The notes under the pieces are model-generated. The model searched no databases. It was not told the origin of the DNA and was given only the letters and a program-made list of their open reading frames with translations. DNA of 64,000 nucleotides. It comes from Vibrio sinaloensis (GTDB lineage Bacteria; Pseudomonadota; Gammaproteobacteria; Enterobacterales; Vibrionaceae). This document shows positions 1-64,000 of the stretch, piece by piece (position 1 is the stretch's first letter; each line of letters starts with the position of its first letter). The stretch covers positions 992,001 to 1,056,000 of the forward strand of contig NZ_CP096199.1 of NCBI RefSeq assembly GCF_023195835.1. The letters run 5' to 3'. The position numbers and the translations under genes were made by a program.

Positions 1-527
1 TTGAGCTGGTCATCCTCCAACATCACAGCGAAACCCAACGCCCGATGGGGACGGCGCGTATTCTGACTTTATCATTGGCCAACAGCTGTTGTTTTGTCGG
101 TGAGGACTTTAGTCAACATTCGCAGCTCAATCGCATGCTGAGCAACGACAACTATCGCCACTTTATTCTCTATCCGGGAGAAGAGGCACTGACACATCAG
201 CAGGTTATCTCCGCTAGCCAAGACAAAAAAGTACGCGTCATTCTGCTCGATGGAACATGGAAGAAGGCGTATAAGATGTGGCAGTTGTCGACCAATCTAC
301 ACACGTTACCCTTAGTGCGTTTGCCCAGTGATTTGCGCGGCAACTATCGCATTCGCAAAGCGCCCAGTGACAATAGCTTGGCGACCGTGGAAGCGGGCTA
401 CCACATCTTATCTTTACTCGAGCCCAACCGAGATTTCTCACCATTGCTTGAGGCGTTCAATCAGATGATCGAGTTTCAGATCAAGCAAATGCCGCCCGGA
501 GTGTTTGAAAACAACTATCAAGGCTGA
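1..527 (+). CDS. DTW-domain tRNA-uridine aminocarboxypropyltransferase, 5' end outside window
   Basis: The reading frame is open from the left edge (codons begin at position 3) and ends at TGA 525-527, so about 175 C-terminal residues are present. The visible start has the family pattern HHSETQRPMGTARI, and the signature DGTW appears as LLDGTWKKAYKM around 250-285, followed by a YRIRKAP segment. Proteins with this D-x-T-W motif (E. coli TapT/YfiP) transfer the aminocarboxypropyl group of SAM to tRNA uridine, giving acp3U in the variable loop. The Cys-rich N-terminus expected for the family is off the window. The internal ATG at 45 is not the start, because conserved residues lie before it. 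Family assignment is firm; the exact tRNA target is inferred. Confidence 0.85.
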   Translation, partial: ELVILQHHSETQRPMGTARILTLSLANSCCFVGEDFSQHSQLNRMLSNDNYRHFILYPGEEALTHQQVISASQDKKVRVILLDGTWKKAYKMWQLSTNLHTLPLVRLPSDLRGNYRIRKAPSDNSLATVEAGYHILSLLEPNRDFSPLLEAFNQMIEFQIKQMPPGVFENNYQG

Positions 528-550
528 AGAAAAAGCGTCTACACTTTAGG

Positions 551-578
551 TTGTCTGTGGGCTTAGACTCTGTATAAT
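551..578 (+). promoter_or_regulatory. Sigma-70-like promoter for riboswitch/deaminase transcript
   Basis: A perfect -10 hexamer TATAAT lies at 573-578, with TTGTCT at 551-556 (4 of 6 matches) and a 16-bp spacer. It would start transcription near 585, about 35 nt before the riboswitch P1 stem. Seen by eye only. Confidence 0.6.
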
Positions 579-619
579 TTTGCGCAATCGTTTAGCTCGC
601 TCACGGGCGCGCTGCGATG

Positions 620-686
620 CTTCGTATAATCCCGTTGATAAGGTGCGGGAGTCTCTACCTGAAACCGATAATTTCAGATTACGAAG
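620..686 (+). promoter_or_regulatory. Adenine-class purine riboswitch aptamer
   Basis: The segment folds as a purine aptamer. P1 is CTTCGTA 620-626 with TACGAAG 680-686 (7 bp). P2 is CCCGT 631-635 with GCGGG 645-649 enclosing a TGATAAGG-type L2. P3 is CTGAAA 659-664 with TTTCAG 672-677. J1/2 carries TATAAT and J2/3 ends CTCTACC as in the family. The J3/1 base that pairs with the ligand (position 74 in xpt/add numbering) is T at 679 within GATTA. This predicts adenine; guanine riboswitches have C there. Position 48 is C instead of the usual U, a flipped-out base. Downstream a 12-bp hairpin (700-711 with 732-743) has no U-run, so control is more likely at translation, as described for V. vulnificus add, than by termination. 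The start codon is 92 nt after P1. Confidence 0.93.
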
Positions 687-777
687 AGTAAAGTGCACAG
701 CGCTTTTCTCTTTGTATGCCGGAAACTTTTCAGAGAAAAGTGCTTGTCGAACCAACCCTATAAATGGAGACGCAAGC

Positions 778-1800
778 GTGAATCAAACCACCTTTATCAA
801 GCACCTACCCAAAGTTGAATTGCATCTGCACATCGAAGGCACCCTAGAGCCTGAAATGATGTTTCAATTGGCGCAGCGAAATAACATTGCTTTGCCCTAT
901 AGTACGCCTGAACAAGTTAAGCAGGCTTACCAGTTTGAAAACTTACAGTCATTTCTCGATATTTACTACCAAGGCGCCAATGTGCTGGTTCATGAGCAAG
1001 ATTTTTACGATTTAACCTGGGCGTATCTGCGTCGATGTGCACAGGATAACGTCATCCATACGGAAATCTTTTTTGATCCTCAAACTCATACTGAGCGAGG
1101 CGTCGCATTTGACACTGTGATTCACGGTATTCACCGCGCCTTACAAGATGGCCGTGAGCAGCTTGGTATCTCTAGTCAAATCATCCTGTGCTTTTTGCGC
1201 CACTTAGATGAAGAGAGCGCCTTTGCAACCTTAGAGCAAGCGTTGGAGCACAAAGACAAAATCATCGGGGTTGGACTCGACTCTTCCGAGCTCGGTCATC
1301 CGCCACAAAAGTTTGCCAGGGTTTTTGCTCGTGCGCTGGAAGAGGGTTTTTTGACCGTCGCTCATGCAGGAGAAGAGGGGCCGGTCAGTAATATTTATGA
1401 CAGCTTAGAGCTACTGAAAGTGAGCCGTGTCGACCACGGTGTGCGCTGCGTTGATGACCCAGCGCTGGTTGAGCAGTTAGCCAAAAGTCAGATGTCGTTA
1501 ACGGTGTGCCCACTGTCGAATATTAAACTGAAGGTATTTGCTTCGATGCAGGAGCACAACATTGTTGAACTACTACGTCGCGGAGTCTGTGTGACGATCA
1601 ACTCTGATGATCCTGCCTACTTTGGTGGTTACATGAGCGACAACTTTAATGCGGTGGCTGAGCACCTGAGTGTGACTGAACAAGAATTGGCGCAATTTAC
1701 TCGCAACGCGATTAACGCCAGTTTTGTCAGTGATAGCGATAAGAGCCGCTTGCACAGTCAATTGCAGAGCTTTGTTGCGGGTGACAACGGATTTGTCTAG
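778..1800 (+). CDS. add: Adenine deaminase (adenosine deaminase family), riboswitch controlled
   Basis: A 340-residue amidohydrolase-fold deaminase. The start is GTG 778 with GGAG at 766-769; the longer open frame to 580 would translate the riboswitch and is rejected. Motifs in order: metal-binding HLHIEG near residue 19, VAHAGEEGP with metal His and catalytic Glu, DHGVRC with catalytic His, and [11 protein letters not shown] with metal Asp. The segment [12 protein letters not shown] replaces the GFDLAGDE-type block of true adenosine deaminases and matches the branch that includes P. aeruginosa PA0148, reported to deaminate adenine. It would convert adenine to hypoxanthine for purine salvage. 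The adenine riboswitch upstream agrees with that substrate. The symbol add follows the V. vulnificus riboswitch gene; the substrate is inferred, not proven. Confidence 0.85.
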
Positions 1801-1884
1801 CATGGCTAGATAACTGCCCATTTTTGAACCGCGCAAAACGATGACAAGGAAGGTCATCTTATTCCACAGTTGCTAAGGAGCTCT

Positions 1885-3261
1885 ATGCAGCCTCACATTG
1901 ATCAAACCATTCCACTTTCAGAGTTGATGCTCTCCTTGACCACCGCGCTGGATATGACGGAAGGCCAGCCGCCAGAACATTGTATTCGCTGTTGCTGGAT
2001 TGGGATGAATCTCGGTCAGCACATCGGCCTGAGTAAAGCGTCACTGTATGATCTGTTTTTTACTCTGTTGCTCAAAGATGCCGGTTGCAGCAGTAATGCC
2101 GCACGTATTTGTGAACTGTACATGACCGACGATCGGGCATTTAAGCGCAACTACAAAACCGTGGGCACCAGCTTGTCGAGTGCGATTAACTTTGTGGTCA
2201 AGAATACCGGTATCGGGCAAAGCTGGGTGACTCGTATTTCAACCACAATCGATATCCTAAAGAATGGCTCAGACTATGCCCAAGAGCTGATTGAAACCCG
2301 ATGTACTCGCGGTGCAGAAGTGGCTCGTGAGCTCAGGTTTAGTGAAGCCGTGGCCGAGGGAGTGCACAGTTTAGATGAGCACTGGGATGGCACAGGGCGC
2401 CCTGAGCAACTGAAACAGCAGCAAATTCCACTGTTTTCGCGCATTGCGCTGCTCTCACAAGTAGTGGATGTGTTTCAGTTTGAGCATGACCTAGCCACAG
2501 CGTTGAGTGAAGTCCAAGCGCGCAGTGGTACTTGGTTTGAACCCGAGTTGGTGGACGCATTCCAAGTTATTGCTGAGCAGCCAAGTTTTGTTGAAGGGCT
2601 CACGGCAACGGATGTGGCACAGCGCGTGATGCGCCTTGCACCAGCGCAAGCAGGGGTGATGGTTGATGAAGAGTACCTTGACTGCATCGTCAGTGCGTTT
2701 GGCAAAATAGTTGACTCAAAAAGCCCGTATACCGCAGGGCACAGCGAGCGCGTCGCGGTGTATACTGACCTAATCGCGCAAGAGCTGGGTATCGAGCATC
2801 AAGAGAGGCAATGGTTAAAACGTGCTGCACTATTGCATGACTTAGGTAAGCTTGGGGTGAGCAATACCATATTGGATAAACCAGGTAAGCTCGATGACGA
2901 GGAGTGGGAGGCGGTGAAATCGCACGCTGCATTGACTGAGCAGATCCTCAACCATTTAAAACCATTCAAAGAGATGGCTTGGATGGCAGGTGCGCATCAT
3001 GAAAAGCTCGACGGCACCGGTTATCCGAAACAGTTAAGTGCGGATCAGATTCCACTCTCAACACGAATTATTACCACCGCGGATATTTTTGATGCGATTA
3101 CCGCTGAACGCCCTTATCGCGGTGCCGTGCCAGTCCCTAAGACGCTAGAGATCATGGCAGAGAACTTACATACCGCGATCGACGAGCGCTGCTTTGACGC
3201 GCTGAAAAAAGCCATCACTAAGCTGCCCAGTCACTATTTTGCTGAGCAGGCTGAGGGTTAA
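1885..3261 (+). CDS. HD-GYP domain cyclic-di-GMP phosphodiesterase
   Basis: A 458-residue cytoplasmic protein with no membrane segment. The start is ATG 1885 with AAGGAG at 1875-1880; a TTG at 1870 is open but precedes the ribosome site. The C-terminal half (about 275-450) is a full HD-GYP domain: HSERVA, LLHDLGKLG with the HD pair, HHEKLDGTGYP with the GYP loop, and ADIFDAITAERPYRG. The N-terminal half contains a second, degenerate HD-like region ending DEHWDGTGRP, so the protein looks like an internal duplication in which one copy has lost its metal residues. The family hydrolyses c-di-GMP to GMP. It converges on the dGTPase-like gene, the two stop regions overlapping by 4 bp. Confidence 0.88.
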   Translation: MQPHIDQTIPLSELMLSLTTALDMTEGQPPEHCIRCCWIGMNLGQHIGLSKASLYDLFFTLLLKDAGCSSNAARICELYMTDDRAFKRNYKTVGTSLSSAINFVVKNTGIGQSWVTRISTTIDILKNGSDYAQELIETRCTRGAEVARELRFSEAVAEGVHSLDEHWDGTGRPEQLKQQQIPLFSRIALLSQVVDVFQFEHDLATALSEVQARSGTWFEPELVDAFQVIAEQPSFVEGLTATDVAQRVMRLAPAQAGVMVDEEYLDCIVSAFGKIVDSKSPYTAGHSERVAVYTDLIAQELGIEHQERQWLKRAALLHDLGKLGVSNTILDKPGKLDDEEWEAVKSHAALTEQILNHLKPFKEMAWMAGAHHEKLDGTGYPKQLSADQIPLSTRIITTADIFDAITAERPYRGAVPVPKTLEIMAENLHTAIDERCFDALKKAITKLPSHYFAEQAEG

Positions 3262-4574
3262 TGTGATGAAAACAGCTGCTGGTGAAGGCGCTGGGCATGG
3301 CCGTCGGTCATTGAGGATATATAATCGGCGATCACGCGATATCCGGCGCTCTCATCGGTGCGATCCAACCATTTTTGCCTTACGTTGATTGGCAATAATC
3401 TCTCTGGATCTGCACTGAGTGCTTCAAAGATGTCCATAATGATCTGTTGGCCTTTGTACTCGACCACTTGCACGTGCGGCACCTGAATGACGTAGTCACT
3501 GACAAAGTGCTTCAAAATATCTAAGGCTTTGGCCATGCTTGGCTCGAGCACAGCATTGAACGCGAGCAATTCACACTCGAATGGCGCATCGACGGGTTTA
3601 ATCGAAATACTGGTGAGTAGCGCGTTGACCATGCCGCCAATCGCGTCTTTGCGTTGATAATGGGTCCCCGCAAACAGCATCTCACTGATGGAATCGATAT
3701 GCTTCTCAAACCAAGCATCACCGCAGTCGGCCAACAGGCTCGCCGCACCTTCAATCCATTGGTGTTTATTAACCATACCGAGCACCAGTGCATCTTCTAA
3801 GTCATGAACGCCGTAGGCGATATCATCGGCCAGTTCCATAATCGAGCAGTCAATAGACTTATAGCGGGTTTTGTTGTGCTGGTGGTCGCTTAGTCGTTCT
3901 TCACGCATTTGACTAAACAGCGCTTTATCGGCGGCAGAGAGCGGCGCTAACACCCAGTCGAAGAGCGCTTCATCGCAGTCATACAATCCTTTAGCGGGCG
4001 CCCAATCGCGGGCACGCAGTTGGCGTTGATGGGAGACACTCTCAGGAATAACCGCGGCTCGAGTTTGGCTAAGCAGAGCTGGGTATTTTATCAAACCAAG
4101 CAGAGTGCGCCGCGCCAAGTTCATGCCGAACTGCTCGGTGTAGGGCTCGAGCTTAGTGACAATACGAAAGGTTTGTGCGTTGCCTTCAAAGCCGCCATGC
4201 TCGCGCATCATATAGTTGAGGGCCACTTCCCCACCATGACCATAGGGTGGGTGGCCGATATCATGGGCCAGACACAATGAGTCGATCAAACTATCGCTAG
4301 GTAGTAGCTGTTTAAACTCAGGCTGTTTCTTTTTTATCTGCGCCACAATCCCTGTGCCCAATTGAGCGGCCTCGAGCGAGTGGGTGAGCCGGGTGCGATG
4401 AAAGTCGTCAAAGCTGTTGCCATGCACTTGGGTTTTGGCCTGCAAACGACGGAAAGCAGCAGAGTGCAAAATACGTGCTCGGTCTCGCTGATAGGGGCTG
4501 CGGTGATCATCGCGACGAATCTTATGCTCATCATCGTGGCGTTGGTGCCATAAATCACTGATTTCAAAACTCAT
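3258..4574 (-). CDS. dGTP triphosphohydrolase-like protein (HD superfamily)
   Basis: 438 residues. The N-terminal region has the conserved RTRLTHSLEAAQLG and the metal-binding HDIGHPPYGHGGE, followed by ELADDIAYGVHDLEDAL. Together these define the dGTPase-like group (anti-phage/dNTP-control homologues of E. coli Dgt; this shorter type is usually annotated as dGTPase-like). It cleaves dNTPs to nucleoside plus triphosphate. The next gene downstream of alaA on this strand, yfbR, is another HD nucleotidase, so two dNTP-degrading enzymes sit side by side. Start ATG at 4574. Substrate preference cannot be read from sequence. Confidence 0.85.
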   Translation of the reverse strand: MSFEISDLWHQRHDDEHKIRRDDHRSPYQRDRARILHSAAFRRLQAKTQVHGNSFDDFHRTRLTHSLEAAQLGTGIVAQIKKKQPEFKQLLPSDSLIDSLCLAHDIGHPPYGHGGEVALNYMMREHGGFEGNAQTFRIVTKLEPYTEQFGMNLARRTLLGLIKYPALLSQTRAAVIPESVSHQRQLRARDWAPAKGLYDCDEALFDWVLAPLSAADKALFSQMREERLSDHQHNKTRYKSIDCSIMELADDIAYGVHDLEDALVLGMVNKHQWIEGAASLLADCGDAWFEKHIDSISEMLFAGTHYQRKDAIGGMVNALLTSISIKPVDAPFECELLAFNAVLEPSMAKALDILKHFVSDYVIQVPHVQVVEYKGQQIIMDIFEALSADPERLLPINVRQKWLDRTDESAGYRVIADYISSMTDGHAQRLHQQLFSSH

Positions 4575-4620
4575 AGCTCATATCCTACTGAAGTTATGGT
4601 CGGCCAAAGTGGTTCGGTGG

Positions 4621-5220
4621 TTAGCTAATCTCATCAAGCGAGAGTTCAAAGCTTGGAGCAAAGGTATTTAGGAAGTAATCCATCTCTTCGGTGCGGCGCT
4701 GATTGAGCGTGACATCAAGGCGTTTCTTTGCCAATGCGTATTCGTGATTGCCGGCACTAAGCTCTTCGAGACATTTCAGATAGGCGCAGATAGTGTCGGC
4801 CTGTTTAACGATGGCCGCGTCTTCTGGGTGCGCAGATTGAGACACCAAGTAGGGGGCAAAATCGTCGCGAAACTCTTCAGGTAACATCGACAGCAGCTTT
4901 TGCTCTGCCGCCGCTTCTATCTTTTTGTATTCTTTAGCGATATCCGGATTGTAGTATTTAACAGGCGTGGGTAAGTCACCAGTTAATACTTCGCTGGTAT
5001 CGTGGTACATACCTAAAATGGCAATTCGTTCAGGGTTAAGGTTGCCGGCAAACTTTTTGTTTTTGATCACGGCCAGCGCGTGGGCAACAAAAGCAACCTG
5101 CAGGCTATGTTCGGAAATGTTCTCTGTGGAAATAGAACGCATTAAAGGCCAACGCTGGATGAGTTTCATGCGAGCAAGGTGAGCGAAAAAGTGGCTTTCC
5201 TTTGGGTGGGTATTAGGCAT
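4621..5220 (-). CDS. yfbR: 5'-deoxynucleotidase YfbR
   Basis: 199 residues, the same length as E. coli YfbR, and very similar through its length. HD-superfamily residues are visible in [16 protein letters not shown] and [21 protein letters not shown]. The enzyme removes the 5' phosphate from deoxynucleoside monophosphates and takes part in dNTP homeostasis. It lies 77 bp downstream of alaA on the same strand, as in E. coli, but a terminator-like hairpin separates them. Confidence 0.93.
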
Positions 5221-5245
5221 GCTGTTACTCCTTAGCGTTAAAACA

Positions 5246-5270
5246 AAAGGGTACTCAACGAGTACCCTTT
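5246..5270 (-). terminator. Terminator-like hairpin between alaA and yfbR
   Basis: AAAGGGTACT pairs with AGTACCCTTT (10 bp, loop CAACG). Read on the minus strand the stem is followed by a T-rich run (TTTTGTTTT), as expected for a Rho-independent terminator after alaA. Confidence 0.75.
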
Positions 5271-5297
5271 AAGCATATGAAAAATAGCGTCTAATTA

Positions 5298-6512
5298 CTA
5301 CTGACTGTAGGTCGATAAGAAACGCTCAAAGCGACCAATCGCCATTTCAAGATCTTCGACGTGTGGCAGAGTCACAATACGGAAGTGATCCGGTTTTGGC
5401 CAGTTAAAGCCAGTCCCTTGGACTAACAGCACCTTCTCTTGAATCAAGAAATCGAGCACCATTTTTTGGTCATCTTTGATGTTGTACATCTTGGTGTCAA
5501 TTTTAGGGAACAAATACATGGCGCCCTTCGGTTTAACGCAAGATACCCCTGGGATTTGGTTGATTAACTCAAACGCGCGGTCGCGCTGCTCAAGCAGGCG
5601 ACCACCAGGTAGAATCAACTCGTTGATACTTTGATAGCCACCCAATGCGGTTTGAATGGCATGCTGCATAGGCACATTGGCACACAGGCGCATTGATGAC
5701 AGCATGTCGAGGCCATTGATATAGCCTTGCGCTTGATGTTTCGGCCCTGTTAGGAACATCCACCCGCCGCGAAAACCACACACGCGGTACGCTTTAGATA
5801 AGCCATTGAAAGTGACGACTAGCACATCTTCGGTCAAGGTGGCGACAGAGGTATGTGTCGCACCGTCATAAAGTACTTTGTCGTAAATTTCGTCGGCAAA
5901 GATAATCAGCTTGTGCTGACGGGCAATTTCGATCACTTCGAGTAAGAAGTCGCGACTGTACACCGCTCCGGTTGGGTTGTTAGGGTTGATCAGCACAATG
6001 CCGCGAGTTTTCGGGGTAATTTTGCTTTTTATATCGTCAAGATCAGGATACCAGTCCGCTTGCTCATCACATAGGTAGTGAACGGCTTTACCCCCAGATA
6101 GTGCCACCGAGGCTGTCCACAAAGGGTAGTCGGGCGCTGGCACTAGCATTTCATCACCGTTGTTGAGCAGCGCTTGCATCGCCATCACGATCAGCTCAGA
6201 CGCACCATTACCCACATAAACGTCTTCAACATCGAGTGAGCGAATGCCTTTGCGTTGATAGTGTTGTACTACCGCCTTGCGTGCAGAATAAATACCTTTG
6301 GAGTCGCAGTAACCTTGAGAAGTTGGCAGATTACGAATCACATCGACCAGAATTTCGTCAGGGGCGTCGAAACCAAATGGGGCGGGGTTACCGATGTTTA
6401 ATTTCAGTATTTTATGCCCCTCTTCTTCCATGCGCTTAGCATGTTTAAGTACAGGCCCCCTAATGTCATAGCAGACATTGTCGAGTTTTGACGACATCCC
6501 GATATTTTGCAT
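5298..6512 (-). CDS. alaA: Glutamate-pyruvate (alanine) aminotransferase AlaA
   Basis: 404 residues, a fold-type I PLP aminotransferase nearly collinear with E. coli AlaA (YfbQ). It opens MQNIGMSSKLDNVCYDIRGP. Cofactor residues include NPNNPTGAVY, the ADEIYDKVLYD segment, the PLP lysine in NGLSKAYRVCGFRGGW, and a C-terminal FRIVTLPH arginine. It makes alanine from pyruvate and glutamate, the main alanine synthesis route. It is divergent from menF across 219 bp of AT-rich DNA that must carry both promoters. Confidence 0.95.
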   Translation of the reverse strand: MQNIGMSSKLDNVCYDIRGPVLKHAKRMEEEGHKILKLNIGNPAPFGFDAPDEILVDVIRNLPTSQGYCDSKGIYSARKAVVQHYQRKGIRSLDVEDVYVGNGASELIVMAMQALLNNGDEMLVPAPDYPLWTASVALSGGKAVHYLCDEQADWYPDLDDIKSKITPKTRGIVLINPNNPTGAVYSRDFLLEVIEIARQHKLIIFADEIYDKVLYDGATHTSVATLTEDVLVVTFNGLSKAYRVCGFRGGWMFLTGPKHQAQGYINGLDMLSSMRLCANVPMQHAIQTALGGYQSINELILPGGRLLEQRDRAFELINQIPGVSCVKPKGAMYLFPKIDTKMYNIKDDQKMVLDFLIQEKVLLVQGTGFNWPKPDHFRIVTLPHVEDLEMAIGRFERFLSTYSQ

Positions 6513-6731
6513 TGAATAAAACCTAAATATATTTACATTTATTTATTAAAGTAACTTAAAAACAGCTTCTTTAGAATAAAAATCTGAATGATTGCTCAGA
6601 ATTCCCTCTTTGTAGCACGCCCTTTATCACAGGAATCATTAAAACATTGCTTACATCCTTGATTTGAGTAAGGTCTATAAATAGAGTAGCGAGGTAAAAT
6701 TATTAATAATTCCAATGCACACGAGGCTGAT

Positions 6732-8039
6732 TTGTCTTATTTTCATCAAGCCGTTTCTCAACTGATTGAACGCGTTAAGCAAGCACAGCAAGGTGTGAAC
6801 CGTTTAGTTCAAGATATTGAGAATAAACCCGATTTTGCCTTTATCGACTGGCTCGATGCGCAGCCGATATTCCCTAAGTTTTACTGGCAGTCTCGTGATA
6901 CTCGTGAAGAGGTGGTGGCGTTAGGCCAACTCCATACCTTTGTTGACCCAGCACCAGCCTATGCCATATTAGCCGATGATCAACGCGTCTGGGGCGGCCG
7001 TTCGTTTGATGGTCAAACTGACAAAAATCGTCGTTGCATGTCGTCTTTCTTCTTTCTCCCGCAGATTGAGTTAATCCGTTTTGACCAAGCTTGGTCGTTG
7101 GCGGTCAATCTTAATAACGACAAGCAACGTACTTTGGCGTCTCTGTACAAACTCCAAAGTGACGTAACGCCGCTGCGGCCGATTACTTCGCATATTGAGT
7201 CGATTGAACATCTCCCTGGGCAAGATCAGTGGTCACAGTTGGTTGACCAAGTGCTCGATGGGATTAAGCAACAGCAGTTTAAAAAAGTCGTGCTGGCAAG
7301 AAAGACAACTCTGCACTTAGATAAGCCGTTGTGTGCCGCCCAATTGCTTAAATCCAGTTATCTGCAAAACCACCACAGCTTTCATTTTCTGCTTGCACTC
7401 GACAAGCAACACTGTTTTATCGGCTCTACCCCAGAGAGGCTCTACGCGCGTCAGGGACAAGAGCTTCATACTGAAGCGCTGGCTGGCACCATAGGCCGTG
7501 GTCATAACGCGAGCCAAGATATGGAGCTGGCAAACTGGCTTGCCAGTGACAGCAAAAACCTCAATGAAAACCAATATGTGGTCGACGATATCGTGGATCG
7601 CCTTGCCCCTCACTCTGAACAAGTGACGGTTGAGCAAGACGCCAGATTGGTGCGACTACGTAAAGTTCAGCATCTTAAACGCAGTATTCATGCGCATTTG
7701 CACAAGGGGACCAACGGTGTGCAACTATTGGCCGCATTGCAGCCAACGGCCGCCGTCGCCGGACTGCCTCGCCGTGAGTCTATGGCATTTATTCAGCAGC
7801 ATGAACCTTTTGCTCGAGGCTGGTACGCAGGCTCTATGGGCTTTATTAGTCACCAGCGTGCGGAGTTTTGTGTGGCGATACGCAGTGCCTTGGTATTGAA
7901 CAATCAAGTGCAACTGTTCGCCGGTGCCGGGATAGTCCCTGGCTCGATTGCCCAACATGAGTGGCAAGAGCTGGATAAGAAGATGTCGACCTTACTGTCG
8001 CTGATTTCTGACCACCCCCCGCTTGGAGTCGCCTCATAA
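6732..8039 (+). CDS. menF: Isochorismate synthase MenF
   Basis: 435 residues, first gene of the menaquinone cluster. The start is TTG at 6732 with GAGG at 6723-6726; no ATG is better placed. The C-terminal chorismate-binding domain shows KKVVLARKT, FIGSTPERLYAR, the TEALAGTIGRG loop and the late AVAGLPRRES and GAGIVPGS segments. It converts chorismate to isochorismate. Its stop at 8037-8039 directly abuts the menD start, which implies translational coupling. Confidence 0.95.
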   Translation: MSYFHQAVSQLIERVKQAQQGVNRLVQDIENKPDFAFIDWLDAQPIFPKFYWQSRDTREEVVALGQLHTFVDPAPAYAILADDQRVWGGRSFDGQTDKNRRCMSSFFFLPQIELIRFDQAWSLAVNLNNDKQRTLASLYKLQSDVTPLRPITSHIESIEHLPGQDQWSQLVDQVLDGIKQQQFKKVVLARKTTLHLDKPLCAAQLLKSSYLQNHHSFHFLLALDKQHCFIGSTPERLYARQGQELHTEALAGTIGRGHNASQDMELANWLASDSKNLNENQYVVDDIVDRLAPHSEQVTVEQDARLVRLRKVQHLKRSIHAHLHKGTNGVQLLAALQPTAAVAGLPRRESMAFIQQHEPFARGWYAGSMGFISHQRAEFCVAIRSALVLNNQVQLFAGAGIVPGSIAQHEWQELDKKMSTLLSLISDHPPLGVAS

Positions 8040-9764
8040 ATGCATCAGATGAACATTGATCAAGCGGTCGTTAACCGCATTTGGTGCCAAGCCTTATTTG
8101 AAGAGCTGAGCCGATTTGGGGTCAGCGAAGTGTGTGTTGCACCGGGCTCGCGCTCTACTCCGCTGACATTGGAAGCGGATGAGAATAGCAACTTGACCTT
8201 GCATACCCACTTTGACGAGCGTGGTTTGGGGTTCTTGGCATTGGGCTTGGCTAAGGCAAGCCATAGACCCGTTGCGATTGTAGTCACCTCAGGGACCGCT
8301 GTGGCTAACCTGTTGCCAGCCATCGCCGAAGCAAAGCTGACCGGAGAAAAGCTGGTGGTACTCAGCGCCGACCGCCCAGCAGAGCTTATCGATTGTGGTG
8401 CCAACCAGGCGATTGTTCAATCAGGCATCTACTCGTCGCATGTGAATGCGGCGCTAGAGCTGCCAAGTCCTAACCTAGCGACACCACTGAACTGGCTGTT
8501 GACCTCGTTGGATCAAGTGATGTTTACCCAGCAACAGCAAGGTGGCGCGGTTCATATCAACTGCCCATTTCCAGAGCCGCTTTACAGTCAGCAGACCAAG
8601 GCGCTCTATCGAGACTACATAGAGAGTGTCAATGATTGGTGGCAAGGGCAGCATACCTATTGTCAGCAAAGCCATTCGAGTGCTTTGGCCACTGTGTCGA
8701 TTGCCGAACTGGCTGAGAAAAAAGGGGTGATCGTACTCGGTAGCGTGAGCAAGCAACAGGCCAGTCAAGCGCTGAAGCTGTCGAAAAAGCTGGGTTGGCC
8801 GCTGTTGGCCGATCCGCAATCAGGTGTCAGCTCGAACTGGAAACATTATGACTTATGGCTGCAAAATGAGGCAAAAAGAGCGGTTCTCAATCAGTGTCAG
8901 CTGGTGTTGCAGTTTGGCTCTCGGCTTATCTCAAAACGTCTCAACCATTGGCTTGCGGACCAAGTTACGGCGCGCGGTGCCAGTTATCATTATGTGGATC
9001 CAAGTGCCGCGCGCAATAACCCAAGCCATGTAAGGCAAGTTCATCACTTATGCGATATTGGAGACTTTATCGAACCCTTGTTAATGGCTGAGCAGCCCTT
9101 GGGTCACGATACGTTTGGCTGGGCAGATGAGTTGATTGAGTTATCTCATCAGGTCGGCATGCTGGCGGCATCACACCTCAACCGCAATACGCCGATGGAT
9201 GAGGTCTCTCTAGCATTGACGGTTGACGCATTACCGACACAGACTCAACTGTTTTTCGGGAATAGTCTGTTTGTGCGTTTGGTCGATATGTTTGCTTCGC
9301 TAGATCAGCGCGAGGTGTATACCAATCGCGGCGCTTCCGGTATCGATGGTTTGATAGCCACCGCCGCAGGGGTGGTGCGAGCTACCAGCACGCCAACCGC
9401 AGTGTTTATCGGTGACACGTCACTGCTTTACGATCTCAACTCTTTGGCGCTGTTTACTCATCTGTCCACGCCGGTTGTTGTCGTTGTGACCAATAATGAC
9501 GGCGGCGCGATTTTTGATATGTTGCCGGTGCCACAGGCGCAAAAACAGGCGCTGTATCAGATGCCGCATGGCTATGACTTTGCCTCAGCCGCTGCGCAGT
9601 TCAAGTTAACTTATGTGCAAGCGCAAACCTTGTCTCATTATCAGCAGCAGGTGAGTGAGCACTTAACCTCAGGGCAGGGCTGCTTATTGGTGGAACTGCA
9701 AACACCGCCGGGTCAGGCAGTAAGCCAAGTGAAAGAATTTGTGCGACAAGTGCATGCTCTATAG
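8040..9764 (+). CDS. menD: SEPHCHC synthase MenD
   Basis: 574 residues, a thiamine-diphosphate enzyme that joins 2-oxoglutarate-derived succinic semialdehyde to isochorismate. Visible motifs are the N-terminal CVAPGSRSTPLTLEA, FDERGLGFLALGLAK with the catalytic Glu region, RGASGIDGLIATAAG, and the ThDP/Mg block GDTSLLYDLNSLALF with TNNDGGAIFD. The start ATG follows the menF stop with no gap; a second ATG at 8049 is possible. The end overlaps menH. Confidence 0.96.
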   Translation: MHQMNIDQAVVNRIWCQALFEELSRFGVSEVCVAPGSRSTPLTLEADENSNLTLHTHFDERGLGFLALGLAKASHRPVAIVVTSGTAVANLLPAIAEAKLTGEKLVVLSADRPAELIDCGANQAIVQSGIYSSHVNAALELPSPNLATPLNWLLTSLDQVMFTQQQQGGAVHINCPFPEPLYSQQTKALYRDYIESVNDWWQGQHTYCQQSHSSALATVSIAELAEKKGVIVLGSVSKQQASQALKLSKKLGWPLLADPQSGVSSNWKHYDLWLQNEAKRAVLNQCQLVLQFGSRLISKRLNHWLADQVTARGASYHYVDPSAARNNPSHVRQVHHLCDIGDFIEPLLMAEQPLGHDTFGWADELIELSHQVGMLAASHLNRNTPMDEVSLALTVDALPTQTQLFFGNSLFVRLVDMFASLDQREVYTNRGASGIDGLIATAAGVVRATSTPTAVFIGDTSLLYDLNSLALFTHLSTPVVVVVTNNDGGAIFDMLPVPQAQKQALYQMPHGYDFASAAAQFKLTYVQAQTLSHYQQQVSEHLTSGQGCLLVELQTPPGQAVSQVKEFVRQVHAL

Positions 9765-10542
9765 TCAAGCCAGCGCCAACCTTCACACGACAGGCCAAGC
9801 CGTTTTAGTTTACTTACACGGCTTGCTCGGGAGTGGTGAAGATTGGCACTCAGTTAGACAACAACTCGACAACCTCCCTAGCATTACCATCGACCTACCT
9901 GGTCACGGAATGAGCGCTCTTACCGCTTGTTGCAATTTTCGCGACTGTTGCAATCAAATTTCTGACACACTTCTTACCCATATCGAGCCACATCGGCCTA
10001 TAGTGCTGCTGGGTTATTCACTGGGTGCTCGGATAGCCATGTACGGCGTAGCGAACACGGGATTTCCAGCACTGAATGTTTCGCTTGTGTTGGCTGAAGG
10101 CGGCAATTTTGGTTTGCCTACAGCGCAAGAGCGCGAGGCAAGGTGGCAAAGTGATCACCAGTGGGCAGAGAGATTTCGTCGTGAGCCGATTGAGCAAGTG
10201 TTGGCCGATTGGTATCGACAGCCAGTATTTAGTTCGTTAAATCATGAGCAAAGACAAAACCTAGTGACTAAGCGCAGTGCTAACCTTGGCTGCGCGGTGG
10301 CGAATATGCTCGAGGCGACGTCACTCGCCAAACAAGATTATTTGTTGGAGACACTCAACAGCTCTCCAACGAAAACCCATTATATTTGCGGCGAAAAAGA
10401 CAATAAGTTTAGTCAGTTGGCCGAACGAAGCGGTTTGTCTTTTAGCCAAGTCGCCAACGCCGGACATAATGTTCACCTTGAACAGCCACAGGCGTTGGCA
10501 ACCATCATCACCACTCAGTTGCGGCTGCACGGTCTCAATTGA
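9754..10542 (+). CDS. menH: SHCHC synthase MenH
   Basis: 262 residues, alpha/beta hydrolase fold. The nucleophile elbow is [12 protein letters not shown], with an acid residue in ICGEKDNKF and the histidine in [10 protein letters not shown]. An [10 protein letters not shown] oxyanion segment comes early. It eliminates pyruvate from SEPHCHC. The ATG at 9754 lies inside the last codons of menD (11-bp overlap); a GTG at 9739 in the same frame is the alternative. Confidence 0.92.
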
Positions 10543-10570
10543 GTCGAAGAGAAATAGAACAGGAATCACC

Positions 10571-11437
10571 ATGGCAAAAACAGTCGGTATCTCAGAAGAA
10601 GAACTTTACGCTCCAGTAAACTGGAATGACTGCAGCGGTGAATACGAAGATATTCAGTACCACAAGTCTGCTGATGGCATCGCCAAAATCACCATCGCAC
10701 GCCCACAAGTTCGCAATGCGTTTCGCCCTCAAACTGTCAAAGAGATGATTCAGGCGTTAGCTGATGCGCGTTATGACGAAGGGGTGGGGGTCATTATCTT
10801 AACCGGTTTGGGAGAGAAAGCCTTTTGTTCGGGTGGTGACCAGAAAATTCGTGGAGATTACGGCGGTTATCGTGACGAGTCGGGCACACACCATCTCAAC
10901 GTGCTTGATTTCCAACGTCAGATTCGCACCTGTCCTAAACCTGTGATCGCATCGGTTGCGGGCTGGGCGGTTGGCGGCGGCCATGTATTGCATATGATGT
11001 GCGATCTAACGATCGCTGCAGAGAACGCGCAGTTTGGCCAAACCGGACCAAAAGTTGGCTCGTTTGATGGCGGCTGGGGCGCTTCTTACATGGCACGGAT
11101 TGTTGGTCAGAAGAAAGCACGCGAAATCTGGTTCTTGTGCCGTTTCTATGATGCGCAAGAAGCGCTCGATATGGGATTGGTCAATACCGTGGTACCGCTT
11201 GAAGATCTTGAGAAAGAGACCGTGCGTTGGTGTCGTGAGACGTTGCAACATAGCCCGATGGCGCTGCGCTGCTTGAAAGCGGCACTCAACGCAGACTGTG
11301 ATGGTCAGGCGGGGCTGCAAGAGTTGGCGGGTAACGCGACCATGATGTTCTACATGACCGAAGAAGGTCAGGAGGGGCGCAACGCGTTCAATGAAAAACG
11401 TCGTCCAGACTTCAATAAGTTTCCTCGTAACCCTTAA
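10571..11437 (+). CDS. menB: 1,4-dihydroxy-2-naphthoyl-CoA synthase MenB
   Basis: 288 residues, crotonase fold. Oxyanion-hole segments [15 protein letters not shown] and [16 protein letters not shown] are present, with [16 protein letters not shown] and the C-terminal [14 protein letters not shown] typical of MenB. It closes the second ring of the naphthoquinone from OSB-CoA. The ATG at 10571 is 28 bp after menH, with AGGA at 10561-10564; the longer open frame back to 10277 is menH in another frame. Confidence 0.96.
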
Positions 11438-11590
11438 TCTCAGCTAGCGGTTTGAACGGTGGGCCTCTTGCTAAGAGGCTCCACAAACCCGTCTGGGTAT
11501 TGACTGCAAAAACAGTCAAATCATCGTCTGTTCCACTGCTACATTTAGATGATGATGCAAATCATAAAACTATTACTAAAGGATTAAGCT
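11438..11590 (+). other. menB-menC intergenic spacer with two small inverted repeats
   Basis: This is the only real gap inside the men cluster (153 bp). It holds a hairpin GGGCCTCTT..AAGAGGCTC near 11461-11481 and an inverted repeat TTGACTG (11500-11506) / CAGTCAA (11513-11519). Neither has a U-run. I see no clear promoter; it may be an mRNA stability or internal control element. Confidence 0.4.
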
Positions 11591-12577
11591 ATGAGGTCAG
11601 CCAAACTCTATCGCTACGAATTGCCGATGGACAGTGGGGTGATTCTGCGCGAACAACGATTAACAGTACGAGAAGGGTTTATCATCGAGTTAAGTGATGG
11701 TGAGCGAATTGGGCGCGGTGAAGTCGCGCCTTTGCCTGGCTTCAGCGTTGAAACGTTAGAAGAAGCCTACAGTCAGCTAGTTGAACAGCTTGCTTTGTGG
11801 TCGCAAGGCATTGAGCTGGATCATGAGCCTCTTTATCCTTCGGTGGGATTTGGCCTGTCGATGGCCCAACTTGAGTTAGACGCCATCTTGCCAGAGCCGG
11901 GAAGCTTTCAAGCAGCGCCGCTTTGCTCAGGCGACCCAGATGAACTGTTGCCTAAGCTAGAGGCCATGTCTGGCGCTAAGGTGGCAAAAATCAAAGTGGG
12001 TCTGTATGAGCCAATTCGAGACGGTATGCTCGTCAGCCTGTTTCTAGAGTCGATTCCTGATTTGACCTTACGCTTAGATGCCAACCGCGCTTGGACATCC
12101 GAGAAAGCGCAGCAATTTGCCAAAAAGGTCGCACCTTCTCTGCGCCAACGTATCGATTTTATTGAAGAGCCATGTCAGTCGCCCGGTGACAGTTTTTCAT
12201 TTGCTATCAACACGGGTATTGCGATTGCTTGGGATGAGACCTTGCAACACGCCGTACGCAAGGAAGACTTTAAGCTGCAAGACTTTAATGGTGCCAAAGC
12301 CATCATCATCAAACCGACACTGATTGGCTCGGTTGAACGCTGCGCGGAGTTGATTGCAACGGCTAAGGCGCTGGGAATCAAGGCAGTGATAAGCTCCAGC
12401 ATTGAGTCGAGTTTGGGCTTAACTCAGTTAGCGCGCCTGTCCGCATGGCAGTTGACGCAAGAGGTGCCAGGGCTCGATACCATAGGTTTATTTGCCCAGC
12501 AGCTTGAAGTGCCTTGGCCTGGGTGTGAGCTGCCGTTGGTTGCGCTTAATCAGCAATCGCTTATTTGGCAGTCATGA
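11591..12577 (+). CDS. menC: o-Succinylbenzoate synthase MenC
   Basis: 328 residues, enolase superfamily. KIKVGL carries the catalytic lysine, followed by LRLDANRAW, IEEPCQSP and the metal acid in IAWDET, then KPTLIGS with the second lysine. It dehydrates SHCHC to o-succinylbenzoate. The start ATG has AAAGGA about 7 nt upstream. Its stop overlaps the menE start by 4 bp (ATGA). Confidence 0.95.
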   Translation: MRSAKLYRYELPMDSGVILREQRLTVREGFIIELSDGERIGRGEVAPLPGFSVETLEEAYSQLVEQLALWSQGIELDHEPLYPSVGFGLSMAQLELDAILPEPGSFQAAPLCSGDPDELLPKLEAMSGAKVAKIKVGLYEPIRDGMLVSLFLESIPDLTLRLDANRAWTSEKAQQFAKKVAPSLRQRIDFIEEPCQSPGDSFSFAINTGIAIAWDETLQHAVRKEDFKLQDFNGAKAIIIKPTLIGSVERCAELIATAKALGIKAVISSSIESSLGLTQLARLSAWQLTQEVPGLDTIGLFAQQLEVPWPGCELPLVALNQQSLIWQS

Positions 12578-13935
12578 GCAAAAGTGCGCTTTCGCCGCTA
12601 AAGCAATGGGCTAACATGAGCCCAAATGCGTTGGCGCTAACTACCCCCGAGGCCAACTACAACTGGTCGCAGCTAAGCCAACTCATCGACAGTGTCGCGG
12701 CGGGGTTAAGTGCTCAAGGCGTTACTTCAGGCAGTGTGGTGACCAGCGTTGGCAAACCTTGTGCAGAGCAACTGTTTATTTTGCTTGCCTGTTTAGAGTT
12801 GGGTGCCATCAACGCACTATTAATGCCGCAGGCGCAAGATGAACTGGAGCAAAAGCTCGCGACACTCTATGCCGACAGCGACACCCGACATCTGTGGTTT
12901 GCTCATAGTGAGCACGGGCATCAATCCACGCTAGAGTTCACGACTCAGCCGGGCACACCATTTAGCCGCTATTGCGGCGACGCGCTGGCGACGATTGTGT
13001 TTACCTCGGGTTCAACCGGTAATCCCAAGGCGGTCGCACACAGCTCGCAACAACATCTCGCTTCAGCGCAGGGGCTATTGGCCGAATTTACTTTTGGTCG
13101 GGGTGATTGTTGGCTGGTGAGTTTGCCTCTTTATCATGTGTCAGGGTTAGCCATTGTATATCGTTGGTTATTCAGTGGTGCTTGCATCAAACTCGGCCTC
13201 GGCGATTTACAACAAGACATTCAGGGCGTGACACACGCCTCGCTGGTGGCGACTCAACTGCATCGGCTGTTGCAATCTGGCCGACCACTCAAACTTAGGC
13301 AGGTGCTGCTAGGAGGCAGTCATATCGAACCGCGACTAGCGCAGCGCGCTGCGAGCCAAGGGATAGACGCTTGGCTGGGTTACGGGATGACAGAGGCCGC
13401 ATCGACGGTCACTGCCAAGCGGGTCGACGATAGCCCGACCGCGGGTCACTTGCTGGCGAAACGTCAACTAAAACTGGTCAATGGTCGAATCTACGTGGCT
13501 GGCGAAACGCTCGCCGCTGGTTATTTTCAGCGGGGTGAGATAAAGCCCATCGTGCAAGACGGATGGTTTGACAGCAAAGACCTTGGCCAATGGCAGGGCG
13601 ATGAACTGGTGATTATTGGCCGAGCAGACAATCAGTTTATTTCCGGCGGTGAGAATATTCATTGTGAAGAGATAGAGCGAGTGCTCAGTCAGCACCCTCT
13701 GATTGAGCAAGCTATTGTGCTGCCAATTGATGATAGTGAATATGGCCAGCGCCCTGTGGCGATTATTCAACACGCAGAGGTGTTTAATGTCAGCGCTTTG
13801 AATGATTATCTCACCCCGCGCTTGAGTCGATTTAAGTGGCCGGTGCGTTACTACTCAATGCCAACCGGGCTTGAATCAACGGGAATTAAAATTTCTCGTT
13901 ATGCGTTGCAGAAGTGGTTGGCAAGTCAATCCTAA
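12574..13935 (+). CDS. menE: o-Succinylbenzoate-CoA ligase MenE
   Basis: 453 residues, ANL superfamily adenylating enzyme. P-loop TIVFTSGSTGNPKAVAH, GYGMTEAAST, the hinge region GRADNQFISGGENIH and a late K in STGIKISRYAL match the fold. It activates OSB with ATP and CoA. The start is taken as ATG 12574 because it overlaps the menC stop (ATGA); a TTG at 12565 is also open. This completes menFDHBCE, giving all steps from chorismate to DHNA-CoA apart from the thioesterase; menA and ubiE are elsewhere. Confidence 0.94.
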   Translation: MSKSALSPLKQWANMSPNALALTTPEANYNWSQLSQLIDSVAAGLSAQGVTSGSVVTSVGKPCAEQLFILLACLELGAINALLMPQAQDELEQKLATLYADSDTRHLWFAHSEHGHQSTLEFTTQPGTPFSRYCGDALATIVFTSGSTGNPKAVAHSSQQHLASAQGLLAEFTFGRGDCWLVSLPLYHVSGLAIVYRWLFSGACIKLGLGDLQQDIQGVTHASLVATQLHRLLQSGRPLKLRQVLLGGSHIEPRLAQRAASQGIDAWLGYGMTEAASTVTAKRVDDSPTAGHLLAKRQLKLVNGRIYVAGETLAAGYFQRGEIKPIVQDGWFDSKDLGQWQGDELVIIGRADNQFISGGENIHCEEIERVLSQHPLIEQAIVLPIDDSEYGQRPVAIIQHAEVFNVSALNDYLTPRLSRFKWPVRYYSMPTGLESTGIKISRYALQKWLASQS

Positions 13936-14081
13936 ATTCGTCCAGTACAAATTGTGATCGAAAATGTGATTTTGCTGCATAATTATGGTTGAAAGTCACA
14001 TGCTGACTGACTGACTTTGCAATCAATAATGGTTCAGCGAGATAATCGTCGCGTGTCGTTAGTCAGGGTTGTTTTAGTAGT

Positions 14082-16556
14082 ATGGATAGCACGTCTCTTA
14101 CCTTTTCAAATCAGCATCAACTGGAATGTTTGCTTGAAGCTCGTCACCAAGGTCAGGGCAAGGTACTGGTTCAACTGTTTTCTGACCAGAGCGAACAACA
14201 GGTTGAACTGTACTATCGAGCAATCGTCGCCAAGTGGCCTGATGCAGTGGTGATAGGCAGTAGTGCTAAACATAAAATCGACCATGGAAATATTGTTTGC
14301 GAGCAGACTATGGCGGTGATCAGCCAGTTTGATACGGTTCAATTTTCTACCGCGGTCGCGCCTTTTTCTGCAACGGAGCGCCAAGCAAAGCAACGCTTAC
14401 CTCAACAACTCGCGATTACCAAAAACACCAAAGCCATCATCTGCTTTGGCGATCGACTCTCATCGGCCGATGAGGATCTGTTTGCGGCGTTTTGTCACGA
14501 CACTATCCCGGTTGCAGGCGGTGCGACGGTAACCACAGACCATGGTCGTTGGGCGATGCTCAATGGTGAGTTTTACCAAAGTTCGTTGGTTGCGGTGGCG
14601 CTACACTCAGAATATTTGCATGTATGGCCTAAGTCATACAGTGAATGGAACCCAATCGGACAAACTTTCGTCGTCACAAAGGCGCGCGGAAACACTGTGT
14701 TTGAGCTCAACCATCAACCGATTGGTCAGATCTATCGTCGCTATCTTGCCGATGGTGAGCAGTTCCCGCGCGAAATGTTGATTGGGTTTCCGATGATGAA
14801 AGGAGACCCTCAAGATCAAGCCATTTCCACCCCTGTTAGAATGCTAGACGATCTGAGTATTGAATTTGATCAGCCGCTGCGCAAAGGGGATAAGGTACGC
14901 TTTTGCTACGACCATCCTGAGCTGACTATTCAACAAGTTAAACAAGGGGCATTCCATCTTGCTCACCTGCAGCCTGAGACGATTTGGATATACAACTGTA
15001 CTTCCCGCCTAGATTTCATTGAAGGGAATGCAGAACTTGAGCCTCTACAGTCTGTCACCGATTGTTATGGCTTTTATTGCATGGGCGAGCTGTATAAAGA
15101 TGACCAGCAGCAGATGATACTGCACCATAGTATGACCTTGCTTGCGATGCGTGAGGGTGAAATCAAACAAGATATTGTGCTGCCGAGTGTCGACGATTCT
15201 TCGACCATTTCACCGCTGTTTTCGATGATCCGCAACTCCTTTGCTGACCTCGAAACTTACAATCAGGTGATGCAAGATAAAATTGAGAGTCAAGCCAATG
15301 CGCTAGTCTCCAGTTACCGCACAGACCGTCGCACAGGATTGCCAAATCGGGCGGTGCTATTGGAAAACATCGCCGAAATGGGGCTGGACGACTGTTTACT
15401 CAATGTCAAAATCAATAACCTAACGGATATCAACGAGAAATATGGTTATTCAGTAGGTGACAATCTATTGGTGATGCTGACTTCATTTTTTGCTCAGTTG
15501 GTCAAAGATCATCTGCCAGAGGGCGCTAAGCTATATAGCATTGGCGTGGGTGAATGGGCGACGATTTTTACCAACCCGCTGCCGATGAGCGAAGTACGTC
15601 GCCGTTTTGACGTGTTACTAGAACAAGTCGAGTCAGTCGACTTTAAACATCTCTCTTTTTTAGACAGCACCCACCTTGCTGTTTCAATAAGTGCTGGTAT
15701 CGCGCAGAAGAAGTCATTTTTGATGTGCTCGGCAGACGCCTTGTTGTTCAAATCGATTGAAGCGCGTCGCCACGCCAACAAAACCAACCAGTCATTTGTT
15801 GATGCTGACGACCTGATCCAGCAAGAGACTCAGCGCCGCGAGCGATTAGAGAAACTTTCGATCACTAACCACGCCATTGCCCAGCGCAACATTCAGCCCT
15901 ATGTGCAACCCATCTTTGACGCCACCACCCGGATGCTGAGCAATTATGAGTGTCTCGTACGTTTGACCCATGGGTCACAGGTGTTGTCTCCTGGTTATTT
16001 TCTGCCTCTGGTACAGGGCACGCGTTTGTACAACAAACTGAGTCAGCTGATGATCAACCGTAGTTTTGAGTTGATGCGTCCGCGCAGCGAAAAGTTTTCT
16101 CTCAACTTATCTCATCAAGATATCGTCAATGACAGCACATTAGAGCTGTTGGAAGAGAACATTCTCGCCTTGCAAGACCCAACCCGAGTGGGGATTGAGA
16201 TCGTCGAGTCTGAGCAGATCCATGATTTTGAGCGGATGAGTGAGGTGTGTAATCATTTTCGTCGCATGGGAGTGACGATTATTGTTGATGACTTTGGGTC
16301 TGGATACTCGAATCTTGATGAAATCATTAAGATAGAACCCGACATCATCAAACTCGACGGTAGCCTGATACGCCATATCGATGTCGATACTAAGCAACGT
16401 AAAGTCGCTTCTCAGCTAGTACGTTTGTGTAACGTGTTTGGTGCTCAAACCGTGGCAGAGTTCGTTCATAACCAAGCTGTGTGTGATATTGCGACAGAAC
16501 TGGGGGTCGATTACCTGCAAGGCTTCTACCTTGGCGAACCGACAAAGCTGACTTAG
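14082..16556 (+). CDS. FIST sensor - degenerate GGDEF - EAL phosphodiesterase
   Basis: 824 residues, no signal peptide or membrane segment. FIST N-terminal domain about 25-235 and FIST C-terminal domain about 235-375, a ligand-sensing pair proposed to bind small molecules such as amino acids. Then a GGDEF domain (about 415-560) whose signature is GVGEW, so cyclase activity is not expected. Then an EAL domain (about 580-820) with ECLVRL, LNLSHQD, the metal DD in VDDFGSGYSN, IIKLDGSLI, TVAEF and YLQGFYLGEP; all expected catalytic acids are visible. Prediction: c-di-GMP hydrolase gated by a cytoplasmic ligand. No strong ribosome site precedes the ATG. Confidence 0.88.
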   Translation: MDSTSLTFSNQHQLECLLEARHQGQGKVLVQLFSDQSEQQVELYYRAIVAKWPDAVVIGSSAKHKIDHGNIVCEQTMAVISQFDTVQFSTAVAPFSATERQAKQRLPQQLAITKNTKAIICFGDRLSSADEDLFAAFCHDTIPVAGGATVTTDHGRWAMLNGEFYQSSLVAVALHSEYLHVWPKSYSEWNPIGQTFVVTKARGNTVFELNHQPIGQIYRRYLADGEQFPREMLIGFPMMKGDPQDQAISTPVRMLDDLSIEFDQPLRKGDKVRFCYDHPELTIQQVKQGAFHLAHLQPETIWIYNCTSRLDFIEGNAELEPLQSVTDCYGFYCMGELYKDDQQQMILHHSMTLLAMREGEIKQDIVLPSVDDSSTISPLFSMIRNSFADLETYNQVMQDKIESQANALVSSYRTDRRTGLPNRAVLLENIAEMGLDDCLLNVKINNLTDINEKYGYSVGDNLLVMLTSFFAQLVKDHLPEGAKLYSIGVGEWATIFTNPLPMSEVRRRFDVLLEQVESVDFKHLSFLDSTHLAVSISAGIAQKKSFLMCSADALLFKSIEARRHANKTNQSFVDADDLIQQETQRRERLEKLSITNHAIAQRNIQPYVQPIFDATTRMLSNYECLVRLTHGSQVLSPGYFLPLVQGTRLYNKLSQLMINRSFELMRPRSEKFSLNLSHQDIVNDSTLELLEENILALQDPTRVGIEIVESEQIHDFERMSEVCNHFRRMGVTIIVDDFGSGYSNLDEIIKIEPDIIKLDGSLIRHIDVDTKQRKVASQLVRLCNVFGAQTVAEFVHNQAVCDIATELGVDYLQGFYLGEPTKLT

Positions 16557-16650
16557 TTAATTTCGGAATTTGATAGTGCCAATCTGAATTTAGCAATTAT
16601 ATAACTCTAACTCATAATAAAGGCTGTTTTTTAGGAGTTAGGGTATATAA

Positions 16651-16827
16651 ATGCTAAGGATCGCACTGGTTGGAATCATCGTCGTTCAGATTATCGTAGC
16701 GACTCAAAGCCAAGGGCTGATTCGCTCATTGGCAGAACTAGGCGCGTTTATCTTCACCCTGGCGTTGGTGCTCAAGCTAAAACCGAGTTTGAGATCAAAG
16801 CCGCTGCTCAAAGCAAAACAAGATTAA
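16651..16827 (+). CDS. Small single-pass or hairpin membrane protein (58 aa), unknown
   Basis: ATG 16651 to TAA 16825-16827 encodes 58 residues beginning [20 protein letters not shown], then a second hydrophobic stretch [13 protein letters not shown] and a basic tail. AGGG at 16640-16643 could serve as ribosome site. The stop overlaps the end of the convergent yeiH-type gene by 4 bp. I do not recognise the family. Length, two hydrophobic blocks and the tight convergent junction favour a real gene. Confidence 0.6.
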
Positions 16828-17747
16828 GCCAAGGTGAGCCATGCCAGTGAGGTGGTGGAGATGACCACCCACAGTCCTACGCCGAACAGTAGTGGTTTCG
16901 GGCCAGCGGCTTTAAGTTTCGTCACCGAAATGCCACACCCTACCAAAAATAGACACACCACCAATGCTCGTTTTGCGACTTCAAATATCGTCTGATATAA
17001 CCACTCAAACTGCGGTAACGCATCGCTTATCCCAATCGCCAAACAATAAAACCCAATGAAATAGGGGATGGTGATGGTTTTACTGTCGCTACGAAACAGT
17101 AGGCTGCTAACCAGCGCGACCGGCACGATCCACAAGGCTCTGGCTAGTTTGAGCGTGGTTGCTGTAGTAAGGGCTTGTTCGCCATATGCTGAAGCGGCGC
17201 CAACCACTGATGAGGTATCATGGATGGCGATGGCGGCCCAAGTGCCAAACGTCACTTGGTCTATATTGAGTGCGTGACCAATCACCGGAAAAACAAAAAG
17301 AGCGACCGAGTTAAGTACGAACACTGTCGCCAGAGCTAAACCAATCTGATCGTCTTTCGCGTTAATGGCAGGGGCAATCGCGGCAATGGCACTGCCACCG
17401 CAGATAGCGGTGCCAGAAGAGATCAAATACCCGGTTTCGCGCTGCAACCCGACGGCTCTTGCCAACCACCAACCTAACGCTAAAGTGCCGACAATTGTGC
17501 TAATGATCAATCCAATCCCGTCACTGGTCACCGCGAGTGCTTGCTGAAACTGAATGCCAAAGCCGAGGCCAACGATTGAGTAAGCCAGTAATTTTTTGGT
17601 GATTTTAGCGGGATTAATCTGCGCAGGGACTAAGCCAAGCGATGCGAGCAGAAAGCCGATAACTAACGCGGTCGGTGACGAAACGTAAGGCGTGAGGCAA
17701 ACCAGCAAGGCAAGCCCAAATGGCGCAGATGGCAAAAGACGAGTCAT
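16824..17747 (-). CDS. YeiH-family membrane protein (putative sulfate exporter, UPF0324)
   Basis: 307 residues from ATG 17747; a TTG at 17765 would add six residues and neither start has a clear ribosome site. About ten hydrophobic segments. The family motif [19 protein letters not shown] and the later [12 protein letters not shown] are both present. The family is annotated as putative sulfate exporter from weak evidence; true substrate unknown. It is the last gene of a minus-strand run TetR, LplT-PlsC fusion, YeiH, but a hairpin at 17819-17849 separates it from the fusion gene. Confidence 0.85.
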
Positions 17748-17818
17748 ATTCAGTGGATTGATCAAATAAAGTCGCTAGTTTAGCGAATAGGGTGAAAGAA
17801 AGAGATGCGAATGTTTTG

Positions 17819-17849
17819 AACAGGCGTTCAGAAAAACTGAACGCCTGTT
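17819..17849 (-). terminator. Hairpin after the LplT-PlsC gene
   Basis: A 13-bp perfect stem (AACAGGCGTTCAG / CTGAACGCCTGTT) with loop AAAAA. The minus-strand U-run is short (TTCAAAAC), so termination may be partial. Confidence 0.65.
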
Positions 17850-17862
17850 GGTTTTGGCTAAA

Positions 17863-19734
17863 CTAGCGCCAGTCGCCTCGCAATTGTGCGACGCGCTGCT
17901 GCATCGTTTCTGTGGTCGCGACCTCAGGCTGAACAGGCTCACCCACTTCGATTTCGATTTTCGACCAGACGCGAGATGGCAAGCCTTTACACGCTGAGCC
18001 CTTATGTCGACTGAAATAGCTGCCCCACATTCCTTTGAGGGCGATGGGGATGACCGGAACCGGGCTGCGTTTTAAAATTACATCCATACCGCGCATAAAC
18101 GGATGAATTTCGCCGTCAGGGGTTAATCGTCCTTCAGGGAAAATACACACAATATGTCCTTGCTCCAATGCCTGTTCGACCTGGTTGAATGCGCGGATTA
18201 TCGAGCGGCGATTGGTTGCTGATATGGGGATCACTCCCGCTCGACTAAGAAACTTTCGCAGTGGCGGCGCATTGGCGTATTCCTCCTCCATCACAAAGCG
18301 GATGAGGCGCGGGCAAACCGCACTAAGTAGCAGCGCATCCATATAGCTGACGTGATTGCAAACCAAAAGTGCGCCTTGTTTTTGTGGCAAGTGGTGAAGG
18401 TTCTTGTGTGACACTCGATACATGGTGTGGGTTAGCATCCACACCAAAAAACGCACGACGAAGATCGGCACCTGGAAAAACAAGTAGCCGGCTACCAACA
18501 AGTTGCCGATAGCCAGAAGGAGAAACAGCTGAGGTATCGATAGTCCGATCAGTGTTAAGCAGACAATACCCAATAGCGCGCTACCCACCATAAACAGTGA
18601 ATTATAGATATTGAGTGCCGCAATCACTTGAGCACGCTCTGTGACTTTGGCTCGCTGCTGCATTAACGCATAGAGCGGGACGATGAAGATACCACCCGAT
18701 GCACCTAAAAGGAGTAAATAAGCAAATAGTGGCCACAGCGCTCGATGCGCGATGAACTCTGAAAAGTCGTTAAATGTCGGTAGAGTCTCAGGAACCGATA
18801 TTGCCATCAAAGCGCCGAATACGGTGATCCCGAAACTGCCCAGTGGCACGATGCCTACTTCAATACGATGGTTCGACAACTTGTCACAGGCAAGTGAGCC
18901 GATGGCAATACCAACCGAGAATAAAGCCAATAGAAACGACACAGCGCTTTCATTACCGTTGAGATGGAGTTTGGTAAAGTTAGGGAATTGGGTTAAATAA
19001 GCCGCGCCCAGAAACCAAAACCAACTGATGGCCATCAGGGCTTTGAAAATGGTGGGATCGGCTTTGGCTATCGCAATGGTGTTCTTGGTTTGTTTGATAG
19101 GTTGCCAGCGAAAAGTGATGTCAGGGTTGCTAGCGGGTGCCATGGGTATTGATCGGCTCGACAGGTATCCCAGTATCGCAAATAGCACTACAGAGGTGGC
19201 AGCCACGTATTTTGCGTAGTCAGCGGAAGCAATGACTCCTGCCCCTAGCGTCCCCAATAAAATGGCTAAAAAAGTTCCGGTTTCGACCAGCGCGTTACCC
19301 TGTACAAGTTCGCTTGGCTTCAACTGCTGGGGCAGTAGCGCGTACTTAACTGGGCCGAAAAAGGCCGACTGTGTTCCCATTAAAAAAAGTAAAATCAATA
19401 AGATGACGTAACTTTCGGTAATGAACCCAATTGCGCCTAAGCACATGATGCCAATTTCAGTGAGCTTTACTTTGCGTATAAACCAGGCCTTCTCATACTT
19501 GTCGGCAAGTACACCTGCGGTGGCGGAGAATAGGAAAAAAGGCAGGATAAATAGCCCAGCGGCGAGGTTGATAAATAAATTACTCGATACGGGTAGGACG
19601 CCCGCGCCAGCAAAGGCTACAAACAGCAGTAAAACATTTTTGAAGATATTGTCGTTAAATGCGCCAAAAAACTGGGTGATGAAGTAGGGCAAAAAACGTC
19701 TTTGCTTCATCAAAGAGGCCTGACTAGGTGGCAT
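17863..19734 (-). CDS. LplT-like MFS transporter fused to PlsC-type acyltransferase
   Basis: 623 residues. Residues about 10-415 form an MFS transporter opening LPYFITQFFGAFNDNIFKN, the LplT (lysophospholipid flippase) signature. About 430-620 is a 1-acylglycerol-phosphate acyltransferase domain with NHVSYMDALLL (HX4D), FPEGRLTPDGE and VIPIALKGMW. The fusion suggests import of lysophospholipid followed by reacylation. It lacks the adenylating acyl-ACP synthetase domain of the longer Aas-type fusions, so the acyl donor must come from elsewhere. Start ATG 19734 with AAGGA upstream. The TetR gene ends 20 bp before it and is a likely regulator. Confidence 0.87.
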   Translation of the reverse strand: MPPSQASLMKQRRFLPYFITQFFGAFNDNIFKNVLLLFVAFAGAGVLPVSSNLFINLAAGLFILPFFLFSATAGVLADKYEKAWFIRKVKLTEIGIMCLGAIGFITESYVILLILLFLMGTQSAFFGPVKYALLPQQLKPSELVQGNALVETGTFLAILLGTLGAGVIASADYAKYVAATSVVLFAILGYLSSRSIPMAPASNPDITFRWQPIKQTKNTIAIAKADPTIFKALMAISWFWFLGAAYLTQFPNFTKLHLNGNESAVSFLLALFSVGIAIGSLACDKLSNHRIEVGIVPLGSFGITVFGALMAISVPETLPTFNDFSEFIAHRALWPLFAYLLLLGASGGIFIVPLYALMQQRAKVTERAQVIAALNIYNSLFMVGSALLGIVCLTLIGLSIPQLFLLLAIGNLLVAGYLFFQVPIFVVRFLVWMLTHTMYRVSHKNLHHLPQKQGALLVCNHVSYMDALLLSAVCPRLIRFVMEEEYANAPPLRKFLSRAGVIPISATNRRSIIRAFNQVEQALEQGHIVCIFPEGRLTPDGEIHPFMRGMDVILKRSPVPVIPIALKGMWGSYFSRHKGSACKGLPSRVWSKIEIEVGEPVQPEVATTETMQQRVAQLRGDWR

Positions 19735-19754
19735 GGCGTGTCCTTAGTTGATAG

Positions 19755-20345
19755 CTACCAGTTACTCAGATAGTTAGAGAGTAGGTTTTTAATCAATTCT
19801 TTGCCATCGATAGGCTCTGAGGCAAAAAACTTATCATCGACACTCAATAACGTAATTCCATGTACCCCCGACCACAACACTCGGCTTGCTTTTAGCACAT
19901 CGTCATTACTGCGATGTGGAGCGAGTGCTTGCAGAAGGTGTTCCAACATGCTGGTCATGCTGTCGATACGCTGCGCTTGCCACTCAGGAAGTGGCTCGCC
20001 ATTCATATTGTGCTCGAAAATAAGTTGCCAGCGGTATGGGTGACGTTGGGCAAAGTCATGGTAACAGTATGCGAGTTCATACAGTGCAGTTTCGGCGTCT
20101 TTACTTTGTGCTACCACTTGATTGGCTTCGGCCGACAGCTCATCGAGTGTTTGAGCTACGGCGTGAAGCAGCAGTAAGTTGTAGCTACCGAAGACATTAA
20201 CCAAGGTGCTAGGTACATAGCCGATCATGGTGGCTACTTTGCGTAAACTGAGCTCATGATAGGAGCTGTTGGTCAGAAACTGTTTGACGGTCTCTAACGT
20301 CAGCGTTACCAACTCTTCTCGGGTGTGATCGTTTCGTCTAGCCAT
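19755..20345 (-). CDS. TetR-family transcriptional regulator
   Basis: About 196 residues from the ATG giving MARRNDHTREELV; an ATG 9 nt earlier (20354) is the alternative. The N-terminal helix-turn-helix reads HELSLRKVATMIGYVPSTLVNVFGS. The C-terminal domain resembles the TetR_C group with WQLIFEHNM and LWSGVHGITLLS. It probably co-transcribes with and controls the membrane-lipid fusion gene 20 bp downstream. The ligand is unknown. Confidence 0.82.
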   Translation of the reverse strand: MARRNDHTREELVTLTLETVKQFLTNSSYHELSLRKVATMIGYVPSTLVNVFGSYNLLLLHAVAQTLDELSAEANQVVAQSKDAETALYELAYCYHDFAQRHPYRWQLIFEHNMNGEPLPEWQAQRIDSMTSMLEHLLQALAPHRSNDDVLKASRVLWSGVHGITLLSVDDKFFASEPIDGKELIKNLLSNYLSNW

Positions 20346-20534
20346 GATAAACATCTGTAATGAACAATGTTCAATATTCTATGGGGCACTCGTTAGAGCG
20401 TCAACTCAACCGACCACTATTTGCAATATTCTGATACATCATCCTGAAACCTTTTGGTTGAAACTGGTGCCGCGAGCGTTAATATGGGGTCATAAGTAAA
20501 AGAATTAGTCCATTCGGAACTTGAAAGGAAGAAC

Positions 20535-21413
20535 ATGAAACGACTTTTTTCCCTTGTTGCTTTACTGATGGTCTCTGTGGCAATCACCCCGATTGCTGAG
20601 GCCAAAAAGTTTGGTGGTGGTAAATCATTTGGCAAGAGCTTCAAAACTGCGCCAGCACCGAAACAGCAGCAACAAAACACCAACACCATTGGTAAAGATC
20701 AAACGACGACCAAAACTCAGTCGAGCAAAAAAGGCTTGATGGGTGGCTTATTAGGCGGTTTGCTCGCTGGTGGTTTGTTGGCGGCATTCTTTGGCGGCGC
20801 GTTTGAAGGCATCCAGTTTATGGATATCCTGATCATCGGTTTGATTGCATTTGTTATCTTTAAGCTGATGCGTGGCATGCTGGGTTCAAAACAAGGCAGC
20901 ATGAATCAGCACCGTCAGCAGCCTGCTTTTGGTGGTAACGCGCCTAAATTTGAGCAACCAAACGTGCACAACTTCGAACAGTCTCAGCCTGGGGCTCAAA
21001 ACGGTGGTTTTGGTTTCGGTACCCAAACGGACGTGCCACATAACTATCCACCAGGTTTTGACCAAGTCGCCTTCATCAATGGCTCACGTGAACACTACCG
21101 AATTTTACAAGGTGCATGGAACCACAATCAGCTTGAAACGATCGAAGAGTACGTGTCACCAAGCCTGTTTGAAGATCTTAAGTCTGAGCGCGCCAAACTC
21201 GATGGTGAGCAGCATACCGATGTGATGTATGTGGATGCGGAAATCGTACGTGCCGATTATGATGCAAACAAAGCGCAATTGAGTTTGCAGTTTAGTGGTC
21301 GCTACCGCGATGCAGTAGAGGGCATCGAAGAGAATATCGAAGATGTTTGGCACTTAGAGCGCGATTTAACGGTACCAAACGCGCCATGGCTAATCGTCGG
21401 CATTCAAGGCTAA
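20535..21413 (+). CDS. Tim44-like domain protein, exported or membrane bound
   Basis: 292 residues. A signal peptide MKRLFSLVALLMVSVAITP..AEA is followed by a Lys/Gly/Gln-rich segment, a glycine-rich patch GLMGGLLGGLLAGGLLAAFFGG and a hydrophobic segment IQFMDILIIGLIAFVIFKLM. The C-terminal third (about 165-290) is a Tim44-like domain, from DQVAFINGSREHYRILQGAW to EDVWHLERDL. Bacterial members are of unknown function. Ribosome site AAAGGAAG just before the ATG. Confidence 0.85.
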   Translation: MKRLFSLVALLMVSVAITPIAEAKKFGGGKSFGKSFKTAPAPKQQQQNTNTIGKDQTTTKTQSSKKGLMGGLLGGLLAGGLLAAFFGGAFEGIQFMDILIIGLIAFVIFKLMRGMLGSKQGSMNQHRQQPAFGGNAPKFEQPNVHNFEQSQPGAQNGGFGFGTQTDVPHNYPPGFDQVAFINGSREHYRILQGAWNHNQLETIEEYVSPSLFEDLKSERAKLDGEQHTDVMYVDAEIVRADYDANKAQLSLQFSGRYRDAVEGIEENIEDVWHLERDLTVPNAPWLIVGIQG

Positions 21414-21436
21414 TCTAACCCATGGATTAGTGCTAA

Positions 21437-21465
21437 ACGCCCAAGCAACACGCTTGGGCGTTTTT
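21437..21465 (+). terminator. Rho-independent terminator after Tim44-like gene
   Basis: Stem ACGCCCAAGC (21437-21446) with GCTTGGGCGT (21452-21461), loop AACAC, then TTTTT. Confidence 0.92.
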
Positions 21466-21547
21466 GTATTGAGAAAACGAGGTGCACACTGATACACTGA
21501 GCAGGCATTTATGCTGTTTGGTATAACTACAACAAAAGGTAAGTAAA

Positions 21548-21868
21548 GTGGCTGAATTTAAATACAAAAACCTATCTCAAGCGGAGCAAGATAAACTCGA
21601 TGCGGCGGTTTTTCGTCGTTTGCTGACCCATCTAGATAACAACAAAGATGTACAGAATATCGACTTGATGATTTTAGCGGGCTTTTGCCGTAACTGCTTC
21701 AGTAAGTGGTACAAAGCGGAAGCAGACAACCAGGGCTTAGCGCTTGATATTGATGATGCTCGCGAGCGAGTCTACGGCATGACTTATGAAGAGTGGAAAC
21801 AAAATCATCAAGTCGAAGCCACCCCCGAGCAACTAGCCGCGTTTGCTGCTCGCCAAAATAAACAATAA
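21548..21868 (+). CDS. DUF1244 family protein
   Basis: 106 residues, soluble and acidic. The central LAGFCRNCFSKWYKAEADNQG and VYGMTYEEWKQ motifs define the DUF1244 (SMc04008-like) family, widespread in proteobacteria with no assigned function. It forms a single-gene unit between two terminators. Confidence 0.88.
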   Translation: MAEFKYKNLSQAEQDKLDAAVFRRLLTHLDNNKDVQNIDLMILAGFCRNCFSKWYKAEADNQGLALDIDDARERVYGMTYEEWKQNHQVEATPEQLAAFAARQNKQ

Positions 21869-21871
21869 AAC

Positions 21872-21905
21872 AACAAACCGCCATAGAGACAGTGGCGGTT
21901 TTGTT
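21872..21905. terminator. Bidirectional terminator between DUF1244 and cysteine desulfhydrase genes
   Basis: Stem AAACCGCCA (21875-21883) with TGGCGGTTT (21893-21901), with further A/T pairing outside it. T-rich on the minus strand and TTTTGTT on the plus strand, so it can serve both convergent genes. Confidence 0.85.
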
Positions 21906-21927
21906 ATCTTGTATGATTCGATCTGAC

Positions 21928-22995
21928 TTAACCGAGCTCACCTGTTGCTTCAAAATGTTCAAGCTGGGCGAGGTAGGGTTGCAGGTCACCAATGTTCTGT
22001 TTGACCCATTCACTGTTGTAGTAGGTGTCTAGGTATCGTTCACCACTGTCACACAGCAAAGTAACAATCGATCCCGTTTCACCCCGCACCTTCATTTCTC
22101 CAGCGAGCTGCAATACCCCGTATAAGTTGGTTCCTGTTGAAGCGCCTACCTTACGCCCGAGAACCTTTTCAAGCCAATGCGCTGTGGCGACCGATGCCGC
22201 ATCAGCGATAGTGCGCATCTCATCAACCACACCAGGAATAAAACTCGGTTCTACTCTAGGGCGGCCAATGCCTTCAATTTTACTTCCACATTCACCGGTC
22301 AAGTGTTTGTTACCGGTGCGATAGTAATCGTGAAACACCGAGTTTTCTGGGTCGACGACACATAACTTAGTATCGTGCTGTTGATAGCGGATAAAGCGGC
22401 CTATGGTTGCCGATGTTCCCCCAGTTCCAGGACTCATCACAATCCAAGTGGGGATCGGGTGAACTTCCATCTCCATCTGATTGAAAATCGAATTGGCGAT
22501 GTTGTTGTTTCCGCGCCAGTCGGTAGCGCGCTCAGCATACGTGAACTGGTCCATATAGTGCCCATTCAGCTCTTGCGCTAAACGGTGTGACTCAGCATAG
22601 ATTTGATCTGAACGATCCACCAAGTGGGCTTGGCCACCATAAAACTCAATCTGTTCAATTTTTTTTCTCGCGGTACATTTGGGCATAACGGCAATAAAAG
22701 GCAGGCCAAGCAAACGTGCGAAATACGCTTCAGACACCGCGGTGCTCCCAGATGATGACTCGATGATGGTGGTGTCCGGGCCAACCCAGCCATTACAAAT
22801 CGCGTAAAGAAACAGTGAACGTGCGAGACGATGTTTAAGAGAGCCTGTCGGATGTGTACTTTCATCTTTTAGATAAATATCAATCCCCGCCACGCTAGGT
22901 AAATCGAGCTTTATCAAATGAGTGTCGGCACTGCGTTGATAATCGGCTTCGATTTTGCGAACGGCGCTATTGATCCATTGATGGTCGGTACACAT
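21928..22995 (-). CDS. PLP-dependent L-cysteine desulfhydrase, Cds1-like
   Basis: 355 residues. The start is ATG 22995 (MCTDHQW) because AAGGAG lies 7 nt before it; the ORF extending to 23013 contains that ribosome site. Fold-type II PLP enzyme: the cofactor lysine is in [15 protein letters not shown], the phosphate/substrate loop is [14 protein letters not shown], and [13 protein letters not shown] is a subgroup mark shared with mycobacterial Cds1, an L-cysteine desulfhydrase. It would release sulfide, pyruvate and ammonia from cysteine. It is divergent from an Lrp/AsnC regulator, the arrangement seen for cysteine-detoxifying genes. Confidence 0.82.
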
Positions 22996-23042
22996 AGGTT
23001 TTCTCCTTGTCATTGTTATAGAGATAATCTATCGATATGCAG

Positions 23043-23103
23043 GGAGAAATACTTTGCTATTTTTGCTTTGATTTGCTTTATTTGGAGAAAATATTTCTCC
23101 AAA
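23043..23103. promoter_or_regulatory. Two operator-like sites between cysteine desulfhydrase and Lrp-type regulator
   Basis: A perfect palindrome TTTGGAGAAA-ATA-TTTCTCCAAA spans 23081-23103. The left half GGAGAAA recurs at 23043-23049, followed by TAC-TTT and then divergence. The copies are 41 bp apart, about four helical turns, a spacing suited to an Lrp-type oligomer. The palindrome ends 3 nt before the regulator ATG, so it also lies in its 5' leader. Confidence 0.65.
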
Positions 23104-23106
23104 TGA

Positions 23107-23598
23107 ATGTCTATGGATACTGAGCTGGATAAAATTGACCGAAAAATACTCGATCTTTTGCAAAATGATGCGACTCTCTCGCTTAACGAACTTGCTGACG
23201 CGGTTAACCTTACGACCACACCGTGTTGGAAGCGGTTAAAAAAGCTTGAGGAAGCGGGGGTGATTCAAAAAAGGGTCGCACTGCTCAATCCAGAGAAACT
23301 TGACCTGTCATTTACTGCGTTTGTGCTAGTCAAAACCAGTGATCACTCCCACGAATGGTACCAACAGTTTGTCTCGACCGCGACGCAGTTTCCTGAAGTG
23401 ATGGAGTTTTATCGCATGGCAGGGGAGTATGATTACATGATGAAAGTGTTGGTCAAAGATATGCCGAGTTTCGACCGGTTTTATAAGAAGTTGGTTAACT
23501 CAGTGGCGGGGTTGTCTAACGTTACCTCCACTTTTGCCATGGAGCCGCTTAAATACACTACCGCCTTACCCATTGCTGGCGAGGTATCTCAATTGTAG
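23107..23598 (+). CDS. Lrp/AsnC-family regulator of the divergent cysteine desulfhydrase
   Basis: 163 residues. N-terminal helix-turn-helix [28 protein letters not shown], then a RAM/AsnC ligand domain with [20 protein letters not shown]. coli relatives of this branch (DecR/CyuR) respond to cysteine and activate cysteine desulfhydration, and the neighbouring Cds1-like gene fits that role. No good ribosome site is seen at 23107 (nor for the ATG at 23113), possibly because the operator palindrome occupies that space. Confidence 0.85.
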
Positions 23599-23627
23599 GG
23601 CATCAAACTTGCCAGATTAGAACTTAA

Positions 23628-23641
23628 ACTCTATATAGAGT
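23628..23641. promoter_or_regulatory. Perfect 14-bp palindrome upstream of iron alcohol dehydrogenase
   Basis: ACTCTATATAGAGT, self-complementary, 32 bp before the ATG and followed by CGAAGGTTA. A dyad preceded by CTTAAA and followed by AAGGTT resembles MerR-type operators, but no merR gene is adjacent. Confidence 0.45.
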
Positions 23642-23673
23642 CGAAGGTTATCCACTCTCTGCAGGAAGCAAAA

Positions 23674-24843
23674 ATGTTGCATCAGTTGCTTGTGACGCTC
23701 AAGAAACCGTTTATTAAAATGGTACCGGTGGCGAAACCTCACCTTGAATGTGGGGCGAACAAAAGCTTGGATGTTGCTCGATTCTGCCAACAGCTAGAAA
23801 TACACAGACCGCTAATTGTTACCGATAAGATATTGGTTGAGTTGGGGCTGATTGACAATGTGTATTCCTCGCTCAAGCATGCCAATCTAGATTCTGACCT
23901 TTTTGATCGAGTGACACCGGACCCGAGCTTTGAATTGGTTCGCGAAGGTGTGGGCTTTTTTAATGCCAGTGAATGTGATGGCATCATCGCTGTAGGTGGT
24001 GGTTCTGCGATGGATTGCGCCAAAGCGATAGCTGCCAGTATTAGCACTGGTAAAGATGTTGCTCGATTGACGGGGCTACTTAAAGTGCACCGCAAAGTTC
24101 TACCGATCATTGCAATTCCAACGACGGCGGGAACAGGTTCAGAGGCAACAGTCGCTGCAGTGGTCAGTGATCGCAGTGCCCAGCGCAAATACTCGATTAC
24201 CGACCCTTTTTTAGTGCCTAAAGTGGCGATTATCGATCCTACGCTCATGCTTGGGTTGCCGCCGCAGATCACAGCCGAAACGGGTTTTGATGCGTTGACT
24301 CACGCTATAGAGTCGTATTTGAGCCGTTATGCAAATCGAACTACGCGCGCACTTTCAATCACTGCAATCGAACGCATTTTCCGCTCGCTACCCAAAGCGT
24401 ATCACCATGGCGAAGATTGCGAGGCCCGTGAACAAATGGCGTTGGCAAGTTACGAAGCTGGACTCGCGTTTACCCGCACTTACATTGGCTATGTTCATGC
24501 CATTGCCCATCAACTTGGCGCTCTCTATCACACGCCTCATGGCCTCGCCAACGCATTAATATTGGCACATGTACTGCGCTTTATCGCGCAACGCAACAGT
24601 CCGATATTGAATCAACTTGCTATTGAGCTCGGGTTTAGTGGTAGTGAAGAGTTTATTGCACGTATTGAGACTTTGCAGAGTGAGTTGGGAATTGTTCGCC
24701 GTCTTGAACGATTGAAGCTACAAGACGTCAAGACCATAGCGACACAGGCGCTGGATGAAGCGTTTGGCGAGTATCCCGTTCCTGAAGTTATGAGTCAGCA
24801 AGAGTGCGAAAGCTTGGTGGCTAAATTACTGCCGCAGGAGTAA
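23674..24843 (+). CDS. Iron-containing alcohol dehydrogenase
   Basis: 389 residues, group III dehydrogenase. The NAD-binding GGGSAMDCAKAIA and IPTTAGTGSEAT come first. The metal site follows: Asp and His in ETGFDALTHAIESYLSR, His in YVHAIAHQLGALYHTPHG and a second His in that segment. All four ligands are present, so it should be an active Fe (or Zn) alcohol dehydrogenase; substrate unknown. AGGAAG lies 5 nt before the ATG. Confidence 0.92.
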   Translation: MLHQLLVTLKKPFIKMVPVAKPHLECGANKSLDVARFCQQLEIHRPLIVTDKILVELGLIDNVYSSLKHANLDSDLFDRVTPDPSFELVREGVGFFNASECDGIIAVGGGSAMDCAKAIAASISTGKDVARLTGLLKVHRKVLPIIAIPTTAGTGSEATVAAVVSDRSAQRKYSITDPFLVPKVAIIDPTLMLGLPPQITAETGFDALTHAIESYLSRYANRTTRALSITAIERIFRSLPKAYHHGEDCEAREQMALASYEAGLAFTRTYIGYVHAIAHQLGALYHTPHGLANALILAHVLRFIAQRNSPILNQLAIELGFSGSEEFIARIETLQSELGIVRRLERLKLQDVKTIATQALDEAFGEYPVPEVMSQQECESLVAKLLPQE

Positions 24844-24846
24844 TAA

Positions 24847-24869
24847 CGCTCTGGCTGGTGACCAGAGCG
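24847..24869. terminator. Hairpin between convergent alcohol dehydrogenase and tesB
   Basis: CGCTCTGG / CCAGAGCG 8-bp stem, loop of 7. No strong U-run on either side, so this is only a weak terminator candidate. Confidence 0.5.
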
Positions 24870-24877
24870 GTTCCTCA

Positions 24878-25738
24878 CTATTGTGCAAAACGCATTACGC
24901 CTTCTTGCACTGCGGTTGCGACGAGGTCTCCTGCGCGATTGTAAATCTCGCCACGTACCAGCCCGCGAGTGTTTGACGCCGTCGGGCTTTCGATGGCGTA
25001 AAGTAGCCATTCATCCATCTTGAAAGGGCGGTGGAACCAGATCGAGTGATCAATCGTCGCCACTTGAAACTTAGGTGTCATCAATGAGACGCCATGGGGA
25101 TGGAGCGCCGTGACTAAGAAGCCCCAGTCTGACGCGTAGCCAAGCAGATATTGGTGAATCAACTGGTTGTCTGGCACCTCACCGTTAGCTTTGATCCACA
25201 AGTACTGTTTGGGCTCTACTTTTTCCGGCTTCAATGGATTAACAACGGTCACCGGACGCATCTCAATCGGCTTTTCACCGCAAAAGGTTTTCTTCAGTCT
25301 GTCGGGCAAAAACGATTCGATCTGTGCCGCGAGCTCGGATTCGGAAGCGAAATTCTCAGGACCTGGGATCTTGGGCATGGTATTTTGATGCTCAAACCCC
25401 GGCGCTTCGCCATGATAGGACGCGGTGAGATAGAAGATTGGACGGCCATTTTGAATCGCTTTCACGCGTCGAGTGCTGAAGCTACGGCCATCACGTAGAT
25501 TTTCTACATCATAAATAATCGGCTTTTCAGGGTCGCCTGGGTAGAGAAAGTAACTGTGAAATGAGTGTACGGTGCGGTCGGCATCAACCGTATAGCGCGC
25601 TGCCGACAATGCCTGTCCGATGACTTGACCACCATAGACTTGAGGTAACCCCAAGTTCTCACTTTGGCCTCGAAACAAACCTTCTTCCAGTTTTTCCAGT
25701 TGCAGCAAATCTAGTAACTCATTGAGTGGTTTACTCAT
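24878..25738 (-). CDS. tesB: Acyl-CoA thioesterase II TesB
   Basis: 286 residues, the length of E. coli TesB. Double hot-dog fold signatures: [20 protein letters not shown] near the N-terminus, [26 protein letters not shown], and in the second half [13 protein letters not shown] and [19 protein letters not shown]. It hydrolyses medium and long acyl-CoAs. The order tesB-ybaY-atl matches E. coli. Confidence 0.95.
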
Positions 25739-25867
25739 TGTCTAACCCTTAATTTGATCTTATGCGATTATTTTACGCATATTAGTGACAATTAAAATAG
25801 CCGATAGTTGTGATTGTCATCACGCTGTTAATTGGGTCAGAGTCTTGTTAATTGGACGTCACTGGCA

Positions 25868-25896
25868 ATGACATTGGTATAGCGACTGCCTATAAT
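25868..25896 (+). promoter_or_regulatory. Promoter for ybaY
   Basis: ATGACA (25868-25873, 5 of 6) and a perfect TATAAT (25891-25896), spaced by 17 bp. Confidence 0.75.
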
Positions 25897-25928
25897 CGAC
25901 GAGATTTTAATAAGTTACGCGAGGCGTT

Positions 25929-26357
25929 ATGAAAAAATTATGGGGTTTGGTATTGGCTGTCGTTGTCGGCGGCGTGTTGGTTGGCTGTCAGACATCTGAG
26001 CAGAAACAACCTCAGTCTAAGATAGACAATATTACCGGTACGCTTATGTATCGTGAACGTATTGCTTTGCCCGATGACGCCGTTATCACGGTAACCTTAC
26101 AAGACATTTCCCTGGCAGATGCGCCGGCCAAAGTGATTGCTAAGCATCGCTTTGAAAGTAATGGTGCTCAAGTGCCTTTCGAGTTCGACCTTGGCTACGA
26201 TACGCAAAAGATAGAGGCTCGCCATTGCTACAGTGTGAGCGCGCGCATTGAGGTTGACGGTCAGTTGCGCTTTATTACGGATACGGTTTACCCAGTAATT
26301 ACCGATGATGCACACACTGAGAGCGTCGATCTTCGTCTCGTCGGCATAGGTAACTAA
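25929..26357 (+). CDS. ybaY: YbaY-family lipoprotein
   Basis: 142 residues. A lipoprotein signal ends in VLVGC, with Cys 20 as the lipidated residue. The mature part has the GTLMYRERIALPDDAVITVTL pattern of YbaY/YscW-like beta-sandwich lipoproteins. It is probably outer-membrane anchored (Gln at +2); function unknown. It is convergent with atl. Confidence 0.9.
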   Translation: MKKLWGLVLAVVVGGVLVGCQTSEQKQPQSKIDNITGTLMYRERIALPDDAVITVTLQDISLADAPAKVIAKHRFESNGAQVPFEFDLGYDTQKIEARHCYSVSARIEVDGQLRFITDTVYPVITDDAHTESVDLRLVGIGN

Positions 26358-26363
26358 TGCCTA

Positions 26364-26394
26364 ACCAATGGCAGCCGTTACGGCTGCCATTGGT
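26364..26394. terminator. Bidirectional hairpin between ybaY and atl
   Basis: A 14-bp perfect stem ACCAATGGCAGCCG / CGGCTGCCATTGGT with loop TTA. The right arm holds the last codons of atl (QWQP) and the loop is its stop codon, so the terminator overlaps coding sequence. The U-runs are weak. Confidence 0.65.
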
Positions 26395-26680
26395 AGTGTT
26401 TAAGACGAACTTTCCCTAACGTCGAAACCTCGACACCTTCCTCTAACAGCGCCTTGCGCTGGCGCTGCAAATCTTGCCCTTTGAGGGAAATTTTTCCCTG
26501 ACTATTGATCACCCGATACCAAGGAAGTTTGCTCCCTGTCGGTAAGTTACCTAGCGCTTTACCAACATGACGCGCATAACCAGGGTAACCCGCCATTTTT
26601 GCGACTTGCCCGTAGGTTGTGACTTTACCGTGCGGAATTTGGTGAATCACAGCAAAGATTTGCATCAAAAACTGGTCCAT
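26378..26680 (-). CDS. atl: Alkyltransferase-like protein Atl
   Basis: 100 residues, homologous to the C-terminal domain of O6-alkylguanine-DNA alkyltransferases. The active-site PCHR is replaced by PWYRV (Trp at residue 54), the hallmark of ATL proteins, which bind O6-alkylguanine without repairing it and hand the lesion to nucleotide excision repair. The helix-turn-helix GKVTTYGQVAKMAG and the arginine-finger segment YARHVGKAL are intact. Confidence 0.93.
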   Translation of the reverse strand: MDQFLMQIFAVIHQIPHGKVTTYGQVAKMAGYPGYARHVGKALGNLPTGSKLPWYRVINSQGKISLKGQDLQRQRKALLEEGVEVSTLGKVRLKHYQWQP

Positions 26681-26729
26681 AATGACTCTGTCCTAGTTCA
26701 GTTTTCCAAGGAATGGATAAGGAGAGGGC

Positions 26730-27470
26730 ATGATATTTTCAACCTTCCAATTTGTAATCACGACCTTGTTAGCCATTGTCTGCGTGCGAGCGATGAGCTT
26801 AAGCGAGGGCGATATCCCGGTGTTGGCGCTCATTATCCCAGCGTTGTGGATCCTACCACAAGGTGGATTTCGCGGTCTTGTGCTTCTCGCAGCCATGATG
26901 GGCTACGGACTGACCCTACCATATCAACCTTTCACATTATCAGTGAGTTTGTGGATTCTGTTCCCATTGCTGATGGTTGCCTTTTCTAAACGCAGTAGTG
27001 TCAATGTGATTCTAACCAGCTTACTCATCGTGACGACCTTGCTGGTTGGCATCATGGTCACTCAGTCGGCGGGCAAACTGCCTGGAGAGCCGATTGTCAC
27101 TGTGGTGCAAACCCTGGCAATTGGCGTGGTGTGGTGGGCCGCGTCGCACTGGCAACCAAGTCATCAGCACAGCTGGTGGGCACTAGGATTAGTGATTCCA
27201 TTATGGATAGCCGATCTACCGTATGCGGCGTTATTGGCGCTGTGTGTGACCGCGATTATCGCATCGACTGAAAGCTTGTCGCGCCTGAGTACATTTCGCT
27301 GGAGTAAGTTACTGTGCTGGACATTGCCGACCGTCGGGTTCGCCGCTTTAGTGGTTTGGCCAAACATCGAAGTACCTAATCCGGTGTTTGTGGTTTGGCT
27401 GTGTTTACTCGGTACCGCGTGGATGACGGACTATATTTTACGCAGCGCAGAGGAGCAGCAAGATATATAA
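26730..27470 (+). CDS. Integral membrane protein of unknown function
   Basis: 246 residues with about eight hydrophobic segments, beginning MIFSTFQFVITTLLAIVCV and ending in a short acidic tail. AAGGAG lies 5 nt before the ATG, so the gene is well supported. I do not recognise a family motif. It is divergent from atl. Confidence 0.7.
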   Translation: MIFSTFQFVITTLLAIVCVRAMSLSEGDIPVLALIIPALWILPQGGFRGLVLLAAMMGYGLTLPYQPFTLSVSLWILFPLLMVAFSKRSSVNVILTSLLIVTTLLVGIMVTQSAGKLPGEPIVTVVQTLAIGVVWWAASHWQPSHQHSWWALGLVIPLWIADLPYAALLALCVTAIIASTESLSRLSTFRWSKLLCWTLPTVGFAALVVWPNIEVPNPVFVVWLCLLGTAWMTDYILRSAEEQQDI

Positions 27471-27622
27471 GTGATCAATGTTTTTTGAATGGTTATCACT
27501 ACTTGGCATATGCGCGTTGTTGTGTCAAACTTGACCAGATTTTGCGCGTTATTGAGTGAAGGAACACTATTTTGCCGCGCAATATTAGGGCTAGATAACA
27601 ATTCAAACAGGACGACAACGCG

Positions 27623-29635
27623 ATGGCTCTTTTTTGGCGTGCAGTTAGGGCATGGATAATCTTTCTACTGGCGATCCCAGCGACGCACGCGAGTACCACT
27701 TACAAAGTTGGCATAGAAGCGGATGATATCGTCACCCGAACTTTGTTTGACGCAGCGGGCCAGCATTTTAATCTCGATATTGAATACGTCTACTACCCAA
27801 GCTTTGACGCCATCTTAGAGGCGGTTGAGCAAGGTGAGAGTGACTTTGCCGCCAACGTCACTTATACCGCTCAGCGCGCGGCACGGTTTGACTTTTCAAG
27901 TCCAACCAATATCGAATATACCTATCTCTACAGCATGACCAACGCCACTTTGGACAGCGCCGAGGTGATTGGCGTCCCTAAGGGCACTATCTACGCTGAT
28001 CTCGTCGCGACCCACTATCCACACATCAAGCAAATTGAGTACAGCGGTCATCATCAAGCACGAAATCTAATACAAGCGCATGTGGTTGATGGTGTTATTG
28101 ATGCGATCAATCAGCTCAAACCTATGTTGCTGGCAGGATTTGATGCTCAGCTGCTCAATCATCAAATTCCTATTAAGCCTGTCTCTATCATCACCCCCAA
28201 AGGCCGTCATCAAGCTTTGCTGGGTCGAATTGTTGATTACCTACATCAGGCAGAGATACAAAAAATGTTGCGTGAGTCGGTCGATACGTATCAGTTTGAA
28301 ATCCGCCAGCAAGCGCTTCGCCAAGCGGTGATTGACAGTGGTGTGAATATCAACCGTCACTACAAGGTCAAATTGCACAATGTTGGTCAGTATGCCGAGT
28401 ATCGAAGTAACGGTGACATCAAAGGGATCAGTGCTGATGTTGTCCAACAAGCGTGTGAGATTTTATTGCTTAAGTGTGACATTGTCAGTGATGCCAATGA
28501 AAGCTGGGAGAGCATGTACCAAGACTTGATAGAGAAGCGAATTGATATCTTGGCACCGATTGTTATCTCTGAGCAGCGCAAAGCGCTAATCGAGTTCAGT
28601 GAACCCTACTATTTTCCTGAGGCGATAATGATCAAGCGCGAAGGCTACAAAGATGGGGTCTACAGTAATGTTTCTGAATTGATTGTTGAAGATATTGGCG
28701 TGATGAAAGACGACTTTTTTGAGAGTTTGCTGTCGCAGCTACTGCCCAATAAGCAGTTGAAATCCTTCTCCAACACCGATGAGTTATATCATGCGTTACT
28801 CAATGGCGATATCAGCTACATGGCGATAAGCCGCGCCAACTTTAACAAGATGATGCGCGAATCAGGCGATATCATTCCTCTGGAAGAAGATGCTTCGATC
28901 GGTCAATTTTATCAATCGAATATTGCGATCGGTTTTGCGAAAAACCGCATCGGGCAATCTTTGGCACCACTGTTTAGTCGAGCGATTAAAATCATTGATA
29001 CCAATGCGATTATTGATCGTTATGATTTTCATCCAAACTGGAAAGCAACACTGCAAGCACAGCAAACCTTCTCGCGCTACAGTCAAATAATGTTTTTGCT
29101 GGTACTCGGTTTCTTGATGGTGGTCGCGATGTACTTACATAGCCAGTCTAATACAGACCCATTAACCCGACTCAAGAACCGTCGCGCCATGCATCAAAAG
29201 TATCGCAGCGGGGTGAATGCTGATGAAACGGTGATTTACATCGACGTGAATCGCTTTAAACCGATCAATGACAGTTATGGTCACGAAGTTGGTGACCAAG
29301 TGCTCAAGAGCGTCGCGGCATACATTGATAAAGTCTGGCACGGTCAAAGCTTTCGAGTCGGAGGAGATGAATTTATCTTGATTGGTAAAATGGACACTGA
29401 TCGACTTGATGAGCTTCGCGACAAGTTGACTACCATTGCCTTTGTGTCTGTCGATGGCCAGTTGTCATTTGATATTTCAACCGCGATCGGCATCTCGCCC
29501 CCACGAGCGACGTTTAAGAGTTTACAAGAAGTACTCAGCGAAGCAGACGAAGCCATGTATCGTCATAAACATGGCCCTAATGCGGCGCCAAGCCATCAGC
29601 GAAGCCAAAAGAAAGTGGTGCATTATTTGCGATAG
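27623..29635 (+). CDS. Diguanylate cyclase with tandem periplasmic solute-binding domains
   Basis: 670 residues. A signal/anchor (WIIFLLAIPATHA) is followed by two family-3 solute-binding domains (about 25-240 and 250-475). The second has the clearer pattern DILAPIVISEQRKALIEFSEPYYF. A membrane segment (YSQIMFLLVLGFLMVVAMYLH) leads to a GGDEF domain with RVGGDEF and an intact DPLTRLKNRRA entry. No RxxD product-inhibition site sits before the motif. Prediction: a membrane cyclase that makes c-di-GMP in response to a periplasmic amino acid or similar ligand. Confidence 0.9.
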   Translation: MALFWRAVRAWIIFLLAIPATHASTTYKVGIEADDIVTRTLFDAAGQHFNLDIEYVYYPSFDAILEAVEQGESDFAANVTYTAQRAARFDFSSPTNIEYTYLYSMTNATLDSAEVIGVPKGTIYADLVATHYPHIKQIEYSGHHQARNLIQAHVVDGVIDAINQLKPMLLAGFDAQLLNHQIPIKPVSIITPKGRHQALLGRIVDYLHQAEIQKMLRESVDTYQFEIRQQALRQAVIDSGVNINRHYKVKLHNVGQYAEYRSNGDIKGISADVVQQACEILLLKCDIVSDANESWESMYQDLIEKRIDILAPIVISEQRKALIEFSEPYYFPEAIMIKREGYKDGVYSNVSELIVEDIGVMKDDFFESLLSQLLPNKQLKSFSNTDELYHALLNGDISYMAISRANFNKMMRESGDIIPLEEDASIGQFYQSNIAIGFAKNRIGQSLAPLFSRAIKIIDTNAIIDRYDFHPNWKATLQAQQTFSRYSQIMFLLVLGFLMVVAMYLHSQSNTDPLTRLKNRRAMHQKYRSGVNADETVIYIDVNRFKPINDSYGHEVGDQVLKSVAAYIDKVWHGQSFRVGGDEFILIGKMDTDRLDELRDKLTTIAFVSVDGQLSFDISTAIGISPPRATFKSLQEVLSEADEAMYRHKHGPNAAPSHQRSQKKVVHYLR

Positions 29636-29689
29636 TGGTTACTGACTAAGCAGTTGAATAGAAAAGGGCGACTTTATTGCCGCCAGGGC

Positions 29690-29718
29690 TTGAAATAGCC
29701 AATAGGATGACTGATAAT
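29690..29718 (+). promoter_or_regulatory. Promoter for ffs
   Basis: TTGAAA (29690-29695) and GATAAT (29713-29718), 17-bp spacer. A start near 29725 gives a leader of about 30 nt before the mature RNA. The leader carries an 8-bp hairpin (TTCTTAGC-CAA-GCTAAGAA, 29727-29745). Confidence 0.75.
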
Positions 29719-29756
29719 CCCCCCACTTCTTAGCCAAGCTAAGAACACAAAATCTA

Positions 29757-29865
29757 TGGAGGCCCTGGTCCTCCCGCAACAATAGCTCGTGAACTCGGTC
29801 AGGTCCGGAAGGAAGCAGCCGCAGCGTGTGACTTGTGTGCCGGGATGTGGCTGGGGCTTCCACCC
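29757..29865 (+). ncRNA. ffs: 4.5S RNA of the signal recognition particle
   Basis: The conserved tip is present: GGTCAGGTCCGGAAGGAAGC, then a GTGTGCCGGGATGT segment as in E. coli 4.5S RNA. The ends pair (TGGAGGCCC with GGGGCTTCCA), giving the single long hairpin. It binds Ffh and directs membrane proteins to FtsY. End positions are by pairing and may be off by a few bases. Confidence 0.96.
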
Positions 29866-29870
29866 ATTAA

Positions 29871-29897
29871 AAACGCCGCTTTGATTAGCGGCGTTTT
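29871..29897 (+). terminator. Terminator of ffs
   Basis: AAACGCCGCT / AGCGGCGTTT, 10-bp stem, loop TTGATT, ending in a TTTT run. Confidence 0.9.
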
Positions 29898-30063
29898 GCT
29901 ATCTAGACCCCTTACACCAATACTTGACTCTATCTTGGAGTGGTTTCTGCGTGAGCGCTTATAAGGCAGATGACTCTATTGGGTGGATTTTTACTAAGCT
30001 TGTTTAGACCGATCACTGGTAATCTTTGCCGAGCCGAGCGACAATGAACATTCGGTTTTTTCG

Positions 30064-30993
30064 GTGAACTGTTTAATGCAACAAACCATTTCCAAAATTG
30101 AAGCGCGAGCGATAAAACTAGGCGTCGTCGCCAACCTCGTCATGGCCTTTTCTGGCTGGGCGGCATTTAACCTCTCTGGCTCACAAGCCTTACTGCTCGA
30201 TGGCAATATGTCATTTATCCTCTTCTTGACAACTTTAGTCGCACTTAAAATCAACCAAGTGAAGTCACTGCGCACGGAGCAGTACCCTTTTGGACTCTAT
30301 GTGACAGAGGCGATGTACACGCTGACTAAGGGGTTACTGTTGTTGGGGGTAGTGATCTCAGCCATCGTCAGTAACAGTTCTAAGGTGTTGGATTATTTTA
30401 ATGGTGTTGCGATCGCCACCATCAAAACTGACATTATCGTCTACTATGCGCCTGCCATGGTTACCATCTGCTGGGGCTTGTCGGCCTTTTACTATTGGCA
30501 AAACAAGCGTATTGGTAATAAAAGTAGCCTGCTTAGTGTTGATCAGAAATCTTCTTTCATTGATGGGATTCTCTCGGCTGCCACGGGCGCGATTTTGATT
30601 GTGATCGGTTATGTAGAGCCCAACAGCCGCTTTGATTTTCTGCGTTATATCGGTGATGCGCTGTTGGTCCTGATATTGGCGGTGATGATTATCGGTCAAC
30701 CTATTGCCATCATTAAGAATGCATTTGTCGAGTTGGTTGGCGGTAAATTGCGTGATAAGGGTCAGTATCAAGATATCGAGACTACGGTTAAACGATATTT
30801 TGTCGGCGATGAGCAAAAGCTCATGCGGCTAAACATCAGTAAAACTGGTTCTAACTACTTGGTTGTTATTGGCTTGTCATTGGCTGATTTACAATCACAG
30901 AATATTGCTAACTGGCAGGTCAATAAGCAAAAATGCCTCAATGAGTTATCGAGCCGTTATCCTTTTGTCGATATGGAAGTAACTGTTATATAA
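30064..30993 (+). CDS. Divergent cation-diffusion-facilitator-like transporter
   Basis: 309 residues from GTG 30064 (ATG 30076 is the alternative; neither has a clear ribosome site). Six hydrophobic segments and a soluble C-terminal domain match CDF proteins. The usual metal site is altered: TM2 has LLLDGNMSF with only one of the two acids, and TM5 has KSSFIDG with Ser where the HxxxD histidine is expected. It may move a different ion or have lost Zn coordination. Call by topology and the DG..S and D-G-x-L-S patterns. Confidence 0.7.
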   Translation: MNCLMQQTISKIEARAIKLGVVANLVMAFSGWAAFNLSGSQALLLDGNMSFILFLTTLVALKINQVKSLRTEQYPFGLYVTEAMYTLTKGLLLLGVVISAIVSNSSKVLDYFNGVAIATIKTDIIVYYAPAMVTICWGLSAFYYWQNKRIGNKSSLLSVDQKSSFIDGILSAATGAILIVIGYVEPNSRFDFLRYIGDALLVLILAVMIIGQPIAIIKNAFVELVGGKLRDKGQYQDIETTVKRYFVGDEQKLMRLNISKTGSNYLVVIGLSLADLQSQNIANWQVNKQKCLNELSSRYPFVDMEVTVI

Positions 30994-31168
30994 CAACCAG
31001 TAGTAGTTATTCGCTTAAGCCAAATAACAGACGATTGCAGGGTAAGGTAAAATGGATGTGTTTGATTGGTGGTGACTGTCAAGCACAGCAGTTGCCCTTG
31101 CACTCGATAGTTGCCTTGTTTCTAATCAGGCCTTAATGGTTTTCAAGTTTAGTCTAGTTGGAGGGGAA

Positions 31169-32041
31169 ATGGCGTACACGTTTGAACAGGTGCGAGCTTT
31201 TGCCGCTGTGGTGGAGTATGGAGGAATGGCTCAGGCCGCGCGAGCGCTGCACAAGCACGTTTCGACCGTGCGCGATCTGATCACTAATCTTGAGAACGAA
31301 ACAGGTTTGATTTTGTTCGAGCGCAAAGCTCGTTCCCTGTCGCTCACCCCGCAAGGGCGTGAGTTATACAATCACGCGAAAGCCCTATTAACTGAATACA
31401 GGCAGTTTGATCAGTCAGTGGATAGTTTGCTCAATGACTCGCCATCTCGTATTACCCTAGCGGTCGATGAATCTCTGCGTAACTTCGTTACCCCTGAGCT
31501 GACCAAGCAAATGGCAGAGACATTTTCCGGAATGCGGATAAAAGTGTTGATTGGCGATACGTTGCAGATTCGCGGTTGGTTGATGACGGGGGCGGCAGAT
31601 GTCGGGTTTGGTTATTCCACTTTTCACTACCCGCTAGAAATTTTTTCTCAGGATATATTTGAATTTGTGGTCAAAACCGTGATCGGTGCCCAGGTTGATA
31701 TCACCGGCGTTTCTCGCCGTGAACATCTAAAGCAGCTCCCGCAAATTGCTTACTCATTTATTGCCGATTCAGGATTGCGTAGTCGTGATGTGATTGGCAG
31801 CCAGGTGATGCTCGCAAATAGCCCAGAGAGTATGCTGGCATTTGTGCGAGCGGGGCTTGGCTTTGCTAACTTGTCGGAGTGGCACTGTCGACCCTACTTA
31901 GAAGATGGCTCGGTAGTCGAGTTGGATTTGGGTGAAAACGTCAATACCTGGTCTGCGGATGTGCTATGCCGTGCTTCAGAGCAGGCTTTACCCCATATTA
32001 CCCAACTGATGGACTTGGTTAAACACTCTGTGAAACAGTGA
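31169..32041 (+). CDS. LysR-family transcriptional regulator
   Basis: 290 residues. The start is ATG 31169 with a strong GGAGGGG just upstream; the upstream open part (from 31136) is not used. N-terminal winged helix TFEQVRAFAAVVEYGGMAQAARALHKH, then the LysR substrate domain. The recognition helix is unusual (HKHVSTVRDLITNLE). No target gene is divergent from it, so its regulon is unknown. Confidence 0.88.
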   Translation: MAYTFEQVRAFAAVVEYGGMAQAARALHKHVSTVRDLITNLENETGLILFERKARSLSLTPQGRELYNHAKALLTEYRQFDQSVDSLLNDSPSRITLAVDESLRNFVTPELTKQMAETFSGMRIKVLIGDTLQIRGWLMTGAADVGFGYSTFHYPLEIFSQDIFEFVVKTVIGAQVDITGVSRREHLKQLPQIAYSFIADSGLRSRDVIGSQVMLANSPESMLAFVRAGLGFANLSEWHCRPYLEDGSVVELDLGENVNTWSADVLCRASEQALPHITQLMDLVKHSVKQ

Positions 32042-32261
32042 GTGGGCGCATAAACCGATACTGCCAGTTGTTATGGACTTGGATAGTGGTTGTCTGGGGT
32101 TACTCTATTTCTATCTGCGCTGAGGTGTGTCGATGACAACTCGTAGCGGCCACACCATGACTTACTTTGTGCTGTGTGGTTAAGCGAGCTATGACTATTT
32201 GATCGCACACTTTGTATATTGGCAAACCTTGCGCTAAGTCGATAGCTGATGGTTTTTCTGA
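32042..32261. other. Intergenic spacer, nothing recognised
   Basis: 220 bp between a convergent LysR gene and the hybrid kinase. No convincing ORF, hairpin with U-run, or repeat was seen. Confidence 0.5.
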
Positions 32262-35200
32262 CTAGGGACGCTTGTAAGCGGCAGCGTCTGCTTGAGCCTG
32301 TTGTCCCTTCGAGTTATGAAGCTGGATGAGCAAATTTTGCGCGGCACCAATATTGAGTTCGAGTAAGTTCACCAACTGTTGCAGCTCGCTAATCTCGATT
32401 TTTATCCCGCTCTTGGCCTTTGTCTCTAAGCGTAAAGCGATCTCGGCCAAATTGGGCATTTGCAGATTTTGCGCACTGCCTTTCAGGCTATGCAGCGTCA
32501 TGTGCAACTGATGTAAGTTGTTGTTACTATGGCTATCAAGCAGAGTCGCCACTCCTTGGTCGAACTCTTTTATGATGGTTTGAACGAATCCGAGCTTGCC
32601 TTGGGTATCGTCATCAAAACTCTTCAATATCTCAGAGTGGCTTAACTCCTCTTCGGTCAGCTTTGAATCTCGATCATTCATGCCTGAAAGTGAGGAAGAA
32701 TCCTGCGGCAACGAGCCGTTGATTGCACGAAAGAAATGCTTGAAGTTATCCAGCAGTGCATCCTTAAAACTTTGCTCTTGCAGCGGCTTGGTTAAAACTG
32801 CATTGGCCCCGGCGTTTAGAAAATCTCGGTGTGGTTGATCAAAGACATCGGCGGTATACGCGAAAATGACCACATCGCTGTTGAGCTGTTCTCGGATCAA
32901 ACGCGTCGCTTCAATACCACTTAACTCGGGCATATGGTTGTCCATCAACACCAGATCGTATGGCTTTTTCTCTAGCATATCGAGTGCAACTTTGCCGTTC
33001 TCGGCAAGCGCTACGTGGAAACCAAATTTTTCACAAAAGCTCTTGGCCACGATCCCATTCACCCGATTGTCGTCGACCACCAACACATCCAGATCGGTCA
33101 GACACTCAAAACTTTCATGTTGAGTGGTACTGACCTCCAGGCTATCACCGACGGACTCCCATTTAACGGGGAGAGTGACAGTAAACGTGGAACCATGCTC
33201 TTCACTGCTTTTGAGAAAGACTTGGCCATCCATTAAGCTCACCAATCTGCTGACGATGGCTAAGCCTAAGCCCGTTCCTCCGAATCGTCTAGTAGTGGAG
33301 GAGTCGGCTTGCTCAAATGAGTTAAAGATAAAGGCTTGTTTGTCTTCAGGAATCCCGATCCCGGTGTCGATCACGGAAAGCACAAGGTGGTTCATAGCGA
33401 AGTTGAGTTGCACATATACCTTGACGCTGCCGTGTTCGGTAAATTTGACTGCGTTGCCAGTTAAGTTATACAAGATTTGGATTAGCCTTGACTTGTCGGC
33501 CCACACTCTGACATCTGACGGGACATTATTAATGGTCTCTAGGTCGATTTGTTTGTCTGCCGCTAATTGCGATAGCGGTACAATCACAGGTTGCAGTAAC
33601 TGTTCTATTTTTAGCCACTCGGGCGAGATGTCGAGTTTGTTTTCTTCGATTTTCGAGTAATCGAGCACGTCGTTCAACAACGAGAGCAGATGCTGGCCCG
33701 ATTCTAAAATTATGTCGGCGTGCTCTTGAACCGCGGGCTCTGAGCTTTCCTCATGAATGATTTTCGCCAAACCGAGTACGCCATTCATTGGGGTACGAAT
33801 TTCATGGCTCATGGTAGAGAGAAAGTTAGCTTTGGCTCGCGCCGCTGCTTCGGCTTTTTCTACATTTAAGGTCAATCGATTAGTTAACTCGATACTTTCT
33901 GAGATATCTCGCTCTACGATGATAAACCCTTCAAGGGTATGCGCCTGATCGTAAATGGGGACAATCGAGATTTCACTCCAACTGGGAGGGTCGGACTGTT
34001 CGTCTCTGAGCAGCTCAATGCGTTGATATTGCTCTGTATCGACGGCTGCGCGCAATTGTTCGATGGTTTGTTGCTGCTGCGGGTCAATAGTGTCGAGGTA
34101 GTTGTAGTTAACCAACTCGTTTTGCGTGCGATCCAAACATGTCTCGAACGCTCGGTTGGCCCAGGTGATATTCAACTGTTGGTCGGTAAATAACACCGAA
34201 TCTCGGATGTGCTTGGCCACTCTGGCGAGTAGCCGGTTTTCTTGTTGTTTATCTAATAACTGCTGCTGTGAAGTTTGTAGCTGTTGCAATAGGTGATTGA
34301 GCTGGGTGGCGATACTGCCTAGCTCATCGGAGCTTACCACGTCACAGCGCACTGAGAGGTCGTTGGCTGCGGCTGTAGTGATGGTTTTATGAACCGATGC
34401 CACTTGTTTGTTGATAGTACTGAGTAAACGAACACTAACAAAGAAGGTGATGGAGATAACCAGTATCACCGCAATAACCAGCATCCACAAACGTCGCTGA
34501 GCATCAGCAATCATATTTTTTGACAAGCTGAGTAAATGATTAATGCTAAGCTGCTCTTCTTGGTGGAGCAGATCGATTCTAACCGTTGCAGCGTCAAACC
34601 AATCTCTCGAGTTCTGATCTAATTGCCCTGATAGTGCGCTTTGCCGATACTGCTCAACCAACTGCGACGCATCCGAAATCAAAATGACATCAAAACGTCG
34701 CTGGGAGTCTGCGTTGGCGTAGTTCTGGAATGTGGCGAAGTGAGTGTTTTGTTGGCTCAGTAAGGTCAGAAAATGTTGGTACTTCCCTTCAGAAAACGCC
34801 CCTTGAGCGAAAGTATTGCTCAGTACAGCCCGTTCTATGCCTGCCTGCTCCTTGCCTTTCATCAAGTACAGCAGAGCCGCCAACATTCGGTTGATTTGCG
34901 CGTCGTTTGACTGTTTTGAAGCAATCGTGGGCACCGTTAACAGTAGGCGATTAACATCGGTATAAAAGTCGAGTGTTTGCGATAAAGTCAGTTCTCTATT
35001 TAGCAACTGCTTGCGTATGTTTTCGATCGCTAAAGTGGCGAGTTCGAAAGTTCGCAATGATGCGCCGATTTCAGGGTATTGGCTAAAATCGTCGCCGCGA
35101 CGACTGACAAACTCCCTTAATGCGCTGAGTTTTTCATCGGTCAATTGATACTGAGAGGTGAGTCGAGGTTGATATTGGCCATTGCTGGAACCGAGAAAAC

Positions 35201-35399
35201 CTGACGACAGACCGCGCTCTTTTTGAATTTCATGGATAAGCTCACTGCTAGAGGCGGTTAGTTCCACCAAAGAGGCGACGGTGGTTGCGTTGTCAATCGA
35301 TTGGAGAGCGCCTCTAGAAATACTATATGCGAACAATGCCACCACGATAATGACGTTTAGCACAATTAGAGACAGTTTAGAGCGGATCGTTTTATACAT
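32262..35399 (-). CDS. NIT-domain hybrid sensor histidine kinase
   Basis: 1045 residues. TM1 about 9-28; a periplasmic NIT domain about 35-295 with the start motif IQKERGLSSGFLGS; TM2 about 300-325; HAMP about 325-375; PAS about 385-505; coiled linker; HisKA with the phospho-His in FLSTMSHEIRTPMNGV; HATPase with NLTGNAVKFT and FGGTGLGLAIV; receiver with VVDDNRVNG and the phospho-Asp in LVLMDNHMPE; C-terminal HPt with His in LHSLKGSAQNL. The full His-Asp-His relay is intact. NIT domains are known or proposed to sense nitrate/nitrite. No partner response regulator lies beside it. Confidence 0.9.
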   Translation of the reverse strand: MYKTIRSKLSLIVLNVIIVVALFAYSISRGALQSIDNATTVASLVELTASSSELIHEIQKERGLSSGFLGSSNGQYQPRLTSQYQLTDEKLSALREFVSRRGDDFSQYPEIGASLRTFELATLAIENIRKQLLNRELTLSQTLDFYTDVNRLLLTVPTIASKQSNDAQINRMLAALLYLMKGKEQAGIERAVLSNTFAQGAFSEGKYQHFLTLLSQQNTHFATFQNYANADSQRRFDVILISDASQLVEQYRQSALSGQLDQNSRDWFDAATVRIDLLHQEEQLSINHLLSLSKNMIADAQRRLWMLVIAVILVISITFFVSVRLLSTINKQVASVHKTITTAAANDLSVRCDVVSSDELGSIATQLNHLLQQLQTSQQQLLDKQQENRLLARVAKHIRDSVLFTDQQLNITWANRAFETCLDRTQNELVNYNYLDTIDPQQQQTIEQLRAAVDTEQYQRIELLRDEQSDPPSWSEISIVPIYDQAHTLEGFIIVERDISESIELTNRLTLNVEKAEAAARAKANFLSTMSHEIRTPMNGVLGLAKIIHEESSEPAVQEHADIILESGQHLLSLLNDVLDYSKIEENKLDISPEWLKIEQLLQPVIVPLSQLAADKQIDLETINNVPSDVRVWADKSRLIQILYNLTGNAVKFTEHGSVKVYVQLNFAMNHLVLSVIDTGIGIPEDKQAFIFNSFEQADSSTTRRFGGTGLGLAIVSRLVSLMDGQVFLKSSEEHGSTFTVTLPVKWESVGDSLEVSTTQHESFECLTDLDVLVVDDNRVNGIVAKSFCEKFGFHVALAENGKVALDMLEKKPYDLVLMDNHMPELSGIEATRLIREQLNSDVVIFAYTADVFDQPHRDFLNAGANAVLTKPLQEQSFKDALLDNFKHFFRAINGSLPQDSSSLSGMNDRDSKLTEEELSHSEILKSFDDDTQGKLGFVQTIIKEFDQGVATLLDSHSNNNLHQLHMTLHSLKGSAQNLQMPNLAEIALRLETKAKSGIKIEISELQQLVNLLELNIGAAQNLLIQLHNSKGQQAQADAAAYKRP

Positions 35400-35509
35400 T
35401 CATAAGCCATTGGAAAATCGATTAACTTTGAAAGTATAGGGCAAGTTCAGCACTTTACCTGTGTCACTATAGGCGCTCACCTTACACAAACTGATGAGCG
35501 ACTTGAGTT

Positions 35510-36061
35510 TTAACCCTCTTTTATAACCCGCTCAACTTGCTTAACTATAAAAGCCTTGTCTAATGAACAGCCGATTAGAACTTGTTGGTTGAGTAATCCA
35601 AGGATTAAGGTATAGAGCGACTCTTTCTCCTGCGGCGATATGTAGGTTTCGATCATAGACAGGTATTTGTTATTGGCGAGCAACATGCAAGGGTCGGATG
35701 CGACGTTTTGTTGGCCAATGACTTCAATATAGTCGGAAACCAGTTTCATCTCTTGGAAAAAGCGTGGCGCAATTTGCTCGAAGATTAAGAGAAAGTTTTC
35801 AACTCGCTCGTCTATATTGGCTTCACTGGCTTTTGGCCTGCCTGCCATCAGTTCAATGTCCATGCTTACCATGGCTTCGGTGGCAGCAATAAACAGTTGG
35901 TCTTTGCTTGGGTAATAATGGTAGACCGCACTTTTGCTCATACCCAGTTGCTGGCAAAGCTGTCTCATTCCAACATTCTTATAGCCCAACTCTAAGAACA
36001 CCTCGATCGCGCTGATCGCAATCTGTAGACGTTTACTTTCGTGGTCGACAATCTTCGGCAT
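35510..36061 (-). CDS. TetR-family regulator, divergent from SDR gene
   Basis: 183 residues from the ATG at 36061 (MPKIVDHESKR); a longer frame to 36103 has no support. The helix-turn-helix region reads YKNVGMRQLCQQLGMSKSAVYHYYPSKDQLF. It is divergent from an NAD(P)-binding protein with two related inverted repeats between them, so it very likely controls that gene and itself. Confidence 0.87.
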   Translation of the reverse strand: MPKIVDHESKRLQIAISAIEVFLELGYKNVGMRQLCQQLGMSKSAVYHYYPSKDQLFIAATEAMVSMDIELMAGRPKASEANIDERVENFLLIFEQIAPRFFQEMKLVSDYIEVIGQQNVASDPCMLLANNKYLSMIETYISPQEKESLYTLILGLLNQQVLIGCSLDKAFIVKQVERVIKEG

Positions 36062-36116
36062 ACATCTCTCTGCACTGGTTACCAATTTTAGCGAGTATAT
36101 CATGATAATTTTATAA

Positions 36117-36187
36117 AGACCGGTTGGTCTAAAAAAGATCTTTACCTAAGAATTGGGTTGCGTTAGTTTAAAAAGACCATGTGGACC
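36117..36187. promoter_or_regulatory. Two TetR operator-like inverted repeats
   Basis: AGACC-GGTT-GGTCT at 36117-36130 (perfect arms) and AGACC-ATGT-GGACC at 36174-36187 (one arm imperfect). Both are followed by AAAAAAG or a near match, and are 57 bp apart in the divergent spacer of TetR and SDR genes. Confidence 0.7.
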
Positions 36188-36263
36188 AAAAAAGCCCACT
36201 GGATGATGAGTGGATGTTACAGGCGTATCCACGGGCAATCTGAGTTGCAATAAGGGGAAGCGA

Positions 36264-37163
36264 ATGAAAAGGCCGATAACGATTCTGATAGCGGGTGCGA
36301 CCGGTTACTTGGGCAGTCACATTGTTGAACTTATGATCGCCCAAGATAGGGTGTTTAAAGCGTTGGCGAGAAACAAACGCAAACTCCTGGCAATGGAATT
36401 ATCAGAGACACAAATCACCGAAGCGCAAGTTACCCAACCCGATGAGATAAAAGGTGTTTGTGACGACGTGGATGTGGTGATTTCTTGCTTGGGGATTACT
36501 CGCCAACAAGACGGTCTGAGCTATCAAGATGTCGATTACCAAGCCAATCTCAATCTGTTGCAAGAGGCAGAGCGAGCAGGGGTCCGAAAATTCATTTACA
36601 TATCAGCATTCAATGCTCAAAAGTATCCTCAAGTGCGATTGCTCAATGCCAAAGAGCGCTTTGCAAGGAGACTTCTGCAATCAAACAGCGTGACGCCGTG
36701 TGTCATTCGCCCCAATGGCTTTTTCTCAGACCTCACTGAGGTGCTCAATATGGCGAAATCTGGTCGAGTGTTTACCTTTGGGCGAGGGGAGTCTCGTCTC
36801 AATCCCATTGATGGGCGCGACCTGGCAGAATTTTGTTTAGCGGCGATAGACAGAGAAGAAACGGAATTGGATGTGGGCGGTCCGCAGATATTGTCACTGA
36901 ATGAAATTAGCCAGTTGGCCTTTGCAGCGCTCGATAAACCTGAGCGCGTAACGCATCTGCCTGACGGACTGCGACGATTCGCTTTGGCTTTGACGCGTCG
37001 ATTACCTGAAAAGTGGGGAGGGCCTGCCGAGTTCTTTCTTACCATGCTAGGTCAAGACAGTTGCGCCCCTCTGTATGGCAAGCACCGTATCGGCGACCAT
37101 TTCCGTCAGCTCACGGCTCAAGCGGAGGACGGAGCGGACACCACCAATCCTCGCACAAGCTAG
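36264..37163 (+). CDS. NAD(P)-binding SDR / NmrA-like protein
   Basis: 299 residues. The start is ATG 36264 with AAGGGGAA upstream. Rossmann motif ILIAGATGYLGSHIVELMI, then DVVISCLGITRQ, FIYISAFNA and CVIRPNGFFSDL, typical of atypical SDRs related to NmrA and complex-I assembly NDUFA9-like proteins. The catalytic YxxxK is not seen. The C-terminal part resembles ubiquinone- or UDP-sugar-linked members, but the substrate is unknown. Likely repressed by the divergent TetR protein. Confidence 0.83.
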   Translation: MKRPITILIAGATGYLGSHIVELMIAQDRVFKALARNKRKLLAMELSETQITEAQVTQPDEIKGVCDDVDVVISCLGITRQQDGLSYQDVDYQANLNLLQEAERAGVRKFIYISAFNAQKYPQVRLLNAKERFARRLLQSNSVTPCVIRPNGFFSDLTEVLNMAKSGRVFTFGRGESRLNPIDGRDLAEFCLAAIDREETELDVGGPQILSLNEISQLAFAALDKPERVTHLPDGLRRFALALTRRLPEKWGGPAEFFLTMLGQDSCAPLYGKHRIGDHFRQLTAQAEDGADTTNPRTS

Positions 37164-37171
37164 CGACCTAC

Positions 37172-38188
37172 TTAGGCGGCGATGACTTGATTTCGCCCAC
37201 CAGATTTCGCTTTATACAACAGCTTATCCGCCTGACTGAGTAACGCTTGCTCTGTGAGATCTGAGCGGTATTCGACAATGCCAGCGCTAAAGGTGAGCGT
37301 AAGTTCGTGTCCTTTGGCTTGGTAGCTAAGCGCGGCGATGTGCTCTCTTATTTGGTCAGCTTGTTGTTGAGCGCTTTCGGCGTCGACACACGGCAACCAT
37401 AAACAAAATTCTTCGCCGCCAATTCTATATACATTTTGTCCGCCCACACTAGCAATCAAAGCGTCTGCGACTTTTTTGAGTACTTGATCTCCAACAGGGT
37501 GGCCGAAGTTGTCATTGATCTGCTTGAAGTTATCAATATCGATCAAGAGTAGGTATTTGCCTTGGTGAGTTTCAAACTGACTAGAGAATGCCAGTCTATT
37601 GAGTGTTCCGGTCAAAGCATCGGTCGATGCCAGTCTCGATAGGGAGTTGTTTGCCTGTGAACGGCTGAGCTCGAAATAGTGAGACATACACCAGATGGCC
37701 AAATAACAAGTGAAGAAGTTAATCAGTACTGGCTCTGGTGAGAGAGGACTGTCGCTCGTTAAACGTAACACAATGATGGCACCCAAAATAACCAGCGCTG
37801 CGAGAGTCACGCGAAACCCTATTCTTGAGCCAAGCAGTAAGTAGGAAACAGTAGGGAAGAAAAAGCCCCATAAGAACAGCACGTCAGTAATGGGGAGTAG
37901 ATAGGTACCTAAGAAGATCAACAACGCGATATAACTGATGTAAGCAAGGATAATGTTTTTGTGGCAGGGTTTGTTTTTAGTACTGACAAAAACATACAGA
38001 GAAAAGGCCGAAAAAATCAGCTCTAAGGCCGCAAACAGATACTGGCCATGAAAAAAAATATTGAACATCGCAAGTAAGGTGACAATAAACATGAAGCTAA
38101 AGCTAAGCATGCGAAGCACCCGACTGCGGATTTGCTCTGTGTATTCAATGCTATTCACACTTCTTCTCTTAGAACGTCGAAATCTCAT
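37172..38188 (-). CDS. Membrane-bound diguanylate cyclase (GGEEF)
   Basis: 338 residues. The N-terminal 170 residues contain about six hydrophobic segments. The C-terminal GGDEF domain has DALTGTLNRLAFS, LLLIDIDNFKQINDNFGHPVG and the active-site YRIGGEEF, so it should make c-di-GMP. No RxxD I-site is visible at the usual distance before the motif. It is convergent with the SDR gene (8 bp apart) and divergent from the choloylglycine-hydrolase-like gene. Confidence 0.9.
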   Translation of the reverse strand: MRFRRSKRRSVNSIEYTEQIRSRVLRMLSFSFMFIVTLLAMFNIFFHGQYLFAALELIFSAFSLYVFVSTKNKPCHKNIILAYISYIALLIFLGTYLLPITDVLFLWGFFFPTVSYLLLGSRIGFRVTLAALVILGAIIVLRLTSDSPLSPEPVLINFFTCYLAIWCMSHYFELSRSQANNSLSRLASTDALTGTLNRLAFSSQFETHQGKYLLLIDIDNFKQINDNFGHPVGDQVLKKVADALIASVGGQNVYRIGGEEFCLWLPCVDAESAQQQADQIREHIAALSYQAKGHELTLTFSAGIVEYRSDLTEQALLSQADKLLYKAKSGGRNQVIAA

Positions 38189-38251
38189 ACTATTGTATTA
38201 GAAAAATGTTAATAAATAGAATCATCATTAAAAAATAATGGAGATTTTGTT

Positions 38252-39394
38252 GTGTGTACCCGCATTTTCAATAGTTTAAATCAACTAGCCCCCATGACCG
38301 GTAGGAACTTTGATTGGCACTATCCACTAAACAGTTATTTATATCACCTTCCTAAAGGCGAAGAGAAGTACGGTGGCCCTGACCTTAGTGATAAGAGAGT
38401 GCTGCGTTGGACGGCAGAGTTCTCGAGTGTTTGTACATATTTGGGCAGTGATAACTTCGGTTTGGCAGCTATCGATGGAATGAATGAAAAAGGCTTAGTG
38501 GTTAATGGATTGGAAGATGTACTCGCCCATTTTATAAACCCTGCGGATATTTTGAGTTCAGAGGATGCTCTACCGACTGAGCTGCTTCAGCAGATCGCCA
38601 ACGATGGACTTGAATCGCAACAGCCTCGCTTAGATGATGAAAAATCTAAACGCCTCAGCGTATTGCGCTGGGTGCAGTTCGTATTAGATTGTTTTGATAG
38701 CGTGCAATCAGCAGTTAGGTACTTCAAAGCCAATGAAGATAGCTTATACATATTTAGTGAAGATGTGCCTGATGGTCGTCCAGATAAGACCAAAACAAAA
38801 TTACATTTGACTTTGTCTGACAGTAATGGCGATTCGGCCATTATCGAGTTGCGTGGTAAAGGGTTTAGTATCAACGTTAGTCGTTCATACAACGTCGCGA
38901 CGGTCGCTCCAAGGTATGAAGTTCAAATGGCATTGCTGGATTTTTGGCAGAAAAAATGGCAAGCCCCGACCAAAATTGGAAATGCCTATGCCTATCAGGT
39001 CCCAGGTGGAACGGCGACTCATCAGCGTTTCGCGCGCGCGAGCTATTACTATCAATTTTCTCATTCTCAAGTATCTGACCAACAAGTCCTTGCTCAAACT
39101 CGTTCTTTGATGAGTACGTGTGCGACGCCTATTGGCTCAAATTTTAAGTTAAACGGCTCAGAGGCTTCGGCCAACACCTACTGGTGCAGCATCAGCGAAC
39201 ACAATCTTGTGCGATATCACTATTTTTGTTTGGAAAAGCTCACTCATAGTTGGCTAGATCTGGATTCAAGCAACAGAGCATGTAGCCGAGTATTGATGAC
39301 TAGATCAGACCCAGATCTCAATGATGTGTTGGTCAGCGATAATGGTGATGTTAGGTCTAAGCTGAAGCCTAGCAAGTTACCGTTCGCTAAGTAA
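38252..39394 (+). CDS. Choloylglycine hydrolase / penicillin V acylase family Ntn-hydrolase
   Basis: 380 residues. The start is a GTG at 38252 with GGAG at 38240-38243. This is required by the family, whose mature nucleophile is Cys 2 (Met-Cys-Thr). Other active-site residues follow: Arg 18 and Asp 21 in TGRNFDWHYP, and Asn in NEKGLVVNGL. Members hydrolyse conjugated bile salts, penicillin V or acyl-homoserine lactones. No signal peptide precedes Cys 2, so a cytoplasmic form is implied. Which amide is cut cannot be told from sequence. Confidence 0.9.
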   Translation: MCTRIFNSLNQLAPMTGRNFDWHYPLNSYLYHLPKGEEKYGGPDLSDKRVLRWTAEFSSVCTYLGSDNFGLAAIDGMNEKGLVVNGLEDVLAHFINPADILSSEDALPTELLQQIANDGLESQQPRLDDEKSKRLSVLRWVQFVLDCFDSVQSAVRYFKANEDSLYIFSEDVPDGRPDKTKTKLHLTLSDSNGDSAIIELRGKGFSINVSRSYNVATVAPRYEVQMALLDFWQKKWQAPTKIGNAYAYQVPGGTATHQRFARASYYYQFSHSQVSDQQVLAQTRSLMSTCATPIGSNFKLNGSEASANTYWCSISEHNLVRYHYFCLEKLTHSWLDLDSSNRACSRVLMTRSDPDLNDVLVSDNGDVRSKLKPSKLPFAK

Positions 39395-39409
39395 CCTAAG
39401 CATTTTGGT

Positions 39410-39592
39410 TTACTCATCGAATGATAGGTTTGTCTTTGGTTCTGGAGCCAACTGGGGGTGAACATCTTGTTCGGTGAGATAGACGATGGCCTACCACTGG
39501 TCGCGAAATTTTTCTTGGATTAATGACTCATTTTGGTGAAGTGAGCGCACTAAATAGTGCAACTGGGTGATTAGCTTCACAGAACCTTTCAT
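39410..39592 (-). pseudogene. Possible small ORF broken by one in-frame TAG
   Basis: From ATG 39592 a frame reads MKGSVKLITQLHYLVRSLHQ and so on for 33 codons to ..FRDQW, then TAG (39493-39491). It continues in the same frame for 26 more codons (AIVYLTEQDVHPQLAPEPKT..) to TAA 39412-39410. The residue composition is protein-like on both sides of the TAG. No ribosome site is evident. It may be a decayed gene of about 60 residues or chance; not recognised. Confidence 0.35.
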
Positions 39593-39984
39593 AATCAAAG
39601 TTAAATGTAGCTAACTGTTAGCTAGTTTGCATTACTTTTGTTAATTTTCCGGCACAGTATCTAGCACAAGATGCTAAAAAAAATCATCTTTGTAGATAAT
39701 ATGGCACTTCAATCTACTGCGTAGCGTATTCTTATTTCAAATAACCAAGATATACGCAGATCGCAGTATTTTTTACCAATTTATTGACGTAATCGCAGTA
39801 TTATACGATTTTTTGCTACATTTTTATGGCAAATTACTTCAATGATTGCTAATGTGTGCCGCAATCTTTGTGTAGTTTTAGGTTATTGTGCTTAAATTTT
39901 GAGCTAAACAGATCTAAATCACTATCCGTTCTGGTGCTATACAAAGAAGTCATGGATGCAAATGAAAAACTTGGAGTTTTACAC
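39593..39984 (+). other. AT-rich leader and promoter region of oppA
   Basis: About 390 bp with no gene. It is strongly AT-rich with several runs such as TTTTTT and AAAAAA. TTGACG at 39784-39789 is a -35 candidate but no good -10 follows at 17 bp. A long leader with GGAG at 39973-39976 precedes oppA. I see no riboswitch fold. Confidence 0.4.
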
Positions 39985-41619
39985 ATGTATAAGAACAAAA
40001 TCACACAAGCCCTTCTTCTAGGTGCAGGTCTAGCAGTGGCCTCTACCGCAACTTTTGCCGCTGATGTCCCAGCGGGTGTTGAACTAGCAGCAAAACAGGA
40101 ATTCGTCCGTGGTAACGGTACCGAAGTTGCGTCGCTAGATCCGCATAAAGTTGAAGGTGTGCCAGAGTCTCACGTTCTACGTGACTTGATGGAAGGTCTT
40201 GTGATCCAAGATGGCCCAGGTAATACCATTCCTGGCGCCGCAGAATCTTGGTCTACAGAAGACAATCAAACGTTCACCTTTAAAATCCGCAAAGACGCGA
40301 AATGGTCGAACGGCGATCCTGTTACCGCTTACGATTTTGAATACAGCTTCAAACGTGCCGCTGACCCAATGACCGCGTCTCCTTACGCTTGGTACATCGA
40401 ATACACCAAGATGAAAAATGCGAAAGACATCATCGCAGGGAAGAAAGACGTGAGCGAGCTGGGCGTAAAAGCTGTGGATGAGCACACGCTTGTGGTTGAA
40501 ACAGACGTGCCTCTTCCATACTTCGTGAAGATGATGGCACACACAACCATGTACCCAGTACACAAAGCGACGGTTGAGAAGTTCGGCAACGACTGGACCA
40601 AGCCTGGTAACTTTGTCGGTAACGGTGCATACGTATTGTCTGATTGGGTTGTGAACGAAAAGATCGTTCTTGAGCGTAACAGCAACTACTGGGATAACGC
40701 AGACACTGTCATTGATAAAGTGACTTACCTGCCTATCGAAAACCAGAATGCGGAAATGAACCGTTTCCTATCGGGTGAAATCCACATGACTTACGAAGTG
40801 CCAAATGAGCAGTTCCGTCGTCTAGTGAAAGATTACCCAGATAACGTGGTTGTTTCTCCAAACCTATGTACTTACTACTACGGTTTCAACAACCAACGTC
40901 CTCCATTCAACGATGTTCGCGTACGTAAGGCACTGTCTTACTCTATCGACCGTGACATCATCACTAAAGCGATTCTAGGTCAGGGCCAAAAACCGGCTTA
41001 CGCATTGACGCACAGTGGTATCACAGGTTTCGCACCTGAAGCGCCTGAGTACGCAACAATGACTCAACAAGAGCGCGTTGCGAAAGCAAAAGAGCTACTT
41101 GCTGAAGCTGGCTTCGGTCAAGGAAACCCACTTGATTTCACGTTGCTTTACAACACCAGTGAAAACCACAAGAAGATCGCCGTTGCGGTTCAATCTATGT
41201 GGAAAAAATCATTGGGTGGCTTTGTTAACGTCAAGCTTGAGAACCAAGAGTGGAAAACTTACCTAGACAGCTCTAAGCAAGGTAACTTTGACGTTCGCCG
41301 TGCTGGTTGGTGTGCAGACTACAACGAAGCTTCTACCTTCCTAGCGATCGCGATGACTGAGAATGGTTCAAACGACCAGAAGTACTCTAGCGAGATCTTT
41401 GATAAGGCAATGAATGACGCTGTGAAAGTGGCGAAAACTGAAGAAGAGCGCAATAAATACTACGCGATCGCAGAAGCGCAATTGGCGAAAGATATGCCAA
41501 TCGCTCCTATCTATCAGTACGTTCAACCGCGTCTAGTTAGCACCCAACTTGGTGGCTACCCTGATCAAAACCCGCAAGACAATATCTACTCAAAAGACAT
41601 GTACATTATCAAAAAGTAA
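39985..41619 (+). CDS. oppA: Oligopeptide ABC transporter, periplasmic binding protein OppA
   Basis: 544 residues. Start ATG 39985 (MYKNKITQ) with TTGGAG 8 nt before it; the longer open frame upstream is not used. Signal peptide cleaves near ATFAADVP. Family-5 solute-binding features: GTEVASLDPHKVEGVPESHVLRDLMEGL, WSNGDPVTAYDFEYSFKRAADP and FNNQRPPFNDVRVRKALSYSIDRD. Codon use is strongly biased, as in a highly expressed protein. It captures peptides for OppBCDF. First gene of the operon, separated from oppB by a terminator. Confidence 0.95.
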   Translation: MYKNKITQALLLGAGLAVASTATFAADVPAGVELAAKQEFVRGNGTEVASLDPHKVEGVPESHVLRDLMEGLVIQDGPGNTIPGAAESWSTEDNQTFTFKIRKDAKWSNGDPVTAYDFEYSFKRAADPMTASPYAWYIEYTKMKNAKDIIAGKKDVSELGVKAVDEHTLVVETDVPLPYFVKMMAHTTMYPVHKATVEKFGNDWTKPGNFVGNGAYVLSDWVVNEKIVLERNSNYWDNADTVIDKVTYLPIENQNAEMNRFLSGEIHMTYEVPNEQFRRLVKDYPDNVVVSPNLCTYYYGFNNQRPPFNDVRVRKALSYSIDRDIITKAILGQGQKPAYALTHSGITGFAPEAPEYATMTQQERVAKAKELLAEAGFGQGNPLDFTLLYNTSENHKKIAVAVQSMWKKSLGGFVNVKLENQEWKTYLDSSKQGNFDVRRAGWCADYNEASTFLAIAMTENGSNDQKYSSEIFDKAMNDAVKVAKTEEERNKYYAIAEAQLAKDMPIAPIYQYVQPRLVSTQLGGYPDQNPQDNIYSKDMYIIKK

Positions 41620-41636
41620 CCCTTGAGTAAGATATC

Positions 41637-41677
41637 CAGTGCGCTGATAACCTGCGTTATTAGCGCACTGTTTTTTT
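41637..41677 (+). terminator. Intra-operon terminator between oppA and oppB
   Basis: CAGTGCGCT (41637-41645) with AGCGCACTG (41662-41670), with inner GATAAC/GTTAT pairing, then TTTTTTT. Partial read-through would give more OppA than membrane components. Confidence 0.9.
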
Positions 41678-41693
41678 AGATGTGAGATGTTTT

Positions 41694-42614
41694 ATGTTAA
41701 AGCTAATTTTCTCTCGAATTTTGGAAGCGATTCCGACCCTATTGGTGTTGATCACCGTGTCGTTCTTCTTGATGCGCTTTGCTCCGGGGAACCCTTTTTC
41801 TTCAGAGAAAACCCTGCCTCCTGAAGTGATGCAAAATATCAACGAGAAATACGGCTTGGATAAGCCTCTATTTGAGCAATACACTACCTATTTAGGCAAT
41901 ATCCTTCAAGGCGACTTTGGCCCTTCGTTTAAGTACAAAGATTATACGGTAAACGAGCTGGTGTCTGAGGCGCTACCTGTATCGGCAAAAGTCGGTTTTT
42001 ATGCCTTTATCTTCACTGTGATTGTCGGTGTTGCGGTCGGGACGCTCGCCGCGTTAAAGCAAAACACCTGGCTCGACTACACGGTGATGTCCACCTCCAT
42101 GATAGGGGTGGTGCTGCCGTCGTTCGTATTCGCCCCCGTTCTTATCTATATTTTCTCTATTGGTCTGGGTTGGTTCCCAGCGGGCGGCTGGAATGGCGGT
42201 GCCATTGAGTACATGGTGTTACCAGTACTCGGCATGTCTTTCTTATATATCGCAACATTCGCGCGTATTACCCGTGGTTCGATGATCGAAACGTTAAACA
42301 GTAACTTTATCCGTACCGCGCGCGCGAAAGGGTTGAGCTACCGTTACATTATTTTGAAACACGCACTTAAACCTGCCCTTTTACCTGTTGTCTCTTACAT
42401 GGGACCAGCGTTCGTCGGCATCATTACTGGCTCAGTCGTTATCGAGACCATTTTTGGTTTGCCAGGTATCGGTAAGTTGTTCGTCAACGCAGCCTTTAAC
42501 CGCGATTACTCGCTGGTGATGGGGATTACCATTCTGATCGGTTTCCTCTTCATTCTATTCAACGCAGTGGTAGATATTCTCCTTGCAATGATTGACCCGA
42601 AAATTCGCTACTAA
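41694..42614 (+). CDS. oppB: Oligopeptide permease OppB
   Basis: 306 residues, start ATG 41694. Six membrane segments, and the inner-membrane permease loop EAxxxG-like region FIRTARAKGLSYRYIILKHALKPALLPV that contacts the ATPases. Starts 17 bp after the terminator U-run. Confidence 0.95.
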   Translation: MLKLIFSRILEAIPTLLVLITVSFFLMRFAPGNPFSSEKTLPPEVMQNINEKYGLDKPLFEQYTTYLGNILQGDFGPSFKYKDYTVNELVSEALPVSAKVGFYAFIFTVIVGVAVGTLAALKQNTWLDYTVMSTSMIGVVLPSFVFAPVLIYIFSIGLGWFPAGGWNGGAIEYMVLPVLGMSFLYIATFARITRGSMIETLNSNFIRTARAKGLSYRYIILKHALKPALLPVVSYMGPAFVGIITGSVVIETIFGLPGIGKLFVNAAFNRDYSLVMGITILIGFLFILFNAVVDILLAMIDPKIRY

Positions 42615-42629
42615 CAGGGAAGATTGGTT

Positions 42630-43532
42630 ATGTTAACGAAAAAAGAAAATCTCGAAGCGGTCGAGAAGTTTGCAGAGAATTTAGAAGTCGAAGGCCGCAG
42701 TTTGTGGCAAGACGCGCGTATTCGTTTTATGCGCAACAAGGCGGCGATGGTCAGCCTGTTTATTCTATTTTTGATGACCTTAGCGGTTATCTTCCTACCA
42801 ATGATTGCGCCGTACACATTTGATGACACTGATTGGTACGCGATGCACGTTGGTCCAAGCGCTGAACACTGGTTTGGTACCGACAGTCTGGGTCGTGACC
42901 TGTATGTTCGAACCCTGATTGGTGGTCGTATTTCATTGATGGTTGGCGTACTGGGCGCGTTAGTGGCCGTGGTTATCGGTACTTTATATGGTGCGACATC
43001 AGGTTTTGTCGGCGGAAAAGTCGACCGTATCATGATGCGTATTCTAGAGATCTTGTACGCGGTGCCATTTATGTTCTTGGTTATCGTGTTGGTTACCTTC
43101 TTTGGGCGTAATATCATTCTGATCTTCGTTGCGATTGGTGCGATTGCTTGGCTGGATATGGCGCGTATCGTACGTGGTCAAACACTTAGCCTACGCAGCA
43201 AAGAGTTCATCGAAGCGGCACATGTTTGTGGTGTGAGCAAATGGAAAATCATTACTCGCCATATCGTGCCAAACGTATTGGGTATTGTTGCGGTTTACTC
43301 AACGCTACTTATCCCAAGCATGATTCTGACCGAATCTTTCCTTTCATTCCTTGGTCTTGGTGTTCAAGAGCCGATGACAAGTTGGGGCGCGCTTCTTCAA
43401 GAAGGGTCGCAAACAATGGAAATCGCCATTTGGCAGCTGACTTTCCCAGCCGCATTTATGGTGGTGACGCTGTTCTGCTTCAACTACGTTGGTGATGGTC
43501 TGCGCGATGCGCTCGATCCTAAAGACAGATAA
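42630..43532 (+). CDS. oppC: Oligopeptide permease OppC
   Basis: 300 residues, start ATG 42630 (AGGGA 9 nt upstream). N-terminal cytoplasmic extension, then six membrane segments. HWFGTDSLGRDLYVRTLIGGRISL and the coupling loop FIEAAHVCGVSKWKIITRHIVPN are typical. Confidence 0.95.
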   Translation: MLTKKENLEAVEKFAENLEVEGRSLWQDARIRFMRNKAAMVSLFILFLMTLAVIFLPMIAPYTFDDTDWYAMHVGPSAEHWFGTDSLGRDLYVRTLIGGRISLMVGVLGALVAVVIGTLYGATSGFVGGKVDRIMMRILEILYAVPFMFLVIVLVTFFGRNIILIFVAIGAIAWLDMARIVRGQTLSLRSKEFIEAAHVCGVSKWKIITRHIVPNVLGIVAVYSTLLIPSMILTESFLSFLGLGVQEPMTSWGALLQEGSQTMEIAIWQLTFPAAFMVVTLFCFNYVGDGLRDALDPKDR

Positions 43533-43558
43533 TGCATTAGAGAAAGATTAAGGAAGCA

Positions 43559-44533
43559 ATGATGAGCTTATTAGATGTCAAAGATCTGCGCGTAGAGTTT
43601 ACTACCCAAGATGGTATTGTCACCGCAGTTAACGATTTAAACTTCTCGCTAAACCAAGGCGAGACACTGGGTATTGTAGGTGAGTCTGGGTCAGGTAAGT
43701 CTCAGACAGTATTTGCGATTATGGGCCTGTTAGCCAAAAACGGTATCATCTCTGGTAGCGCAAAGTTTGAAGGGAATGAAATCCTCAATCTACCAGAAGC
43801 GGCATTGAACAAGGTGCGCGCAGAGCAGATTGCGATGATTTTCCAAGACCCAATGACCTCACTCAACCCATATATGAAGGTGAGTGATCAGCTAATGGAA
43901 GTGCTGATGCTGCACAAAGGCATGGGCAAAGCCGAAGCATTCGAAGAGTCAGTACGTATGCTCGAAGCGGTTAAAATCCCAGAAGCTCGCAAACGTATTA
44001 CCATGTACCCACACGAGTTCTCAGGCGGCATGCGTCAGCGTGTAATGATTGCAATGGCACTGCTATGTCGTCCTAAGTTGCTGATCGCCGATGAGCCAAC
44101 TACGGCGTTGGACGTAACGGTTCAAGCCCAGATCATGGATCTGTTGAATGAGCTGAAACAAGAGTTCAACACAGCAATTATCATGATTACCCACGACCTA
44201 GGTGTGGTTGCTGGTTCATGTGACAAGGTGTTGGTGATGTATGCAGGCCGTACCATGGAATACGGTACGGTTGATGAAATCTTCTACAATCCAAGCCATC
44301 CATATGCCGAAGGTCTACTGAAAGCGATTCCTCGCCTTGATACGGAAGGTGAAATTCTACCGACCATCCCGGGTAACCCGCCAAACTTGCTGCGCCTGCC
44401 ACCAGGCTGTCCTTATCAGGAACGCTGTCACCGTGTGATGGACCGTTGTAAGCAAGATACGCCAATTCTGACTCCATTTGCCGATGGCCGTCAGCGTGCA
44501 TGTTTTTCTGATTGGGAGGCTTGGAGCAAATGA
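43559..44533 (+). CDS. oppD: Oligopeptide transporter ATPase OppD
   Basis: 324 residues. Walker [11 protein letters not shown]-loop [12 protein letters not shown], signature [15 protein letters not shown], Walker [14 protein letters not shown]-loop ITHDLGVV. The C-terminal Cys cluster (CPYQERC..VMDRC) may hold the iron-sulfur cluster reported for related Opp/Dpp ATPases. A double ATG is present (43559 and 43562). Confidence 0.96.
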
Positions 44534-45522
44534 GTGTAGATAAATCGCTATTATTGGACGTAAAGAACCTTAAAGTTCATTTTAATATTGCCGCCAAGTC
44601 AGCTTGGCCATGGGCAAAACCGGCCAAGCTTAAAGCCGTTGACGGTGTTAACGTGCGACTTTACGAAGGTGAAACACTCGGTGTTGTGGGTGAGTCTGGC
44701 TGTGGTAAGTCGACTTTTGCGCGTGCCATTATCGGTCTGGTAGAGGCTACTGATGGTGATGTGATGTGGTTAGGCCAAGACTTAACCAAGATGCAAGAAG
44801 TACAACGTCGCGAAACTCGCAAAGAGATTCAGATGATCTTCCAAGACCCGCTTGCATCACTTAACCCACGCATGACGGTGGGGGACATCATCGCTGAGCC
44901 GCTAGAAACTTTCTATCCGGAACTGTCTAAGACCGAAGTGAAAGATCGCGTTAAAGAGATGATGGCTAAGGTTGGTCTACTGCCGAACGTTATCAACCGT
45001 TACCCACATGAGTTTTCTGGTGGTCAGTGTCAGCGTATCGGTATTGCCCGCGCTCTGATTCTTAAGCCTAAAATGATCATCTGTGATGAGCCGGTATCTG
45101 CTCTGGACGTTTCGATTCAGGCGCAGGTTGTTAACCTACTCAAAGAGCTGCAAAAAGAGTTAGGCCTTTCACTGGTCTTCATCGCGCATGATTTGTCAGT
45201 GGTCAAACACATCTCTGACCGCGTACTGGTGATGTACTTAGGTAACGCGGTTGAGTTGGGTGAGGCCGAAGCCTTGTTCGCTGATCCAAAGCACCCATAC
45301 ACTCGCGCTTTGATGTCTGCAGTGCCTATTCCGGATCCTAAGCTTGAACGCAATAAGCAGATTGAAATGCTCGAGGGCGATCTGCCTTCACCTATCAATC
45401 CGCCGTCTGGCTGTGTGTTCCGTACCCGTTGTCCGCAAGCCACTGATGCCTGTGCGCAAACCAAGCCGACCATCCAAGGCACTGACTTACACGCAGTATC
45501 TTGTTTACATGTGAGCGTTTAA
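44530..45522 (+). CDS. oppF: Oligopeptide transporter ATPase OppF
   Basis: 330 residues. The start is ATG 44530, overlapping the oppD stop (ATGA). Walker [22 protein letters not shown], signature [15 protein letters not shown], Walker [12 protein letters not shown], and a Cys cluster near the end ([14 protein letters not shown]). Forms the second nucleotide-binding half with OppD. Confidence 0.96.
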
Positions 45523-45554
45523 GTTTATTGCTAACAACTTGCTGATACTTAAAA

Positions 45555-45586
45555 AGCGCGACTCCGAGAGGACGTCGCGTTTTTTA
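45555..45586 (+). terminator. Terminator of the opp operon
   Basis: GC-rich stem CGCGAC / GTCGCG with inner TCC/GGA pairing and loop GAGA, then TTTTTT. Confidence 0.88.
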
Positions 45587-45716
45587 TGCCAGAAGTCATG
45601 CTGGGTTGTTATGGCTTCAAAATATTCGAACATCTAAACCAACTGTCTCTAACCAACCCAAGTCGAATTATCCCTATACTGTTTGCAACGAAAATTGATT
45701 CGCGTAGGAGTGGAGA

Positions 45717-46661
45717 ATGGGAAAGCTAGTAGACGGTGTATGGCATGATGTCTGGTACGATACCAAGTCGAGCAACGGTAAGTTCGTTCGTGAAGATGCC
45801 GGCTTTAGAGATTGGATAGAGGACGATGCAAGCGCCCAGTTCCAACCTGAATCTGGCCGTTACCATCTCTATGTCTCATTGGCCTGCCCGTGGGCGCACC
45901 GAACCTTGATATTCAGAAAACTTAAAGGACTAGAGCCTCATATCGACGTCACGGTGGTGTGCCCTGATATGCTCAGTGAAGGTTGGCAAATGGGATTGCC
46001 TGAGCCCTTATTCGGGCACACGCGTTTGCACCAGATTTACACTCAATCCAAACCCGATTACTCAGGTAGAGTGACGGTGCCAGTATTGTGGGATAAAAAA
46101 CACAACACTATCGTGAGCAATGAGTCGTCAGAAATCATCCGCATGTTTAACTCAGCATTTAACGGTTTAACTGGCAACGATCTCGATTTCTATCCTCAGC
46201 ATCTGGCTGAAACCATCGACCAGTGGAACGATTTTATTTATCCGAATGTGAACAATGGTGTATACCGCTGTGGATTTGCCACCACCCAAGAGGCTTATGA
46301 GCAGGCCTACGAACAATTGTTTGCCGCGCTCGACAAGTTGGAATCGCACCTGGCGACGCAGCGATACTTGGCAGGCAAGCAGATCACAGAAGCGGATTGG
46401 CGTTTGTTTACTACCTTAATCCGTTTTGATGCGGTTTACGTTGGCCACTTTAAGTGCAACAAAAAACGCATTGTCGATTACCCAAATCTCAATGGTTACA
46501 TGAAGGAGCTGTATCAAGTGCCCGGTGTGAAAGAAACCACGGATTTCTATCATATTAAACGCCACTACTACTTCAGCCACACTGGAATCAACCCGACACA
46601 AGTGGTACCCAAAGGGCCAGATCTCGATCTCGATTCGCCGCATGGAAGAGAGGCTCTCTAG
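45717..46661 (+). CDS. yqjG: Glutathionyl-hydroquinone reductase (YqjG/Xi-class GST)
   Basis: 314 residues. The catalytic motif is CPWAHRTLI, and the N-terminal GKFVREDAGFRDWI and C-terminal FYHIKRHYYFSHTGINPTQVVPKGP are marks of the Xi class. It reduces glutathionylated hydroquinones using glutathione. A ribosome site (GGAG) lies upstream; a single-gene unit with its own terminator. Confidence 0.94.
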   Translation: MGKLVDGVWHDVWYDTKSSNGKFVREDAGFRDWIEDDASAQFQPESGRYHLYVSLACPWAHRTLIFRKLKGLEPHIDVTVVCPDMLSEGWQMGLPEPLFGHTRLHQIYTQSKPDYSGRVTVPVLWDKKHNTIVSNESSEIIRMFNSAFNGLTGNDLDFYPQHLAETIDQWNDFIYPNVNNGVYRCGFATTQEAYEQAYEQLFAALDKLESHLATQRYLAGKQITEADWRLFTTLIRFDAVYVGHFKCNKKRIVDYPNLNGYMKELYQVPGVKETTDFYHIKRHYYFSHTGINPTQVVPKGPDLDLDSPHGREAL

Positions 46662-46676
46662 CTCCAACTATTCAAC

Positions 46677-46706
46677 CAAAAGCGCCGTGTCCATGGCGCT
46701 TTTTTG
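46677..46706 (+). terminator. Terminator after yqjG
   Basis: AAAAGCGCC / GGCGCTTTT stem (loop GTGTCCAT), ending in TTTTTT. Confidence 0.88.
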
Positions 46707-46862
46707 ATTCATCTTGTCATCCTCGACCGATGTCCTATCACGATTTCGCTAACAATATGCCCCGTCTGACTTTGTTTGCTCAAACTTGTTGAGCGGTCAC
46801 AACTTAAATTGCCTGTTCACATAAACTAATGATATCGCGAACGAATTTTTAGCGAGGGGTTA

Positions 46863-48137
46863 ATGGATATTGATCAGTTGGTCAGTGGCGAACATCTTGT
46901 CTGGAACCTGTTTATTGCGTTAATGCTTGGCGCGATTGTTGGCACTCAACGCGGTTGGGTGATGCGTAACAATCAAGAGGGCAGTCGTGTTGCGGGGATA
47001 CGGACCTTTTCATTGGTGGGACTGCTCGGCGGTTTGATTGGTGCTGCGGCAGAGATCTATTCCCCTTACCTGATTGGCTTTGGCCTCATCGCTTTAGTGA
47101 CTCTGGCCTGCATTGCGTTTGTCGTTCAACAACAAAAGAGTAAAGACATCAGTATTACTGGTGTGGTCAGCTTATTGATCACTTTTGTTAATGGCACCTT
47201 GGCGGTGTCAGGGCAAGTGGTGGTTGCGGCGGCAGCGGCGGTCATTACGGCTGTGGTGTTGGACAACAAGAGAGAGCTTCATCAAGCGTTGCAGCGTTTA
47301 CAGGAGTACGAACTCGATGCAGCGCTGCGCCTGATGCTGATCTCTGTGGTGCTATTGCCGCTACTTCCCAACCAGACGTTTGGTCCGTGGAATGCGCTTA
47401 ACCCATATGAGATCTGGTGGATGGTGGTGCTGATTGCCAGTATTTCGTTTGTCGGCTACTTCGCGATTAAGATTGGTGGTGCGAAACGCGGGATCCTTTT
47501 TACCTCGGTTTTTGCTGGCCTCAGTTCGTCTACCGCACTGACACTGCAGTTTTCTCAGCTTTCAAGAGAGCAAGAGGGGATTAGCCCACTGTTAGCGAGC
47601 GGAATTCTACTTAGCTGCGGTACCATGTTTCCCCGCCTTTTAATCGTACTATCGGTGATCAACCCGCAGCTAGTGAGCTTAATATGGCCGGTTATCGTGA
47701 CTATGATGGTGGCCATCTATGTGCCAGCTTGGTGGATTTGGCGTGCGTGCCAGATAGAAAAAGTCGAGCAGAGTAATAAACAAACCAATCCACTTGCGCT
47801 GCAATCTGCGCTGTTTTTTGGTGTGGTGCTCGCGATAATCATGCTGTTATCCCACGCCTTGTCGGATTGGCTGGGGAGTACCGGTGTGTTGATCTTGGCA
47901 GCGCTATCAGGCATCACGGATGTCGATGCTATCTCACTTGCGCTAGGCCGACAGAGCACCCAAAGCCTTGCCGTATCCACAGCGGCACTGGGCATTATTC
48001 TCGCAGCGTCAGTGAATACCTTAGTAAAGATGGCAATGGTGGTGGCGATTGGTCATCGCAAGCTATGGATAAGGGTCGCCCCAGTGATGATCGCAAGTGT
48101 TATCACTGGAGCGGTGGCACTTGCGCTCACGCATTGA
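46863..48137 (+). CDS. MgtC/SapB and DUF4010 membrane protein
   Basis: 424 residues, about 12 hydrophobic segments. The N-terminal MgtC/SapB-like part has MLGAIVGTQRGWVMRNNQEGSRVAGIRTFSLVGLLGG. The C-terminal part is DUF4010 (GGAKRGILFTSVFAGLSSSTALTLQFSQLS and ALSGITDVDAISLALGR). Function unknown; MgtC relatives affect Mg2+ stress and ATP synthase. GAGGGG lies before the ATG. Confidence 0.86.
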   Translation: MDIDQLVSGEHLVWNLFIALMLGAIVGTQRGWVMRNNQEGSRVAGIRTFSLVGLLGGLIGAAAEIYSPYLIGFGLIALVTLACIAFVVQQQKSKDISITGVVSLLITFVNGTLAVSGQVVVAAAAAVITAVVLDNKRELHQALQRLQEYELDAALRLMLISVVLLPLLPNQTFGPWNALNPYEIWWMVVLIASISFVGYFAIKIGGAKRGILFTSVFAGLSSSTALTLQFSQLSREQEGISPLLASGILLSCGTMFPRLLIVLSVINPQLVSLIWPVIVTMMVAIYVPAWWIWRACQIEKVEQSNKQTNPLALQSALFFGVVLAIIMLLSHALSDWLGSTGVLILAALSGITDVDAISLALGRQSTQSLAVSTAALGIILAASVNTLVKMAMVVAIGHRKLWIRVAPVMIASVITGAVALALTH

Positions 48138-48150
48138 GGCCATGATACAA

Positions 48151-48175
48151 AAAAGCCCTCGCGAGGAGGGCTTTT
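48151..48175. terminator. Bidirectional terminator between DUF4010 gene and pta
   Basis: AAAAGCCCTC / GAGGGCTTTT stem, loop GCGAG. A-rich and T-rich flanks serve both convergent transcripts. Confidence 0.88.
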
Positions 48176-48202
48176 GAAGTTATATATCGCGTTGAAAGGC
48201 GA

Positions 48203-50347
48203 TTACTTTTGCTCTTGGTCAGCTTGGATTGCTGTTAGAGCAATGGTGTAGACGATATCGTCAACCAAGGCGCCACGAGACAAGTCGTTCACTGGCTTGC
48301 GCATACCTTGTAGCATTGGACCAATCGACACTAGGTCGGCACTACGCTGTACCGCTTTGTATGTCGTGTTACCAGTGTTTAGGTCTGGGAATACGAATAC
48401 TGTCGCTTTACCCGCTACAGGAGAGTTTGGCGCTTTAGAAGCCGCTACGTTTTCCATGATGGCTGCGTCGTATTGCAGAGGACCATCGATGACTAGGTCT
48501 GGACGTTTCGCTTGAGCAAGCTTAGTCGCTTCACGTACTTTATCAACGTCTGCACCCTTACCTGATTCACCAGTCGAGTAAGAGATCATCGCTACGCGTG
48601 GTTCAATGCCAAAGGCTGCGGCAGAGTCTGCCGATTGAATCGCGATTTCTGCAAGCTGCTCAGCGGTTGGATCTGGGTTGATCGCACAGTCACCGTAGAC
48701 CAGCACTTGATCAGGCAATAGCATGAAGAAGACTGACGAAACGATAGATGCATTTGGTGCGGTCTTGATGATTTGGAATGGCGGTACGATAGTGTTCGCC
48801 GTGGTATGAACCGCGCCTGAAACTAGGCCATCAACTTCATCATTCTCAAGCATCATAGTGCCAAGGAAAACAGAATCTTGCAGTTTCTCGCGAGCCACCA
48901 CTTCCGTCATGCCCTTCGCACCGCGAAGCTCAACCAAACGAGCAACGTAGTTGTTGCGTACTGCATCAGCGTCGATGATTTGCACGCCAGCACCCAGTTC
49001 AACACCTTGCTGCGCTGCAACACGGCGAATTTCATCAGGATTACCTAAAAGCACACACTCAGCGATACCGCGCTCGGCACAGATAGCCGCGGCTTTAACC
49101 GTGCGAGGTTCATCACCTTCCGGTAGAACGATACGCTTACCGGCTTTACGTGCTAGCTCAGTTAACTGGTAACGGAATGCAGGTGGACTTAGGCGACGAG
49201 ACTTCTGTGTGCCTTCAGTCATTGACTCAATCCAGTTGCCATCAATGTGGCCAGCGACGTGCTCATTGATAAACTCGATACGCTCTTTGTCATCGGCAGG
49301 CACTTCAATTGAGAAGCTTTGTAGATTCAAAGAGGTTTGCCAAGTGTTACCTTGAGCCTTAAAGATAGGCAGGCCGGTATCAAAGGCTGGTTTACATAGG
49401 CCGACAATCTCTTGTGGGATGTCGTATCCACCTGTAAGTAGCACAGCACCAATATCAACACCATTCATAGCAGCCAAAGCCGCAGCAACGATAACGTCTG
49501 GGCGGTCAGCCGAGGTGACCAATAGTGAGCCCGGTTTAAAGTGCTCGATCATGTTTGGTAGTGAGCGCGCACAGAAAGTAATGCTCTTAATACGACGCGT
49601 GTTGATGTCACCAGGGTTGATGATGTCTGCGTTAAGATGTTTCGCCATATCGATAGCACGAGTGGCGATAAGGTCGATGCTCCAAGGCACACAGCCCAAA
49701 ACGCGAATAGGAGAAGTGTTGAAGATCTCCATCACTTTCATTTCGTTTTGCTTAGCGCTGTCTGCATCATCAAAGATTTCAGATAGGTCAGGGCGAGTAC
49801 GACCTGCTTCATCAACCGGCGCGTTCAACTTGTTGATGATAACGCCAGAGATGTTTTTGTTCTTAGTGCCGCCGAAATTAGAGCAGGCGACTTCGATACG
49901 CTCTTTCAGCTGCGCTGGGTTATCTGTGCCTGGCGTGGCAACCAATACGATCTCTGCACCTAACGTCGCCGCGATCTCTGCATTCACTTGGTTTGCGAAT
50001 GGATGCTTGCGAGTTGGAACCAAACCTTCGATAAGCGTAACGTCTGCATCTTTATTGATCTGGTTGTAACGTTCAACCACGGTTTCGAGCAGCTCATCCA
50101 TGTTGTCGTTACCGATCAAGCTTTCAGCAACAGACATCGCCATAGGTTGACCGATTTTCATATCGCTGTTGTGACCAACGATGGTTGAGGTTAGGTCTGG
50201 TTGATCGCCGCCACTACGAGGTTGGCAGATAGGCTTGTAGAAAGAAACTTTAACGCCTTTGCGCTCCATAGCGCGAAGAACACCCATGCTAACACTAGTA
50301 AGACCAACACCAGCACTGGCAGGGATAAGCATAATAGTACGAGACAT
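48203..50347 (-). CDS. pta: Phosphate acetyltransferase Pta
   Basis: 714 residues, the long form. N-terminal P-loop-like domain ([22 protein letters not shown]), central DRTGG domain, and C-terminal PTA_PTB catalytic domain with [20 protein letters not shown] and [19 protein letters not shown]. Interconverts acetyl-CoA and acetyl phosphate, acting with AckA. Codon bias points to high expression. Confidence 0.97.
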
Positions 50348-50430
50348 TCGTAGAGTACCTTTAGCTATTGGGATAAAAGCTTAGTTGAGCATCTTGGGGA
50401 CGATATCTCAATTAAGCCCCTTGGTAAGAA

Positions 50431-50457
50431 AACCGGCTGACGTTGTGTCAGCCGGTT
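50431..50457 (-). terminator. Hairpin between ackA and pta
   Basis: AACCGGCTGAC / GTCAGCCGGTT, 11-bp stem, loop GTTGT. On the minus strand TTTTCTT follows, so it can reduce pta transcription relative to ackA. Confidence 0.8.
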
Positions 50458-50464
50458 AAGTCAA

Positions 50465-51661
50465 TTAAAGACCTGCTAGACGAGCAGTGTCTTCAGCGAT
50501 AACTAGCTCTTCGTTAGTCGAGATAACCATAGCTGGAATGCGGCTGTTTGCTGTTGTGATAGTGCCTTCGCCGCCGAAACGTGCTTTTAGGTTCGCTTCG
50601 TTGTCGAGTTCGATACCGAAGATAGCAAGACGGTTAAGAACCATTTCACGGATAGGGCCAGAGTTCTCGCCGATACCGCCAGTGAAAGTGATTGCGTCTA
50701 GACGACCTTCCATAGAAGCTGTGTAACCTGCTACGTACTTAGCTAGACGGTGACAGAACACGTCCATTGCACGTGTAGCTTCTTCTTTCTCACCGTAGTT
50801 GTCTTCAACGAAACGGCAGTCAGACGTCACTTCTGTTAGACCCGCAAGACCAGACTCTTTCGTTAGCATGTTGTTGATTTGCTCAACTGAGTAACCTAGC
50901 GCGTCATGTAGGTGGAAGATGATTGCAGGGTCGATGTCGCCACAACGCGTACCCATCACTAGACCTTCAAGAGGAGTGAGACCCATAGAAGTATCAACAG
51001 ACTTACCGTTCTTGATTGCACAAACTGAAGCGCCGTTACCTAGGTGACAGTTGATGATGTTGACTTCTTCAACTGGCTTGTTAAGTAGGCCTGCTACTTC
51101 ACGAGTGATGAATAGGTGTGAAGTACCGTGCATGCCGTAGCGACGGATGCCATGCTCTTTATATAGCTTGTATGGCAACGCGTATAGGAACGACTCTTCA
51201 GGCATAGTTTGGTGGAACGCAGTGTCGAATACGGCAACGTTCTGCAGCTCAGGGAAGTTTTTCTTCGCTGCTTCGATACCGATGATGTGTGCTGGGTTGT
51301 GCAAAGGTGCGAATGTTGCAGCGTCTTGAATACCTTTTAGTACTTCGTCAGTAATAAGTGCTGACTGAGTAAACTGCTCGCCGCCGTGAACAATACGGTG
51401 GCCGATAGCGCCAAGGTTTGCTTTAAGCTCTGGCTTAGAAGCAAGGATAGTCTCAACCATAAACGCTAGGGCTTCTTCGTGCGCAGCACCTTCGCCTAGT
51501 TGAGCTTCGTGTTTACCATCAAGCTTCCATTTGATACGCGCTTCAGGAAGATGAAGACATTCAGCGAGACCCGATAAGTGCTCTGCACCTGTTTCTGCAT
51601 CAACAACAGCAAATTTAAGAGAAGAACTACCGCAGTTTAAAACTAAAACTAGCTTAGACAT
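50465..51661 (-). CDS. ackA: Acetate kinase AckA
   Basis: 398 residues. N-terminal [51 protein letters not shown] and [10 protein letters not shown] are all conserved ASKHA/acetate kinase motifs. Makes ATP and acetate from acetyl phosphate. First gene of ackA-pta; divergent from yfbV. Confidence 0.97.
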
Positions 51662-52010
51662 GTGTGACTACCTGTAACAATCAGTTAGGATGAAAATTAA
51701 CCACAAGAATAGACGATGCAGAAAAAGCTGCGCACTAATCTTGGTCAAAAAAACTTCGAATTCCGTATATAAAGACAGTGGTGATCCTGACCACCACCCA
51801 TGCATCCGCTGCAGAAAGGTCTCTAGAGTTGCTTAAATTGTAAATAACGGCAACAATGAGATTGTGGGTCCGCAAAGGATAACGATAATAGGCGATAATA
51901 ACAAAAAAATTTGAAAGAATATTAACTTTCATCAATTTTTTGTGCCAATAGTTGAAACTTTCAACTTATTTTTAATTCGGACCTATTGCTAAGTGAAGTG
52001 AGAGAGCCCT
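51662..52010. promoter_or_regulatory. ackA-yfbV divergent control region with two inverted repeats
   Basis: 349 bp, AT-rich near yfbV. It contains a perfect repeat AGTTGAAA-C-TTTCAACT (51950-51966) and a looser one TGAAAG-N8-CTTTCA (51912-51931). They share the GAAA/TTTC half and are about 37 bp apart, so they may bind the same regulator. I cannot assign one. Confidence 0.5.
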
Positions 52011-52463
52011 ATGAGTAATAAAGTCGGTATCGTTCATAGTCTACGCGACGGACAAAAGTACATGGATACTTGGCCAATGCGCAAAGAGCTGAACATGTTG
52101 TTTCCCGAACAACGCATTATCAAAGCGACCCGCTTCGGCGTTAAGGTCATGCCTGCGATAGCTGCTATCAGCGTTCTTACTCAAATGGCGTTCAATAACT
52201 ATCAGTCTATGCCTCAAGCGGTGATCATCGCTCTGTTCGCAATCAGTATGCCTATTCAAGGGATGTGGTGGCTCGGCAACCGTGCTAATACGCAACTGCC
52301 TCCTTCACTAGCAGGCTGGTATCGAGAAATTCACCAAAAAATAGTAGAAAGCGGTTTTGCACTCGAGCCAATGAAATCTCGACCACGTTATAAAGAGTTG
52401 GCTCAAATCCTCAATCGAGCGTTTCGCCAACTGGATAAAAGCGCTTTGGAGCGTTGGTTCTAA
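52011..52463 (+). CDS. yfbV: UPF0208 membrane protein YfbV
   Basis: 150 residues, the E. coli YfbV length. [21 protein letters not shown] precedes two membrane segments ([16 protein letters not shown] and [20 protein letters not shown]), then a cytoplasmic C-terminus ending in ALERWF. In E. coli it is also divergent from ackA and influences Ter macrodomain behaviour; here function is by homology. Confidence 0.92.
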
Positions 52464-52492
52464 AAGCACAGTTTCGAGAACCTAGAGAATCG

Positions 52493-52704
52493 AGACTGGA
52501 CTTCGTCCTGTGAGAATTAAGAACGGGCTGCGCCCTCCGAGAGGTGCACACGTTATAGCTGCTGAGTAGGTATCTGATACCGAGCTCTTTGTTAGGGACT
52601 TACGTCTGAAATACAGAAAAAGGTTGACGCTGTAATGTCAATTTTCCAAGGTTTTCTCGCAACTCGCAACTCGCAACTCGCAACTCGCAACTCGCAACTC
52701 GCAT
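52493..52704 (+). repeat. Dispersed intergenic element, copy A, with 7-unit CTCGCAA array
   Basis: Copy A lies between convergent yfbV and ald. It has two mini-hairpins (GGACTTCGTCC near 52498-52508; GGGCTGCGCCC near 52525-52535). A conserved body follows from CGTTATAGCT (52551) through TTTGTTAGGGA and ACAGAAAAAGGTTGACGC to TTTTCTCGC. It ends in a tandem heptamer, six CTCGCAA plus one CTCGCAT (52656-52704). The body matches copy B at 57.6 kb closely. Not a known IS; no ORF. Confidence 0.85.
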
Positions 52705-52713
52705 CTCATACAC

Positions 52714-52738
52714 AAAACGCCCACCGAAGTGAGCGTTT
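52714..52738. terminator. Bidirectional terminator at the ald 3' end
   Basis: AAAACGCCCAC / GTGAGCGTTTT with one mismatch, loop CGAA. Serves ald on the minus strand and may stop yfbV read-through. Confidence 0.8.
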
Positions 52739-52766
52739 TCTCATGATTATTTATTAAGACTCAATC

Positions 52767-53891
52767 TTAGTTGAACATCGCAATTGCTTCAGCAGGGTCG
52801 ACGTACTCAATATCGAAGCTCTCTGCCACTTCTTGGCAGGTCACTTTACCGTGGATCACGTTCAGACCTTCTAGGAAGCCTTTGTCTTCAAGTAGCGCTT
52901 CACGGTAGCCTTTGTTCGCCAGTTTTACGATGTAAGGCAAGGTCGCGTTGTTCAGTGCGAAGGTAGAGGTACGTGCTACCGCACCTGGCATGTTCGCCAC
53001 ACAGTAGTGAACCACGTCATCAACGATGTAAGTTGGGTCCGCATGCGTTGTCGCGTGTGAAGTTTGGAAACAACCGCCTTGGTCAATAGCAACGTCGACC
53101 ACGGCTGCACCAGGTTTCATCTTAGCGATGTGTTCTTTGGTCACCAGTTTAGGCGCAGCGGCACCTGGGATTAGCACAGCACCGATCACTAGGTCAGCTT
53201 CTAGAACATGCTTCTCAATCGCGTCTTCTGTAGAGTAAACCACTTTTGCACGACCTTGGAATTCTTCGTCTAGACGACGTAGGGTATCAACGTTGCGATC
53301 CAAGATAGTCACGTCTGCACGTAGGCCGACTGCCATGCGAGCTGCGTTGGCGCCGACAACACCACCGCCGATCACAACGACTTTCGCTGGTTCAACACCT
53401 GGTACACCACCAAGTAGAAGACCACGACCGCCGTGAGATTTCTCCAAAGTTTGTGCACCCGCTTGAATAGACATGCGACCTGCGACCTCAGACATTGGCG
53501 CAAGTAGTGGCAAGCGACCCATATTATCTGTTACAGTCTCATATGCTATACAGACAGCTTTGCTCTTGATTAGCTCTTCAGTTTGTGGAAAATCTGGTGC
53601 TAGGTGCAAATAAGTAAATAAAATTTGCCCTTCTCGAAGCATAGCGCGCTCGACAGCTTGAGGTTCTTTAACCTTTACAATCATTTCTGCTTTCGCGAAA
53701 ACGTCAGCAGCAGTAGGAAGAATGGATGCGCCTACAGCGATGTAATCATCGTCTGAAAAACCGATGCCGGAACCGGCATTAGTTTCAACAAAAACTTGGT
53801 GACCTTGAGACACTAGCTCGCGAACGCTAGCTGGGATCATGCCGACACGGTATTCGTGGTTTTTGATTTCCTTAGGTACGCCAATAATCAT
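52767..53891 (-). CDS. ald: Alanine dehydrogenase Ald
   Basis: 374 residues. [32 protein letters not shown] with the active-site Lys, NAD-binding [19 protein letters not shown] and [15 protein letters not shown] are diagnostic. Reversible NAD-dependent alanine to pyruvate plus ammonia. Divergent from lrp (174 bp), suggesting Lrp control, which fits use of alanine as an Lrp effector. Confidence 0.97.
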
Positions 53892-54065
53892 CCTGAATCC
53901 TCATTTTATATTGGTTGTATAAACTATGTTAGTTGCATTAACTGTGTGTAGGGTAATTCTGTCGAATTAATATCTAGTATAGATAGGTTTAAATAAAATT
54001 TGATACTGAATATTAAAAAGTTGTAGTATATTTTTTTGCAAGGAAGTAATAAGGTGGAATAAAAA

Positions 54066-54560
54066 ATGGCAGACAACAATAAAAAGCCGTCCAAGGATCT
54101 AGACCGTATCGACCGCAACATTCTTAATGAGTTGCAAAAAGATGGTCGTATTTCGAATGTAGAGTTATCGAAGCGCGTCGGGCTTTCTCCCACGCCGTGT
54201 TTGGAACGTGTCCGTCGATTAGAACGTCAGGGATATATCACGGGCTATACTGCGTTGCTAAACCCTCAATACCTAGACGCATCGCTGCTGGTATTTGTTG
54301 AAATTACGTTAAATCGTGGTGCGCCAGATGTATTTGAGCAGTTCAATACTGCGGTACAGAAACTGGATGACATCCAAGAATGTCATCTTGTTTCCGGTGA
54401 CTTCGACTACTTATTGAAAACTCGTGTATCTGACATGAGCGCTTACCGCAAATTGCTAGGTGATACCCTGCTACGTCTTCCGGGCGTAAACGACACTCGC
54501 ACCTACGTGGTAATGGAAGAAGTGAAGCAAACGAATCAGTTGGTGATCAAAACCCGTTAA
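54066..54560 (+). CDS. lrp: Leucine-responsive regulatory protein Lrp
   Basis: 164 residues, same length as E. coli Lrp and nearly identical from DLDRIDRNILNELQKDGRIS through the HTH (VELSKRVGLSPTPCLERVRRLERQG) to the end VKQTNQLVIKTR. Global regulator of amino acid and peptide genes. The AT-rich spacer upstream is shared with ald and may hold Lrp sites. Confidence 0.97.
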   Translation: MADNNKKPSKDLDRIDRNILNELQKDGRISNVELSKRVGLSPTPCLERVRRLERQGYITGYTALLNPQYLDASLLVFVEITLNRGAPDVFEQFNTAVQKLDDIQECHLVSGDFDYLLKTRVSDMSAYRKLLGDTLLRLPGVNDTRTYVVMEEVKQTNQLVIKTR

Positions 54561-54649
54561 CGATGCAGCAGCATTGGCGATAAGTCTGAATAGCTTTCCA
54601 TATTCTGACGTTAAGCAATTGGGTTTTTGCCCTTGATATGGTTAAATCG

Positions 54650-54687
54650 ATAGTCCGAGCAGCATGGCTGCTCGGACTATTTTTTTC
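54650..54687 (+). terminator. Terminator between lrp and ftsK
   Basis: 14-bp perfect stem ATAGTCCGAGCAGC / GCTGCTCGGACTAT, loop ATG, then TTTTTTT. Confidence 0.95.
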
Positions 54688-54758
54688 TTGTTTTTTATGC
54701 TGTTTGGTATTAATTCCAAACTCGGACAGTTTGGCGTCATTTAAAGATACAGTTGGTT

Positions 54759-57587
54759 ATGTTCAAAGAGACCAAAAATAAAGTGGAAACCATCATTAAA
54801 ACCGGGGAAGACGCGCAGACTGTTCGTCTTACTGGCCCGCAGCGCCTTCAAGAGTGTAGCTTGATTGTGGTTGTGCTTGCGTCAATCCTGCTTGCGGTGG
54901 CGTTGTTTAGCTTTAGCGCGGCTGACCCTTCATGGTCGCAGACCTCGTGGGGCGGAGAGATTAACAATGCCGGTGGTATCGTGGGCGCTTGGCTTGCCGA
55001 CACCCTGTTTTTTACTTTTGGCTCGCTAGCCTATGTGCTGCCTTTTGTGATCAGCGTGACTGCCTGGGCACTATTACGTAAACGTGATGCGGACGATCCG
55101 CTTGATTTGATGTTGTGGGGCACCCGTTTGCTGGGGTTAACCATCCTTATTTTGACCAGTTGTGGCCTAGCGGACATCAACTTTGACGATATTTGGTATT
55201 TCTCATCAGGTGGTGTGATTGGTGATGTACTAACCAGTCTGGCGTTACCTACGCTCAATCTGCTTGGCACCACGTTAGTTTTCCTGTTTCTGTGGGGCGC
55301 AGGATTTACCTTATTAACGGGTATATCTTGGCTAACCATCGTTGACTGGTTGGGCGAGAAAACCATCGCTTTCGTCACAGCAGCGGTCAACAAACTCTGC
55401 GGTCGTGACAATGAAGTGATCCAAGCTGAGCTAAATCATCAACAAGAGTTCGACCCATCGCAGCACCAACCATCCGAGCCAGAGCAGCCTATTACTGAGC
55501 AGGTGGCGCTAGCGCCAGACACAGAGCCTGATTCGCCGCGTCGTTTCAATATCCATATGCCAGAGGCAGCGGTTGCTGCGAGTAAGGTTGATACAAGCGC
55601 GCACAGTGAGCCCCAGCTTTCTTCACAAGTGGACGTCGAGGCTGAGTGCCCACAAAATTTGAATGCCACTATTGAAGAGTTAGAGCAAGCGGCGCTTAGC
55701 CAAGGCGATATGGCGTCATTCGAAGCAGAGACACCGCAGTCCGTTCAACAATCTGAAACGGCCTCCCAATTGGACGTTGAGCCTGAGCCAGAATCGTTAC
55801 CTTGGCAGCAAGATACGGTGGAAGAGAGCATTCTCCAACCAACCATCAGTGAACAAGAGCTCGATCAGATTTCTACTGAAATTGAACCTGATCAGGAGAG
55901 TCAGCAGCCGACTATCTCTTCGTTTGACGTTGCTGAGGATGTTGAAGATGACGAAACACCTCTCAGTCATCCAGAACAGGATCAAGATGCAGCGGCGTTA
56001 CATAGCCTTGTTGAAGAAGCGCAAGCGAAAGTCGCGGCGCAGCAAAACCCATTCTTGGTACAGCAAGAACCGAACTTACCTAAGCCGGCTGAGCCAATGC
56101 CGACCCTAGAGCTGTTGTATCATCCAGAGAAGCGCGAGAACTTCATTGATCGCGACGCACTAGAACACATCGCACGCCTAGTCGAAGCCAAGCTGGCGGA
56201 CTACAAAATTCAAGCCACCGTGGTTGATATTTTTCCAGGCCCGGTCATTACCAGATTTGAATTAGACCTGGCTCCTGGGGTAAAAGTCAGCCGTATCTCG
56301 AGCCTGTCGATGGACTTAGCACGCTCACTATCAGCCATGGCGGTGCGTGTTGTTGAAGTCATCCCGGGTAAACCTTACGTGGGCCTTGAATTGCCGAATA
56401 TGAGTCGTCAAACCGTTTTCTTCTCTGATGTAGTGGGCAGTCAACAATTTATCGAGGCCAAATCACCGACTACGGTAGTGCTGGGCCAAGATATAGCGGG
56501 TGAAGCGGTCGTGGCGGATCTCTCTAAAATGCCTCATGTTTTGGTGGCAGGTACCACTGGCTCGGGTAAGTCGGTTGGGGTCAATGTGATGATTCTGAGT
56601 ATGCTGTATAAGGCGACACCTGAAGACGTCCGATTTATCATGATCGATCCGAAAATGCTGGAATTGTCGGTGTACGAGGGGATTCCTCATCTGCTTTCTG
56701 AAGTGGTCACAGATATGAAAGATGCATCCAATGCACTACGTTGGTGTGTTGGCGAGATGGAGCGTCGCTACAAGCTGATGTCTGCACTCGGCGTGCGCAA
56801 TATCAAAGGCTTCAACGATAAGCTTAAAATGGCCGCTGAGGCCGGACACCCGATTCATGATCCGTTATGGCAACCTGGCGATAGCATGGACGAACAAGCG
56901 CCACTGCTTGAGAAGCTCCCTTACATTGTCGTCATCGTTGATGAATTCGCTGACCTGATGATGGTCGTGGGTAAAAAGGTTGAAGAGTTAATTGCCCGTT
57001 TGGCACAGAAGGCCCGTGCGGCGGGTATTCACCTGATTTTGGCCACTCAGCGTCCATCAGTAGATGTGATCACTGGCTTGATTAAAGCTAACATCCCAAC
57101 TCGCGTGGCGTTTACTGTTTCGACCAAAACCGACTCACGCACCATTCTTGATCAAGGTGGCGCAGAATCACTGCTGGGCATGGGTGACATGCTGTACTTG
57201 CCACCAGGCTCAAGTCATACGGTCCGTGTACATGGTGCCTTTGCCTCAGATGATGATGTTCATGCGGTGGTGAATAACTGGAAAGCGCGCGGTAAGCCAA
57301 ACTATATCGAAGAAATCACCAACGGTGACCAAGGCCCAGAAGCGCTACTGCCTGGTGAAAAGTCAGAGGCCGACGAGGAGATGGACCCACTGTTTGACCA
57401 AGTGGTAGAGCACGTTGTGCAATCGCGCCGCGGGTCGGTGTCTGGTGTGCAACGTCGTTTTAAGATCGGTTATAACCGTGCGGCGCGTATTGTTGAGCAA
57501 TTGGAAGCTCAGGGCATTGTCAGTGCGCCAGGTCACAACGGCAACCGAGAGGTGTTAGCGCCTGCGCCCGGGCGAGAGATGAACTAG
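54759..57587 (+). CDS. ftsK: DNA translocase FtsK
   Basis: 942 residues; start ATG 54759 (TTG 54753 also open). Four or five N-terminal membrane segments (about 25-195), then a 240-residue Gln/Glu/Pro-rich acidic linker, then the motor with Walker [15 protein letters not shown], Walker [16 protein letters not shown] and [22 protein letters not shown]-terminal winged-helix gamma domain ([20 protein letters not shown]) reads KOPS. Couples division with chromosome dimer resolution. The linker is shorter than in E. coli. Confidence 0.97.
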
Positions 57588-57596
57588 TGCTAAAGA

Positions 57597-57924
57597 ACGG
57601 GCTTCGCCGTTTGAGAGCGGACTTCGTCCTGCGAGGGGCTAGAGTGCTTCGCTCCGAGATCGGGCTTCGCCCTTCGAGAGGGCGCGTTATAGCTAATGAG
57701 TAAGTCTCTGGCACTGAATTTTTTGTTAGGGAGTTATGTCTAAAAGACAGAAAAAAAGGTTGACGCCTTCACGTCAACCTTCCAAGATTTTCTCGCTTCT
57801 CGCTTCTCGCTTCTCGCTTCTCGCTTCTCGCTTCTCGCTTCTCGCTTCTCGCTTCTCGCTTCTCGCTTCTCGCTTCTCGCTTCTCGCTTCTCGCTTCTCG
57901 CTTCTCGCTTCTCGCTTCTCGCTT
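57597..57924 (+). repeat. Dispersed intergenic element, copy B, with 19-unit CTCGCTT array
   Basis: Between convergent ftsK and dsbB. Four short hairpins share the CTTCG loop (loop starts 57602, 57622, 57647, 57665), most followed by GAG. The conserved body starts at CGTTATAGCT (about 57684) and contains TTTGTTAGGGAGTTA and ACAGAAAAAAAGGTTGACGC with a TTGACG/CGTCAA hairpin. It ends in exactly 19 perfect CTCGCTT heptamers (57792-57924), which touch the dsbB stop codon at 57925. Apparent ORFs in the array (EKREARS or RFSLLAS repeats) are artefacts of the 7-bp period. Confidence 0.9.
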
Positions 57925-58446
57925 CTATTTTCTACCTTTGACAAATTGCGCGACAACAATCACCGCCAGTGCCGCTAGGTTACCGGCAAAAATGACGACC
58001 AGCCACTGTGGCATCGACAGAGTCAAGAACTGCCAAACGATCTTGCTACAGTCACCGTAGGCTTCGAACATCCAAGGCGCCCATTGGTTCAAAGGGGCCC
58101 AATCAGGGAAGGTGACAAATAGGTCGCACGTGGCAAAGGGGGATGGATTAAATTGATAGTCGACGTGCTGCATCGATAGCGCAAGCCCTTTATAGGCACT
58201 GGCACCCCAGAGCCCCAAACCTAACCAGCGAATGATTGGGTTGTGTGGCGCAATAAGGCCGACAATTGCTGCGCCGCCGATTCCCAGCATCGCTACGCGC
58301 TCATAAATACACATCACACAAGGTGATAGCATCATCACGTGTTGAAAGAAGAGCGCACACGCTTCAAAGAAGACCACGAATAAAAGCAGCAACGCCCAGG
58401 ATAGACGCCCCTTGGAAAAAGTATTGAGAGTGGCAAGAATGTTCAC
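57925..58446 (-). CDS. dsbB: Disulfide bond oxidoreductase DsbB
   Basis: 173 residues, four membrane segments. Both redox pairs are present: Cys 43/46 in SPCVMCIYERVAM and Cys 107/133 in ATCDLF and GDCSKIVW. Re-oxidises DsbA and passes electrons to quinones. The start is GTG 58446 with AGGA 8 nt before it. Its stop codon abuts the heptamer array. Confidence 0.95.
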   Translation of the reverse strand: MNILATLNTFSKGRLSWALLLLFVVFFEACALFFQHVMMLSPCVMCIYERVAMLGIGGAAIVGLIAPHNPIIRWLGLGLWGASAYKGLALSMQHVDYQFNPSPFATCDLFVTFPDWAPLNQWAPWMFEAYGDCSKIVWQFLTLSMPQWLVVIFAGNLAALAVIVVAQFVKGRK

Positions 58447-58465
58447 ACTGATATCCTGTAGTAAT

Positions 58466-58495
58466 AAAAAAGCTCTGACTAATCAGAGCTTTTTA
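58466..58495 (-). terminator. Terminator between nhaB and dsbB
   Basis: AGCTCTGA / TCAGAGCT 8-bp stem extended by A/T pairs, followed on the minus strand by TTTTTT. Confidence 0.88.
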
Positions 58496-58541
58496 GCGTG
58501 GAAAAGTTTCTTGAGCAACAAAAACTTTCGACTTGTTTCAA

Positions 58542-60131
58542 TTAATGGCCGCTAGACAGAACTGGCGTCGCTTCACCAATGTGGTGTGAAATCCAGCCAG
58601 CGTCGTAGAACCAAGCGGTCATCGGCTCGACGAAAAATACGATGCCGAACATACCGACCAGGGCCAATACGACCGTGTACGGTAGTGCCATTACCACCAT
58701 ACGACCGTACGAGAGTCTAATCAGTGGTGCCAATGCTGAAGTGAGCAAGAACAGGAAGGCGGCTTGACCGTTTGGAGTGGCAACTGATGGTAAGTTGGTA
58801 CCGGTGTTGATCGCCACTGCCAGTAGGTCGAACTGGTCGCGTGTGATCTGTCCTTCGATAAGGGCCGCTTTGACTTCGTTAATGTATACAGTACCGACAA
58901 ACACGTTATCTGACACCATCGACAGCAGACCGTTGGCGACATAGAACAGGGCCAACTGAGTGCCTTTGTCTTCGACGTTGAGTACCAAGTCGATGACCGG
59001 TTTAAATAGTTCTTGGTCGATGATCACGGCGACGATAGAGAAGAACACTGCGAGTAGGGCAGTAAAGGGCAGCGCTTCTTCAAACGCTTTGCCTAATGAG
59101 TGCTCTTCGATGATGCCGGTAAATGAGGTAGCTAGAATAATCACAGACAGACCAATCAGACCAACGGCTGCTAGGTGTAGCGCCAGACCAATGATCAGCC
59201 ATACCGCGATAATGCCTTGAACCCAAAGTTTGGCCACGTCTTGATTAGTGCGGTTCTTACGTTCTTCATTGTCAAAGTCGATTAGGATTTGGCGTACGTT
59301 ATCTGGTAGGCGAGCGCCGTAGCCAAATACCTTCAGTTTCTCAACTAGGACACAGGTCAAAAGGCCAAAAACAAACACCGGCGCGGTGACTGGCAACATG
59401 CGCACGATAAACTCACCGAATTCCCAGCCCGCTTGATCAGCGATGATAAGGTTTTGTGGTTCACCGACCATGGTCATTACGCCACCTAGAGCCGTACCCA
59501 CACCCGCATGCATCAGCAGTGAGCGTAGAAACGCACGATAGTTCTCTAAGTCGTCACGGGTAAGTTCAGAAAGGTGGTCATCTTGCGTATGGTCATGAGC
59601 AGAGTGCGGTCCTTGACCCGATGCCACCTTGTGGTAAATCGCGTAAAAGCCAATCGCGACGCTGATCACCACGGCGATAACCGTTAGTGCATCTAAGAAT
59701 GCAGAAAGGAACGCAGCTGCGAAACAGAACGCAAGCGAAAGCATACTTTTTGAACGAATACCGAGCAGGATCTTAGTGAAGATAAACAGCAACAGCTGTT
59801 TCATAAAGTAGATGCCTGCCACCATGAACACCAGTAGCAGCAGCACTTCGATGTTGGCCACTAGTTCGTGTTTAACTTGGTCTGCGCTGGTCATGCCAAT
59901 CGCAATGGCTTGTATCGCTAATAGGCCGCCCGGTTGCAGTGGGTAACACTTCAGTGCCATCGCCAGAGTAAAAATGAACTCAGCGACCAGCAACCAACCA
60001 GCGACGAACGGGTCAATCAGAAAGAAAACAATCGGGTTAATAACAAGAAATGAAATGATGGCAACTTTGTACCAATCTGGGGCTTTACCAAGAAAGTTCT
60101 TAATAAATGCATTTCCGAGTGACATCGGCAT
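58542..60131 (-). CDS. nhaB: Na+/H+ antiporter NhaB
   Basis: 529 residues, about 12 membrane segments, opening [21 protein letters not shown] as other Vibrio Nha[19 protein letters not shown] and [21 protein letters not shown] are family motifs with conserved Asp. Exports Na+ in exchange for protons. In E. coli and vibrios it neighbours fadR and dsbB. Confidence 0.96.
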
Positions 60132-60751
60132 GATTTAGATACTCTTAATGTTGTTATGAATAGACACTGCGCATGCTTGTATCCATTGTCGGGCGTTGAG
60201 AGACAAATAGAAAAACGAGAAACGTTTCTGCGTCGAAAATGAACCCGATGCAACAGTGACTTAGAAAAACAACATTCTGTTCACAATCATGTGGTCTTGC
60301 CAAGTCACTCCCTGAGAAAGACAAGCACTCCTTACTTCGGTCGCCACTCTACTCTCCAACGAAATTTAGTCAATTAGAAAATTGGATTAGCGATTCTGAA
60401 CGCTAACTTTTGTTTAAAAACGCGATCAAAGTTGCGTTAAGCGAGACTAAGAGTTGTTAAAAGCGGGTGTTAGTGCAAGCAAAGCCGTGAAACTAGTGAA
60501 TAAGAAAGAATATGTGATAGTTCTGAATGGAAATGAGTAGGTATTTTGCATTTTTTCAATCTAACATTTCAAGCATGATAGTAATCTTCATGGGGGCTAA
60601 GCGATGTTTTTAACTTGTTAAAATGAGAAATAGATAGATCTAAGCATCGAATATCAAGCTAATAAATCTGCATAGACTTAGAGTATTAACTCTATTGTGG
60701 TTTTACGCCACGTTTACTGCGTGATGGTTTTCGATATCGAATAACTAGTGG
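60132..60751. other. Long divergent spacer nhaB-fadR, mostly unexplained
   Basis: About 620 bp, AT-rich. A 28-codon frame (60533-60619, MEMSRYFAFF..) has no ribosome site and is not called. No terminator-like hairpin was seen. It may hold regulatory sites or a small RNA, but nothing specific can be supported by eye. Confidence 0.4.
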
Positions 60752-60757
60752 TATGAT
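60729..60757 (+). promoter_or_regulatory. Promoter for fadR
   Basis: Extended -10 TGG-TATGAT (TATGAT 60752-60757) with TTTCGA at 60729-60734, 17-bp spacer. The nearby ACTAGTGGTATGATGAGT partly resembles a FadR site; autoregulation is possible but weakly supported. Confidence 0.55.
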
Positions 60758-60800
60758 GAGTTGCATTGGACCCATAAAGATAAGTTTGGATTAAATATAA

Positions 60801-61640
60801 ATGGTCATCAAGGCAAAGAGCCCTGCAGGATTCGCTGAGAAATACATTATTGAAAGTATTTGGAAAGGGCGCTTCCCTCCTGGTTCTATCTTACCAGCAG
60901 AACGTGAGCTCTCTGAATTAATTGGCGTAACTCGCACTACCTTGCGTGAAGTGTTGCAACGACTCGCTCGAGATGGTTGGTTGACGATCCAACATGGAAA
61001 ACCCACCCGAGTCAACCAGTTCATGGAGACGTCAGGTCTGCACATTCTTGATACGTTAATGACGTTAGACGCAGAAAACGCCACCTCTATCGTTGAAGAT
61101 CTACTGGCAGCACGTACCAACATCAGTCCTATCTTTATGCGCTATGCGTTCAAAGCGAATAAAGAAGCAGCGGAGAAAACCATCACTAACGTGATTTCGT
61201 CGTGTGAAGCGCTCATCAGTGCTGACTCGTGGGACCAGTTTATGGAAACCTCCCCTTACGCTGATAAGATTCGTCAGCATGTTAAGGATGATGGTGAAAA
61301 AGATGAGATCAAGCGACAAGCCGCGCTGGTGGCTAAGACGTTCAATTTCTATGATTACATGTTGTTTCAGCGCCTAGCTTTCCACTCTGGGAATCAGATT
61401 TACGGTTTGATCTTTAATGGTTTGAAAAAGCTTTACGATCGCGTCGGCAGTTACTACTTTTCTAACCCAGAAGCACGCCAGTTGGCGTTGACTTTCTATC
61501 GAGACCTATTGGAAGTGTGTCAAACGGGTAACCGAGAGCAAATTTTGGTTGTGGTACGTCACTATGGTATCGAAAGCGCGCAAATCTGGAATCAGATGAA
61601 GACGACGCTACCAACCAACTTCACCGAAGATGATAGCTAA
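60801..61640 (+). CDS. fadR: Fatty acid metabolism regulator FadR
   Basis: 279 residues. GntR-type winged helix [36 protein letters not shown] is nearly that of E. coli. The ligand domain carries about 40 extra residues (about 138-178, [20 protein letters not shown] and beyond), an insertion known from Vibrio FadR that adds a second acyl-CoA site. Represses fad genes and activates fab genes. Start ATG 60801. Confidence 0.96.
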
Positions 61641-61643
61641 CAT

Positions 61644-61669
61644 AAAAAACCGCCGGATGGCGGTTTTTT
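61644..61669. terminator. Bidirectional terminator between fadR and VC1899-like gene
   Basis: AAAAAACCGCC / GGCGGTTTTTT, loop GGAT. A-run and T-run on both sides. Confidence 0.93.
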
Positions 61670-61688
61670 ATTGGCTGTGATATCTCGA

Positions 61689-62861
61689 CTAGCAATCGGC
61701 ACACTCTTCTTCACTGCCACCTGCTTCTGTAAACCACTGGCTAAGATGGCGCTTAAGGTCTTTAAGCTCGTCTGGACCAATCAAGGCTAAACCGAGGTCT
61801 TCTGCACGGGTAATGTCGTTGTGGCGCAGTGGACGGAAACTGACCAGCATCGCGCGAGCTTGCAGACCGCCCAACAGATCGCGCAGCGACTCAAGTTTAT
61901 AAAGAGTGTCGTCACCATCGTCGCGCATGCCTTTGGTTTTGCATTCGATGATGTGCAGCTTATTGTTGACCACCGACGCAACATCCAATTCATTTCGAAC
62001 TTCGCGATCACCAAGTTGACGATACACTTGAACATTGAGTGAACGATCCTGAATGGTTGGCATGTCTTGTTGTATCTGCCGGACCGTGCTGTGTACTAGC
62101 GTTTCTAGCCATTCGCCATTTGAGAAGCGACGGGCATCTTCATTGGCAAAGGTGAGCACGCCATCATGATAGGTCGCGATGTCTGTTTCGACCAAATCGT
62201 TTAATAGCATGTTCAGCTCTCGGTAACCTTGCTGCTTCTCGGATAGTGCCACATCAAGACGTTGCTCTTTACGGCAAGTGGTTGCAAGGTAGTTCAGTGT
62301 GGCCAGTCCTGGCCCGAGCTCTAATGCATTGCTCGCCCAGCGCTCACCCAGCTCGTACAGTTTTTGATCGAGTAGTGGAGGTAGTTGGTGGTCACTGAAT
62401 TCGCCGCGAGCACCAAAGATGGTGAGATATTCGTCTATGGTGATTCGGTCTTGAACCTGAGTGTCTTCATGACCATCAGGGTAGAGCCAACAAAGACGGT
62501 CGCTGCTTGGCTCTACGACAAAAATCGGCCAGTGATAACTGCGGAAAATTTCGTACACAGAGAGTAAACGATGACGCAGACCACAGCTGGCGTTGAGTTT
62601 AACTTCTTGACCACGGGTTTTAAGATCTTCCGCTAGCCGATAAATTGCCTGCTTAATCTTGGATGTAGTGGCAACGTTTGGAATTTCGAAAAATTCGGAG
62701 GTGATGTTTCTTTTCGCTAATACGCTGTTAAGGCGCTGATACATATCTTGTTGAGCTTGGACGCCGACAAAAACAATGTGGTTGCTGATCGTGCGGTTAT
62801 CAAGCAGTGGCGTCACCAAGCGAATAGGATCTTGGTCGATAATGCCAACATGAACTGCCAT
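61689..62861 (-). CDS. Orphan CARF-domain PD-(D/E)XK nuclease (DUF1887, VC1899 family)
   Basis: 390 residues. N-terminal Rossmann CARF-like domain (about 1-130) starts AVHVGIIDQDPIRLVTPLL. The ligand-loop position reads LNASCGLRHRLLSVYEIF (N90-S92-C93-G94), unlike the NLTGGTK-type loop of cyclic-oligoadenylate-binding relatives (Can2/Card1). A linker domain follows, then a nuclease fold: E253 (WLE), D293 in NELDV, and E306-x-K308 in IIECKTK complete a PD-(D/E)XK site. The last residues EEECADC are Cys-rich. V. cholerae VC1899, the likely orthologue, also sits by fadR and has a solved structure (PDB 1XMX, from memory). No cas gene or array is in view. Start ATG 62861 with GAGGAA. Activity and ligand are unknown. 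Confidence 0.88.
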   Translation of the reverse strand: MAVHVGIIDQDPIRLVTPLLDNRTISNHIVFVGVQAQQDMYQRLNSVLAKRNITSEFFEIPNVATTSKIKQAIYRLAEDLKTRGQEVKLNASCGLRHRLLSVYEIFRSYHWPIFVVEPSSDRLCWLYPDGHEDTQVQDRITIDEYLTIFGARGEFSDHQLPPLLDQKLYELGERWASNALELGPGLATLNYLATTCRKEQRLDVALSEKQQGYRELNMLLNDLVETDIATYHDGVLTFANEDARRFSNGEWLETLVHSTVRQIQQDMPTIQDRSLNVQVYRQLGDREVRNELDVASVVNNKLHIIECKTKGMRDDGDDTLYKLESLRDLLGGLQARAMLVSFRPLRHNDITRAEDLGLALIGPDELKDLKRHLSQWFTEAGGSEEECADC

Positions 62862-62939
62862 ATAAATTCCTCATGGTTGGCTTGCGAAAAGGTTACAGAA
62901 AAGTCGGCAAGCCTATTAACCATATAATGACACAGGGAA

Positions 62940-62977
62940 TAAAAAACAAGGGCGACTATAGAAAATAGTCGCCCTTG
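62940..62977 (-). terminator. Terminator of the chemotaxis receptor gene
   Basis: CAAGGGCGACTAT / ATAGTCGCCCTTG-type stem of 12-13 bp with an A-rich loop. On the minus strand GTTTTTTATT follows. Confidence 0.9.
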
Positions 62978-63004
62978 GTCAATAAATGACAATCCTTTGA
63001 CTTA

Positions 63005-64000
63005 TCAAAGCTTAAATCGATGCACCAGCTCACCTTGCTGATTCGCCAGCGAAGAGAGATTATTGCTGGTTTGGGCAATCTGAGCCATCGCTTGATAGCT
63101 GCTATCGGCGATAAGGTTAATCTCTTCGATGTTGCGAGCAATATCACCAGTGGTTTCACTCTGCTCAGCAGCGGCTTGGGAGATGTGGCCACTCATCTGA
63201 CTGATTTCTAGAATCAAACCTTGGATCTCTTCCATCGCACTGTTGGCACTCGACGCTTGCTCAACAGAGAGTTCCATGTCATCCATACAACTTTGAATCA
63301 CCTTATTCGCTGATGCAGAGCTTGATTGCAAGTTGCTGATCATGCTTTCAATTTCACTGGTCGATTCAGTGGTTCGTTGAGCAAGAACTCGCACTTCATC
63401 TGCCACTACGGCAAAGCCTCGACCTTGCTCTCCGGCACGAGCCGCTTCGATAGCCGCATTGAGTGCCAATAGATTGGTTTGTTCGGCGATATTTCGAATC
63501 ACATCGAGAATAGTACCAATTTGGCTGCTCATCGCTTGCAAGTCTTTCACCGCGTCCACTGATTCGTTGAGACGCGTCTCTAACTGGTTAATGGTGGTGA
63601 TGTTAGTGCCCATGATTTGACGACCAGACTCTGAAGCCTGCTCAACTCGTTCAACCATCTGTTGCGAGTTTTGCGCACTTTGAGCGACTTCTTGCACTGA
63701 ATGCGCCATCTCTGTCATTGCTGTGGCGACGTTAGCGGTTTGCTCACGTTGCTGACTGAGCTGACTCTGTGCTTGCGAAGATGTTTGTTGGTTAGTTGCG
63801 GCTGTTTGTGTCAAGTTGTCTGACGCATCGTTGAGCTTGACCAGAATACCGTGCAGATTGTCGGCCAACGAATTAATGTGATTGCTCACGCGGCTAAACT
63901 CGTTGTTGTAGCGAATCTCAATTCGCTTGGTCATATCGCCTTGGGTCAATGACTCAAGCGTACTTAGGATACGAGTTAGCGGCTCGCGCACACTGTGTGC
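63005..64000 (-). CDS. Methyl-accepting chemotaxis protein, C-terminal part (5' end outside window)
   Basis: About 331 residues are visible, and the frame is open through the right edge (..[12 protein letters not shown]), so the sensor and membrane segments are missing. A HAMP region (about 63840-64000) leads into a coiled-coil signalling domain with the hairpin tip [38 protein letters not shown]. Adaptation-site-like Glu/Gln heptads flank it. Relays ligand sensing to CheA/CheW. The stop is just after HRFKL. Confidence 0.95.

Follow-up and report, generated by a model that had tools for sequence, protein, structure and literature searches.

A VC1899-type gene and its surroundings

Positions 61689–62861 of the window, the whole 64,000-nt stretch of DNA analyzed here, contain a single ORF of 390 aa on the minus strand (ATG at 62861); frame 1 of the plus strand across the same interval has many stops. 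The encoded protein comprises a CARF domain (residues about 1–146), a middle region (residues 147–239) and a PD-(D/E)XK nuclease domain (residues 240–379). Pfam model PF09002 (Card1_endonuc; DUF1887) matched residues 240–379 with 213.3 bits against a cut-off of 26.4, the PADLOC model CARF4--CARF_PDDEXK matched residues 1–378 with 485 bits and the crystal structure of Vibrio cholerae VC1899 (PDB 1xmx, dating from 2004) matched residues 1–383 with 723 bits (E 5.2e-217), confirming the CARF-like and nuclease domains assigned in a first-pass annotation of this DNA. That annotation had proposed alignment to VC1899, Can2 and Card1. The window protein aligned with VC1899 at 81% identity over 382 columns as a full-length orthologue, with identical architecture and catalytic residues and a pocket differing only at position 34 (D in VC1899, V in the window protein). 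Structural alignments to Can2/Card1 and Cdn1 (including 7bdv, 6xl1, 9u49 and 8q3z) gave 14–24% identity with the catalytic E, D, E and K in place. The window protein is a VC1899 orthologue with the fold of a Can2-like CARF nuclease.

A convergent gene at 60801–61640 (plus strand), which we take to be fadR-like, lies downstream, and an MCP gene (MCPsignal by Pfam) lies upstream on the same strand as the nuclease gene, so that the placement between fadR and a chemotaxis receptor gene given by the first-pass annotation holds for the window; further neighbours are presumably nhaB, dsbB and hinT. Its further statement that fadR is the conserved neighbour of VC1899 in Vibrio does not extend to the genus. 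Among 79 Vibrio loci (80 were named and one with less than 1.5 kb downstream was dropped) fadR adjoined the gene in 38, a PNP_UDP_1 phosphorylase in 28 and neither in 13. In 15 additional loci (L177–L190 and L196), the majority belonging to other genera, the phosphorylase was the convergent neighbour ten times. As fadR is found at only 38 loci, with the phosphorylase at the same place in 28, it was rejected as a functional partner. An mcp gene was upstream in 73/79 Vibrio loci, with a divergent hinT-like gene alone adjoining in the other six; these six loci and a terminator-like hairpin between mcp and the nuclease gene led to rejection of an MCP operon. The Vibrio loci share chromosomal neighbours, only some of which were named by family searches, and no gene was constant at the compared loci, which favours a stand-alone unit.

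The leader of the gene contains an inverted repeat, GGCTTGC-21 nt-GCAAGCC (62879–62913, minus strand), located 17 nt before the ATG and recognized by leader comparison. A candidate promoter, TTGTTT-16-TTATAT (62922–62949, minus), is visible on inspection of many Vibrio leaders, although a consensus promoter scan made no call there, and it is overlapped by the terminator-like hairpin that follows the MCP gene (62947–62977, minus), a structure about as common in shuffled sequences. In 66 leaders (97 reduced at 86% identity) the seven pairs of the stem held in 93.4% of 455 cells compared with 16–42% in slid controls, with two-sided changes at six of the seven pairs but in 9 cells only. RNAalifold gave a small energy of −2.37 kcal/mol (covariation term −0.1, five pairs), and individual leaders were often unexceptional against shuffles. 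The loop is 80% pyrimidine, spans 19–31 nt across L002–L081 and lies just before the Shine-Dalgarno sequence; pairing between the two was rejected, being weaker (−5.36 kcal/mol) than with shuffled loops (−6.25 kcal/mol) when compared over 60 of the 66 leaders; the other six form a poor stem in the register used and were left out. The inverted-repeat pattern occurs once in the genome and gave no Rfam match at the gathering threshold. Of 81 leaders searched for a TATAT box, 51 have one 8–10 nt ahead of the stem and 30 gave no match to the search expression. None of 11 leaders from other genera has the GGCTTGC stem, although some carry other stems. The GGCTTGC stem is read as a putative 5′-terminal stabilizing or protein-binding element.

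Catalytic site and ligand pocket

Codons 291–308 (61938–61991, minus strand) carry the PD-(D/E)XK residues, identified by alignment. The D293 and E306-x-K308 noted in the first-pass annotation are all present, as is E291, and none of the four varies among 124 distinct sequences or among the 53 rows counted in a wider alignment. The 124 sequences derive from fetched loci, mostly of Vibrio and at least 57% identical; they include a 57% identical second copy (L161) and exclude a 41% identical one (G227). The second copy, a VC1899-type gene on contig 2 of genome G021, has unchanged pocket motifs and is flanked by an Na_Ca_ex gene and a DUF898 gene.

Two motifs define the pocket, D9-Q-D11-P-I-R14 (codons 9–14, 62820–62837, minus, computed from the ATG at 62861) and NASCGLRHR (codons 90–98, 62568–62594, minus), the latter aligning in place of the GGTK of Can2, as the first-pass annotation had recognized in describing the ligand loop as not GGTK-like. 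In Cdn1, T9, K104 and Y124 are highly conserved backbone-binding residues and Q11 makes a further contact (PMC12825302), whilst Asp9, Asp34, Arg96 and Val115 of the VC1899 pocket have been set against Ser19, Thr42, Lys99 and Tyr118 of Can2 (PMC7969007). Positions 9, 11, 96 and 115 were taken here as the cyclic-oligoadenylate positions; 9, 96 and 115 agree with PMC7969007, and 11 comes from our own alignment to Cdn1 Q11 alone. Can2/Card1 and Cdn1 have the set S/T9, Q11, K96 and Y115, whereas the window protein has none of the four (D9, D11, R96 and V115 instead), which bears out the altered pocket proposed from the sequence. The same 0/4 was seen in 26 of 27 rows of the clade containing VC1899, compared with all four positions kept in 19 of 26 rows outside it. 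The seven outside rows that keep fewer include two partial rows and three type III-linked Vibrionaceae proteins. As the latter three keep none or one of the positions, loss alone is no proof of lost cyclic-oligoadenylate binding. These three proteins (L163, L164 and L165), lacking most of the positions, have a loop of yet another kind (NLTQGN, NLSEGR and NVSEGR, respectively) and may bind an unusual CRISPR messenger.

Across the 124 sequences no variation was observed at D9, D11, P12, R14, G94, R96, H97, V115, P118 or Q334, with Q10 (89%) and L95 (99%) less strict and position 34 variable (D in 74 of 124). Of the nine CARF residues placed around a modelled cA4 in PMC7969007, six are invariant compared with 33 of 146 columns in the domain (p 0.0045); when Q334 is added and the whole protein is the background the excess is weaker (7/10 against 135/390, p 0.023). 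The cyclic-oligoadenylate positions have been lost and the pocket has been rebuilt and then conserved, suggesting that its ligand is probably other than cyclic oligoadenylate. The first-pass suggestion that another nucleotide or metabolite may be sensed is compatible with a pocket that is conserved yet different.

Distribution, selection and type III CRISPR association

PF09002 was detected in 223 of 227 Vibrio genomes, mostly once each among the matches listed; of the four without it, one is 65% complete and the others measure 1.0–1.1 Mb (two) and 3.1 Mb. In a draw across the Vibrionaceae it was present in 319 of 325 genomes, representing 12 of 13 genera, and five of the six misses are genomes of 1.0–3.1 Mb, the sixth being a 4.4 Mb draft from another genus. 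Absence from small genomes indicates that the gene is not essential. In a draw across the order PF09002 was present in 47 of 394 genomes, 34 of them Vibrionaceae, with identity dropping from at least 69% within the family to at most 38% outside; the most divergent Vibrionaceae copy encountered (G227) is 40–41% identical. The gene was read in two pieces in two Vibrio genomes (G195 and G221). Median dN/dS was 0.016 over 51 pairs (0.006 for the nuclease part and 0.024 for the CARF part) and 0.026 over 150 wider pairs. Comparison genes gave 0.026 (fadR, 7 pairs), 0.018 (nhaB, 8), 0.025 (hinT, 24), 0.067 (dsbB, 6) and 0.025 (mcp, 26), values to be read in the light of pairs that are not independent and few of which are shared among the comparison genes. 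The core role put forward in the first-pass annotation is thereby supported by the genus and family counts. Its suggestion of an anti-phage nuclease is weakened, since the gene is near-universal, mostly single-copy and under a dN/dS of about 0.02; the patchy presence typical of defence genes was absent among both the 227 genus and the 325 family genomes, and so wide a presence speaks against a variable anti-phage gene.

No CRISPR-like array was found in the window amongst direct repeats of at least 22 nt no more than 100 nt apart, the three families recovered being unlike an array, and neither Cas1 nor RAMP (PF03787) was found in the window's whole genome, in agreement with the orphan status claimed in the first pass. 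PF22335 (Cas10 palm) gave three weak matches in this genome (best E 2.4e-5), which are read as probable GGDEF cross-hits, and as a marker of vibrio Cas10 it was rejected, matching 210 of 227 genomes with hits that are mostly GGDEF-like by our own reading. Among the PF22335 matches listed, five scored 106–113 bits and the next 44 bits, yet some of 39–44 bits lay near RAMPs (G060, G133, G153 and G185), so that a high cut would undercount and RAMP was used instead. RAMPs were present in 14 of 227 Vibrio genomes, all 14 of which also have PF09002. The co-occurrence with type III genes that the first-pass annotation had singled out for checking is therefore not strict by this marker, and the gene is independent of type III in most Vibrio genomes. 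Genomes G006 (with two) and G133 encode additional CARF nucleases, 26–28% identical, no more than about 7 kb from RAMPs; in G033 a partial CARF nuclease match is about 7 kb from RAMPs.

Outside the Vibrionaceae, genomes with a match carried RAMPs in 6 of 11 cases tested in the order search (13 matches outside the family, the weak G612 and G550 left out) and in 15 of 19 in the class search (matches to E 1e-20), 21 of 30 overall. A 50-row tree was built, leaving out three partial rows and one near-identical to an included Vibrionaceae row, and was rooted by choice on two distant rows. The 18 Vibrionaceae rows formed one clade (100/99), and a 27-row clade (97/96) united them with Thalassotalea/Pseudoalteromonas/Shewanella-type proteins, G357 and G422; 21 of the 23 rows outside it come from RAMP genomes. 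The Thalassotalea/Pseudoalteromonas/Shewanella DUF1887 proteins (33–36% identity) have likewise lost the cyclic-oligoadenylate positions and retain D11-P12 and R96, but lack D9, R14 and H97, with GDDPTAN and NASNGSR in place of the DQDPIRL and NASCGLRHR of the window protein. They are sporadic in the order draw, and RAMP was absent from the three such genomes checked (G467, G633 and G649). The G422 gene (L167, 8269–9411), whose product is 38% identical, is convergent with a type III operon containing Cas6 and RAMPs, indicating that an altered pocket does not always go with orphan state; its protein has an altered pocket (ILDNEP and NASTGSHHH) and a weakly supported tree position (84/52), and is possibly a transitional form.

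A core nuclease and its possible ligand

VC1899 is described in PMC7969007 (2021) as uncharacterized and perhaps degenerate, an orphan whose pocket is ill suited to cA4 and which was "cast adrift" from CRISPR; the experiments described there found no DNA nicking, very little RNase activity and no regulation by cA4. An earlier judgement was that its site is compatible with cA4 (PMC6981274), and every CARF family is stated to have CRISPR-unlinked members (PMC4012209). Orphan status, altered pocket and lack of a cA4 response are accordingly already published, at least for VC1899 in PMC7969007; the genome surveys made here add that almost all Vibrionaceae keep the gene under strong purifying selection and that its pocket, not of the oligoadenylate kind, is conserved. 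Direct observations are the homology and fold, the intact catalytic residues, the core distribution, the purifying selection, the loss of the cyclic-oligoadenylate positions, the conserved new pocket and the independence from type III in most Vibrio genomes, and by two features, pocket residues and missing type III genes, the window protein is not a type III effector, in contrast to the ancillary nucleases Can2/Card1 and Cdn1.

The reading favoured here, with a probability of roughly 0.6, is that a CRISPR-type effector has become a core housekeeping or stress nuclease gated by a non-oligoadenylate ligand. Distribution and selection suggest that the role is probably one of housekeeping or stress, with the gene probably doing an everyday job switched by a signal, and conservation of the rebuilt pocket suggests some other cellular molecule as the probable ligand. 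A Can2-like type III effector would have been the ancestor that left CRISPR, a direction of descent that depends on the chosen root, with the pocket presumably changing from S/T-x-Q...GGTK...Y to D9-x-D11-P-x-R14...G-L-R96-H97...V115. The protein is most likely a homodimer in which two CARF domains form one pocket, by analogy with Can2, and a bound ligand would close the nuclease domains; a dimeric CARF pocket and domain closure are established for Can2 and Cdn1 (PMC7969007 and PMC12825302). The E291/D293/E306/K308 site would then, with metal, cut RNA and perhaps DNA. RtcR offers a precedent for a CARF domain outside CRISPR with a non-oligoadenylate signal (PMC7790460 and PMC9650030), although it is a transcription activator with an AAA+ domain and the window protein belongs to a nuclease family. 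A bolder version, in which the Vibrionaceae as a whole domesticated a type III CRISPR effector as a core enzyme through remodelling of its CARF pocket to recognize a new second messenger or a damage signal, is put forward tentatively. As a guess, D9, D11, R14, R96 and H97 of each subunit could fit a c-di-GMP-like guanine cyclic dinucleotide or, as another, an RNA end such as a 2′,3′-cyclic phosphate. With these findings VC1899 is no longer a vague orphan: it offers a case in which recruitment of a CRISPR effector to core physiology can be tested, and its defined, conserved pocket is a target to screen for a new CARF ligand.

The invariant pocket residues could instead serve the dimer interface, near which pocket residues lie in CARF structures, and the protein would then be a core nuclease whose CARF domain is a ligand-free dimerization scaffold, its activity set by expression, a protein partner or substrate. 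The weak activity of VC1899 without cA4 (PMC7969007) and the control of the RtcR CARF domain by the protein partners RtcAB (PMC9650030) are consistent with such a scaffold, but five charged or polar residues, D9, D11, R14, R96 and H97, never vary in a domain with only 33 invariant columns out of 146, and a scaffold has no obvious need of them; this alternative is considered unlikely, if the strongest of those weighed. Less credible still is a stand-alone anti-phage nuclease activated by a nucleotide made during infection, such as a CBASS-type cyclic dinucleotide. The fold is common to defence effectors and PADLOC models match the protein, yet the gene is mostly single-copy, present in 319 of 325 family genomes and under strong purifying selection, and the absence of a constant neighbour at the compared loci, where most neighbours went unnamed by family search, leaves no dedicated synthase partner evident.

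The relic suggested in PMC7969007 would account for the weak in vitro activity and lost cA4 residues reported there. A dN/dS of 0.016–0.026, catalytic residues invariant and pocket residues mostly so in 124 distinct sequences, and the family-wide presence contradict degeneration, which was rejected on the strength of purifying selection and is held to be very improbable. Equally remote is a type III effector still answering cyclic oligoadenylate from systems encoded elsewhere, on plasmids or at other loci: G422, in the same clade, does stand beside a type III operon, but the window's genome has neither Cas1 nor RAMP, none of the four cyclic-oligoadenylate positions is kept, VC1899 was not cA4-regulated in the work described in PMC7969007, and the type III genomes G006 and G133 have separate Can2-like proteins close to their RAMPs. 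The core nuclease with a non-oligoadenylate ligand is preferred to each of these.

The PADLOC models PDLC01880 and PDLC01619 give this core gene of Vibrio 485 and 475 bits, respectively, so that annotation of vibrio defence genes may list an ordinary core gene as a type III CRISPR accessory where CRISPR is absent. Elsewhere in the window, 7-nt tandem repeats are present at 57790–57926 (TTCTCGC × 19.6, 100% matches) and 52656–52707 (CTCGCAA × 7.4), and Rfam identified an ordinary purine riboswitch aptamer (602–701) and an ordinary small SRP RNA (29763–29859).
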